Virus record (IMG/VR): IMGVR_UViG_3300035698_001351 | Location: 1 to 32,552 of that record | DNA length: 32,552 nt | Reading direction: 5' to 3' (one strand) | DNA from: a virus | Part shown: positions 1-32,552 of the stretch, one piece after another | Layout: each line of letters opens with the position of its first letter | How positions within the stretch are numbered: the stretch's first letter is position 1 | Position numbers and translations under genes: made by a program | The notes under the pieces: model-generated | The model's input: the letters and a program-made list of their open reading frames with translations, nothing else | Databases searched by the model: none | Told to the model about the DNA's origin: nothing

Positions 1-183
1 ATGAAACATGTGCCTGTGTGGATGACCTAGAAACGATACATCGTCCCAGTCGCCTGTTGCTAGCTTAGGATCAGTCAACGCTGCTGGATACTTGTGAATG
101 CCTTCCTTTTGAAAGGTTACCCAAATCTGCCGCCGAGCATTTTGCATAGTTTCATCAATAATTGTACGTTCTTCTTGAATCAT
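1..183 (-). CDS. Conserved small phage protein, 3'-truncated by window edge
   Basis: The frame opens with ATG at 183 and stays open for 61 codons to the window edge, so the C-terminus is missing. The start overlaps the stop of the upstream gene (TAATG), which indicates translational coupling. The visible part begins MIQEERTIIDETMQNARR and carries the segments EGIHKYPAAL and FLGHPHRHMFH. I recall this pattern (WxxFxxEGIHxYPxAxTDP, then LGxPHRHxFH) from hypothetical proteins of T4-like cyanophages and other marine phages, where no function is known. The His-rich PHRHMFH segment could bind metal, but this is a guess. It is the last visible member of the unit led by the promoter at 898-926. Confidence 0.75.
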   Translation of the reverse strand, partial: MIQEERTIIDETMQNARRQIWVTFQKEGIHKYPAALTDPKLATGDWDDVSFLGHPHRHMFH

Positions 184-689
184 TAGATCACCTCATCGTC
201 TGTGTATTCACTCCAGGAAGTGAATACGTTTCTATCCATAAGTTTGTGCAAACTATGGCACCAAACCCCGGGATTGCTTGCTTTAAAATCTTTGTCGTCA
301 ATTTTAATCATTGTGTTGTAATTCCACTGTTTAACATAAGGAACAGTTACACGGATCTGCGGAATAAAATTATCACTCTCTATTAGGCCGCCTTCCATAA
401 ACCATTCTAAGTTAATGTTGCTCGGAATATCTAAACTACACAAGATATCTAGATCTGTGAACGCACGAATCATTAAATCCCAAGCGTCAAATTCTTCTGT
501 TGTAATAGGGTTGTAACTATGATTAGCACCAAAGAAGATATGTTTGCAATGTTCTTCTTTGTAGATTTCCATAACTTCACTGTGATTCTGAATACCGACT
601 ACAAACAAAGTTTTTAGTCCATACGCTGGTGTACGTTCAACTTCGTTACCAATAAACCACTTAACATCAGTATGCCCGTCACGAATCAT
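183..689 (-). CDS. Conserved phage protein of unknown function (168 aa)
   Basis: A complete 168-residue frame whose ATG overlaps the end of the upstream small gene. It has no signal peptide or membrane segment. Recognisable stretches are FVVGIQNHSEVM near residue 30, the motif HIFFGANHSYN near residue 50, and a C-terminal IKIDDKDFKASNPGVWCHSL with clustered acidic, His and Cys residues. I recall similar proteins in T4-like marine phages annotated only as hypothetical. The conserved H/N/D/C residues suggest a soluble enzyme or nucleotide-binding protein, which cannot be tested here. Its position near the TGT/DpdA-like gene may be coincidental, since the sigma70 promoter at 898-926 separates them. 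Confidence 0.8.
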   Translation of the reverse strand: MIRDGHTDVKWFIGNEVERTPAYGLKTLFVVGIQNHSEVMEIYKEEHCKHIFFGANHSYNPITTEEFDAWDLMIRAFTDLDILCSLDIPSNINLEWFMEGGLIESDNFIPQIRVTVPYVKQWNYNTMIKIDDKDFKASNPGVWCHSLHKLMDRNVFTSWSEYTDDEVI

Positions 690-867
690 CTGGAATTCCT
701 AATTCTGCTTTTAATTTTGTTAATTCGTCTTTGACTGCAAGTTTTTTCTTTTTAATAGTAGTTCTAGTTTCAGCAGAAGTACTATCGCTTTCAATATAAG
801 ATACCATATCGTGTAAGCGCTTATGTTCTTTAACTAAAAATTCATATCGTGTTGCCAGAGTTGCCAT
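679..867 (-). CDS. YdcH/DUF465-like small coiled-coil protein
   Basis: The start at ATG 867 (MATLATRYEFL) is preferred over the further ATG at 906, because 867 is preceded by AGGAAGG at a suitable distance and lies downstream of the promoter at 898-926, whose -10 box overlaps the longer version. The 62-residue product is almost all helix: a segment around LVKEHKRLHDMVSYIES, then KKKKLAVKDELTKLKAEL. This follows the YdcH (DUF465) pattern of an EH..L motif followed by a K-rich KLxLKDE helix, so a short antiparallel coiled coil is likely. YdcH-like proteins have no firm function. It is the first gene of its unit and overlaps the next gene by a few bases. Confidence 0.75.
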   Translation of the reverse strand: MATLATRYEFLVKEHKRLHDMVSYIESDSTSAETRTTIKKKKLAVKDELTKLKAELGIPDDS

Positions 868-897
868 TACTAAGTAATTCCTTCCTACATTACACTT

Positions 898-926
898 ATT
901 ATACACTAACTATACCATGCTGTCAA
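898..926 (-). promoter_or_regulatory. Consensus sigma70-type promoter
   Basis: On the minus strand TTGACA (926-921) is followed after exactly 17 bp by TATAAT (903-898), both perfect consensus boxes. The -35 box lies inside the last codons of the TGT/DpdA-like gene. The predicted transcript starts a few bases before the ribosome binding site of the gene at 867. This is probably an early promoter read by host polymerase. Confidence 0.9.
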
Positions 927-2433
927 GTAACTCTAGTGCATTTTGGTCAAGATCTATTTCGGTGTCTGGGCTGTCTACTTCAAACAAACTGTTAAACTGC
1001 GTTGCTGCGTTAACAATACGTTTACCAGTAAATCCTCTTGTACCTTTAACGGTATCCCAGAACTTGCTGTACTCGTTAATAATGCTCATACTTTTATCAA
1101 AGTCTTTAGCTTCAAACACCCGTTCAACTACATCACGGAACAGTATTCTGTCAAATGTTTCGTGCACCAACATAGCAGGGATAACACCAGCATCATATTC
1201 TCTGTTAGCTCGTTGCACTGATTCAATGTGCATCCATACGTTATGTCCCATAAGCAATGCATACGAAAAGCTATCCCAAGAAGTTTTGCCTTCTTTGCCA
1301 ATTTTGTTTAGCATACCAGGGGCATAATGACACACATCTCCAATAGTCATGCGCTCAGTAATTGGGCTGTTTTCAAACAGCTTGTGTACACCGTCTTTGA
1401 GCACTGCATCACGGAATGGGGTTAAGTCTCCAGCGTATTTTTTGTTATCAATAGTGGGTTCCATTTGGTAACTCCACTTGCCGCGATCTTCGATGCGGAT
1501 ACTGTTGTATACTTGTCCGTTTGCTGTTGCAAGAAACGGGCTTGCGCAGTCAAAGCTAACAGTAAAGTTTTCATTGTGGTGACGTCTAACACTGCGCTGA
1601 ATATCTGTAAGCAGCACAGCCCATTCTAGTTTACTTGTTCCCAAAAAGTGCATCCAGTCGTGCTGACCCTCCTCGAGCAAACCTTCGTGTATAAGCGTAA
1701 CCAAGCGTTTTAGTACTAAATGCACATCACACATGTTCTGTCCACCCATTGACCACCCATTGAATGGATTATCCATCTTGTCACTACAAAAGCCTTTCAT
1801 CTGATCATACCAGTGATCTGCTTCGTGGTGATTTGATCCTTGCAGCACGTTTAGTATTTTTAGATCACCGCCGCGATTGGCCATCCAAAACTCGTTGTTA
1901 TAATGTGTTGCGCTAACTGCATCATCATAACTGCGAATACCACATAGTGCACTTGCTTTTTTATCCAAGTAAGTCCATGTTGGAATATCCATAGTCATAC
2001 CGTGTGTAGCAATACCCATTTGCCAAGCAATAACTTGCTCACGCTTTTTTTCAGCTGTTTTATCTGCAGGATCATTCCATTGTGCAGGCCAAACACCTTT
2101 TGCAATCTGGAACCCACCTGAATCAGCAAGCATGATACTGTCTGCTTCCCGGGCACGTACCATTTCTTCTTTTGGCACATGCTTTGTAACATCTAGATCA
2201 GCATGCCCAGCACTGTACAAACTATACTTGTAAGGGAACAAAGCTTCTTTGCTGTTAAGCCAATTCAGACTTTCCATGTTAGGTATGCCTTTAGGCAATC
2301 TATCGCCAATTACGCTTTTTACCTGGTCTGGGTAACGTTCCTTGCCAATGTATCCAGCATAGAAGCTACTGATAGCCGGCAAGAATATTGCATAGTCTTT
2401 TTGTTTTTCAGTTAAGTTGTCTTGTTCTATCAT
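910..2433 (-). CDS. TGT/DpdA-like guanine transglycosylase (7-deazaguanine modification)
   Basis: 507 residues. TGT-family enzymes exchange guanine for a 7-deazaguanine base in tRNA; the phage and bacterial DpdA branch does this in DNA. Visible family motifs in order are LADSGGFQ with Asp104 (base-binding DSGG), MDIP with Asp149, NVLQGS near 195, GWSMGGQ near 228, and SFDCASPFLATANG with Asp295 in the place of the catalytic nucleophile (TGT: FDCxxPTRxARNG). The CxCxxC zinc cysteines of tRNA-type TGT are absent, although a MGHNVWMHIES segment resembles the TGT zinc-His helix. That loss favours a DpdA-like role over ordinary queuine insertion. No folE, queD, queE or queC is in the window. Near the C-terminus, NSLFEV (481-486) resembles the gp43 tail. 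The DNA-versus-tRNA target is inferred. Confidence 0.78.
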   Translation of the reverse strand: MIEQDNLTEKQKDYAIFLPAISSFYAGYIGKERYPDQVKSVIGDRLPKGIPNMESLNWLNSKEALFPYKYSLYSAGHADLDVTKHVPKEEMVRAREADSIMLADSGGFQIAKGVWPAQWNDPADKTAEKKREQVIAWQMGIATHGMTMDIPTWTYLDKKASALCGIRSYDDAVSATHYNNEFWMANRGGDLKILNVLQGSNHHEADHWYDQMKGFCSDKMDNPFNGWSMGGQNMCDVHLVLKRLVTLIHEGLLEEGQHDWMHFLGTSKLEWAVLLTDIQRSVRRHHNENFTVSFDCASPFLATANGQVYNSIRIEDRGKWSYQMEPTIDNKKYAGDLTPFRDAVLKDGVHKLFENSPITERMTIGDVCHYAPGMLNKIGKEGKTSWDSFSYALLMGHNVWMHIESVQRANREYDAGVIPAMLVHETFDRILFRDVVERVFEAKDFDKSMSIINEYSKFWDTVKGTRGFTGKRIVNAATQFNSLFEVDSPDTEIDLDQNALELLDSMV

Positions 2434-2906
2434 TTTAGGCCTTCAAGTTTATAACAGCTAGGGCTAATTGGTGTCCATTGATAATGATCGTTTACTACAG
2501 TATCCACCGTGACGTATTGTTGATCTTCGGTGAATATACTCCATTCAGGAAAAATATGAAAATTATGATCCTCAAGGTGCACCAACTTGTTAATACCCAT
2601 TGGACCATAATGTATACAAATATTCCAAGCTGCGCCGACTATAATCCAATTGTTTGTTTTGTGTTGGTGTTCCAAGAACTCACTAGGACTATTTAGGTAG
2701 ATAGTATCATTGTCAAACGTTTTTTCTATTATTGGATCTATTGGGCTAGACTCGGTCATACCACAACAGATTTTACTCACAATAGTTAAATTGTCTAATT
2801 CGTTGACAGCACGTTTATAGAACTGTTTGTGTATAGCCTCATCACGCATGCCATTTACGTTAGGACCCACTGTCCAGCAATCAATGAATACTACTCCCCA
2901 GGGCAT
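2430..2906 (-). CDS. Unknown phage protein, possible isochorismatase-like fold
   Basis: 158 residues, with ATG overlapping the gp45 stop (TAATG) and its end overlapping the transglycosylase start. The N-terminal strand GVVFIDCW and the later segment WIIVGAAWNICIHYGPMG resemble the two core elements of cysteine hydrolases of the isochorismatase type: an Asp at the end of strand 1, and a Gly-x-x-x-x-x-C helix start. If so, Asp9 and the Cys in WNICIH would be catalytic. The rest does not obviously match and the usual Lys is not clear, so this is a weak structural guess. Tight coupling to gp45 and the transglycosylase gene suggests shared expression with replication genes. Confidence 0.75.
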   Translation of the reverse strand: MPWGVVFIDCWTVGPNVNGMRDEAIHKQFYKRAVNELDNLTIVSKICCGMTESSPIDPIIEKTFDNDTIYLNSPSEFLEHQHKTNNWIIVGAAWNICIHYGPMGINKLVHLEDHNFHIFPEWSIFTEDQQYVTVDTVVNDHYQWTPISPSCYKLEGLK

Positions 2907-3637
2907 TACTTACTTTGCGCTGGTAGAATGTAGTTGTACACTGCAATACCACTATCAACTGTGATTTTAGCAGCGCCGAGATCTGAAATGCGCACAGTTT
3001 TATCACCAGTTAGATTCATAATTGAGATAAACTGCGTAACTGGCCAACTCCATGTACGTGCCAAAGTTCCTGCCACATCGTGCTGAAACACAAAGTCACC
3101 GGCATGTGTACTGTGATCACCAAACAAAAACTTTAAGTGCCCATCTTCGGTTTTAGTTTGAAAAGTTAACTCTTCGGCGTTTGCTTGTGCTTGCATTTTT
3201 AATCGCATGATGCTAGCAGTCGATGGTTCAAACTCAACTGCCCACGGAACGTCTTTCATCTTAGCATTTTTAAGCTTTTCGTTGACAATCTCGCTTACCA
3301 TAAAGCGATAATCGTTTTTAAAGTCGCCTGCTGTGTTTTTAAAATGCAAACCAACCGGTGCTGATTCACCGTTGCGCTCTTGGCGTTTTACAGTGATTTC
3401 GGCACCCTCTTTATATTCAGCAATGTTCAGTAGGACTTTTAGTTTTGCTAGGTTGGGCATACCAAATGTTCCCATAAATTCAGCAACTGGTTTGTGAAAC
3501 TTTGCATCTAGCACAACACTTTTGTCTTCTGCTAGTCCGATAATATTTGTTTCAGTGTCACTGCCTGTAATTTTAATAAGTTGGATACAGCCCAAATCAT
3601 GACTGTGTTCAACTAAGTCTAGTAGATAATCTCTCAT
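2906..3637 (-). CDS. 45: Sliding clamp, T4 gp45-like
   Basis: 243 residues (T4 gp45 is 228). The clamp forms a trimeric ring around DNA, tethers the polymerase, and in T4 also activates late transcription. The sequence has the gp45 pattern of alternating strands with few charged clusters: an N-terminal half ending near the KNDYRFMVSEI segment, a K/E-rich helix (VNEKLKNAKMKDVPWAVEF), and a C-terminal IAVYNYILPAQ strand typical of marine gp45 proteins. The start overlaps the previous stop (ATGA) and is preceded by CCGGAG. It lies two genes downstream of gp43, separated by the methyltransferase-like gene. The identification rests on pattern and context rather than a single diagnostic motif. Confidence 0.85.
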   Translation of the reverse strand: MRDYLLDLVEHSHDLGCIQLIKITGSDTETNIIGLAEDKSVVLDAKFHKPVAEFMGTFGMPNLAKLKVLLNIAEYKEGAEITVKRQERNGESAPVGLHFKNTAGDFKNDYRFMVSEIVNEKLKNAKMKDVPWAVEFEPSTASIMRLKMQAQANAEELTFQTKTEDGHLKFLFGDHSTHAGDFVFQHDVAGTLARTWSWPVTQFISIMNLTGDKTVRISDLGAAKITVDSGIAVYNYILPAQSK

Positions 3638-4605
3638 TTATTTTCTCCGGTGTGTTGCATTAAGTGTTTAATTGCGCCTAGGCTTTGTCCGCCTTTGATA
3701 CTACTTCTAGTCCCTGGTTTTTGTATTTCTAGCCAGCTTACGTTTTTGTCCATATCAAAACTAGCTATCATGTTAAATCCGCACTGTATGCAAGCCTCTT
3801 TTACCAAGTGCCCTGGAGTATAAGTATAGTACGAATTTCTAAAATTGTCAACTCCAATCGGATAATCACAGTTGTTATAGGTAAAAACAGCTACACCCCC
3901 TGGTTGTAAAATAGAAAAGATGTCAGCTAGATACTGTTTAATAAGCCTAAGCGGCTTAAAATTAAAGTAATCAATTGCAACAACTAAACCAAGTTGATTA
4001 ACTGGTAATGCATGCAAGATATTTTCCCCTTGTTCGTCAATAGCGTAGTATCGTATACGCCGCTGGTAATCAGGCGTCCACAATTTTTTAACTTCTTTGA
4101 ACATATCTTGATGGTCGTCAACTAGATACAGTGGATCACAACTTACTAGATAATCAGTAATATTACCTAGTTTAGGACCAAGTTGCATTGCAGAATACCG
4201 CCAGTCAACATATTCACTAATTCGTCCTATAAGAAATGTCTGAGCGTTGTCATCGCCTAGTAGATTTTTGTATCTACTTCGATCAAGTTTATAGTCAGTA
4301 TTGTCGTCAAGGCCTCTTTGATAAATCTCTTCACTTTTCTCAGTTATGAACGGAAGTTCAATGATATCAAGAGCCTGGTCTAAACACAATCTAAACTGTG
4401 CAACGTCTTGATACACCATATCTAGTTCCTTAATTATATTTTTGCTGCGATTTGCTATACTACTTTTAAGATCCTCAAAATCAATATGGTGTGTATTTAG
4501 GTTGTTGTTATGCTGTTGCAACAATTTTTCAATTGCATGTCTTGGTTCTTGCAAACTAAGATCAGCTAATAGTCTTTTATATTTTACAAGATCAACTAGG
4601 TCCAT
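3634..4605 (-). CDS. SAM-dependent methyltransferase-like protein
   Basis: 323 residues. The first 135 are helical and charged with no clear match. The remainder looks like a class I methyltransferase: LGPKLGNITDYLV with CDPLYLVDD (142-163) at the position of motif I and the acidic ribose-binding strand, LGLVVAIDYFNF near 206-217 as motif IV, and SILQPGGVAVFTYNN near 236-250 as the typical motif VI/strand 5. The glycine-rich loop is degenerate (GPKLG), which is common in phage members. The substrate is unknown and no target-recognition domain is seen. Its start overlaps the gp43 stop (TAATG) and its end overlaps the gp45 start, so it is co-translated with the replisome genes. Confidence 0.75.
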   Translation of the reverse strand: MDLVDLVKYKRLLADLSLQEPRHAIEKLLQQHNNNLNTHHIDFEDLKSSIANRSKNIIKELDMVYQDVAQFRLCLDQALDIIELPFITEKSEEIYQRGLDDNTDYKLDRSRYKNLLGDDNAQTFLIGRISEYVDWRYSAMQLGPKLGNITDYLVSCDPLYLVDDHQDMFKEVKKLWTPDYQRRIRYYAIDEQGENILHALPVNQLGLVVAIDYFNFKPLRLIKQYLADIFSILQPGGVAVFTYNNCDYPIGVDNFRNSYYTYTPGHLVKEACIQCGFNMIASFDMDKNVSWLEIQKPGTRSSIKGGQSLGAIKHLMQHTGENK

Positions 4606-7265
4606 TATTCAAACTCAAATAAGCTGTTAAACGTATTACTAGTATCGGTTTCCTGTGCAAGATCCCATTGTAGTACACTAAGCAAATTGTCAATTTTCTT
4701 GTCCACAACTGCTGCTTCCATTTCAGCATCGTCAAATGGTAATTCTTTGAACCAATTTGGAATGTGAAGTTCGTCTGTTGGATAACCAATGCTAGTCCAG
4801 TTAAGTGGATTTGCCTTCAGTTTGCACACAACAGTTTTCATACCATCAATAATGCCTTGCGAATAGTTATCACCGTGCATTTTTTTCATTTGATTCCAGT
4901 TCATTGCTGCTCTAACATGCCCTGGCATGTTTGCACGACCTAATCTCTTTTCTTCTGCTGCATACTTGGTCAAGTTGTTAACACGTTTTGGCGCACCTTT
5001 TTCCCAAGCAGGTTTTTCTTTAAATTCGTACTTAAAGCTCTTTATCATGTCAATGATCTCATTGCGCTCTGCACCATCAAGCACACGCACCAGCAGTGTC
5101 ATCAAGAACTTTTGAATCACAACAGGAGTATCACTGCGTTTCAAGTCTAGCCCCATTGCTTTGATCTTGCCTTGCTTCCCTTCAACATCGAGCCGCTTGC
5201 CTTCAAGATCAAAAATGTTAATTGCATAACGCTTCTTTGTAATAAACAATCCACGGTCGGCAATACTTTCGCGGCCACCGATGATAATTGCACCATTCAC
5301 TCTTGGAACATGAAATGCTTGTTCCATAAATCCCGGCCAGCTATCATTTAGTTGATCACTGATAGCATCGTATAATTGAATACAAGTTTCCTTGCTCCAT
5401 TCCATGTTGCCAGCTTCAACATCTTTTTTGATCGCAGGCCATGCGCTAAAATACACACTGTCTGTATCGCCGTAGATAACGCTGTCTCCAGTATGATCAT
5501 AGTTGCCTGTGATACATTCGTTTACAAAACTGTCCATGTGATGTGCAATGGCCCTCCCAGTTAGTGTAGTGCTTTGCCCAATGCGCTTATCAAAGAATCG
5601 ACAGCCAGGATTGAGAATAGCACCATACAAACTATTTAGATTAATCTTCTTCACTAGCTGACGTTTATCTAAAAATACACGTTCTTCTGGATCAGTTGAT
5701 GCACGAAGTTTTGCCTGAATCTCTTGTCGTTCCCTGTACCAACGTGCTAGCAACCCAGGCACAATGCCTGTTTTTTCATAAGAAAAGATAGTACCGTTTG
5801 CGCTTAGTATCCAAGGTTGATTACTGTCAAATATGATCTTCCAAATTTCTGCTGCACTGTGTACACTTTCTTCGCCGTTTTCCCAGTCAATTGTAATTTC
5901 AGTGCCGGGTTCTCGTTTCATGACAGCAGTATATTCTAACGCACCAAATACTCCTTCCCATGCCATAGCAAAGCTAGCTTTTTTATCAATTTTGTTTGCA
6001 ATATAATTATCAGTCATGGTTGGACGCAACTGCCCAACAATAGTTTCATTGCCCATATTCAGTGCACGAATAGCACTAGGGTACAGACTGTTGATATCAA
6101 TAGAACCGATCCATTCGTGTATGCCTTTTTTAGGATAAGCAACATATGCACCCGCTGCCGCAGTATTTTCGCCCGAGTCCCGTTCACGGCGATTAGGCAC
6201 AACTAGTCCTTGCTCGTGTGCTTCGTTGATGATAGCTTGTTCAGTAACAGCAACAGCACCCATTGTAGTTTGCAATAGCACAGTGTTTGCATGTGCTAGT
6301 TCGTTTGCCAGTGCAAGAAATCGTAGTTTCTTGTCCAGTTTATCAAGTAGCAGTGTATCTTGTCTGTTATATTCAATAAACGTTTTGAAGTTGTGATTGT
6401 ATAGATGATCCAGTGTACCTTCATACGCAGTTTTGCGCTCGTTGAGCTCGTACTCACCAATGGCATCCAAGCTATAACTATGCCGCTCTTCGTATGTATA
6501 CTTACGATACAGTTGCATATAGTCCATGTGCACTCTGCCAATGAGATCAAATGTAACGTTTTCTGCACCAAATCGCTCAAACATACGTTTCTTAGGAAGT
6601 TGTCCCCACAAACAAAAACGTCTAGTGTCGTCTTTGCTCATTATCATTGCTGCACGGTTAACAGTGTATGGAATATCGTACCCTTCGCTATTCCATCCAC
6701 TTAACACGTCTGCATCTTCAATGAGATCAAGAAATACATTTAGCATTTCTTCTTCTCGCTCAAACAACATAGTGTTTTCAAACTCGTTGCATATTTCTTG
6801 TGCAGTATCCCAACTCATGCCTTTTGGTGGCATAACCAGTGTAACTAGCTGTTCCATCCATTGTAAGTACACAGATATAGCTGTGATTGCATTAAAGGGA
6901 TCGTTTGTTGGACTGTACCCTCGCTCTGGATCAAAGTCAACTTCGATATCAAAAAACGCAGCTTGCAACTTAGGAGCAGTTTGATCTTTGTAGTTCTCTT
7001 CAAAACAGCGAAACACTGGATTGATATCACTTTCAAAGATATTTTTTCCTGAATGCATGCGTAGTTCTTTGCGGAACTCTTTGTTGCTACGAGTGCTTAC
7101 TCTACTCACAGGATTACCGTAAATGTTTTTGTGTTTACCTCGTGGATCCTCATAATAGAACACGTAGTTAGCCGGATACTCTTTGTATATCCGTTGGCCT
7201 TCTACACGTTCTACAACGTGAATACGATCTTTTTCTCTATCAAAGAGTGCGTCAACGTAACTCAT
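4605..7265 (-). CDS. 43: DNA polymerase, family B, T4 gp43-like
   Basis: 886 residues, close to T4 gp43 (898). The exonuclease domain has Exo I DIE (Asp106, Glu108), Exo II WNSEGYDIPY (Asn192, Asp197) and Exo III YNRQD (Tyr299, Asp303). The polymerase domain has motif A SIDINSLYPSAIR (Asp390), motif B KKINLNSLYGA (Lys540, Tyr547) and motif C YGDTDSVYF (Asp600, Asp602). All catalytic residues for polymerisation and proofreading are present. The C-terminus ends NSLFEFE, the place where T4-type polymerases bind the sliding clamp. The ATG follows AGGAG and the consensus promoter at 275-303 of the 7 kb line (7275-7303), so it heads the unit gp43, methyltransferase, gp45, unknown, transglycosylase. 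Confidence 0.98.
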   Translation of the reverse strand: MSYVDALFDREKDRIHVVERVEGQRIYKEYPANYVFYYEDPRGKHKNIYGNPVSRVSTRSNKEFRKELRMHSGKNIFESDINPVFRCFEENYKDQTAPKLQAAFFDIEVDFDPERGYSPTNDPFNAITAISVYLQWMEQLVTLVMPPKGMSWDTAQEICNEFENTMLFEREEEMLNVFLDLIEDADVLSGWNSEGYDIPYTVNRAAMIMSKDDTRRFCLWGQLPKKRMFERFGAENVTFDLIGRVHMDYMQLYRKYTYEERHSYSLDAIGEYELNERKTAYEGTLDHLYNHNFKTFIEYNRQDTLLLDKLDKKLRFLALANELAHANTVLLQTTMGAVAVTEQAIINEAHEQGLVVPNRRERDSGENTAAAGAYVAYPKKGIHEWIGSIDINSLYPSAIRALNMGNETIVGQLRPTMTDNYIANKIDKKASFAMAWEGVFGALEYTAVMKREPGTEITIDWENGEESVHSAAEIWKIIFDSNQPWILSANGTIFSYEKTGIVPGLLARWYRERQEIQAKLRASTDPEERVFLDKRQLVKKINLNSLYGAILNPGCRFFDKRIGQSTTLTGRAIAHHMDSFVNECITGNYDHTGDSVIYGDTDSVYFSAWPAIKKDVEAGNMEWSKETCIQLYDAISDQLNDSWPGFMEQAFHVPRVNGAIIIGGRESIADRGLFITKKRYAINIFDLEGKRLDVEGKQGKIKAMGLDLKRSDTPVVIQKFLMTLLVRVLDGAERNEIIDMIKSFKYEFKEKPAWEKGAPKRVNNLTKYAAEEKRLGRANMPGHVRAAMNWNQMKKMHGDNYSQGIIDGMKTVVCKLKANPLNWTSIGYPTDELHIPNWFKELPFDDAEMEAAVVDKKIDNLLSVLQWDLAQETDTSNTFNSLFEFE

Positions 7266-7274
7266 AATACTCCT

Positions 7275-7303
7275 ATTATATTTTAAGTTGGTGTGTATGT
7301 CAA
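7275..7303 (-). promoter_or_regulatory. Consensus sigma70-type promoter for gp43
   Basis: Minus-strand TTGACA (7303-7298), 17 bp, then TATAAT (7280-7275), immediately followed by AGGAG and the gp43 ATG at 7265. The transcript leader would be only a few bases long, so the -10 box nearly abuts the ribosome binding site. Both boxes are perfect consensus. Confidence 0.9.
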
Positions 7304-7304
7304 G

Positions 7305-8354
7305 TTATTTGATAACTCTATTTAGATCATTTGTTATGCAATGCATCCCTGCATCCCAAAAGTACTTGTGTCTAAACGGAACAACGTGTGTGGTAATACC
7401 GTGCTGTTTACAAGTTTCTTCAACTAAATCATTGCGTTCAGCAATTACGATATTAGTTGGATTGATAATTAAGATATTTACACCAAATATTGTTTCGTGT
7501 GCATCGCCGACCCATTCATCGAAGTAGCTGTTAACAACTTCTAATACGTTTGGATTTTGATCAAATCCTGGAATATACCATTTACCAGAATTTAGTTTCT
7601 TACTAGTTTGAAACTTATTATGCTTTGCATACTGACTGTCTGGCAAATGCAAAACTTCCCATCCTGGGAAACTTTCTTTGTAATCTTCATCAGCAATACT
7701 AATAATAAGCCCTTGCGTTACAGGACAATATACTGCATCGCCATGCCCTTGTGCATCTACAATGTAATTGTTAGTGTCAGGAAACAGTTTGTTAACTTCT
7801 TCACGTATAGCATCCCAATCATCGTCAATAGTTTGAGTAGCAAAAAACAAGTCGTTACCCAATCGACTTACAAAACATCCACTGATATAACTACATGTTG
7901 TTTCTTGTACATCACATTGTGCAAGGATGTCTTTGTAGAATTCTAGTTTTCTGTTATGTTTTGCTTGATCGTGCGCCTGGAACTCTTCCCAGGTTTTAGA
8001 AGTTTGTTTTTTAAACGCATGATGCGCATGATTGGCATTTGGTGTCACTGGGACCCAGAGTTTATCATGTATTTGAATAAAATAATCTCTAGGAGTCACT
8101 GGCGGCGGCACCCATACTCCGTCAATTTGGCAATCCTCAAAAGTGGCAGGAATAGTAGGACGCAATACTTCTACATCAAAACTTTTCAGCAATTTTATTA
8201 ATTGTTGAAAATCTTCTTCTGTTTCAATTGCTACCTGTTCAAACTTGGCCCTAGTAGGTGCATGTTCTATCCACTCATAAAAACTTGGAGGGTAAGCTTG
8301 ACCTACTACGCAAGTTTTAAGAGGATCCCAATGATGATAAACTGAGTACGTTAT
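7305..8354 (-). CDS. Glycine-amidinotransferase-like protein, apparent ATA start
   Basis: This family moves an amidino group from arginine to an amine through a catalytic Cys. The C-terminus has DAGMHCITNDLNR with the Cys about 11 residues from the end, and the middle has GHGDAVYCP, matching the H-x-D pair of the family. An upstream in-frame stretch encodes HHWDPLKTCVVGQAYPPSFYEW, which fits the family N-terminus, so the first standard start (TTG at 8192) would delete conserved sequence. No ATG, GTG or TTG occurs in frame between 8192 and the stop at 8411-8409. The best start is ATA at 8354, eight bases after AGGA and overlapping the dsbA stop. This gives 349 residues. A sequencing error or a true non-standard start are both possible. 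The substrate in the phage is unknown. Confidence 0.82.
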   Translation of the reverse strand: MTYSVYHHWDPLKTCVVGQAYPPSFYEWIEHAPTRAKFEQVAIETEEDFQQLIKLLKSFDVEVLRPTIPATFEDCQIDGVWVPPPVTPRDYFIQIHDKLWVPVTPNANHAHHAFKKQTSKTWEEFQAHDQAKHNRKLEFYKDILAQCDVQETTCSYISGCFVSRLGNDLFFATQTIDDDWDAIREEVNKLFPDTNNYIVDAQGHGDAVYCPVTQGLIISIADEDYKESFPGWEVLHLPDSQYAKHNKFQTSKKLNSGKWYIPGFDQNPNVLEVVNSYFDEWVGDAHETIFGVNILIINPTNIVIAERNDLVEETCKQHGITTHVVPFRHKYFWDAGMHCITNDLNRVIK

Positions 8355-8602
8355 AGTGTGCGTCCTGCTGTTGTTAAGATTTCTTCTAGTAGTTCTTGGT
8401 CTTCTTTTTCAGCCGCATAGCTGGCTTTGTGCGCAATACGAATTGCTTTTTTCAAAACACTGGGCTTAATTTGCATTTCTTCGCCAATGGCTTTGATTGT
8501 ATCTGATAAGCCTGCGTTAAGTGCTTCAACTTCACTCATGACTTGCATGCCTTCGTTGATAATTTGTGTTAGTTTAGTTTTAGAATTGCTGTCAAATTGC
8601 AT
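8351..8602 (-). CDS. dsbA: DsbA-like dsDNA-binding transcription regulator
   Basis: 83 residues, close to the size of T4 DsbA, a double-stranded DNA-binding protein linked with late transcription (unrelated to the thiol oxidase DsbA). It is all helical and charged: KLTQIINEGMQVMSEVEALN is followed by GLSDTIKAIGEEM and IKPSVLKKAIRIAHKASY. The last two segments form the conserved core I recall from marine T4-like homologues. AAGGAG precedes the ATG, and the perfect promoter at 8626-8654 lies just upstream. The stop at 8351 overlaps the proposed ATA start of the amidinotransferase gene, so that gene probably depends on translation coming through dsbA. Confidence 0.85.
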   Translation of the reverse strand: MQFDSNSKTKLTQIINEGMQVMSEVEALNAGLSDTIKAIGEEMQIKPSVLKKAIRIAHKASYAAEKEDQELLEEILTTAGRTL

Positions 8603-8625
8603 GTATAGACTCCTTGTGTTTGTTT

Positions 8626-8654
8626 ATTATATAACGGTTATTATGTAATGTCAA
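8626..8654 (-). promoter_or_regulatory. Consensus sigma70-type promoter for dsbA
   Basis: Minus-strand TTGACA (8654-8649), 17 bp, TATAAT (8631-8626). Both boxes are perfect. It lies in the short gap between the stop of the glycosyltransferase-like gene and the dsbA start and probably drives dsbA plus the amidinotransferase. Confidence 0.92.
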
Positions 8655-8695
8655 CAAAATACTGTTCAAATTTTTGCCATACTTACTCATTTGGC

Positions 8696-9775
8696 TCATG
8701 CAAACTTATCCAATATTCTTTCTTGAACAACTTGATTGTGTTTAATGCATTGTGCCGAAAACCCACCTTGAACAATAAATTCAAAATTATGTTTACTGCT
8801 TGCAACTGTGTTATTATACATGGTTTGAGCATCAATATCAACAAAACTTTTTATTAAATCAACAATACTATGGTGTCGGGTAATATTTCCTACATCGTTA
8901 TCAAACTGTGTGTTAAACCCGTAATCAAAATTGAACCCAAGTCTACTTAACGAACCAAGTGTATCGTATTGGCCAACCGGGATTAATGCTGTTGCACTCA
9001 ATAAGCATTTGAATGTTTTTTCTGTTAGGAACGGCCCTGGCCATGTAAACTTTTCTCCATCAACTTCCATGTGACTGTAATGGAAACTTTCATTAGAAAA
9101 ATTTACTGCGCATTCCTGGAAGCTACTAGTCCGTGTATTGCTGTGAACGCCATGGTGGTTATCAGTACTGTTATCAAAGTCATCATGGCGAATCTCTTTG
9201 CCTCTGTATTTTTGATCAAAAATGTTAATTAAGTTATCTAGTGTGCGATCTCCAAATTTATGTATTCTTCTTTCTTCAGTATCATCACCTAGTGTTAGTA
9301 GACAGTCATCCATTCCCAAGTATTCAGCAAGTGCTGTGAATATAACCATTTTACTCTGAGAAGGCCTGTTACACAATGCACTAGCTTTATATTTTATATC
9401 TTTATTAGGAAAGTCATTGATGTTATGCCAGCGTATCATCTGCTCACATTGTGTGTGCCATTCGTATAGTGTATAACAGTACACATTATCCGGGGCAGGC
9501 CAATTGTAAAAGTTACTGTCACTGAGTACAATAATTGGTGCATCAATCAACTTACTTTGACGGTTCACCCATTCTATGTCTACAGCTTCTATATTAAAAC
9601 TTACTACATACACACGGTATCCTGGTGGCAGATTATAGTCCCCGGGCCATTGCAGATATAATGCTGCGTATGCATTTCCTAGTTTGCTTAACCAGCTATT
9701 ATCAAATTCGTTATTGTCAGCGGGCATATCTTTTGTTTCACAAAAAATTGGGTCGGGTATTAACATTTTTTTCAT
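8696..9775 (-). CDS. Glycosyltransferase-like phage protein (fucosyltransferase-type C-terminus)
   Basis: The ATG at 9775 (MKKMLIPDP), preceded by AAAGAG, is preferred over an in-frame GTG at 9793. It encodes 359 residues. The C-terminal third carries GPFLTEKTFKCLL, then ALIPVGQYDTLGSL and RLGFNFDYGF. This fits the EKtfk.L...PIv.G....L..LGF pattern of GT-B glycosyltransferases related to fucosyltransferases that I recall from phage and LPS-locus proteins. In these, the Glu-Lys contacts the nucleotide sugar. The N-terminal part (WLSKLGNAYAALYLQWPGD, FNIEAVDIEW) is not recognised. A possible role is sugar addition to DNA, virion or host surface; none can be chosen from sequence. It is followed by the dsbA promoter. 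Confidence 0.7.
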   Translation of the reverse strand: MKKMLIPDPIFCETKDMPADNNEFDNSWLSKLGNAYAALYLQWPGDYNLPPGYRVYVVSFNIEAVDIEWVNRQSKLIDAPIIVLSDSNFYNWPAPDNVYCYTLYEWHTQCEQMIRWHNINDFPNKDIKYKASALCNRPSQSKMVIFTALAEYLGMDDCLLTLGDDTEERRIHKFGDRTLDNLINIFDQKYRGKEIRHDDFDNSTDNHHGVHSNTRTSSFQECAVNFSNESFHYSHMEVDGEKFTWPGPFLTEKTFKCLLSATALIPVGQYDTLGSLSRLGFNFDYGFNTQFDNDVGNITRHHSIVDLIKSFVDIDAQTMYNNTVASSKHNFEFIVQGGFSAQCIKHNQVVQERILDKFA

Positions 9776-9813
9776 GGGTATCTCTTTAAACACTAGGGTA
9801 TGGGTATTACTTT

Positions 9814-9885
9814 TTAGCTTTTCTCAATGATCGAAGCTGTGCTTGCTCGTGTGGGTAACATTATACTGATAAAATTTGTATTCAT
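9814..9885 (-). CDS. 23-residue ORF resembling the N-terminus of a GT2 glycosyltransferase
   Basis: ATG at 9885 follows the stop of the zinc-ribbon gene by two bases (TAACATG-like spacing) and the frame stops at 9814. The peptide contains FISIMLPTRASTASIIEKS, which looks like the first strand and helix of a family 2 glycosyltransferase (hFISIhhPTRxR...xxSI). It stops where the nucleotide-binding fold would continue. It may be a decayed or recombined glycosyltransferase start, or a translated leader for the glycosyltransferase-like gene that follows. Real expression is uncertain. Confidence 0.4.
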   Translation of the reverse strand: MNTNFISIMLPTRASTASIIEKS

Positions 9886-9887
9886 TG

Positions 9888-10073
9888 TTAATGGCATTTC
9901 TTACAATTACAATGACTGCAAATAACCACTTCACGAACTTCTCCTCCATCACATGCATAATTTTGTTGTAGCATTGTGGCATTGCTGCCACAATGTGATG
10001 GGTAGCCGCAAGTCTTACAAGATGCACTACTTTGAACGGTTGAGTCGCCGCCACTAATTACATTATTTGACAT
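9888..10073 (-). CDS. Small zinc-ribbon-like protein (61 aa)
   Basis: The ATG overlaps the upstream stop (TAATG), so it is probably translated by coupling. The 61 residues include CKTCGYPSHCGS near residues 19-30 and CSHCNCKKC at the end, two CxxC-type pairs spaced as in a zinc ribbon. The segment C-x2-C-G-x-P-S is shared with the neighbouring upstream protein (CENCGNPSY), suggesting a related metal-binding knuckle in both. There is no signal peptide. The function is unknown; small zinc ribbons in phages often bind nucleic acid or other proteins. Confidence 0.75.
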   Translation of the reverse strand: MSNNVISGGDSTVQSSASCKTCGYPSHCGSNATMLQQNYACDGGEVREVVICSHCNCKKCH

Positions 10074-10948
10074 TATGCTTGGTGTAGACGTGATGGAACT
10101 TTTTCTCTAGAAATCTTCTTAGCATATGTTAAATCTGCGTTATCCACTGGTCCTCTAAAGCCGTAAGATCTGTCCCAGATGTGTTCCCAGCCATTTGTTG
10201 TTTTTTTAATGTATGATATTGCTGTGTCTGGGTAACGTACAATACCGTATTCTGTTGTGTCTTCTGCTTCGCTCATTTTAACACAATTGTCTACAGTTTT
10301 GCCGCCTTTTTGTTTAGTACCCATACGCTTGTAGCCTTTCCAGCATACTTTACCGTCTACGCCTTTTTGCTTTTCTTCGGGCAGCGTTGTATAACTTGGA
10401 TTACCGCAGTTTTCGCATACACTAGCTTCGTGTACTGCTTCATTAATACCGTGGTGACGTTTAAAATCAGCAACAAAATCTTCTAGTTGATCACTGCTCA
10501 TATACCGAGTCATTTCGTCAATGATTGTGCCAAATGGTTCAGGTGGCTTTTCGCCACCTGTCATTGCGTCCATCATATCGTAAAATGCATCTGATGCGGC
10601 TCCGACTGCTTCAGTAACTGACTCGTCTGCAATCTTTGCAACGCCTTCTTTGCTGAGCATTCTCTTACCATAGTCCATCATCTTCATGATACTATCGCGC
10701 TTAATACCTGTTTTCTTTTCTAATTCTTGAATGTTACTAGCACCAAATACTGTACCATATGAAGTTAGTTCGTTGCCTACTCGACTAAGTGCAGTTGATA
10801 GTGCATCATCTTTGGTGGTTGCTGCTTTATCCATTAGCTTACGGCCAATGTCTGCAAGCGTCCGTTGTGCTGGGTTAACTTCAAAGTTATCTGGAATGTC
10901 TGCTTCCGCAAATACTGTATTGTCTTCAAATAGGTCTAAAAATTTCAT
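10073..10948 (-). CDS. Phage protein with CWKGYKRMGTK motif, possibly prohead- or virion-associated
   Basis: 291 residues beginning MKFLDLFED, an amphipathic leader resembling the MKINELL leaders of nearby genes. A helical, charged region (35-160) is followed by CENCGNPSY and a segment reading GKVCWKGYKRMGTKQKGGK with a final CVKM, giving four Cys that could bind zinc. I recall this CWKGY..G.K..GGK...NCV segment as a mobile module in structural or DNA-associated proteins of T4-like marine phages. SVTEAVGA (near 109) and INEAVHEA (near 169) resemble prohead-protease sites. The C-terminal domain (YGIVRYPDTAISYIKKT) is unrecognised. It is coupled by TAATG to both neighbours. No enzyme activity is suggested. 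Confidence 0.75.
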   Translation of the reverse strand: MKFLDLFEDNTVFAEADIPDNFEVNPAQRTLADIGRKLMDKAATTKDDALSTALSRVGNELTSYGTVFGASNIQELEKKTGIKRDSIMKMMDYGKRMLSKEGVAKIADESVTEAVGAASDAFYDMMDAMTGGEKPPEPFGTIIDEMTRYMSSDQLEDFVADFKRHHGINEAVHEASVCENCGNPSYTTLPEEKQKGVDGKVCWKGYKRMGTKQKGGKTVDNCVKMSEAEDTTEYGIVRYPDTAISYIKKTTNGWEHIWDRSYGFRGPVDNADLTYAKKISREKVPSRLHQA

Positions 10949-12054
10949 TAGTATTCATCCATGTAATCTAAATTTTGAGGAACAACTCGTTGTAGGAACG
11001 ACTCGCATGCCTGCACAGCATCATCAAGTTTTCCGAATGAACTTTTTGATTCTTTGCCGTTAACTTTTACTCTGTAACCATCATCTTCGTTGCCAAAGAT
11101 TTTAATTGTTTTACCGTTATCAGTAGTATAGCTTTTAATCGGCTGTTTAACTACGTCTTCTTTTGTTTTATAGTCAGCATCTTTAAGATAGTCCATAATG
11201 CTGCGTTTTTTGCTAACTTGGTCTTCTTTGGTCATTTTTGATAATTGTGTGGGATCAACTGATCCTTCGGGCGCAACTGGACCTTTGTAGCCCGAGTTGC
11301 CTCCGCCTGCAACTTGACTGGTGCCCGGGCTTACTCCGTCCCATGACTCTTCGTCTCCTGGATTAGGACCTTCGTTCATGTTACTATAATCATTGTCTAG
11401 TGCTTGAAAATCATCATAGCTAATGTACATGTCTGTGTCTGGATCGTAATAGCTACCTTCAGTTGGATCGTAGTAAATTACTTTGCCACTTAGCGTACTA
11501 AACGGACCTTCGAGTCCATTCCGGGCTTGGTATTTTTCTCTGTCCATTGGCGGTAAAACTTTGTAGCCTTCTTCCAATTCGTTTTTCATGTAATCACGAG
11601 CTGTGTCAAGATAGTCTAGTGCTTTAGTAATCTTTGCTTGTACCCACTCAGGTAAGTTGTCACTGTCAGACAATATACTTTCAAGCTCTAGTGCAGCATC
11701 AGCAGCTCTGTTAAGATCGCCTTTGGCCATATCGCCTTCTTGGTCGTATTCGCCTTTGTCTTCAATGTCAACATCTTCACCAACAAAGTAATCACCGTAT
11801 ACATTTTTTTCTTCGTCGCTGCCTAGTACTGGGCTTTGATTAGGCATGTCATATTCAGCTGGTAGACCTTTAGCACTTTCAAATGTTGATCCACGATACA
11901 TATTTTCGAGGATTGAACTCATGTCATTTGCTGCTAACCCTTCTTTGAGATGGTGAGGCTTAGACGAAGAAACACTTTCTCCGCTTTCTAACTGGTTCAT
12001 TTTAGCAACTAAGTCTGCAAAACTTGATACTTCTTTTGGGTCTAAATTACTCAT
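10948..12054 (-). CDS. Acidic phage protein with OCRE-like tyrosine repeats
   Basis: 368 residues, strongly acidic and low in hydrophobic residues, probably largely disordered in the first 110. A helical segment, LPEWVQAKITKALDYLDTAR (about 133-152), is common in T4-like marine phage proteins. Next comes a tyrosine-rich stretch, VIYYDPTEGSYYDPDTDMY (about 190-208), that resembles the eukaryotic OCRE repeat (YYDp.tG.YYD). The C-terminus (340-368) looks like a small alpha/beta domain. The KTIKIFGNEDDGYRVKVNGK region near 315-335 is probably a beta hairpin. It lies between Dps and the CWKGYKRM protein with TAATG overlaps. A virion or scaffold-associated role is inferred from context only. Confidence 0.75.
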   Translation of the reverse strand: MSNLDPKEVSSFADLVAKMNQLESGESVSSSKPHHLKEGLAANDMSSILENMYRGSTFESAKGLPAEYDMPNQSPVLGSDEEKNVYGDYFVGEDVDIEDKGEYDQEGDMAKGDLNRAADAALELESILSDSDNLPEWVQAKITKALDYLDTARDYMKNELEEGYKVLPPMDREKYQARNGLEGPFSTLSGKVIYYDPTEGSYYDPDTDMYISYDDFQALDNDYSNMNEGPNPGDEESWDGVSPGTSQVAGGGNSGYKGPVAPEGSVDPTQLSKMTKEDQVSKKRSIMDYLKDADYKTKEDVVKQPIKSYTTDNGKTIKIFGNEDDGYRVKVNGKESKSSFGKLDDAVQACESFLQRVVPQNLDYMDEY

Positions 12055-12497
12055 TATGCTCTACTTCCTTTTAGGAAACTACGTAGTTGCCATGCATGTT
12101 TGTTGTGTGCATCTAATCTCTCTGCAATAAAGTTAGCAATACCTTCGTTCTCTTCACTTACTGCTGATTTGAAGGTTTGATTTAGTATTTGTAACAATGC
12201 GCTGTTATCATCATACAGTTCTTGTATCATTAGCATAGCACGTGGTACTTTTGTTTGTCCAGCAATAACACTAAGCTCGCCAAATCTTTCAAATGATCCA
12301 GGAGCATAAACATCTAGTGTTCTAACATACTCAGCTGTTTGATCAATTGTATTTTCGTACACTTCGTTGTATAGATCCCCAAAGAACTGATGATACTGAG
12401 CAAAATCAGGACCTTCAACATTCCAATGAAAGTTTTGAGCTTTGATTACAAATGCGTATTCAGTTGCTAATAGTGTTTTTAGATCGTCTGCTAACAT
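12054..12497 (-). CDS. Dps-like ferritin
   Basis: 147 residues, a four-helix ferritin-like protein that in bacteria oxidises and stores iron and can protect DNA from peroxide. The Dps signature NFHWNVEGPDFAQYH is present (His24, His36). Compared with E. coli Dps (His51, His63, Asp67, Asp78, Glu82), the last three ligands appear as Asp41, Asp52 and Glu56, consistently one residue further on, as if one residue were inserted after His36. All five ferroxidase ligands are therefore present. It lacks the long basic N-terminal tail that some Dps use to bind DNA. AGGAAAT precedes the ATG. Phage Dps genes are known from marine myoviruses; protection of packaged or replicating DNA from oxidative damage is inferred. 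Confidence 0.88.
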   Translation of the reverse strand: MLADDLKTLLATEYAFVIKAQNFHWNVEGPDFAQYHQFFGDLYNEVYENTIDQTAEYVRTLDVYAPGSFERFGELSVIAGQTKVPRAMLMIQELYDDNSALLQILNQTFKSAVSEENEGIANFIAERLDAHNKHAWQLRSFLKGSRA

Positions 12498-12560
12498 TAT
12501 ATTTCCTGTTTTATGCTTCTAGAGTATTTACCATAACCATAAGTTAAGTGTGTGTAAAGA

Positions 12561-12593
12561 CTACCCAGGGTGCACTGGAGTAAATCCTGCCAT
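12561..12593 (-). other. Ten-codon ORF with ribosome binding site
   Basis: After the stop of the 63-residue gene there is AAGGAAT, then an ATG at 12593 and ten codons (MAGFTPVHPG) before TAG. It may be a translated leader, a decayed gene or chance. Nothing else is seen in the 100-base gap up to dps, apart from a GGTAAATAC sequence near 12520 that only partly matches the T4 late promoter. Confidence 0.25.
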
Positions 12594-12597
12594 TTTT

Positions 12598-12789
12598 CTA
12601 TTCCTTTTTTGTTGCTTCTAGTTTGTATTTAGCAGTATCAAAGGTGTTAGCATACTTGCGCTTGGGTTTTGCAGTAGCTGGTGTGTTACGTCTTACAACA
12701 TCACCAAAGGGCATTGCAACGCCCGGTGCCATCATTCCTGCGCTGCTTGAACCTGCGCTTGCATCTTCTAATAATTCGTTAATTTTCAT
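12598..12789 (-). CDS. Small conserved phage protein with MKINELL leader
   Basis: 63 residues starting MKINELLEDASAGSSSAG, then Gly/Ala/Met/Pro-rich sequence, and ending in a basic helix-poor tail (KPKRKYANTFD, KLEATKKE). I recall small proteins with this N-terminus in several T4-like marine phages, all of unknown function. The leader is shared with the cysteine-rich protein at 13799-14251. The low-complexity middle (SSSAGMMAPG) and basic tail suggest a small internal or DNA-associated virion peptide, but that is inference. The stop overlaps the previous gene's start region by a few bases. Confidence 0.75.
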   Translation of the reverse strand: MKINELLEDASAGSSSAGMMAPGVAMPFGDVVRRNTPATAKPKRKYANTFDTAKYKLEATKKE

Positions 12790-13511
12790 GCTGCTAGTAC
12801 CTCTTTTATTTGTGGAAACAGATTTTGATTTATGGTTTGGTAGTGTTGTTGTTTTTGATCTAATTTATTACAAGTATCTAAGTCAAACCAATCATATAAC
12901 TTTGTACTTATCTTTCCAACAAACACATCTTCAAGAGTTAGCGTGATTGTTCTTTTTCTAGTGCTAGCATTTTCAACCCAATACCAGTTTTGATTAGTGT
13001 ACATTACAGTTTGTTTATATAATTGTTCAGCTTGTCCTGAGACTATCCATTCGTCAAATGTTTTGGGCCAGTTTGGGTGCCTTACTTGTGTATAATATTT
13101 TTCAATCGCACCGCTTCCGGCTTTTTGGTTTAATAAATCAAAAATTAACTCACATTGCTGCTGATTGTCTACATCATGCGAAATTTTTACAAACCACAAT
13201 TGAGGATGAATATCTTGCAAAGCCACAAGATTTCTAAAATGTCCGCTATATATAGCATGATTGCTGTCAATCTTCTTAACAAGTTCCAGATTTTTAATTA
13301 CAGTGAGTTCTTGTTGCTGTCCGTCTATTGATGTTGATGGTGTAAAATGTTGAAATCTCTGTTTTAGTGATTGGTGACAGTCACCGTTGTTTTTGCTGAC
13401 GATACAATTAACACTAGCAGAATCAAACAAAGACAATTGTATGGCAGCATTAACAAATTCTCCACCAGCCCCTGCAGGATAACATATTGCAATTGGTAAA
13501 TTATCCAACAT
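12786..13511 (-). CDS. P-loop / sulfotransferase-like phage protein
   Basis: The ATG at 13511 (MLDNLPIAI) with GAGG nine bases upstream is chosen over a TTG at 13526; it overlaps the end of the upstream gene by 11 bases. 241 residues. The N-terminus AICYPAGAGGEFVNAAIQL looks like strand 1 plus a glycine-rich phosphate-binding loop of the sulfotransferase/nucleotide-kinase type; the usual Lys is missing, replaced by Gly-Glu. A middle strand, WFVKISHD, and the GHFRNLVAL helix fit a PAPS-dependent sulfotransferase layout. I have seen such proteins in marine phage genomes without known substrate. The assignment is tentative. Confidence 0.7.
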   Translation of the reverse strand: MLDNLPIAICYPAGAGGEFVNAAIQLSLFDSASVNCIVSKNNGDCHQSLKQRFQHFTPSTSIDGQQQELTVIKNLELVKKIDSNHAIYSGHFRNLVALQDIHPQLWFVKISHDVDNQQQCELIFDLLNQKAGSGAIEKYYTQVRHPNWPKTFDEWIVSGQAEQLYKQTVMYTNQNWYWVENASTRKRTITLTLEDVFVGKISTKLYDWFDLDTCNKLDQKQQHYQTINQNLFPQIKEVLAA

Positions 13512-13794
13512 TAGCAAGTACCTCAAATGTTTCGTTATCTAATATAGATGCTTGTCCAACAGTGCATTTTAACCCACGCACCTTAAAACTACCTGTGCCA
13601 AGATTCTCAATGCGTACCTTGTAGCGTCCGGCAGGGGCATTAAGTTGCAATATTTCAGTTAAGTATTGCGGGCCGCTCCATACATAATTGCGTTCAGTGA
13701 ACATTTCATCATTGATGTATACTCTATATGCAGGAGGATTAGTCTTCCATTCACAGTATAAATCAAATTCAATTTTTGTAAAATCTGTTGTCAT
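13501..13794 (-). CDS. Beta-rich phage protein, possible virion or carbohydrate-binding domain
   Basis: The start at ATG 13794 (MTTDFTKIEF) leaves 97 residues; a longer frame from 13845 would overlap the upstream gene. Almost every segment is a strand: FDLYCEWK, PPAYRVYIND, TERNYVWSGPQYLTEIL, AGRYKVRIENLG and FKVRGLKC. The pattern (PPxYRhYhND..hTER..W...Y..E...L..PG.Y.h.I) is one I recall from small structural-region proteins of marine T4-like phages. It resembles a beta-sandwich that could bind a ligand or form part of a tail or fibre. It has two Cys and no signal peptide. Confidence 0.7.
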   Translation of the reverse strand: MTTDFTKIEFDLYCEWKTNPPAYRVYINDEMFTERNYVWSGPQYLTEILQLNAPAGRYKVRIENLGTGSFKVRGLKCTVGQASILDNETFEVLANVG

Positions 13795-13798
13795 GTTT

Positions 13799-14251
13799 TT
13801 AGTAATGTCTTCTTTTTGTAGGAAAGTCCGATGCAATATGATCACGCTTTAAGTTATCTAAGCTAAATGGATCATCTTGCTCTGGGGGGAAAAATGTATC
13901 ACTGAAGTCATTGAATACGTCTTGTGCAGATGCTTGTTTGCGTTCAGTGTTAAAGCCTTTAATGAGTAATCCAACAGCCTTGCCAGGATTGCCAGCATTG
14001 GCTAATGCTGCTGCTTTTTTAATATCCTCGTCAGTAACTCCACCGTTTGGGTCAATGTCTTTTAGGTCTTTAATAGCTTTTGTAATAGCAGCCATTACAT
14101 CAGGGCTTTCTTTGCCTTCCATGACGCTATTGCAGTTACAGTGCTTGCAAGTTGGCGGACATTTGCAATCTTCTCTTTTAACATCTGCACCACAGCACTT
14201 ATCTGAACAATGTGTGTCTTTTGCTTCTTTTAATAACTCATTAATTTTCAT
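13799..14251 (-). CDS. Cysteine-rich phage protein with MKINELL leader
   Basis: The true start is ATG 14251 (MKINELLKEAKD), which overlaps the upstream stop as ATGA; an ATG at 14290 would run back into that gene. 150 residues. After the leader comes a dense Cys cluster, CSDKCCGADVKREDCKCPP then CKHCNCNSVMEG: ten Cys in about 27 residues, enough for two or three metal sites. The rest is a helical domain (PDVMAAITKAIKDLKDID, then KKAAALANAGNPGKAVGLL), and the end is acidic then basic. The Cys cluster lies right after the leader that may be cut off. A role in metal binding or as a small virion protein is possible. I recognise no family. Confidence 0.72.
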   Translation of the reverse strand: MKINELLKEAKDTHCSDKCCGADVKREDCKCPPTCKHCNCNSVMEGKESPDVMAAITKAIKDLKDIDPNGGVTDEDIKKAAALANAGNPGKAVGLLIKGFNTERKQASAQDVFNDFSDTFFPPEQDDPFSLDNLKRDHIASDFPTKRRHY

Positions 14252-16431
14252 TTCTTTTTTCCCTTGCCTCTGCGCATATTTAATTGCCAACGAGCCATAC
14301 GCCCTTTTTCGCCGTCTGCTTTAGCTGCTTTTTCAAGTTGTGCTATTGTGGCATTTTTTGGAATACCCACACGTTGTGACAATCCTTTGCGCCCTGGATT
14401 CTTTCCGTCTGCAAAGTTTTCCCAAAGTGGTCCACTTATTAAGTTATCATCTTGGCTGATTAGTTCATTCTTTATATACGATATAATCTCAGGTGTCAAG
14501 TGTCTTGCACGATTAACATTGTTGCTATTAAAAAATAAATGTACTTCAACTGGAATGTCACCAAATGCTTTTGCAATTGCTAGCATACGATTGCGACCTT
14601 CGTGATTTAATACTGTCGCAGGCTCACCATCTTCTATACGAATAGTTAAAAACGGGCTGCCAATGCCACCGCCATCACGTATGTAATCAACCATTTCAGG
14701 CTCTGGGTCTCTGCCTAGCTTGCTAGCAAGATTAATAAATGTACTTGGTTTCATTTTAACACGCATACCAAAGTAGTCAACATCTTTGTTGTGAGGTACT
14801 ACACCTCTGCCGTCTTTGTTATCAATGTTAACTTGTTCGTTGATGCCTTCGTCGACAAGGTCTGGATTTAGAAGTTTAAAGCTAACACCTAATCCGTAGT
14901 CATCTACATCTAACTGCCAACCCAACTTGTTAGCAAGTTGTTGCGCAAAGCGAGTATACAGTTTGCCGCGACTAGGACCGTCGTCATCTTTGTCTGCACT
15001 GAAGTAAAGATGGTCAATGCTGTTTAGATCAACTTTGGAAAGCCAATCTATTATCACTGCTTTAACTGTGGCAAAGATTTGAAACTCTTCTCCGCCTCCA
15101 GTTTTGTCAAGTGCGCCTTCAACTTTAAATGCTATAGTGTATCCTGAGTCGTAGCGTTTAAACACTACTTCTAACAAACGACCGTCTGTTGTTTTAGCAC
15201 TAGCAACCCATGTTCCGTTGTCTTTGCTTATTAGATTATATGGAAATGGATTGTCCAATGCTTCTGTTACTGTTGTTTCTTTGATTGCTGCTTCTGCATA
15301 GTATTCGTTCTCAGGCGATGCATCATTGGTGCTGTCAGGCCACCAGTCCAATTCATAGCGTTCGCCATCTTTAAACTGTTTCTTCATTCCAAGTATACGA
15401 GCTTCGTATTCTTCTTTGTCTGGTTCTACTCTACCTGCTACTACATCTATTACAAAATTTAGTGTAGTTGCGTTTGCAGTAAGGCTACCACAACGTGCGC
15501 CTACCTCATTTTTCAAATGATCAATTAGTATACTACCACTACATTTTGCTAGTTCGTCACTTAGCTCTTCAGGCACTTCTAAATCTATATAACAGTATAT
15601 AAAGTCATAATGTGGGGCAGGTGATGTATGTAATATATATTCATCTAATACCACAATTCTTTTAAATCCATCCTTGTTATACCAAACAGCTCTTTTATAA
15701 GTCAACTCATCGGGCTTTCCAAAGAATTTTGTAAGATGTTTTACATAGTTAACTGGTTCATCATTTTTCCATTGTGATAACGCATTTGCTTCTGTTACTG
15801 TTTCTTCTTTGATTGCATTATACTGTGCCCACAAACTTTCCGTTAACCCTAAGTTATAAGCTTTGTTGGCACTAGTATTCTTTGCTGCGGTTGCATGTAA
15901 CAACGGTGGACTGCCGTTTTTATCAATTTTCATACCTAACTTAGCAGCTTGGCGCTGTGTTTCACCTGGCTTTACGTCAACAGTAAGTGCAGAGCTAAAG
16001 CGAGGATCTTTTGCTTGTGCCTTGGTTGGGATGTAGCCGCTTGCTTCTTTTAAACCTTTAGGAATGTCGTCTTTGTATAGAATTTCAGCACGGTCTACTA
16101 CCACAGCGTCCAGCGACTCAATGCCCGCTTTGCGAGCAGCAGCATATCGGTGATGCCCATCTAGTATCATGTAACCTTGTGCTGTACTGGTTACAATAAT
16201 AGGATCACCATCCCAGGTGCCTTGCTTCATTTTTAATGCAATTTGCAACAACTGATCGCCGTGTTCTTTGGCTTTCATCTTGTCGTCTGGTTCAAACCCA
16301 AACAACTGATTGAGTGGTATATTTTTGGTTGCAGAGCGTTGTGCAAAGCTGTCAGGAATGTCCGCTCCCCTATATTCAGGGTGCGTCCATAATGTAATTG
16401 TGTCTTTAGATTCAAACCAAGATGCCTTCAT
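14248..16431 (-). CDS. Multidomain phage protein with ParB/Srx-like domains and TVTEA linkers
   Basis: 727 residues, with several separate domains. Residues 35-115 look like a ParB/Srx N-terminal domain (ILDGHHRYAAARKAG, 90-103). Residues 140-170 form a KPGETQRQAAK-type short domain. Another domain (225-365) has the CYIDLEVP strand. Residues 400-525 match a recurrent phage domain (FSADKDDDGPSRGKLY). A second ParB-like element, NHEGRNRMLAIAKAFGD, is at 610-625. The tail has GRKGLSQRVGIPKNAT and a basic end, also seen elsewhere in marine phages. Between domains the linkers KEETVTEANA (212-216) and KETTVTEALD (388-392) recur. No enzyme activity is assigned; ParB-type domains can bind nucleotides. 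A polyprotein or internal head protein is one inference. Confidence 0.75.
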   Translation of the reverse strand: MKASWFESKDTITLWTHPEYRGADIPDSFAQRSATKNIPLNQLFGFEPDDKMKAKEHGDQLLQIALKMKQGTWDGDPIIVTSTAQGYMILDGHHRYAAARKAGIESLDAVVVDRAEILYKDDIPKGLKEASGYIPTKAQAKDPRFSSALTVDVKPGETQRQAAKLGMKIDKNGSPPLLHATAAKNTSANKAYNLGLTESLWAQYNAIKEETVTEANALSQWKNDEPVNYVKHLTKFFGKPDELTYKRAVWYNKDGFKRIVVLDEYILHTSPAPHYDFIYCYIDLEVPEELSDELAKCSGSILIDHLKNEVGARCGSLTANATTLNFVIDVVAGRVEPDKEEYEARILGMKKQFKDGERYELDWWPDSTNDASPENEYYAEAAIKETTVTEALDNPFPYNLISKDNGTWVASAKTTDGRLLEVVFKRYDSGYTIAFKVEGALDKTGGGEEFQIFATVKAVIIDWLSKVDLNSIDHLYFSADKDDDGPSRGKLYTRFAQQLANKLGWQLDVDDYGLGVSFKLLNPDLVDEGINEQVNIDNKDGRGVVPHNKDVDYFGMRVKMKPSTFINLASKLGRDPEPEMVDYIRDGGGIGSPFLTIRIEDGEPATVLNHEGRNRMLAIAKAFGDIPVEVHLFFNSNNVNRARHLTPEIISYIKNELISQDDNLISGPLWENFADGKNPGRKGLSQRVGIPKNATIAQLEKAAKADGEKGRMARWQLNMRRGKGKKK

Positions 16432-16439
16432 GTCAATAT

Positions 16440-17360
16440 TTATGCTGCTGGGCGGTCTTTCTTTTTGTTGTTAGTTGTAGCAAGAAGTTTAGCCCCATTG
16501 GGTGCAGTAACACCTTGTCCAGGGATTTCAATTGCTCCCAAGTTAGCAGCTTGAGGCTCAATAGGATTTGCTTCAAGTTCAACTTTAAGTGCTTGGTAAA
16601 TGTCATTTTGCGCACTATGGTCAAATACAAAACTGCCACTGTGTTTAAGTAACACACGTTTGTCTACCCACACTTCACCGCCTATGTCGCGCCAGTTTTC
16701 GCAAAATGTCCAGTCCTCACTGTAGTAGCGACCTTCACGCACATCTGTATCAAAGTAAGTTTTCATATGAATGTTCAGCGCAGGGTCGAGTCCAATGTCA
16801 TTGATAAAAGGAACAACTGCTGGGTGATCATCAAGTTTTTCAAACACATGACGCTTGATCAACAAAAAGCCTGTGCCTGTTTTGCTTACTTCTTGTAGTC
16901 TGTTATTGTCTTCTGTCTTAGCACCAACAAATCCGTTTACACACCATTTAACTGGTAAAGATTTAAGAGGATACATACCTCCAATAACATCTTTGTCTTG
17001 GTGTAGTAACAATAGCAAATGCCATGGTTCCCATCCAATGTCGGCATCAATAAACATTAAGTGTGTTGAATTTGGTGTATTAAGAAACTTTGCTGTCATT
17101 GTGTTTCTAGCACGACTAATCAAACTTTCGTTTGTAAGTGTTTCAACAGTCCAGTCTAATCCTAGTTGCCGTGCAGTATTGCTAAATCGAATAAAACTCA
17201 TAAAAGTTGATTCAGTTAACATACCGCCATAGCATGGCATACAGATATGCACTTTTTGCTGGCGTAAAAAGTCAATATTTACTTTTACTTTGTTTGGATC
17301 AAATTCTTCCTCAACAGGAGTAATACTCTGTTGGTCTTCTACATTATTATCTTCGGCCAT
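16440..17360 (-). CDS. GT-A type glycosyltransferase
   Basis: 306 residues. After an acidic N-terminal tail come CMPCYGGMLTESTFMSF (40-56), TNESLISRARN (76-86) and the GT-A metal-binding strand LMFIDADIGW with Asp105-x-Asp107. These are followed by DVIGGMYPLK and the acceptor-side GTGFLLIKRHVFEKL and YSEDWTFCENW segments. The order matches phage glycosyltransferases that carry a DxD motif and act on a sugar acceptor. The C-terminal 50 residues are Pro/Gly/Ala-rich and basic at the end. GAGGAAT precedes the ATG. The substrate cannot be read. Together with the glycosyltransferase-like gene at 8696, it suggests the phage modifies a surface or its own DNA or virion. Confidence 0.85.
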   Translation of the reverse strand: MAEDNNVEDQQSITPVEEEFDPNKVKVNIDFLRQQKVHICMPCYGGMLTESTFMSFIRFSNTARQLGLDWTVETLTNESLISRARNTMTAKFLNTPNSTHLMFIDADIGWEPWHLLLLLHQDKDVIGGMYPLKSLPVKWCVNGFVGAKTEDNNRLQEVSKTGTGFLLIKRHVFEKLDDHPAVVPFINDIGLDPALNIHMKTYFDTDVREGRYYSEDWTFCENWRDIGGEVWVDKRVLLKHSGSFVFDHSAQNDIYQALKVELEANPIEPQAANLGAIEIPGQGVTAPNGAKLLATTNNKKKDRPAA

Positions 17361-17419
17361 TGATTCCTCATGGGTTATATTATATAAGTATTTAATGGAG
17401 AGTCGTAGGTGGTGCTAAA

Positions 17420-18859
17420 TTAATCAGTATCTTTAACAACAAGACTAGTACGTCGATTGCTCCGCATAAGCGTATTAAATGTGTTAACAAAGTTACGCTT
17501 GACAGTGATTCTGTTGTCAATATCTCTCTGAACGTCAGAGTTTTGTTTAAGAAAAATTGTCATGAACTTTGCTGCAACTGCTGGTGTTATATCAATTGTG
17601 CTACCATCGTCAAACTTAATTGGAAATGCTTTGTCGTCATTTCTGCTAGCAATGTTGTCTAATACACGCAGCGGTCGACTTTGGTATACATATTCAACAA
17701 GTTCATCCTCAGGTAGATAATCTTCTGCTGCCATTGCATCTAATGCATTCTTTTCATTTCCTGGAGAAACATAACCGCTGCCTGTACGTGCAGAACCCAC
17801 AGTGTGGTTTGATTTATTAGCTTCACGAGAACCTATAGCTGCCCTGGCTACACCAGTTGCTACTCCAGACAATGCCGATCCAACCATGCCTGTGTTAGCA
17901 GGATTTATTTTCGATGCTACGTATCCTGCTCCACGGAGAGCAGCGCCAACAATTGGATTTTCATCAACTTGTTGCTCGTCTTCATTTGAGATATCAATTT
18001 CAACGTCTTTCTTAATAGGACGTTTGCCTCTTTTATCGCTGAAACGCTGGTACTGCCCGAGTGCTTCAACCATTGATTGCAGTGCGCCACTTTTATAAAT
18101 GTAATGTTCAAGATTGCTGTAGTTGCCTGATTCTAGTACGTCAGCTAAACTGCGTAGTTTTTTAGCAATATTATCTTTAAGACTTTGTTCATTATGAGTT
18201 CCTAGGCCGCCAGATGGCAGTATGTCAACTGTGTCACCTTTGTTAATAATGGTTGCTTCATCAACAGTTGCTAAAGTATTGTCGCCTAGCACTGTTGAGA
18301 AAATTTCTTTAGCTTTGTTAACAATTGCTGGGCTTGAATCTCCATACAAGCTTTTAACAAGATTGGTTCTCTCACCGTCACTCATCATTGGCCATTTAGC
18401 ACGTATCTCAGTAGCACTACTCATTCCTGGACCAAAGCTTACAGTTGGCAAGTAAGTCATAAACCCGTGTTGTGTCATTGGTTCCGGGGCACGTCTGTTT
18501 AACGGTTGTAAATATCCAGCACTACCATCTTTCTTTACACCGCCCGGCAGTGGAGACACTCCACTATCTTTATCTGATCTAACAAAAATAAGTTGTGTGT
18601 CTGCAGGATTATAATGTTGTGTAATTTCTTGAGGACGAAAAGGTGACTTAACTTGGATAAATCTATGCTTGGGTATGCCTGCAATTTGTGCTAGCTGTTG
18701 CTTTAGTCTAAACGGAAATGGCCTTGCAGCTTGGTCATCAGTGGCAGCAATGTATACATCAGCACGAGGGAACGCTTCAACTGCGGCATCGTACAATGCT
18801 TTGTGTCCTGCATGGAATGGGTGAAATCCGCCTGGGATGATGACTAATTTTTTTAACAT
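17420..18859 (-). CDS. Cytidylyltransferase/NMNAT-like nucleotidyltransferase with long C-terminal extension
   Basis: 479 residues. The first 175 form a nucleotidyltransferase fold: PGGFHPFHAGHKAL with the HxGH nucleotide-binding motif (His16-Ala-Gly-His19), and later SFGPGMSSATEIRAKW, the Ser/Thr-x-x-Arg-type element that binds phosphates. The family transfers a nucleotide to a phospho-substrate, for example NMN or choline phosphate. The remaining 300 residues are not catalytic: an acidic region, a Gly/Ala-rich stretch (GAALRGAGYVASKINPANTG near 305-325) and a C-terminal helical domain (DDGSTIDITPAVAAKFMTIF). This fusion is common in T4-like marine phages, where it lies near structural genes. 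The substrate is not predictable. AGGAAG lies 14 bases before the ATG. Confidence 0.82.
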   Translation of the reverse strand: MLKKLVIIPGGFHPFHAGHKALYDAAVEAFPRADVYIAATDDQAARPFPFRLKQQLAQIAGIPKHRFIQVKSPFRPQEITQHYNPADTQLIFVRSDKDSGVSPLPGGVKKDGSAGYLQPLNRRAPEPMTQHGFMTYLPTVSFGPGMSSATEIRAKWPMMSDGERTNLVKSLYGDSSPAIVNKAKEIFSTVLGDNTLATVDEATIINKGDTVDILPSGGLGTHNEQSLKDNIAKKLRSLADVLESGNYSNLEHYIYKSGALQSMVEALGQYQRFSDKRGKRPIKKDVEIDISNEDEQQVDENPIVGAALRGAGYVASKINPANTGMVGSALSGVATGVARAAIGSREANKSNHTVGSARTGSGYVSPGNEKNALDAMAAEDYLPEDELVEYVYQSRPLRVLDNIASRNDDKAFPIKFDDGSTIDITPAVAAKFMTIFLKQNSDVQRDIDNRITVKRNFVNTFNTLMRSNRRTSLVVKDTD

Positions 18860-18875
18860 AGTGTGTTTATTCTTC

Positions 18876-19235
18876 CTAGTAACTTAGTGTAATTGGGCCA
18901 ATTTCACCGTCTGTGAACTGACTAACAATAGCGCGGATCCAAGTAAACTTTCCGTATACTGTAATACTGTAGTCGGTGGTAATTGCAGTTGATCCATCTA
19001 CTGCACTGTCCCCAGGAAATACATACACATCAACCCATTCACTATCTGTAGTTGGATTAGTGTCCAATGTGCCTTGTATTGTAACAATACCCGGAAAGTC
19101 GTCACTAATAAAGCGAATACTTTGGCTATTACCCTGTCCAAGATAATAGCCCACTGCCTTTTGTTGCGTTCCAGTAATAACCGAAGTGCTAGTGTATGCT
19201 GTTGCTGGAATTAGTATAAGGCTGTTTGATTTCAT
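18876..19235 (-). CDS. Beta-rich phage structural-type protein
   Basis: 119 residues. It starts with a hydrophobic strand (SLILIPATAY), and the centre has FPGIVTIQGTLDTNP followed by WVDVYVFPGD, a pattern (F.G.I.IQGTLdt.P....W..V) common in small beta-sandwich proteins of marine phages, often near tail or head-decoration genes. No Cys, no signal peptide and few charged residues. The start (ATG 19235) is one base after the stop of the upstream 59-residue gene, so the two are coupled. The function is inferred to be structural. Confidence 0.75.
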   Translation of the reverse strand: MKSNSLILIPATAYTSTSVITGTQQKAVGYYLGQGNSQSIRFISDDFPGIVTIQGTLDTNPTTDSEWVDVYVFPGDSAVDGSTAITTDYSITVYGKFTWIRAIVSQFTDGEIGPITLSY

Positions 19236-19236
19236 G

Positions 19237-19416
19237 TTAGTCTGCTTTGATTACTTCTACTAGCACGCCGCCTTGTGCGTTCTCGCTTGCTAGTTGTGTA
19301 ATTACTGCTTCAAGTTGTGCAATAATTTCATCATTGAGAAGTGTCTTAGCAGGTGAATCATCCTTGACTAGTTCGCTTACTGTAATTGCTATCGATGTTG
19401 AGTTTATCTTTGCCAT
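19237..19416 (-). CDS. Small unknown phage protein (59 aa)
   Basis: ATG 19416 to TAA at 19237, 59 residues. It starts MAKINSTSIAITVSELV, has DDSPAKTLLNDEIIAQLEAV as the likely helix, and ends GGVLVEVIKAD. It is packed between two genes (two bases or fewer to the next ATG, eight bases to the previous stop), which supports it as a real gene. The overall pattern of strand, helix and strand fits a small helper of the neighbouring structural-type protein. It has no known motif. Confidence 0.7.
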   Translation of the reverse strand: MAKINSTSIAITVSELVKDDSPAKTLLNDEIIAQLEAVITQLASENAQGGVLVEVIKAD

Positions 19417-19424
19417 ACTGTTAT

Positions 19425-20069
19425 TTATCGCTTAATTAACTTTAAGGTTTTCTTACATGTAGCTGGACAAACTAGCTGTAGCATAGTTATAAAGCCCATA
19501 TCGTTGTGGTCTATAAAATAATTTTGCTCTAATCTGGTATCTCTAGGCCACTCTGTCAAAAAGAGACGCAGTCCGGGCCCTACACGCACGTCAGGATAAT
19601 TAAATATAAAATTAGTCAGCCGTTGTTTGTCTGTAATAGCTATGCGCTGATTTTTAAAATAAGTTCTATAGGCGTGCTGCGGGTTTTTTAGTTCAAGTGT
19701 ACCAACTGCACTTAGTTCAACTTGGGTACTAGCTGTTTCTGTAATATAATCAAATTGAGTAACTGCGTCAATGAGTTTTGTATCATTTGTATACAGGTGC
19801 CCGTCGTGGCGTTGTATTGTGAGTCTATTAGAACTAGTATTTGTGTCCACCAAGAAATGCAAGAATTCGTGTAGATTTGTCTTACGTTCACTAGCAGTTC
19901 CTTCCCAGTATAAAACACTATCAACTTTATCATTTAAGATAAAATCAATTGCAACATGTGACTTGTATCGCAGCACATGCAAATTGGGCATATAAAATTT
20001 TAAAGAATACGAATATTCGCCAAAATATAAGCTAGTACGCTTTACTAATTTAGGACTTGGGCTCGTCAT
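19425..20069 (-). CDS. Unknown phage protein (214 aa)
   Basis: ATG 20069 (MTSPSPKLVKRTS) overlaps the end of clpA by 20 bases; a longer TTG version adds only two residues. 214 residues, basic and rich in aromatic residues, with mixed strands and helices: YSLKFYMPNLHVLRY, FILNDKVDSVLYWEG, LHEFLHFLVDTNT, LRLFLTEWPRD and FITMLQLVCPATCKKTLK. No membrane segment and no catalytic motif is visible. The overlap with clpA shows co-translation, so it may act with the chaperone genes, but no evidence beyond position supports this. Confidence 0.75.
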   Translation of the reverse strand: MTSPSPKLVKRTSLYFGEYSYSLKFYMPNLHVLRYKSHVAIDFILNDKVDSVLYWEGTASERKTNLHEFLHFLVDTNTSSNRLTIQRHDGHLYTNDTKLIDAVTQFDYITETASTQVELSAVGTLELKNPQHAYRTYFKNQRIAITDKQRLTNFIFNYPDVRVGPGLRLFLTEWPRDTRLEQNYFIDHNDMGFITMLQLVCPATCKKTLKLIKR

Positions 20070-22353
20070 TAACAACTACTACCCCATTCGTATCTATTTC
20101 TGCACTAATTGCGTTGGATCTAGGTTTGCTTGTTAGCACAACTCTACATCCTCTTCTTTTGTCATCAAGCCAGTCAGCAGTAACGTGGCAATTACTTAGT
20201 TGTTCAAATAAAATCTTTTTACTCAGCGGAACCTTGATTAATTCATCTATCTTACGCCCTAGAGGTCGTGCGCCCATCTTTGGATCGTATCCAACTTCCA
20301 CTAAGTGGTTAACTAATGCTTCTGTGATAATAAGGTTAATATTCTTAGACTTCAGACTGGTACGCAGCTCGTTGCTAAACTTAGTAACAATTTTCTTAAT
20401 TGCTAGTTTTTCTAAAGGTTTAAACTTAACAACAAGATCTAATCTGTTTCGTAGCTCGGGTTTAAAAAAGTCCTTAACTGCTTTATCTTCGGCTCCTGTT
20501 TTGATTAATTCTTGTCCAAAACCAATGTTGTTATTTTCGTTATCACGTGCGCCTAAGTTTGATGTTAAGATAATGATACAGTTTTTAACATCAACGTTTT
20601 TTCCGTTTGCTCCTGAGATTTTACCTTCATCCATCATTTGCAAGAAAATATTTGCTACATCTGGATGTGCTTTTTCAATTTCGTCAAATAATAGCACACT
20701 GTAAGGATGCTTGCTTATGTCTGAAATAAGCTTGCCGCCGCCAAGATTACTGTCATCATATCCAACAAATCCAGGAGGTGCACCAAGGAGACTACTAATA
20801 GTATGGCGGTCTTGGTATTCACTCATGTCATAGCGTAGCAGTTCCATGTCTAGATTTTCACTAAGCAATTTAGCAAATTCAGTTTTACCTGTACCAGTTG
20901 GTCCTAAGAATAGATAAGCACCCATTGGCCGGTTTGGTGTGCCGATACCTGCATAGTTAACATAAAGTCTTTCTAAAACCTCATTAACTACATGATCCTG
21001 CCCAAACAGTTTTTGTTTGATACTTGCATCGAGTTCAAGAATTTTAGTACTCATATCTCCTGAAACTTTGGTTTCTGGAATATTAGCAACTCTTGCTACT
21101 TGTGTTTCAATTGCTGACTCAGTGACTACAAGTCCTTCGCGATCTTTAACACGTTCAACTGCACATGCAGCATCAATTAAATCAATGCTTTTATCTGGAT
21201 TTTTCTTATCATTCATGTAACGTGTAGCCAAATCAACAGCTTTAATAATTGCTGTATTGTCAATTTTTACATTATGAAAATTTTCTAAACGTGGTTGTAG
21301 TCCCTGTAAGATTCTAATTGTTGTTTCAGTATCCGGTTCGTCGATACTAACTCTATAAAATCTTCGCATCAATGCACGATCTTGCTCAAAGCTTTCGTAA
21401 AATTCTTCCCAAGTAGTACTTGCAATTACTTTAATATTACCTTTGGTAATTGCTGGCTTGAGCATGTTAGCAAAATCAAGACTACTACCTCCGCCTGCTC
21501 CTGCGCCCTTCATGGTGTGTGCTTCGTCAATAAACAAGATGCAGTTCTTCTTTGCCTCGAGGGCAGAGATAACGTCTTTGAGTTTTTCTTCAAACTCTCC
21601 GCGATATTTTGACCCAGCAAGCAAACTACCGATTTCTAATCCCCATACCTCAAACCCTTGTAAGAAAGCAGGAACTGCGTTATTTTTAATGCATGTAGCA
21701 AGTCCTTCAGCAATTGCAGTCTTACCAACACCAGGGTCACCAACCATAAGCACATTGCTTTTAAATTTCTTGGCCAGCACAGTAATAATTTCATCTAGTT
21801 CAGTTTCACGACCAATCACAGGTTCAAGTTTGTCGTTGTTTGCCAATTCAGTTATGTTAATACAGTGCTCTTTCAAGATAGTGTTGGCTTGAGTTGGTTG
21901 CATCTCAGTTTCACCTTTTTGACGATAATGCTCCTGCCAAAACGTTACAAATTCTGGTTTGACCATGCCATGTTTAAGCATAAAGTAATGTGCATGACTA
22001 TTGGTTTCGCCCATAATTGATAGCCATAAATCAATAGTAGCCATAGTGCGTCTGCCGCCAAACATTACTTGTGTTAATGCACGATTAAACACACGCTCAA
22101 GTGCATTAGTTTTTTTAGGTTCAGCTTTAGTGCCGTTATCTGATTTTAGTACTACTAGCGTCCCAAGATAAAATTCAAGGTCCTGATCAAGTCCATCGGG
22201 GCTCACTCCATATGCGTCAACACACTCTCGAAAGGAAGAGTGACGCAACAGTGCCAGGCATAAATGTTCAACGGTTACATATGCATGTTTGTTGTTATCA
22301 GCGAGTCGAGTTGCCTGGGTTAGAATCGATTCAATTTCCGGATTCAGTTGCAT
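20050..22353 (-). CDS. clpA: ClpA-like AAA+ unfoldase with ClpP-docking IGF loop
   Basis: 767 residues, like bacterial ClpA (758). Bacterial ClpA unfolds proteins and feeds them to ClpP. It has a Clp N-domain (1-140), the first AAA+ module with GDPGVGKT (205-212) and ILFIDEAH (272-279), and the second with GPTGTGKT (484-491), VLLFDEIE (553-560) and GAPPGFVGY (525-532). The loop NNIGFGQE contains Ile-Gly-Phe (610-612), which is the ClpP-docking tripeptide in this family, and the arginine-finger-type LRNRLD follows. Both ATPase sites look intact. No clpP gene is in the window, so it probably uses host ClpP. AAAGGAATATT precedes the ATG. It lies directly downstream of dnaJ and overlaps the next gene. 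Confidence 0.96.
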   Translation of the reverse strand: MQLNPEIESILTQATRLADNNKHAYVTVEHLCLALLRHSSFRECVDAYGVSPDGLDQDLEFYLGTLVVLKSDNGTKAEPKKTNALERVFNRALTQVMFGGRRTMATIDLWLSIMGETNSHAHYFMLKHGMVKPEFVTFWQEHYRQKGETEMQPTQANTILKEHCINITELANNDKLEPVIGRETELDEIITVLAKKFKSNVLMVGDPGVGKTAIAEGLATCIKNNAVPAFLQGFEVWGLEIGSLLAGSKYRGEFEEKLKDVISALEAKKNCILFIDEAHTMKGAGAGGGSSLDFANMLKPAITKGNIKVIASTTWEEFYESFEQDRALMRRFYRVSIDEPDTETTIRILQGLQPRLENFHNVKIDNTAIIKAVDLATRYMNDKKNPDKSIDLIDAACAVERVKDREGLVVTESAIETQVARVANIPETKVSGDMSTKILELDASIKQKLFGQDHVVNEVLERLYVNYAGIGTPNRPMGAYLFLGPTGTGKTEFAKLLSENLDMELLRYDMSEYQDRHTISSLLGAPPGFVGYDDSNLGGGKLISDISKHPYSVLLFDEIEKAHPDVANIFLQMMDEGKISGANGKNVDVKNCIIILTSNLGARDNENNNIGFGQELIKTGAEDKAVKDFFKPELRNRLDLVVKFKPLEKLAIKKIVTKFSNELRTSLKSKNINLIITEALVNHLVEVGYDPKMGARPLGRKIDELIKVPLSKKILFEQLSNCHVTADWLDDKRRGCRVVLTSKPRSNAISAEIDTNGVVVVNDEPKS

Positions 22354-22375
22354 AATATTCCTTTATTTTATTAAC

Positions 22376-23188
22376 TTATTTATTTTTAATGCCTTTTAGT
22401 ATTCTTATTACTTCGTCAGGTATATTGTCTGGCAGTATTGCTTTTAATTTTACAAAGATATCACCAGTGTTGTGTCCTTCTCTTTCAATGCCTTTGCTGT
22501 GCATTCGCATAATACATCCCGGCTTGGTCTTGGGAGGAACAGTTAATCCGTATGTGCGTCCTAGTATATCTGTAATAGTCAACGTGCAACCTAGTATCAG
22601 CTGCCAAAAATCAACAGGCTGTTCAATGTGTAAGTCAAGTCCGTCACGGTGCCATGCTGTATGACCAAGTACCCTGAACGTCATAACCAAATCTAGACCA
22701 CCCGGTCCTAATTTAGGATAACGTATGTGCTCATTGTCGACTACACCTTTTGGTATGTTAATTTCTATACTATGAGGACCAGTGTGCGTTTGTACAGCAA
22801 ATATTTTTTTTCCGCCTGCTACAGCATCAGCTAGGCTAATTGTTATACTCATTCGTGCGTCTACTGGGCGCTGCGGACCTCGAGCCTGCTGTCCTCCCAT
22901 TCGCTGACCAAATATATTAAAAATACTATCAAAGTCAAACCCCTGTTGCTGAAACCCACTGTGTCTTTGCGTACCTTGTTGTTGAGGACCGTCAGTGCCA
23001 TATTGATCATAAGCAGCACGTTTCTGTGGATCCTTCAACGTTTCATACGCAGAATTTATGTTTGAAAATTTATCAGCATCACCGCCCTTGTCTGGGTGAT
23101 GTTCCATGACGAGTTTACGATAGGCTTTTTTAAGCTCGTCCTCAGTTGTGTTTTTACTAACACCCAATGTTTTATATAGATCTAGCAT
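22376..23188 (-). CDS. DnaJ/CbpA-like co-chaperone
   Basis: 270 residues. It has an N-terminal J domain with the HPD motif (31-33) in LVMEHHPDKGGD, then a Gly/Phe/Gln-rich linker (PQQQGTQRHSGFQQQG, FDFDSIFNIFG). Two C-terminal substrate-binding beta domains follow (ITISLADAVAGGKK, IEINIPKGVVDN, LGPGGLDLVMTF). It lacks the Cys-rich zinc finger of DnaJ, so it is a type II/CbpA-like protein. J proteins recruit substrate to DnaK and stimulate its ATPase; the phage encodes no DnaK here, so host DnaK is the likely partner. It has its own promoter at 23195-23223, and clpA is the next gene, so the two form a proteostasis unit. Confidence 0.93.
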   Translation of the reverse strand: MLDLYKTLGVSKNTTEDELKKAYRKLVMEHHPDKGGDADKFSNINSAYETLKDPQKRAAYDQYGTDGPQQQGTQRHSGFQQQGFDFDSIFNIFGQRMGGQQARGPQRPVDARMSITISLADAVAGGKKIFAVQTHTGPHSIEINIPKGVVDNEHIRYPKLGPGGLDLVMTFRVLGHTAWHRDGLDLHIEQPVDFWQLILGCTLTITDILGRTYGLTVPPKTKPGCIMRMHSKGIEREGHNTGDIFVKLKAILPDNIPDEVIRILKGIKNK

Positions 23189-23194
23189 TATGTT

Positions 23195-23223
23195 ATTTTA
23201 CGTTAAAGTTTGGTCAATGTCAA
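23195..23223 (-). promoter_or_regulatory. Sigma70-type promoter for dnaJ-clpA
   Basis: Minus-strand TTGACA (23223-23218), 17 bp, TAAAAT (23200-23195, one mismatch). It lies between the lysis cassette and dnaJ, and its -35 box follows closely the stop of the Rz1-like gene. This would let dnaJ and clpA be made early, apart from the late lysis genes. Confidence 0.82.
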
Positions 23224-23227
23224 GTGA

Positions 23228-23596
23228 TTAGTCTACAGTTAACTCTGGATCGGCATAAAATTCTTCGTAGTAAATAATAATTTGTTTTTGCTGTTCAATG
23301 TAGCGTTTTAGTTCTGCAAAATTCAAACCAATATTTTCGTAATCTTTAACACTTAATGCCACATACACAAGGTCACCATTCTTGTCTTTAAACTTTTCAA
23401 CAAACTCGTCATAGGTTTTGGCTGTAACAACATAGATTTTCACATTACTAATTTGTGCTGCCTTGGGGCGAGCTACAATTGGCGCTGTGGTACGCACAGT
23501 ATTAGTTACTGTTACTATCTCTGGTTCCTGCCTCAGACTGCAACCCATTAGGGTCAGTAATGTTGCGGAAATCATTCCATAAGTTATCAGTTGCAT
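23228..23596 (-). CDS. Outer-membrane spanin (Rz1-like lipoprotein)
   Basis: 122 residues. It has an N-terminal hydrophobic signal (ITYGMISATLLTLMG) with a lipobox LMGCS and Cys19 as the lipid-attachment site, so it should be an outer-membrane lipoprotein. The mature part is periplasmic, Pro-poor, with an extended region and a helix (LNFAELKRYIEQQKQIIIYY). It starts inside the 3' end of the Rz-like gene, overlapping by 95 bases in another frame. Overlapping Rz/Rz1 pairs are typical, and the partner is the inner-membrane spanin at 23502. The pair bridges and fuses the two membranes in the last step of lysis. Longer than lambda Rz1. Confidence 0.85.
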   Translation of the reverse strand: MQLITYGMISATLLTLMGCSLRQEPEIVTVTNTVRTTAPIVARPKAAQISNVKIYVVTAKTYDEFVEKFKDKNGDLVYVALSVKDYENIGLNFAELKRYIEQQKQIIIYYEEFYADPELTVD

Positions 23597-23921
23597 TTTG
23601 CATCCTCAATTCAATTGGCCCAGGTTTCTTTGCTGCCAATGCTGTTAAGTCGTGTTTTCTAAGAGTTGCACGAAGTTCATCTCCGTACTGTTCTGCTGAT
23701 TGTAAATTCTTTTGTAGTGTTGCATTAAGCTCTGCGTTGCGCACAGCTTCGGCTTGTAGAGTGGCAATACTAGCTTCGCTAATTTGTACTGCTACTTCCA
23801 TTTTTGCAACATTTTCTCTTGCTATCTGTAAATCACTTTGTAATTTTTTAATCCATAAAAATCCAGTGCCGCCGAGAGCAAGCACTGTCATTATCATTGC
23901 AATTTTAATAGCATTGAACAT
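23502..23921 (-). CDS. Inner-membrane spanin (Rz-like)
   Basis: 139 residues. A single N-terminal membrane segment (IKIAMIMTVLALGGTGFLW) leads to a long Ala/Glu/Gln-rich coiled coil (LQSDLQIARENVAKMEV onward, to about residue 85). The LRKHDLTALAAKKPG segment resembles Rz-type spanins, where KHDL.ALA..KPG precedes a C-terminal amphipathic helix. It belongs in the inner membrane with the coil in the periplasm, binding the lipoprotein partner encoded by the overlapping downstream gene. AAAGGATTAAAAT precedes the ATG. The order endolysin, DUF6356-like, Rz, Rz1 fits a lysis cassette. Confidence 0.87.
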   Translation of the reverse strand: MFNAIKIAMIMTVLALGGTGFLWIKKLQSDLQIARENVAKMEVAVQISEASIATLQAEAVRNAELNATLQKNLQSAEQYGDELRATLRKHDLTALAAKKPGPIELRMQNATDNLWNDFRNITDPNGLQSEAGTRDSNSN

Positions 23922-23932
23922 ATTTTAATCCT

Positions 23933-24133
23933 TTAATGTTCTTCCAATTTCTTTGCTAATGCTTTTATTTTATCACTAGCATATGTTTGAAAATATCCTG
24001 GAGCAAAACTGTGTATAAAAAGTGCAATCTCTGCTTTTTTTAGTTGTATTAAGAACCACCAAGCAAATTTAAAATGTTGCCATCTTGTCATTCCTGCGTC
24101 TTTAAAATGTTGTTTGCACTTTTTACTAAACAT
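23933..24133 (-). CDS. DUF6356-like small membrane-type protein in the lysis cassette (holin candidate)
   Basis: ATG 24133 (MFSKKCKQHFKDAG) is the likely start because the longer version would overlap the endolysin end by over 70 bases. 66 residues. The FKDAGMTRWQHFKFAWWFLI region and LKKAEIALFIHSFAPGYF resemble the DUF6356 pattern I recall (DAGxTYxxHxxFA...A....iHa..P). Two hydrophobic helices joined by LKKAE fit a small membrane protein, although the first is short and basic. It sits between endolysin and Rz, the place where holin or antiholin genes often lie, and no other holin is seen. The holin role is an inference from position and hydrophobicity, not from family evidence. Confidence 0.72.
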   Translation of the reverse strand: MFSKKCKQHFKDAGMTRWQHFKFAWWFLIQLKKAEIALFIHSFAPGYFQTYASDKIKALAKKLEEH

Positions 24134-24135
24134 GT

Positions 24136-25008
24136 TTATCCTAGTAGTTTCTCTAGTGTTGCAGGTCCTGCAATACCATCTGCTACTAGACCGTTTGCTG
24201 TTTGCCATGCTTTAAGTGCACGTTCTGTACCTGGTCCAAATGCACCATCAGCTCCAATGCCTAATGCTTCTTGCATCATTTTAACACCTTGGCCTTTGCA
24301 ACCTTTGCGTAATACACCGATGTCATCTACGTCAAAATCATCATCGCCGGCATCTTCTGATAGCGATACTGGGCTACCAAATACTTGCATTGCTTTTGCA
24401 TAACGCTGTTGTCTGTCTGCAAGCCCGATGTTACCACCATTAATCTTTTTAGTCATGCGTGTTACATCATCTGTGTCAGCAATAGTATTAAGTTTGTTTG
24501 TATCCCAGAACCAGCAAGCTGATTCCACTGCACCAGCGGGTGTTGCAACGTATACTGCTGCTGCTTCTGCGCTGATATTAATGCTGCGGCCAAACTTAGT
24601 ATAGTTCTCACGACCTGTTAATTGCTTTAGTCCACGACCACGGAACAACCAACCATCACCAGGTTTTATATTGCCCATTTTGTATTTACGGAACTCATCC
24701 ATATACACATAGTTTGCAATCTTTTCTGGGTTACGTGCATACTCTGCTGCATTGCGTTTTGTTCCGCCTGTACCAAAGTAACGTCCAAACACTGCGTTAA
24801 GTGATTTTTCACTGTAGTTTAGATTTTCTTGTAACGACCGAAAGTTGTTTGATTCGTGTGCGCATTGGCTAATAAAATGTGCTGCTCTCCCGGCAGTGTT
24901 AATCCCATACTTAGGCATTACTGCAACCAGGGCCTCATGCCATGAATCCACATCTTTATTTCCAGGTATTAATTTAGCTAGATGATCTTTTTGTAATACA
25001 AAACTCAT
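24136..25008 (-). CDS. Endolysin: GH19 lysozyme-like domain plus peptidoglycan-binding domain
   Basis: 290 residues. The N-terminal domain is GH19 (chitinase-like lysozyme): AAHFISQCAHESNNF has the catalytic acid Glu52, and SLQENLNYS has the second acid Glu61. FRGRGLKQLTGRENYTKFG and ACWFWDTNKLN are further GH19 signatures. Its C-terminal domain (231-290) is a peptidoglycan-binding repeat, with LRKGCKGQGVKMMQEALG and DGAFGPGTERALKAWQ. It should cleave the glycan strands of peptidoglycan; no signal peptide is visible, so a holin is needed for release. It is preceded by the only perfect late promoter in the window (25034-25041), and the three other lysis genes follow in the same direction. Confidence 0.93.
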   Translation of the reverse strand: MSFVLQKDHLAKLIPGNKDVDSWHEALVAVMPKYGINTAGRAAHFISQCAHESNNFRSLQENLNYSEKSLNAVFGRYFGTGGTKRNAAEYARNPEKIANYVYMDEFRKYKMGNIKPGDGWLFRGRGLKQLTGRENYTKFGRSINISAEAAAVYVATPAGAVESACWFWDTNKLNTIADTDDVTRMTKKINGGNIGLADRQQRYAKAMQVFGSPVSLSEDAGDDDFDVDDIGVLRKGCKGQGVKMMQEALGIGADGAFGPGTERALKAWQTANGLVADGIAGPATLEKLLG

Positions 25009-25033
25009 TTTTATATATCCTCTATTATGTAGG

Positions 25034-25041
25034 TATTTATA
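25034..25041 (-). promoter_or_regulatory. T4-type late promoter upstream of the endolysin
   Basis: Minus-strand TATAAATA, identical to the T4 late promoter -10 motif, lies 26 bases before the endolysin ATG, a suitable distance for a short leader containing the AGAGG-type binding site. There is no -35 box, as is usual for promoters read with a gp55/gp33-type sigma and the clamp. It separates the upstream RNA candidate from the lysis genes. Confidence 0.85.
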
Positions 25042-25092
25042 TGTTTCGTTTGCACCGAAACAAGTTATCGCTATCGCTCAAACTTCTTGTTT
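25042..25092 (-). promoter_or_regulatory. Pair of mutually exclusive hairpins before the late promoter
   Basis: Two inverted repeats share bases. TGTTTCG/CGAAACA pairs 25042-25048 with 25056-25062 (7 bp, loop of 7). AAACAAG/CTTGTTT pairs 25058-25064 with 25086-25092 (7 bp, longer loop with the direct repeat AGCGATAGCGAT). Because 25058-25062 is used in both, only one can form. This could be a processing site or end of an upstream RNA. No run of T follows on the minus strand, so an intrinsic terminator is not supported. Confidence 0.5.
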
Positions 25093-25129
25093 TAAAATAA
25101 TAGAAGATAATAATATTGTTTTATTTCAT

Positions 25130-25500
25130 GTAGATCGTTTCAGTCAGACGGAACCTGTTACGGCCCCATCATCTCAAAGATAAACTTCATGTGAGTCTTA
25201 TCCAGCCGAGAACTTGGAAGTAGGTGTTTATTATACTGCTACACACTGGGCTCTGATCTTTCCCAACCTACATCGACATCGCTGTTTCCAGCTACCTCTT
25301 GCTTCGTTCCTGTGCAAAGAGTTTTTGTGTGTAATGTGCAGTTTTTCAACAGCCAACATGCTGTTTACGTCAACCAGTGAGCCCAATTGGTTTGATGGCT
25401 TCCACACTCTGGTGTGTCGATCAACGTGTTACGTGTGCTCCTATACGGTAGCCTTTTCCACAGCGGAATTACTAACTGGCCCGCCAACCTTGTGTGTTGG
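25130..25500 (-). ncRNA. Candidate large structured non-coding RNA
   Basis: No convincing gene fills 25065-25504. By hand count, 25381-25440 is about 52% GC, while the neighbouring 25081-25140 is about 18%. On the minus strand many helices nest: GAGC (25440) with GCUC (25379) enclosing UUGAU/AUCAA, which encloses CACAC-CAGA-GUGUG; AACAGC/GCUGUU (25348-25365); CUCUU(U)GC with GCAAGAG; AGCUG-GAAA-CAGC, a GNRA tetraloop on this strand; GUAGGU/ACCUAC enclosing UGGG/CCCA; and CGGC/GCCG enclosing GAUAA/UUAUC. The GNRA loop favours the minus strand. It does not match the tRNA, tmRNA or RNase P motifs I know. I cannot find a promoter for it. It could belong to a large phage RNA class such as GOLLD, ROOL or IMES, which needs a covariance search. 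Confidence 0.6.
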
Positions 25501-25504
25501 ATTA

Positions 25505-26206
25505 TTAAAGATGTAGTTTGTTTTTTAGTAGATAATCTGCTGCGGCTGCATGTGCATCTTCTAACGGATGCCCCTTTGGGCCGCATTTAAAATTGTGAGA
25601 ATGACTCCATTCAAGAAACGTTTGGCCGTCAAACTCTAATATACACGGAACTACTTGTTTTTGCAACTGATTAATCGATTTGTGCCAGGAGAGGCCGCCG
25701 CTACCTGGTAATTTTGAAAAAGAGTCTGCAAGTGTAGATTTATATCCTGGGTCTAAACAAGTCATGATAAATTTAATATTATTTTGTTTTAACAGTTGAA
25801 TAGTACTGTGCATCTGTTGTAAATTTCTATGTAAATTCCAAATGTCACTGTCAATATTTTTATAAAAATAATGATCTAGTTTATTGTTGTGCCGCGGGTG
25901 TGTTGTTGTCCACGTGTTATTATGAATGTTAATATAGTCAAATCTCTCAAACCAAGTCCAGTTCACAATAAGCACGTTATCTTGTTTGCTGTGTCCGATG
26001 GCTGCAAAACTCATCCATTGGTTGCCCCGGCCGCCAATCGCAGTAATATTGTAATCAATGTTTAATGACTTTGCAATTAATGCGGGCCATGTGTGTTGAC
26101 TAAAGCTCAGCTGATTTGCAAATACTTCTTGTTGGTCTGAACAATCTGCTAATTCATCGCCGCGGGTAAAACTATCACCAATGGCATACACACCTTTATA
26201 CGGCAT
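25505..26206 (-). CDS. SGNH/GDSL-hydrolase-like protein
   Basis: 233 residues. Block I AIGDSFTRGDE carries the Gly-Asp-Ser nucleophile near residue 11. GGRGNQWMSF (block II) provides the oxyanion Gly/Asn, VNWTWFERF is a block III Asn candidate, and the end has CGPKGHPLEDAHAAAADYL with the Asp-x-x-His of block V. SGNH enzymes hydrolyse esters or acyl groups of lipids or glycans. No signal peptide is seen. Similar proteins occur in T4-like marine phages, often near glycan-related genes. A role in deacylating a surface polysaccharide is plausible but not shown. The stop lies just upstream of the structured RNA candidate, and the ATG abuts the upstream gene. Confidence 0.85.
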   Translation of the reverse strand: MPYKGVYAIGDSFTRGDELADCSDQQEVFANQLSFSQHTWPALIAKSLNIDYNITAIGGRGNQWMSFAAIGHSKQDNVLIVNWTWFERFDYINIHNNTWTTTHPRHNNKLDHYFYKNIDSDIWNLHRNLQQMHSTIQLLKQNNIKFIMTCLDPGYKSTLADSFSKLPGSGGLSWHKSINQLQKQVVPCILEFDGQTFLEWSHSHNFKCGPKGHPLEDAHAAAADYLLKNKLHL

Positions 26207-26752
26207 TTACATTCCAGCGTTGGTTAAAAGGTTTCTAATGTCGTTTGCTTTGCGTTTGTTGTATATAGTCTTAGTAGGAAGCCCTGCTGCAATTCTCATT
26301 TCATTGAGCGCAAATTGCTCGCGTTCTCTATATATTTGTGGACTTTGCGGCACCAGTTCAGCGTAATTTTCAGCCGTAAACGGGTACTCTTCGCCTTTGT
26401 ATCCCATTATCCAGTTGTCGCCTTTGTATTCAGTTAGTGTATCAAAATCGTCAATTAGTGTGCGCAGATTGTCACCAGTGTAGGTTCTACGTTTCATTTC
26501 TACATACACTAGATAACGGTTTGGTTTAACTTCGCCTGGACTCATATCAGCGTCTAGTACAAAGTCGTATCCTTTTTCAAACCAGTTAACCAAGTCCGTT
26601 GCTGCTTGGCGATCCCTTACGTAAAAACTAGCAACAACAATTTCGTCATCGTCGCCCATTTTAGATGAAAAGTCGTCAATGTAAACTGTATTTTTCATCA
26701 AGCCGGAAAGATCTTTGTAGCCTAAGCCTTCAGTGAGATTAAGTTTATCCAT
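26207..26752 (-). CDS. Conserved phage protein of unknown function (181 aa)
   Basis: 181 residues. The protein looks alpha/beta: EIVVASFYVRDRQAATDLVNW, a strand then YDFVLDADMSP, then VYVEMKRRTYT, LIDDFDTLTEYKGDNWIMG and a C-terminal helix (NEMRIAAGLPTKTIYN). I recall near-identical architecture in hypothetical proteins of T4-like marine phages, where the gene stands next to the one at 26753. There are no membrane segments and no metal motif. It is contiguous with both neighbours (one base or less between genes), so one transcript is likely from the upstream region 27326-27470. Confidence 0.78.
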   Translation of the reverse strand: MDKLNLTEGLGYKDLSGLMKNTVYIDDFSSKMGDDDEIVVASFYVRDRQAATDLVNWFEKGYDFVLDADMSPGEVKPNRYLVYVEMKRRTYTGDNLRTLIDDFDTLTEYKGDNWIMGYKGEEYPFTAENYAELVPQSPQIYREREQFALNEMRIAAGLPTKTIYNKRKANDIRNLLTNAGM

Positions 26753-27310
26753 TTAGACCTCCATCTCTTCTTGTGATTCTTGATCCATAACCTGCTGTTG
26801 ATCGAGGTCCTGTGCATATGCATCGTCGAGATCTTGTAAGTCCACAGTTTCATCTTCGATTTCAACAGATCCAGTTTTTATGTCGGACATCAAACTTCTA
26901 GGCATAATAATTTCTACTAACCATACAGGCTTCTCAATAAGTTTAGCAACTTTTGTACCAGGCTTAAAATCGCTGGCATTTTTCATTTTAGCCGGAACTT
27001 TCATTTTAGTTTTTAGAAATGATACTTCGCAATCAAACGGCAGCAAGCGCAGTGCAGCACGTGGATCAGGCATTAGTTGCGCAGGCCATAAAAATGTACA
27101 TGAAGTTTTATAAGGACCTTGCTCTGGTCCTGCAACTAACTCGCCGTACTCCCAGTTACGAAAAGCAAAAATATCAAGCTCATTGAGAACTCTTTCAAAG
27201 TCCAGCAATACATTCATACTGCCATCACTCATGTAAATGCTTTTAATATTATCGGCAATCATCCAGTAATCCTGGTCATTTTTAAAAATATCTGAATCTA
27301 GTGTTTTCAT
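26753..27310 (-). CDS. Conserved phage protein (185 aa), acidic tail
   Basis: ATG 27310 (MKTLDSDIFKND) is used; a GTG 15 bases earlier is possible. 185 residues. The core carries GPEQGPYKTSCTFLWPAQL, MPDPRAALRLLPFDCEV and PVWLVEIIMPRSLM, a set of stretches I recall from a conserved hypothetical protein of T4-like marine phages. The last 45 residues are almost all Asp, Glu and Gln. No function is known. It is the first gene of the leftward unit that starts in the divergent region with phoH. No good ribosome binding site precedes the ATG. Confidence 0.78.
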   Translation of the reverse strand: MKTLDSDIFKNDQDYWMIADNIKSIYMSDGSMNVLLDFERVLNELDIFAFRNWEYGELVAGPEQGPYKTSCTFLWPAQLMPDPRAALRLLPFDCEVSFLKTKMKVPAKMKNASDFKPGTKVAKLIEKPVWLVEIIMPRSLMSDIKTGSVEIEDETVDLQDLDDAYAQDLDQQQVMDQESQEEMEV

Positions 27311-27325
27311 AACAGTATTTAGCAC

Positions 27326-27470
27326 AATTGGCAGGATGTGGAAATTTGTGTTTCTGTGTTGTTGGTCTTTTATTTATCTGAGTAATATGCGGAATCAGTC
27401 CTGTTATATGTCAACGATAATTGGCCTAAATATTAGTGAGGGTAGCAAATATTGAAACATAGGAGATACA
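27326..27470. promoter_or_regulatory. Divergent intergenic region between 26753-27310 gene and phoH
   Basis: This is the only place in the window where transcription diverges. On the minus strand, TTGACA (27414-27409) is followed after 19 bp by CATATT (27389-27384), a weaker promoter for the leftward unit, and GATAAATAA near 27370 resembles the late motif. On the plus strand, CCTAAATATT near 27425 is a weak late-like match, and AGGAGAT precedes the phoH ATG. No clear consensus plus promoter is found. Confidence 0.5.
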
Positions 27471-28190
27471 ATGTCAAGAGCTAAACGCAAAGCAAAATAC
27501 CATCCACGTGAAGACAATACTATAAACTTTAATCAAGCAATTAAAAATCGCAACATTGAGCTCAGACCTAAGTCACTCAATCAAGAAAAACTCATCTTAA
27601 ACCTACTAGACCAATCACAGTCAATTGTGATCGCAACTGGACCAGCTGGCACAGGTAAAACCTATCTGGCTATGTTAGCAGCAATCAAAGCTTTTAAAGC
27701 AGGTAACTGTGAGCGCATTGTGTTAACCCGCCCGGCAGTAGGAGTAGATGACGAAAAGCACGGGTTTCTTCCTGGAGACTTGAATAGTAAAATGGAACCA
27801 TGGACACGCCCGTTATTTGATGTATTGCGCGAGTATTACACAGCTAAAGACATTGAGCAGATGCTGGAATCGCAAACTATTGAAATATCACCATTGGCGT
27901 TCATGAGAGGCAGAACATTTAAGGATGCCTGGATTGTTGCAGACGAAATGCAAAATGCAACTCCAAGTCAAACAAAAATGCTTATGACACGCATTGGTGA
28001 AAATAGTAAAATTATTATCACAGGTGACGTTGAGCAAACAGACCGTAAATTTAAAGACAACGGGCTAATTGATCTATGTGCAAGATTAGAAACAAAACAG
28101 TGTGCAGGAATTGCAGTATGTTATATGAGTAATGCAGACATACAACGACACCCAATCATTGATAGTGTACTATCGTTGTACTCAACATAA
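27471..28190 (+). CDS. phoH: PhoH-like ATPase
   Basis: 239 residues. PhoH proteins are P-loop ATPases that occur widely in phages, including marine myoviruses; their role in phage is not settled, although helicase or RNA functions have been proposed. Walker A GPAGTGKT is near residue 58, Walker B is WIVADEMQNA near residue 157, and TRPAVGVDDEKHGFLPGDL and ITGDVEQTD are family signatures; the last is typical of the C-terminal part. The N-terminal KRKAKYHPRED tail is basic. It is the only gene on the plus strand and is bounded on the right by a strong terminator. AGGAGAT is at a good distance from the ATG. Confidence 0.95.
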   Translation: MSRAKRKAKYHPREDNTINFNQAIKNRNIELRPKSLNQEKLILNLLDQSQSIVIATGPAGTGKTYLAMLAAIKAFKAGNCERIVLTRPAVGVDDEKHGFLPGDLNSKMEPWTRPLFDVLREYYTAKDIEQMLESQTIEISPLAFMRGRTFKDAWIVADEMQNATPSQTKMLMTRIGENSKIIITGDVEQTDRKFKDNGLIDLCARLETKQCAGIAVCYMSNADIQRHPIIDSVLSLYST

Positions 28191-28199
28191 CAACAAACA

Positions 28200-28234
28200 G
28201 GAAGGGTGTGATTTAGATACACCCTTCCTTATTA
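28200..28234 (+). terminator. Strong bidirectional-capable terminator after phoH
   Basis: A perfect 10-bp stem, GGAAGGGTGT (28200-28209) paired with ACACCCTTCC (28219-28228), has a nine-base loop and is followed by TTATTACTT on the plus strand. It stops phoH transcription ten bases after its stop codon. The minus strand has weaker T-richness after the stem (TGTTTGTTG), so it may also stop the leftward small-gene unit ending at 28232. Confidence 0.88.
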
Positions 28235-28366
28235 CTTAATAGTTTGTATGCACACTGCGGTAACTGATCGTTTGCGCAAAGTAGCAGCAGCTTCAGCGCA
28301 ATCTGCTTTGTTTTCAAATGCACCGTACAGAGACGCTTGTGCTGTTACTACGAGTATTGCCCACAT
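28232..28366 (-). CDS. Small unknown protein (44 aa)
   Basis: ATG 28366 to TAA at 28232, 44 residues. GGAG lies nine bases before the ATG, a good binding site. The sequence begins MWAILVVTAQASLYGAF, mildly hydrophobic, then NKADCAEAAATLRKRS and VTAVCIQTIK. The two Cys, 16 residues apart, could form a disulfide if exported, but the N-terminus is short for a signal peptide. I recall similar tiny proteins in marine phages without function. It is the last gene before the phoH terminator. Confidence 0.7.
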   Translation of the reverse strand: MWAILVVTAQASLYGAFENKADCAEAAATLRKRSVTAVCIQTIK

Positions 28367-28381
28367 TATATTGCTCCGTTT

Positions 28382-28660
28382 TTATTGGTTGACATATTCT
28401 TTATTCTCTTTCAAGTGCCATTTTTCTATAACAGGCAAGCCAAACTCGTCCTGGTCAATGCACACATATGCCACAGTCTTTTTCACATTAGCATAGCGGA
28501 AGCCTTGTCCTACAACATCGCTTACCCAAACTTTGTGTGGAAAATCTTCTCCTAAGTGTGATATCGTTGGCTCGTCATTGACGGAGTATTCAAAATAGTT
28601 GCCTATTTCTTTCTCTACGAAACAACCGATTGGATCTTTTGTGTGTGTCCAGTATGCCAT
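28382..28660 (-). CDS. Small unknown protein (92 aa)
   Basis: ATG 28660 (MAYWTHTKDPIG) is preferred; an ATG 18 bases earlier is possible. Neither has a strong binding site. 92 residues. It is aromatic- and His/Asp-rich: DPIGCFVEKEIGNYFEYSV, FPHKVWVSDVVG, YANVKKTVAYVCIDQDEF, and a basic end. It probably folds as a beta-rich domain. No family is recognised and there is no membrane segment. It lies after a weak hairpin terminator at 28694-28716 that follows the larger gene at 28719. Confidence 0.65.
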   Translation of the reverse strand: MAYWTHTKDPIGCFVEKEIGNYFEYSVNDEPTISHLGEDFPHKVWVSDVVGQGFRYANVKKTVAYVCIDQDEFGLPVIEKWHLKENKEYVNQ

Positions 28661-28693
28661 TTTAAACAGTCCGTTCATTAAAAATTTTAACTA

Positions 28694-28716
28694 ATGTTTG
28701 TTGTATTACAAACATC
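28694..28716 (-). terminator. Possible weak terminator
   Basis: ATGTTTG (28694-28700) pairs with CAAACAT (28709-28715), a 7-bp AT-rich stem with a loop of eight. On the minus strand, a T-rich stretch (GTTAAAATTTTT) follows shortly after. It lies right after the stop of the gene at 28719, so partial termination is plausible. Confidence 0.45.
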
Positions 28717-28718
28717 AA

Positions 28719-29162
28719 TTATGATCCTGTTATCAACATCAGTGCGCCGTCGTCTTGCAGTTCAAAGTTTTCAATAAACATATGATGTGTACCACTTTGC
28801 TTGATACACGAATCAGCAGCAGCCCAAAGTGATTTAATTTTACCGTTAATTGCAAACGAACTTACTTGTGCACTAGAACGTTTACCGCCATCCTTGAGGT
28901 CAGCATTGAGATCTTCCATAGTTGCATCTGCGCGAACATATTCATAAACAACTTTGTATTCACGGTTACGTAGCAATGCTTGATCAGCTAACATGCTGCC
29001 GCCGTCTCGGATATCCCAAATAGATTGCATACCAAGGTCACTGCGCATGTCGTCAAAGTGCTCCATTGCAAGTGTATCAACATCAGTATCTTCAAATTGA
29101 ACAAATTCCATTGCGATAGTTTCTGCGCTAACATCTTCAAATTTTACAGTTGTATCTAACAT
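28719..29162 (-). CDS. Unknown phage protein (147 aa), acidic
   Basis: 147 residues with a strong net negative charge. The first 50 residues are acidic and helix-like (FEDVSAETIAMEFVQFEDTD, MEHFDDMRSDLG), then LRNREYKVVYEYVRADA is a strand-rich centre, and FAINGKIKSLWAAADSC leads to an acidic end. It contains two direct repeats of the type DTLAMEHF/ETIAMEFV, which suggests an internal duplication in the N-terminal part. No known family. It is served by the consensus promoter at 29194-29222, with AAAGG ahead of the ATG. Confidence 0.7.
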   Translation of the reverse strand: MLDTTVKFEDVSAETIAMEFVQFEDTDVDTLAMEHFDDMRSDLGMQSIWDIRDGGSMLADQALLRNREYKVVYEYVRADATMEDLNADLKDGGKRSSAQVSSFAINGKIKSLWAAADSCIKQSGTHHMFIENFELQDDGALMLITGS

Positions 29163-29193
29163 GCTTACTACCTTTGTTGCTTACTATACATAT

Positions 29194-29222
29194 AATATAG
29201 CATCGTTGTGCTAGTTTGTCAA
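29194..29222 (-). promoter_or_regulatory. Sigma70-type promoter for the 28719-29162 gene
   Basis: Minus-strand TTGACA (29222-29217), 17 bp, TATATT (29199-29194). It is preceded and followed by a stretch ATGCTATATTATATGTATA that is repeated in the promoter at 29466-29494. The leader contains AACAAAGG before the ATG. Confidence 0.88.
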
Positions 29223-29230
29223 CCTTTATT

Positions 29231-29428
29231 TTAATCTAAATCGCAAACCCATCCGCTGCGGCCTTCGTATTCTGCAACCAATGTTCCGCCTAGTCCAAAT
29301 GGGCTGCGGATCTCTGCTACTGGCTTGCCGCTGAACTCACAGATTGATTGTCCTAGCAGCTCGACCTGCTTAAAGCCTTCGTCTGTGCCATAGCCGCGGT
29401 TTACAAAGTGTACGTTCAGTTCTTGCAT
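29231..29428 (-). CDS. Small unknown protein (65 aa)
   Basis: 65 residues, with the sequence FVNRGYGTDEGFKQVELLG followed by SICEFSGKPVAEIRSPFG and GTLVAEYEGRSGWVCDLD, so mostly short strands and turns, with two Cys. It might be a small beta barrel. It has no family signature. It lies between two near-identical promoters and has its own at 29466-29494. Its codon positions and good spacing support expression, although a clear binding site before the ATG is not seen (GAGGG lies 12 bases away). Confidence 0.7.
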   Translation of the reverse strand: MQELNVHFVNRGYGTDEGFKQVELLGQSICEFSGKPVAEIRSPFGLGGTLVAEYEGRSGWVCDLD

Positions 29429-29465
29429 TGTGTTTGCCCTCTCAGTTTGTTAACTTATACATATA

Positions 29466-29494
29466 ATATAGCATATACAAATACAGTTGTCAAC
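29466..29494 (-). promoter_or_regulatory. Sigma70-type promoter for the 29231-29428 gene
   Basis: Minus-strand TTGACA (29494-29489), 17 bp, TATATT (29471-29466). It shares the extended sequence ATGCTATATTATATGTATA with the promoter at 29194-29222. It follows directly the terminator at 29497-29537. Confidence 0.9.
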
Positions 29495-29496
29495 CA

Positions 29497-29537
29497 AAAA
29501 AAGGCAGAGAGTGTGAAAAAAATCCGCACTCTCTGCC
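29497..29537 (-). terminator. Strong intrinsic terminator
   Basis: An 11-bp perfect stem, GGCAGAGAGTG (29504-29514) with CACTCTCTGCC (29527-29537), and on the minus strand seven T follow (29503-29497). This is a classic terminator that ends the unit 29617-29902 before the next promoter starts two bases on. The stretch 29538-29616 holds no gene and has CACTGGC twice; I see no clear function in it. Confidence 0.92.
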
Positions 29538-29616
29538 CGCTCTGGGTGCTCAATCACTGTTTACTGCGAGTCTTACTCAGCCAGTGTAGGCCAGTGCGCC
29601 TATTCTTTATATGGTA

Positions 29617-29793
29617 TTAATTTTTATTTTTACGGTCTCGCCGTGCTTTTGCGTATTCATTTTCTGTTTTAGTAGTTACTGTATCTTTTACAGCCTTGCG
29701 TTTAGCACGAGCTGCTTCACTTTTGCGCAAACGTTCTGCTGCTTTTTCTTTTGCCATGTCAGCAAATGCATCAATATTATCTTTGCTTATCAT
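29617..29793 (-). CDS. Small basic protein (58 aa)
   Basis: ATG 29793 to TAA 29617, 58 residues. AAAGGAAATAAT precedes the ATG. The protein is almost all helix and very basic: AFADMAKEKAAERLRKSEA, ARAKRKAVKDTV and a tail RRDRKNKN. Such a peptide could bind nucleic acid or form a coiled coil. Ten bases separate it from the membrane peptide gene upstream. It is followed by the terminator at 29497-29537. No homologue is recognised. Confidence 0.72.
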   Translation of the reverse strand: MISKDNIDAFADMAKEKAAERLRKSEAARAKRKAVKDTVTTKTENEYAKARRDRKNKN

Positions 29794-29806
29794 ATTATTT
29801 CCTTTG

Positions 29807-29902
29807 TTAAAAGAATAAGAATAGTGCTGTGATTGGTATTATGACATATAGCACTAGTGCTATCGAATTACTTACTAGCGCCCAAATATGTTTTTGTAAC
29901 AT
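29807..29902 (-). CDS. 31-residue single-pass membrane peptide
   Basis: ATG 29902 follows the stop of the upstream gene with one base between; the frame ends at 29807, 13 bases before the next ATG. The product starts MLQKHIWALVSNSIALVL and continues with YVIIPITALFLFF, a single membrane-spanning helix covering most of the chain. A perfect 16-bp palindrome, ATAGCACTAGTGCTAT (29848-29863), lies inside the coding sequence. Tiny membrane peptides of this kind in phages can act on host envelope functions or lysis timing; none can be named here. Confidence 0.6.
   Translation of the reverse strand: MLQKHIWALVSNSIALVLYVIIPITALFLFF
29848..29863. repeat. Perfect 16-bp palindrome
   Basis: ATAGCACTAGTGCTAT is identical to its own complement. 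It lies within the 31-residue membrane peptide gene. It may be an operator for a dimeric regulator, an mRNA hairpin, or chance driven by codon choice. Confidence 0.6.
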
Positions 29903-29903
29903 G

Positions 29904-30287
29904 TTATGCAATCTCGAGTGCTAGTAAGTCTTCTACACGATCAAACTCCAAGTTACCATTGGTAACAATCCATTCGTTGCCGTTCCATAGGTAAAAGTAT
30001 TCACAGTTGCTCATTGCAAGGGTGGTAACAAAGTCGTCAACATCAGTGAATGTCTTTGCACCTACCTCAGTCTCGCCTATGTCTCGACCGTAGTATACAC
30101 GTTCGTTAATGTCGCTACTAAGTGAGCTTAGATCGCCAAACTCAACTAGCTGCCATACCATTGATTGATCTGTGTAAGATTCAACCAAGATCTTACCGTT
30201 GTTTGATACATAACCGTCCCAGTGACAGTAGATGCCTCGGACTTCGCCTGTTGGTAGCTTGTAACCTATTGCGCTTCTAGTGCTCAT
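29904..30287 (-). CDS. Conserved MSTRSAIG/CHWDGY phage protein
   Basis: ATG 30287 (MSTRSAIGYKL) is chosen; it overlaps the upstream gene end. 127 residues. MSTRSAIG, then GIYCHWDGYVSNNGKILVES, and later WQLVEFGDLSSL match a widespread small phage and plasmid protein family (MSTRS.IG....G....IYCHWDGYP..VG..L...Y....V..LI.LGD.S.L). No biochemical role is established that I know of. The C-terminal half (FYLWNGNEWIV) looks like a beta domain. The high conservation of the YCHWDGY segment suggests a ligand- or protein-binding site. Confidence 0.85.
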   Translation of the reverse strand: MSTRSAIGYKLPTGEVRGIYCHWDGYVSNNGKILVESYTDQSMVWQLVEFGDLSSLSSDINERVYYGRDIGETEVGAKTFTDVDDFVTTLAMSNCEYFYLWNGNEWIVTNGNLEFDRVEDLLALEIA

Positions 30288-30483
30288 AATCATCTACCTC
30301 TTTTTTCATATTTTTAGAATAATTTGCCATTCGGGCATTGTATCGCCCTTCGGACATAGCAATATTATCAAACACAGTGCCCCAGTAATTTCGAGCCCAA
30401 GCACTTAGATTATCTTGTTGTAGTACACGCAAAACACCCGCCTTGCGCCTTAATTGTGTTATCTCATTGAATGATGTAATCAT
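30277..30483 (-). CDS. Small unknown protein (68 aa)
   Basis: 68 residues. The ATG overlaps the upstream stop (ATGA), and the end overlaps the next gene. It is helical and basic: ITQLRRKAGVLRVLQQ, LSAWARNYWGTVFDNIAM, YNARMANYSKNMKKEV. It could be an amphipathic helical protein that binds nucleic acid or a protein partner. No family recognised. Confidence 0.65.
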   Translation of the reverse strand: MITSFNEITQLRRKAGVLRVLQQDNLSAWARNYWGTVFDNIAMSEGRYNARMANYSKNMKKEVDDYEH

Positions 30484-30743
30484 AATACTTCCACCGGATT
30501 TTTGCCACTAATCAAAACTATCTTTTTAATAATGGAATTGACTTCACTTTCTTCCAAATAACCTAGAACAGTATCGCCGTTGGTAATACCGGGAAGTTCT
30601 GCCATTTTTCCATTAACAAACGGAGCAATCTCATACAAGTTGTGTTCTTTGCCATATCCATTGTTAATAATGCTCAGGCTATACTTGTTACTAAACTTCA
30701 GCACAATCTGTGTTGAATTAAATTTAAAGTCTGCGAGTTTCAT
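30480..30743 (-). CDS. Small unknown protein (87 aa)
   Basis: ATG 30743 (MKLADFKFN) with GAGGGG just before it is the likely start, overlapping the upstream stop by a few bases; a longer frame would start within that gene. 87 residues. KFNSTQIVLKFSNKYSLSII then NNGYGKEHNLYEIAPFVNGK and ELPGITNGDTVLGYL. It is mostly beta strands. It shares the NNGYG.EHNLYE..  pattern with some marine phage hypotheticals I recall. No function is known. Confidence 0.68.
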   Translation of the reverse strand: MKLADFKFNSTQIVLKFSNKYSLSIINNGYGKEHNLYEIAPFVNGKMAELPGITNGDTVLGYLEESEVNSIIKKIVLISGKNPVEVL

Positions 30744-30744
30744 A

Positions 30745-30972
30745 TTACCCCTCAAAGTATACGTGAAGATTATCGTATATTGCATCGCCGCCGTTCATCA
30801 ACGCAACCCCATCAATGAGGTAAGTCATAGTAGTATCTTCGACTACAACTTGAATATCGCCGCCATACTTAACACGGGTATCTGTAATAGTACCTAGGAA
30901 AGGAACACCGGCTGCAAAGCCACTAACTTGTGAACCAGTTGCGCCGTATACATTGTTCATATAATCGTTCAT
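30745..30972 (-). CDS. Small unknown protein (75 aa)
   Basis: 75 residues. AAAGGAACG precedes the ATG at 30972. It is Gly/Val-rich with many strands: VSGFAAGVPFLGTITDTRV, GGDIQVVVEDTTMTYLIDG and YDNLHVYFEG. No known domain. It is the first of a run of four overlapping small genes, 30972 back to 29904. No clear promoter is seen in the 44 bases upstream, so transcription may come from the promoter at 31354-31382. Confidence 0.65.
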   Translation of the reverse strand: MNDYMNNVYGATGSQVSGFAAGVPFLGTITDTRVKYGGDIQVVVEDTTMTYLIDGVALMNGGDAIYDNLHVYFEG

Positions 30973-31016
30973 TTTGCGTTCCTTTGTTAATTTTAATAAA
31001 AACGTGTACTAACTTA

Positions 31017-31322
31017 TTACATGCCCAAAAAATCTTTTTTCAAAACTTCCAATTGTTGTACAGCATTTGGGTACCGAGAAAGTAGATCAAACTCCATCTC
31101 AATCTGTGTTTCGGCTGCCGCTTCTTCGCTACGCTCTGCCTTGATAGTATCTACAATTTCATCAAATGATTCATAAAATGTTGCATCGTCTTTCCAGAAT
31201 GAGCGACACTCAGCATACGCATCAGCGTCTACAAAATTCCAGTTGATTGAATAATCTTCGTTGAGGTTTTCTGATTTCTCAACTGCGTCACGGATTTCGA
31301 TTTCAAGCATTGAATGTATCAT
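31017..31322 (-). CDS. Unknown acidic protein (101 aa)
   Basis: 101 residues, acidic. IEIRDAVEKSENLNEDYSIN, then FVDADAYAECRSFWKDDATF, FDEIVDTIKAERSEEAAAE, and DLLSRYPNAVQQLEVLKKDF. It is mainly helical, and it has one Cys. AAGG precedes the ATG at a distance of ten bases. It is the first gene after the promoter at 31354-31382. No family recognised; the alternation of acidic helices would fit an anti-restriction or DNA-mimic role, but this is only a guess. Confidence 0.65.
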   Translation of the reverse strand: MIHSMLEIEIRDAVEKSENLNEDYSINWNFVDADAYAECRSFWKDDATFYESFDEIVDTIKAERSEEAAAETQIEMEFDLLSRYPNAVQQLEVLKKDFLGM

Positions 31323-31353
31323 GGTGTACCTTCTTTGTTACTACCTATACACA

Positions 31354-31382
31354 TTTATAGCATATAAGAAATCAGATGTCAA
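31354..31382 (-). promoter_or_regulatory. Sigma70-type promoter for the 31017-31322 unit
   Basis: Minus-strand TTGACA (31382-31377), 17 bp, TATAAA (31359-31354). It shares the stretch TATATGCTATA and the later GTATAG with the promoters at 29194 and 29466. The leader has AACAAAGAAGG. Confidence 0.87.
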
Positions 31383-31385
31383 CCG

Positions 31386-31796
31386 TTATTTTTGAAATTT
31401 AAGTGTATATTTTTTACCCTCAGTGCGAAATGTAACAGTGCTGTGGCTGTACACTTCACGACGGCGTTCTTCGTAACGTGTTTCAGTTTGGCATTGACGC
31501 TGCACACCGGCTTGGTTGTTGGAGTTGTTGGTAATAACTTCAGCACCTACAATAGCACCTAGCACAGTTGCTACATCTTTGCCGCTGCCGTTGCCAAACT
31601 GATTGCCGACTACTCCGCCAATGATTGCACCAAACAGTGTGTCTACCGGAGTGGCACCATTGCGCCTTACGTCCTTGCACACTTCGACGCTATAAGGAGT
31701 TTGTTCAATCACATTTTTATAATGATCTCTAACTGTTTCTGCAAATGATGCATTTGCAAATAATGTAATTAGTGCTGTTACTGCTACAAGTTTCAT
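31386..31796 (-). CDS. Exported glycine-zipper envelope protein
   Basis: ATG 31796 (MKLVAVTALITLFANASFAET) is used, overlapping the upstream stop as ATGA with AGGA nine bases ahead. 136 residues. It has a typical Sec signal peptide with ANASFA cleavage near residue 19. The middle is a glycine zipper, LFGAIIGGVVGNQFGNGSG then VATVLGAIVGAEV, the two-helix motif of the 17-kDa surface antigen family (Rick_17kDa). The C-terminus is basic and strand-rich with one Cys pair (CKD, CQT). There is no lipobox. It should insert in or lie at the outer membrane. A role in superinfection exclusion or envelope change is possible, but not shown. Confidence 0.83.
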   Translation of the reverse strand: MKLVAVTALITLFANASFAETVRDHYKNVIEQTPYSVEVCKDVRRNGATPVDTLFGAIIGGVVGNQFGNGSGKDVATVLGAIVGAEVITNNSNNQAGVQRQCQTETRYEERRREVYSHSTVTFRTEGKKYTLKFQK

Positions 31797-32552
31797 TGGC
31801 ATGCTTCCTTTATCATCCTGATGTTGTTACTTATCTGGGTGTTAAATTCTTCAGTGTTTTGATGGGCATACAACCCCTCGGACAACGCTCTGCTAAAACT
31901 GGCAGTCACATTGTTATTGAGCCCAAGCTTGTTACACGCCTCGTTTGTACTGTATCCACCGCTTAGGAATACAACCTTTTCTACATTGTGCTTAACTGTT
32001 AAGTTGTGGTACAGGTTAGGAACTTCGGGGGGCGTTAGTTTTAAAATTACTTTGAAGTCTTTTGCTAACAGATAGACTTCCAAAAGGTTATACAATTGCA
32101 GTTCAATTGCTTCTTTATCAGGATGATCAATAGGTACTTCAGGTTCAATGATTGGCACAAGACCGTATTCGCTAATAGTGCGGGCAAGTGTAAACTGTTG
32201 TTTGAGCACAGGATCAATCATTCCTATATTGTGTATGATACTACGCATCTTTGTACCATAAATTTTAGGACCAATGCTTGCATTATTTGCATCAGTAGAT
32301 GTAGCAAACTCTAGCATTTGTTTTACTGGAAATTGTCTCATCATGCCATTGTCAAGACAGCCACTATCAATCTTTAAAAATGTGTCAATACCCATTTCAT
32401 CCAAGACGTTAACCATGCCACGTTCAACTGTGTCTTTGTATAGGATTGCTCCCCAGATGTTTTCATCGTTGAAGTCAGGGCTGCTGACCATTCGTAAACG
32501 CATAGCATGCACTGTCTCCATCTTGTTTGATTCGGTGTAAGGGGCTTTATAC
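31793..32552 (-). CDS. Class I fructose-bisphosphate aldolase, 5'-truncated by window edge
   Basis: The frame is open to the window edge (visible upstream part: YKAPYTESNKMETVHAMRLR), so the N-terminus with the DQSGGS-like region is missing. At least 253 residues are visible. Class I aldolase signatures in order: SSPDFNDENIWGAILY, TFLKIDSGC (lysine of the substrate site), PIIEPEVPID, KVILKLTPP with the Schiff-base-type Lys, FLSGGYSTNEAC and TASFSRALSEGL. The enzyme splits fructose 1,6-bisphosphate into two triose phosphates. No other central carbon gene is in the window. It could redirect host carbon during infection. The stop overlaps the ATG of the glycine-zipper gene. Confidence 0.9.
   Translation of the reverse strand, partial: YKAPYTESNKMETVHAMRLRMVSSPDFNDENIWGAILYKDTVERGMVNVLDEMGIDTFLKIDSGCLDNGMMRQFPVKQMLEFATSTDANNASIGPKIYGTKMRSIIHNIGMIDPVLKQQFTLARTISEYGLVPIIEPEVPIDHPDKEAIELQLYNLLEVYLLAKDFKVILKLTPPEVPNLYHNLTVKHNVEKVVFLSGGYSTNEACNKLGLNNNVTASFSRALSEGLYAHQNTEEFNTQISNNIRMIKEACQ

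Follow-up and report, generated by a model that had tools for sequence, protein, structure and literature searches.

The gene at positions 910-2433 of the window, i.e. the whole 32,552-nt stretch of viral DNA analysed here, probably encodes a phage DNA-guanine transglycosylase of the tRNA-guanine transglycosylase (TGT) superfamily. It belongs to a zinc-less clade nearest to DpdA2 and is predicted to use a base that is made, independently of QueC, from phage-made 7-carboxy-7-deazaguanine (CDG). We favour DNA over tRNA as the substrate on account of the context, which comprises a DNA polymerase, a sliding clamp and a deazaguanine operon. The enzyme would remove guanine from the phage DNA near the replication fork or machinery and insert a deazaguanine, and the likely benefit would be resistance to host restriction. 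Such protection was shown for other 7-deazaguanines (PMC6884629).

The open reading frame on the minus strand runs from an ATG start to a stop codon, ends exactly at 910 and 2433, encodes 507 aa and overlaps its upstream neighbour, the gene of the 158-aa protein, by 4 nt. Comparison with a 91%-identical homologue gave a dN of 0.056 and a dS of 1.11 (dN/dS about 0.05), and at least 596 homologous loci or stretches were counted in IMG/VR. Since both results rule out a chance reading frame, the gene is real, and it is under strong purifying selection. The clade also includes members from the PA5oct/Paride-like, Vibrio 2.275.O and Phosso jumbo phages.

Table 1. Genes at the 5' end of the window, with the evidence for each.
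Feature	Position	Strand	Remarks
c3, 168-aa conserved operon protein	183..689	minus	cluster 3, 68 loci; in phage ACP17 a relative (E 3e-26) directly precedes DpdA2
75-aa small protein, DUF465-like	679..906	minus	E 5.8e-6; between the dpdA-like and 168-aa genes
dpdA-like gene	910..2433	minus	507-aa zinc-less DpdA/TGT-like transglycosylase (ORF, motifs, AF2, VIA, hhalign, gene order in relatives)
158-aa protein	2430..2906	minus	close relatives only, 6 loci
sliding-clamp-like protein, 243 aa	2906..3637	minus	phrog_12062; cluster 2, 79 loci
c8, 323-aa conserved protein	3634..4605	minus	cluster 8, 51 loci
family B DNA polymerase, 886 aa	4605..7265	minus	phrog_262, E 6.4e-191; Pfam DNA_pol_B

The protein carries the motif series ADSGGFQ (D104), GMTMD (D149), NVLQG (Q198), GWSMGG (G231) and SFDCASP (D295). 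D104, S105, D149, G231 and D295 are identical in 36 of 36 aligned homologues and Q198 in 35, so the base-binding DSGG and the nucleophile FD(C) that the sequence-only reading had pointed out are indeed kept. By homology to TGT, D295 would be the nucleophile, D104 would serve as acid/base, and D149, Q198 and G231 would recognise the base. Loss of the zinc site, extra length and very low identity to TGT would also suit a catalytically dead or repurposed TGT-fold protein that binds DNA. However, the invariance of D104, D149 and D295 and the strong purifying selection speak against it, which makes it the least probable of the explanations we weighed.

The fold was examined on an AF2 model of the protein (pLDDT 85.6, pTM 0.85). 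Foldseek filled the top 50 rows with TGT structures (E 1.3e-7, probability 1.00), and the best match in VIA was Thermotoga maritima TGT (2ash_A; Z 20.0, rmsd 4.5, 303 residues aligned). With the TGT (beta/alpha)8 fold and the TGT catalytic motifs, the protein is a member of the TGT superfamily. Sequence profiles from Pfam, PHROGs, PADLOC and the PDB did not recognise it as TGT, and the curated Pfam TGT model matched none of the 36 clade members at E<=1. An hhalign comparison with Escherichia coli TGT was very weak (E 0.0019, only 10 columns). Since the PHROGs, Pfam and PDB profile searches were empty and this alignment was weak, we used the structure and DpdA2 profiles.

When the family profile was aligned with a profile of seven DpdA2 proteins, hhalign returned a probability of 94.5 and an E-value of 7.5e-8 over 195 columns. 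The earlier assignment as a TGT/DpdA-like enzyme was borne out by this result together with the fold lists. Against six DpdA proteins of the 9g type the E-value was 0.11, which rules these out as the nearest relatives; any kinship with them would go no closer than the TGT superfamily. Judged from profile comparison, the clade lies nearest to the DpdA2 of Vibrio phage nt-1, yet outside DpdA2. In the tree, DpdA2 was monophyletic (100/100) and the 507-aa protein fell into a separate clade with phage and bacterial homologues, the two being joined by very long branches. The protein did not match phrog_10773, the DpdA2 profile found nothing in phages of the window clade, and the window-clade profile found nothing in DpdA2 phages.

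The likeness to the DpdA2 of nt-1 and KVP40 (YP_008125322; PMC6884629) is nevertheless broad: both are TGT-like, phage-borne and free of CxCxxC, have deazaguanine genes adjoining and show the motif order DSGG, MxxD, HxLG, (F/Y)D. The DpdA2 phages ACP17, X1 and BUCT-ZZ01 also share an operon type with a glycosyltransferase (GT) and the small protein c4. On the other hand, DpdA2 proteins have 400-465 aa and the nucleophile loop YDSxTH, while members of the window clade have about 500 aa and FDCASPF. The DpdA of 9g and CAjan (queuovirinae) shares the proposed function, the absence of CxCxxC and, in 9g and Yong-L2-223, an adjoining clamp gene, but it has no usable profile similarity, only about 310 aa, and DSGAFS in place of DSGGFQ. 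The clade is a zinc-less transglycosylase variant of the DpdA kind in jumbo phages and should be classed neither as DpdA2 nor as tRNA-TGT.

The zinc site of canonical tRNA-TGT (PF01702, CxCxxC...H) is missing: CxCxxC occurs in 0 of 36 aligned homologues. The earlier remark on absent zinc cysteines was therefore correct, though the trait is not distinctive, because CxCxxC is also absent from the seven DpdA2 and six 9g-type DpdA proteins checked. Near the expected position of the TGT zinc ligands, conserved remnants persist, namely C368 (36/36), H397 (35/36) and N398 (36/36), which we matched to the ligands by eye. A bridging DpdA-like protein of 380 aa from a Bacilli MAG contig (L160) matches the profiles of both clades (E 2.1e-14 and 1.6e-7). 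As this protein still has CxCxxC...HN, the zinc site was possibly lost within the DpdA2/window-clade group, the tree position of its long row being unsure. On the same phage-like contig (L160:3-8586), consecutive genes encode QueD, a QueE-like protein, a phosphoribosyltransferase, FolE, QueF, the bridging protein, QueC and DNA polymerase B.

A phage TGT acting on tRNA is an unlikely source of these features. Fold (Z 20) and catalytic residues are shared with bacterial and archaeal tRNA-TGT (PF01702), and the nucleophile loop, FDCxxP followed by NG, is more TGT-like than that of DpdA2. What sets the protein apart from tRNA-TGT is the missing zinc site, the lack of a Pfam match and a genomic setting with DNA polymerase and clamp. 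Moreover, the nearest family by profile is DpdA2, there is no tRNA gene within the window, and without a canonical QueC the GT-type phages would make no preQ0 or preQ1 for tRNA.

The clamp-like family includes a gene annotated as PCNA in the PA5oct-like phage PAC2 (HMM E 5.1e-85 to that gene). For c8, a class I methyltransferase-like motif was seen by eye only, and searches of PHROGs and Pfam gave no informative family match. The AF2 model of c3 is confident (pLDDT 89.7); a fold search with it against the PDB gave nothing at E<=0.001, and c3 had no Pfam or PHROGs match. In 9g, Yong-L2-223 and the window clade alike, a sliding-clamp gene adjoins dpdA or lies close to it (L088:2006-3960, L146:282-1246 and window positions 910-3637). 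This pairing across DpdA types that have no recognisable sequence kinship may reflect replication-coupled base exchange; we found no earlier description of it in the open-access literature.

No que-pathway gene lies within the 32.5-kb window. The dpdA-like gene runs toward position 1, and the window stops 909 bp past its 3' end. The absence is due to this contig end: in a 91%-identical relative and in a 316-kb relative, FolE, QueD and QueE follow 5-12 kb downstream of the dpdA-like gene. In the first (137 kb), the dpdA-like gene lies at 75,390, and after it come genes for a glycosyltransferase, an epimerase, a DegT-type fragment, FolE (81,390), QueD (84,090) and QueE (87,252); in the second, FolE, QueD and QueE are at 35,629, 38,767 and 41,265. 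In the present phage, c4, GT, epimerase, FolE, QueD and QueE are predicted to follow outside the window, past its position 1. The statement that no queuosine-pathway genes are nearby holds for the fragment but was not borne out biologically. A solo enzyme fed with a base from the host, as the sequence-only reading had supposed, is in keeping with the window itself. The contig end and the pathway genes of the close relatives speak against this host-dependent model, which we rejected as very unlikely. In the 316-kb relative, a gene for a PnrA/Bmp-type substrate-binding protein (L009:14534-15604, E 2.5e-50) stands between FolE and an oxygenase-like open reading frame.

Among 16 long relatives and isolate phages, some of whose contigs may be fragments, FolE was found in 15 and PTPS/QueD in 12. 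QueC (PF06508) exceeded the cut-off only in Vibrio phage 2.275.O and in none of 13 long IMG/VR relatives (possibly fragments), PAC2 or Phosso. QueE was detected with a profile of phage QueE, from which two KVP40 reading frames that are not QueE were left out. Pfam Radical_SAM was dropped as a QueE marker; it picked up an excess of radical-SAM genes and did not detect the QueE of PA5oct. Four phage contigs of 89, 256, 126 and 135 kb (G010, G011, G012 and G013) each show 16-20 matches to the radical-SAM domain, a strikingly high number for a phage, with a PP-loop ATPase-like reading frame between some of them. Window-clade and some DpdA2 phages have in common a variant QueE, whose third cluster cysteine is apparently displaced from the first two by a long insertion (CNFRCMNFG ... 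GCDT; L136:3252-4211, L140:3265-4137, L001:10451-11323, L090:983-1867).

FolE and QueD lead from GTP to CPH4, which QueE turns into CDG. In the pathway summary of PMC13329287, FolE, QueD and QueE yield CDG and QueC is required for preQ0. With these three enzymes the phage would make its own base up to CDG. The inserted base is probably not preQ0, because no canonical QueC was seen in close relatives; it would be CDG or a CDG derivative, perhaps made by c4. Hutinet et al. 2019 (PMC6884629) defined DpdA2 and a group of phages that have DpdA but no pathway genes; they suggested that a phage lacking QueC alone might carry CDG, and found dPreQ0 in the DNA of phage nt-1. Vibrio phage 2.275.O pairs the window-clade enzyme with QueC and a gene resembling QueF, so different members of the clade could use different bases.

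Clustering of open reading frames over 86 loci, which are related so that the counts are not independent, revealed a recurrent order: DNA polymerase B, c8 (320 aa), sliding clamp (79 loci), dpdA-like gene, c3 (170 aa, 68), c4 (125-150 aa, 67 loci), a small protein, the GT-B-like GT (64 loci), epimerase, FolE, either QueD or a phosphoribosyltransferase, and finally QueE. The isolate phages PAC2, ACP17, X1, BUCT-ZZ01 and Phosso give independent support for this operon. A single stretch of the PAC2 genome comprises the genes for the clamp, the dpdA-like enzyme, GT, c4, an epimerase-like and a phosphoribosyltransferase-like protein, and QueE. In ACP17, X1 and BUCT-ZZ01, GT and c4 of the same families stand beside a true DpdA2, in one of them with c3 too. 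Phosso has clamp, c4, GT, FolE and QueE together and its dpdA-like gene elsewhere. The small protein c4 may be related to QueD, which an hhalign E-value of 7e-4 (controls 0.05-0.6) only suggests; Pfam and PDB gave no support for QueD/T-fold kinship.

The comparison covered ten isolate phages that carry either DpdA2 or a window-clade enzyme; they came from the existing data set and were not a random sample. The five with QueC (nt-1, KVP40, pf16, Marzo, weakly, and Vibrio 2.275.O) lack both GT and c4. The five without QueC over the cut-off (PAC2, Phosso, ACP17, BUCT-ZZ01 and X1, the last with a sub-threshold match) have both. This exclusion of 5 versus 5 gave a Fisher p of 0.008, uncorrected for kinship, and each state was seen with each DpdA type. 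In two separate DpdA lineages the GT + c4 module seems to take the place of QueC. From this we predict that the DNA contains a new 7-deazaguanine, possibly one that bears a sugar.

The glycosyltransferase of the operon may then decorate the base. We tentatively entertain that guanine is replaced by a glycosylated 7-deazaguanine, where this enzyme or DpdA2 would insert the QueC-less base, to which the GT-B-like GT would add a sugar supplied by the epimerase. If true, this would be the deazaguanine counterpart of the glucosylated hydroxymethylcytosine of T4. A serious candidate, still short of an even chance, is that the same DNA transglycosylase inserts an unsugared base of the CDG, ADG or deazaguanine type, while GT and epimerase serve other ends such as host surface polysaccharide. 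In PDB profile searches the GT matched glycosyltransferases of the group 1 family (e.g. 7ec7, WlaC), epimerase and DegT-type genes accompany it, and four further phages have c4 without GT and without a DpdA2 or window-clade match; polysaccharide GT clusters are called frequent in jumbo phages in a passage of PMC7824862. However, the GT family was confined, in the phages examined, to those with DpdA2 or the window clade, where it occurs in 5/5 without QueC and in none with QueC and adjoins dpdA or c4 each time. Between surface polysaccharide and DNA glycosylation as the task of the GT, the chances are about even.

The predicted DNA-guanine transglycosylase stands for a large clade of candidates that standard libraries (Pfam, PHROGs) missed and that are annotated as 'hypothetical protein' even in well-studied Pseudomonas aeruginosa jumbo phages. 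Further phage 7-deazaguanines were reportedly described by Cui et al. in 2023. A sentence in Iyer et al. 2021 (PMC7824862) names a deazaguanine synthesis and incorporation system in PA5oct, so this role is not new for PA5oct; in PA5oct-like phages, a member of the clade (31.5% identity over 96%) occurs along with FolE, QueD and QueE. The passages of that paper that we found define neither the clade nor its lack of zinc, nor the GT/c4 module, nor the QueC exclusion. In the open-access literature we found no report of the clade as such, of the GT/c4 module, of the QueC exclusion or of glyco-deazaguanine DNA. PA5oct, Paride and Callisto are available in culture, so nucleoside mass spectrometry could test the prediction directly.

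Bacterial homologues occur in Limnohabitans, Polynucleobacter, Sphingobium, Dankookia and MAGs, with no Que-profile match within the fetched flanks. In six loci the homologue directly follows a reading frame of 550-700 aa (L153:5712-9383, L154:6340-9344, L155:6059-9311, L157:2498-5822, L158:6208-9293 and L159:5825-9254), for which Pfam and PADLOC gave no convincing match. The C-terminus of this partner aligned weakly with the phage clamp (E 0.029, probability 1.7), which is only a hint of a clamp. Homologue and partner are possibly an undescribed modification or defence pair. In Polynucleobacter, a cytosine methyltransferase gene lies close upstream.

Follow-up and report, generated by a model that had tools for sequence, protein, structure and literature searches.

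An apparently undescribed family of pseudoknotted phage RNAs with twin repeats

The minus strand of virus record IMGVR_UViG_3300035698_001351 encodes, from position 25504 to position 25124, a conserved, covarying and pseudoknotted RNA without a conserved reading frame. All positions are those of the window, by which we mean the whole 32,552-base virus record that was analysed. The folded RNA, of about 380 bases, belongs to a large and apparently undescribed family, 201 loci of which, the window's included, were traced in environmental phage sequences, and we have little doubt that these represent a real family of structured RNAs.

Location, fold and covariation of the RNA

The RNA lies in 496 bases (25009-25504) that hold no credible gene, as a sequence-only reading of this DNA had already remarked for 25130-25500, between an ORF at 25505-26206 and an endolysin gene at 24136-25008, both on the minus strand. 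The upstream ORF, which by eye we take to be SGNH-hydrolase-like, found no match in PHROG and Pfam searches; the endolysin gene, downstream of the RNA, matches PHROG 181 (E 1.3e-73) and PF01471. The conserved part of the RNA (25124-25504, minus strand), whose limits are those of conservation and not of mapped transcript ends, abuts the upstream ORF, beginning right after its stop codon, and its last conserved base is 25124. The hand-counted GC contrast that had drawn attention to the block (about 52% against about 18%) is close to the computed values of 0.50 in 25380-25439 and 0.18 in 25080-25139. By part, GC amounts to 0.459 in the RNA, 0.382 in the upstream gene, 0.426 in the endolysin gene and 0.252 in the spacer at 25009-25123, and the contrast thus arises partly because this spacer is AT-rich. 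Between the RNA and the endolysin gene, upstream of the latter, the minus strand carries a TATAAATA box (25034-25041) that we take to resemble the T4 late-promoter box and that occurs once in the window against a mean of 3 in shuffles; a late promoter for the RNA was sought in the window, and this sole box is downstream of the RNA.

The nearest relatives of the window's DNA polymerase are the polymerases of two jumbo phages, Phosso of Sinorhizobium (50.6% identity) and Atu_ph07 of Agrobacterium (45.7%), and because of this similarity the window probably derives from a jumbo phage of the wider Phosso/Atu_ph07 group. Elsewhere in the window, a 507-amino-acid ORF at 910-2433 (minus strand) has no Pfam match; by eye it recalls, we presume, tRNA-guanine transglycosylase or DpdA-type proteins. 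The MKINELL...E-like starts of the ORFs at 12598-12789, 13799-14290 and 10073-10948 (-) presumably resemble T4 capsid-targeting sequences, which we also seem to recognize in the N-termini of proteins encoded at other loci downstream of the RNA.

The most telling structural element of the RNA is a pseudoknot of three base pairs, formed between the triplet that follows GUC and another in the loop of a UGGG/CCCA hairpin; in the window these are GAT (25272-25274) and ATC (25255-25257). In 38 distinct and diverse copies of the 3' core aligned without structure (alignment A3), all three pairs show double changes and 99.1% of the cells are paired, a single cell being unpaired, and the two triplets take the forms GAC/GUC, GAU/AUC, AGC/GCU, AGU/ACU, GUG/CAC, GUA/UAC and GCA/UGC. 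Over the whole 3' core of this alignment 98.8% of the cells are paired, with 26 double-change cells compared to 3.0 in shuffles, and slid versions of the helices pair at no more than 46%. A second alignment of the core (A5), comprising 52 copies fitted to covariance model R1, has double changes at 14 of 19 pairs, or 45 cells compared to 7.2 in shuffles. They affect 4 of the 6 pairs of helix PA (GTAGGT, 25266-25271, with ACCTAC, 25220-25225; 98.1% paired), all 4 pairs of the hairpin TGGG (25262-25265)/CCCA (25247-25250) in whose loop the pseudoknot has its 3' arm (96.6% paired, with a single double-changed sequence at each of two pairs), and 6 of the 9 pairs of helix Pc (GATGGGGCC, 25162-25170, with GGTTCCGTC, 25147-25155; 98.7% paired), five of these in a single sequence each and one in three. 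Helix Pb, formed by TCTC (25208-25211) and GAGA (25172-25175), has no alignment count; in an arm-swap test it scored 4.27 against 4.02, above all 300 swaps (highest 4.14).

The 5' domain was studied in 36 distinct copies chosen among those of the window's 5' type and likewise aligned without structure (alignment A4). Seven helices account for 93.9% paired cells, double changes are found at 19 of 30 pairs (154 cells compared to 51.6 in shuffles), and slid versions pair at no more than 42%. From the 5' end, helix Ha, GCGG (25481-25484) with CCGC (25463-25466), is paired in every cell of the 36 sequences, one of its four pairs changing from G-C to A-U in three of them, and hairpin Hb (arms 25447-25452 and 25437-25441) has double changes at all five pairs with 86.7% of cells paired. 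Helix Hc0, ACGT (25424-25427) with ACGT (25367-25370), closes a sub-domain, with three of four pairs double-changed (for example U-A in 22 and C-G in 14 sequences) and 97.2% paired. The sequence-only reading had drawn a 5-bp helix in a junction at 25379-25440; this is hairpin Hc, CACAC-CAGA-GTGTG (25403-25407 with 25412-25416), which does covary, at three of its five pairs (91.6% paired), in the forms CACAC/GTGTG, CTCCC/GGGAG and CTACC/GGTAG. In the 3-bp helix Hk, GCC (25397-25399) with GGC (25381-25383), every cell is paired and one of the three pairs shows compensation, to C-G in one case and to U-A in another. Hairpin Hd (AACAG/CTGTT, 25348-25365) has double changes at three of five pairs and is 100% paired, and hairpin Hf (CTCT/AGAG, 25296-25321), which surrounds a conserved GGAACGA, has them at three of four pairs (84.3% paired). 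In the arm-swap test Hf reached 5.09 against 4.33, above all 300 swaps (highest 4.58); the scores of Hb (3.29 against 3.00, with swaps up to 3.27) and Hd (4.52 against 4.40, with swaps up to 4.68) were less clear, the arms having been poorly excised, and are superseded by the alignment counts given above. The helix capped by a GAAA tetraloop that had been proposed at 25281-25292 is present on the minus strand as GCTG-GAAA-CAGC, with a loop of the GNRA type; its length varies among homologues and it has no covariation count. The 5' domain is not uniform across the family, that of L112, L109, L160, L203 and L223 differing from the window's type, and because it varies while the 3' core stays the same, the RNA looks modular.

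At least two of the helices drawn by hand in the sequence-only reading are therefore correct, and the test it had proposed, for compensatory changes among homologues, found them in numbers in the 5' domain, the 3' core and the pseudoknot; the pseudoknot itself, the 9-bp helix and the twin repeats discussed below were not among its helices. We note that double-change cells count sequences rather than independent events, and that the helices were drawn on the same sequences and alignments in which they were counted. They were drawn by hand because RNAalifold gave poor global structures for an 84-row alignment and for a 97-row alignment of the core.

Single-sequence folding does not reveal the RNA: the folding energy of the minus strand is that of chance sequence (z -0.06, with 46 of 100 shuffles folding equally well), as is that of the plus strand (z 0.66). 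The longest plus-strand ORF, at 25214-25516, is interrupted by a stop in L012 (97.6% identical as DNA), and its alignments to more distant homologues contain stops, with few exceptions (for example L258 and L287). Long open stretches opposite the RNA are common, occurring in 17 to 26 of 135 distinct copies per frame; across homologues of the region no single frame was found to be kept. Neither of the outcomes that would have refuted a structured RNA, paired positions varying freely or a reading frame conserved among homologues, thus applies, the covariation counts standing above those of shuffles.

Distribution of the family and a second copy in a jumbo relative

A search by neighbouring genes covered 9 loci that encode a protein related to the SGNH-like one and, for the endolysin, the best 80 of 427 relatives; it found the region at the same place in L012 and L013, at 97.6% identity. 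Over 25124-25504 the DNA of L012 is 97.9% identical to the window's without a gap, compared to 77.3% in the SGNH-like gene and 88.9% in the endolysin gene, from which it follows that the RNA is more strictly conserved than the genes flanking it. A DNA search of 44 whole records returned these two loci and one addition, L093, beyond doubt, besides many short weak matches. Three exact-pattern scans of IMG/VR then yielded 6, at least 119 and 74 stretches, and a pattern scan of GTDB genomes yielded two contigs of one MAG, RS350, labelled Candidatus Neomarinimicrobiota. These contigs (L223, PBPT01000016.1; L224, PBPT01000082.1) are long and nearly identical in sequence around the RNA and a GIY-YIG gene; since that gene lies upstream of the RNA in both, they are probably binned phage genomes.

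Covariance model R2 recovered 99 of 100 and 100 of 100 of these loci at E <= 0.001. The sole miss, L184, was excluded as a chance match to the pattern, and the total of 201 consists of the model-confirmed loci, the window and L312. It includes four real copies outside the strict pattern (L127, L130, L174, L206) and excludes repeat retrievals of the same contigs (L091, L092, L100, L103, L226-L229, L233-L238); loci truncated by contig ends were omitted from the analyses of context (n = 157), repeats (n = 185) and the tree (n = 135 distinct). The window itself scores 151.9 bits at 25124-25279, its copy being among the model's own sequences. The contigs bearing the RNA look like those of large T4-related phages. 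Among named phages, cmsearch with model R2 found no match up to E 5 in PA5oct and Phosso, both covered in full, in 8.4 kb of Melnitz-3 or in 420 of the 490 kb of Atu_ph07; BLAST against 50,697 named phages gave no match for the L116 and L135 copies and only two short, chance-level matches (E 0.5) for that of the window.

Covariance model R1, run over 47 records, gave strong scores only in G006, G007 and G040; its negatives are soft, since a divergent copy in G006, detected when cmsearch was run on the locus, escaped it. G006 (IMGVR_UViG_3300035070_002626; 299,910 bases) is the closest relative of the window among the records examined. It carries the RNA at 76 kb, adjoining its endolysin gene, and at 257 kb it has gp46, a GIY-YIG gene, a gene we take by eye to be SGNH-like and then the second, divergent copy (L227, 5-370, minus strand). 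The cmsearch match, at 5-154 on the minus strand, scores 34.2 bits, with an E value of 8.8e-8 when the locus alone is searched and of 5.6e-6 over 215 kb, and the 5' part is related to that of L112 (E 5.1e-5). Helix Pc consists here of mostly different bases, yet is fully paired; pairs of another helix are marked as non-standard. In this most divergent of the copies the two repeats are again alike (AGATGAT). We infer that the window's copy reached the endolysin locus from elsewhere.

Twin repeats, neighbouring genes and possible roles

Two short segments of the 3' core, repeat R1 (RNA ACAUGAAG; 25185-25192, minus strand) in the loop enclosed by helix Pb and repeat R2 (RNA ACAUGAAA; 25124-25131, minus strand) in the 3' single strand after helix Pc, are direct repeats of one another. 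Their first seven nucleotides are identical in 131 of 135 distinct copies, in which they take ten forms (ACATGAA, ACATGAT, ACATAAA, ACATCAA, ACAGAAA, GCATGAA, GCATAAA, ACGTGAA, ACAGGAA and GTATGAA), and they are alike in 178 of 185 loci. Both counts took as R1 whatever matched R2 best, which favours agreement; a table anchored on CTC does so less, and of its 118 copies three rows are misread and only one of the other 115 (L196) differs in the first seven nucleotides. On a quick tree built without the repeat columns, at least 21 changes of type fall in R2, 20 in R1 and 3 in the state of being alike. Position-wise tests on independent pairs were not significant, there being too few pairs on supported branches.

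No partner of the repeats could be found within the RNA, where the complement of a copy's own motif occurs at 0.24 sites per RNA compared to 0.26 for other motif types. A target in the phage was sought in about 370 kb of six family contigs, and motif and complement taken together were about as frequent as expected (largest excess 13 against 8.8); in about 1.08 Mb of loci the complement was seen 10 times, where 17.4 were expected, and the motif itself 34 times, a figure for which no expectation was computed. We infer that R1 and R2 are two sites for one outside partner, which has not been identified. The reading we favour, and hold to be about evenly poised between right and wrong, is that of a trans-acting RNA with R1 and R2 as twin recognition sites, its transcription, action in trans and partner binding all being inferred. 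In the infected cell the RNA would be made as a stable transcript, either forming the 3' portion of the one from upstream or starting at a promoter of its own, and would act in trans; its fold would display the same 7-nt sequence twice, as R1 in a loop and as R2 in the 3' tail, and both would engage the same outside partner, most likely by base pairing. Since the motif takes many forms while R1 and R2 stay alike, a nucleic acid appears the likeliest partner, although we advance this choice over a protein only tentatively.

Conceivably, if with rather low likelihood, the RNA may instead be a self-assembling "ornate" RNA that forms a homo-oligomeric particle in the manner of GOLLD and ROOL, which often lie near tRNA islands. 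It is phage-encoded, has an elaborate fold with a pseudoknot and a GNRA loop, and is better conserved in its 3' than in its 5' part, as is GOLLD according to the accessible portion of PMC12286853. It is shorter, however, at about 380 nt; no tRNA genes were found in the window or in 26 loci; and since the complement of R1 and R2 is not enriched in the RNA, plain pairing of the repeats between copies is unlikely.

The neighbouring genes raise the possibility that the RNA partners a nuclease, forming a ribonucleoprotein with the adjacent SegE-type GIY-YIG protein that it regulates, guides or anchors. In 126 of the 157 loci for which enough DNA is available, the gene directly upstream, on the RNA's strand, encodes such a protein; of the remaining 31, five have it directly downstream and two slightly further downstream, and 24, the window's included, have no GIY-YIG gene in the stretch examined. 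A representative protein, that of L101, matches PF19835, SegE (E 4.2e-35), which is above the cut-off in 20 of 29 family records. Five more loci have a PDDEXK-type gene upstream, one of which matches PF24608 with its first 45 residues, and the jumbo relative G006 bears the RNA at 76 kb and the GIY-YIG gene at 257 kb of one contig. The two ORFs inspected further upstream include a conserved small ORF in 63 loci and gp46 in three (that of L110 is 50.8% identical to gp46 of the Pseudomonas jumbo phage PA5oct). On the other side, old gene order explains much of this, the GIY-YIG gene lying near gp46 in several loci. Together with the 24 loci devoid of a GIY-YIG gene and with a related one in a Melnitz phage in which no RNA was detected (a soft negative), this makes a nuclease partner improbable in our view. 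The linkage may be functional or merely an old gene order; the data do not decide. More speculative still, and in our estimation very unlikely, is the idea of a phage ribonucleoprotein nuclease in which the SegE-type GIY-YIG protein is guided or licensed by the RNA as its subunit, R1 and R2 being twin 7-nt guides that retarget together. If it were true, a large phage could act on competing phages or host sequences, and the divergent copy of the jumbo relative, with its own matched motif pair, would represent a second specificity.

A cis-acting element, that is a long structured 3' UTR protecting or regulating the upstream mRNA, would account for the placement of the RNA: the upstream ORF ends between -90 and +62 nt from the nominal RNA start in 89 of 93 GIY-YIG loci, the window's conserved part directly follows a stop codon, and a terminator-like hairpin is often found after the RNA (following repeat R2 in 60 of 141 distinct downstream stretches compared to 20 of 186 shuffled ones, with 81 of the 141 lacking one; a simple scan of the window revealed no such site). 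The upstream gene is not constant, however, and a pseudoknot with twin repeats is, we infer, more than mRNA protection requires, so that we count this explanation too among the unlikely ones. The first downstream ORF of at least 100 amino acids is on the RNA's strand in 134 of 158 loci and on the opposite strand in 24; the latter, and the differing contexts, indicate that the RNA is not the leader of one downstream gene, and the former leave a cis role open.

We give hardly any credence to a self-splicing intron or other mobile-element RNA, be it a variant or a remnant: the GIY-YIG neighbour, the several genomic places and the two copies in one jumbo contig are in keeping with it, but there is no Rfam match and the RNA sits between ORFs in the contexts tabulated. 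Chance or coding DNA, for which a folding energy equal to that of shuffles and the long open stretches opposite some copies might be invoked, is practically ruled out by covariation in the pseudoknot, 5' domain and 3' core and by the stop that the closest homologue has in the frame.

Comparison with known RNA systems

At the gathering score, the 4227 models of Rfam 15 have no match in the window or in 18 homologous loci. Up to E 10 the window yields just two matches, both on the opposite strand (E 2.1 and 8.2), and the L116 and L188 copies yield none up to E 5. Rfam holds models for IMES, tmRNA, RNase P and group I and II introns; GOLLD, ROOL and OLE are also represented in Rfam 15, as the accessible portion of PMC12286853 indicates. 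The model search suggested by the sequence-only reading was therefore negative in every test. That reading had allowed for either a known class of large phage RNA or a new one: the first option is not supported by Rfam, whereas the second is, by the compensation seen among homologues. ARAGORN found no tRNA genes in the window or in any of the 26 loci scanned, which are short pieces, and no tmRNA. A tmRNA was rejected, neither ARAGORN nor Rfam recognizing a tRNA-like domain with a tag frame in window or loci, and for a group I or II intron the Rfam searches gave no covariance-model match to a catalytic core. Searches of the open-access literature by sequence strings and topics did not find the RNA described, although subscription papers or preprints may describe it; the portions of PMC12286853 and PMC9004378 that were accessible contain no description of it.

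HEARO and other nuclease-associated RNAs are conserved RNAs beside an endonuclease gene. The new RNA resembles them in adjoining such a gene, and differs in having no Rfam match, in the SegE-type GIY-YIG nature of the nuclease and in a linkage that is not universal. Melnitz-like marine phages, which are aquatic and T4-like, carry a tmRNA (PMC9004378, accessible portion), likewise a structured RNA; the new RNA, in contrast, is not recognized as a tmRNA by ARAGORN or Rfam. As far as can be gathered from the available part of PMC12286853, GOLLD is phage-encoded and elaborate, with a conserved 3' part, a less conserved 5' part and an unknown function, all of which holds for the new RNA as well, and ROOL shares with it a phage origin, pseudoknots and the lack of a known function. 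The new RNA differs from both in having no Rfam match and no tRNA genes nearby, in being about half the length of GOLLD and shorter than ROOL, and, from ROOL, in its twin repeats and GIY-YIG neighbour. Large phage RNAs without an assigned function are a known kind; the present family appears to be new. A widespread, strongly covarying family that is matched neither by Rfam 15 nor by BLAST among named phages would constitute a new class alongside GOLLD and ROOL, for which no function has been established either; in the new RNA the concerted change of the twin repeats makes function testable, since it predicts a partner that can be fished for and lends itself to an experiment with compensatory mutants.
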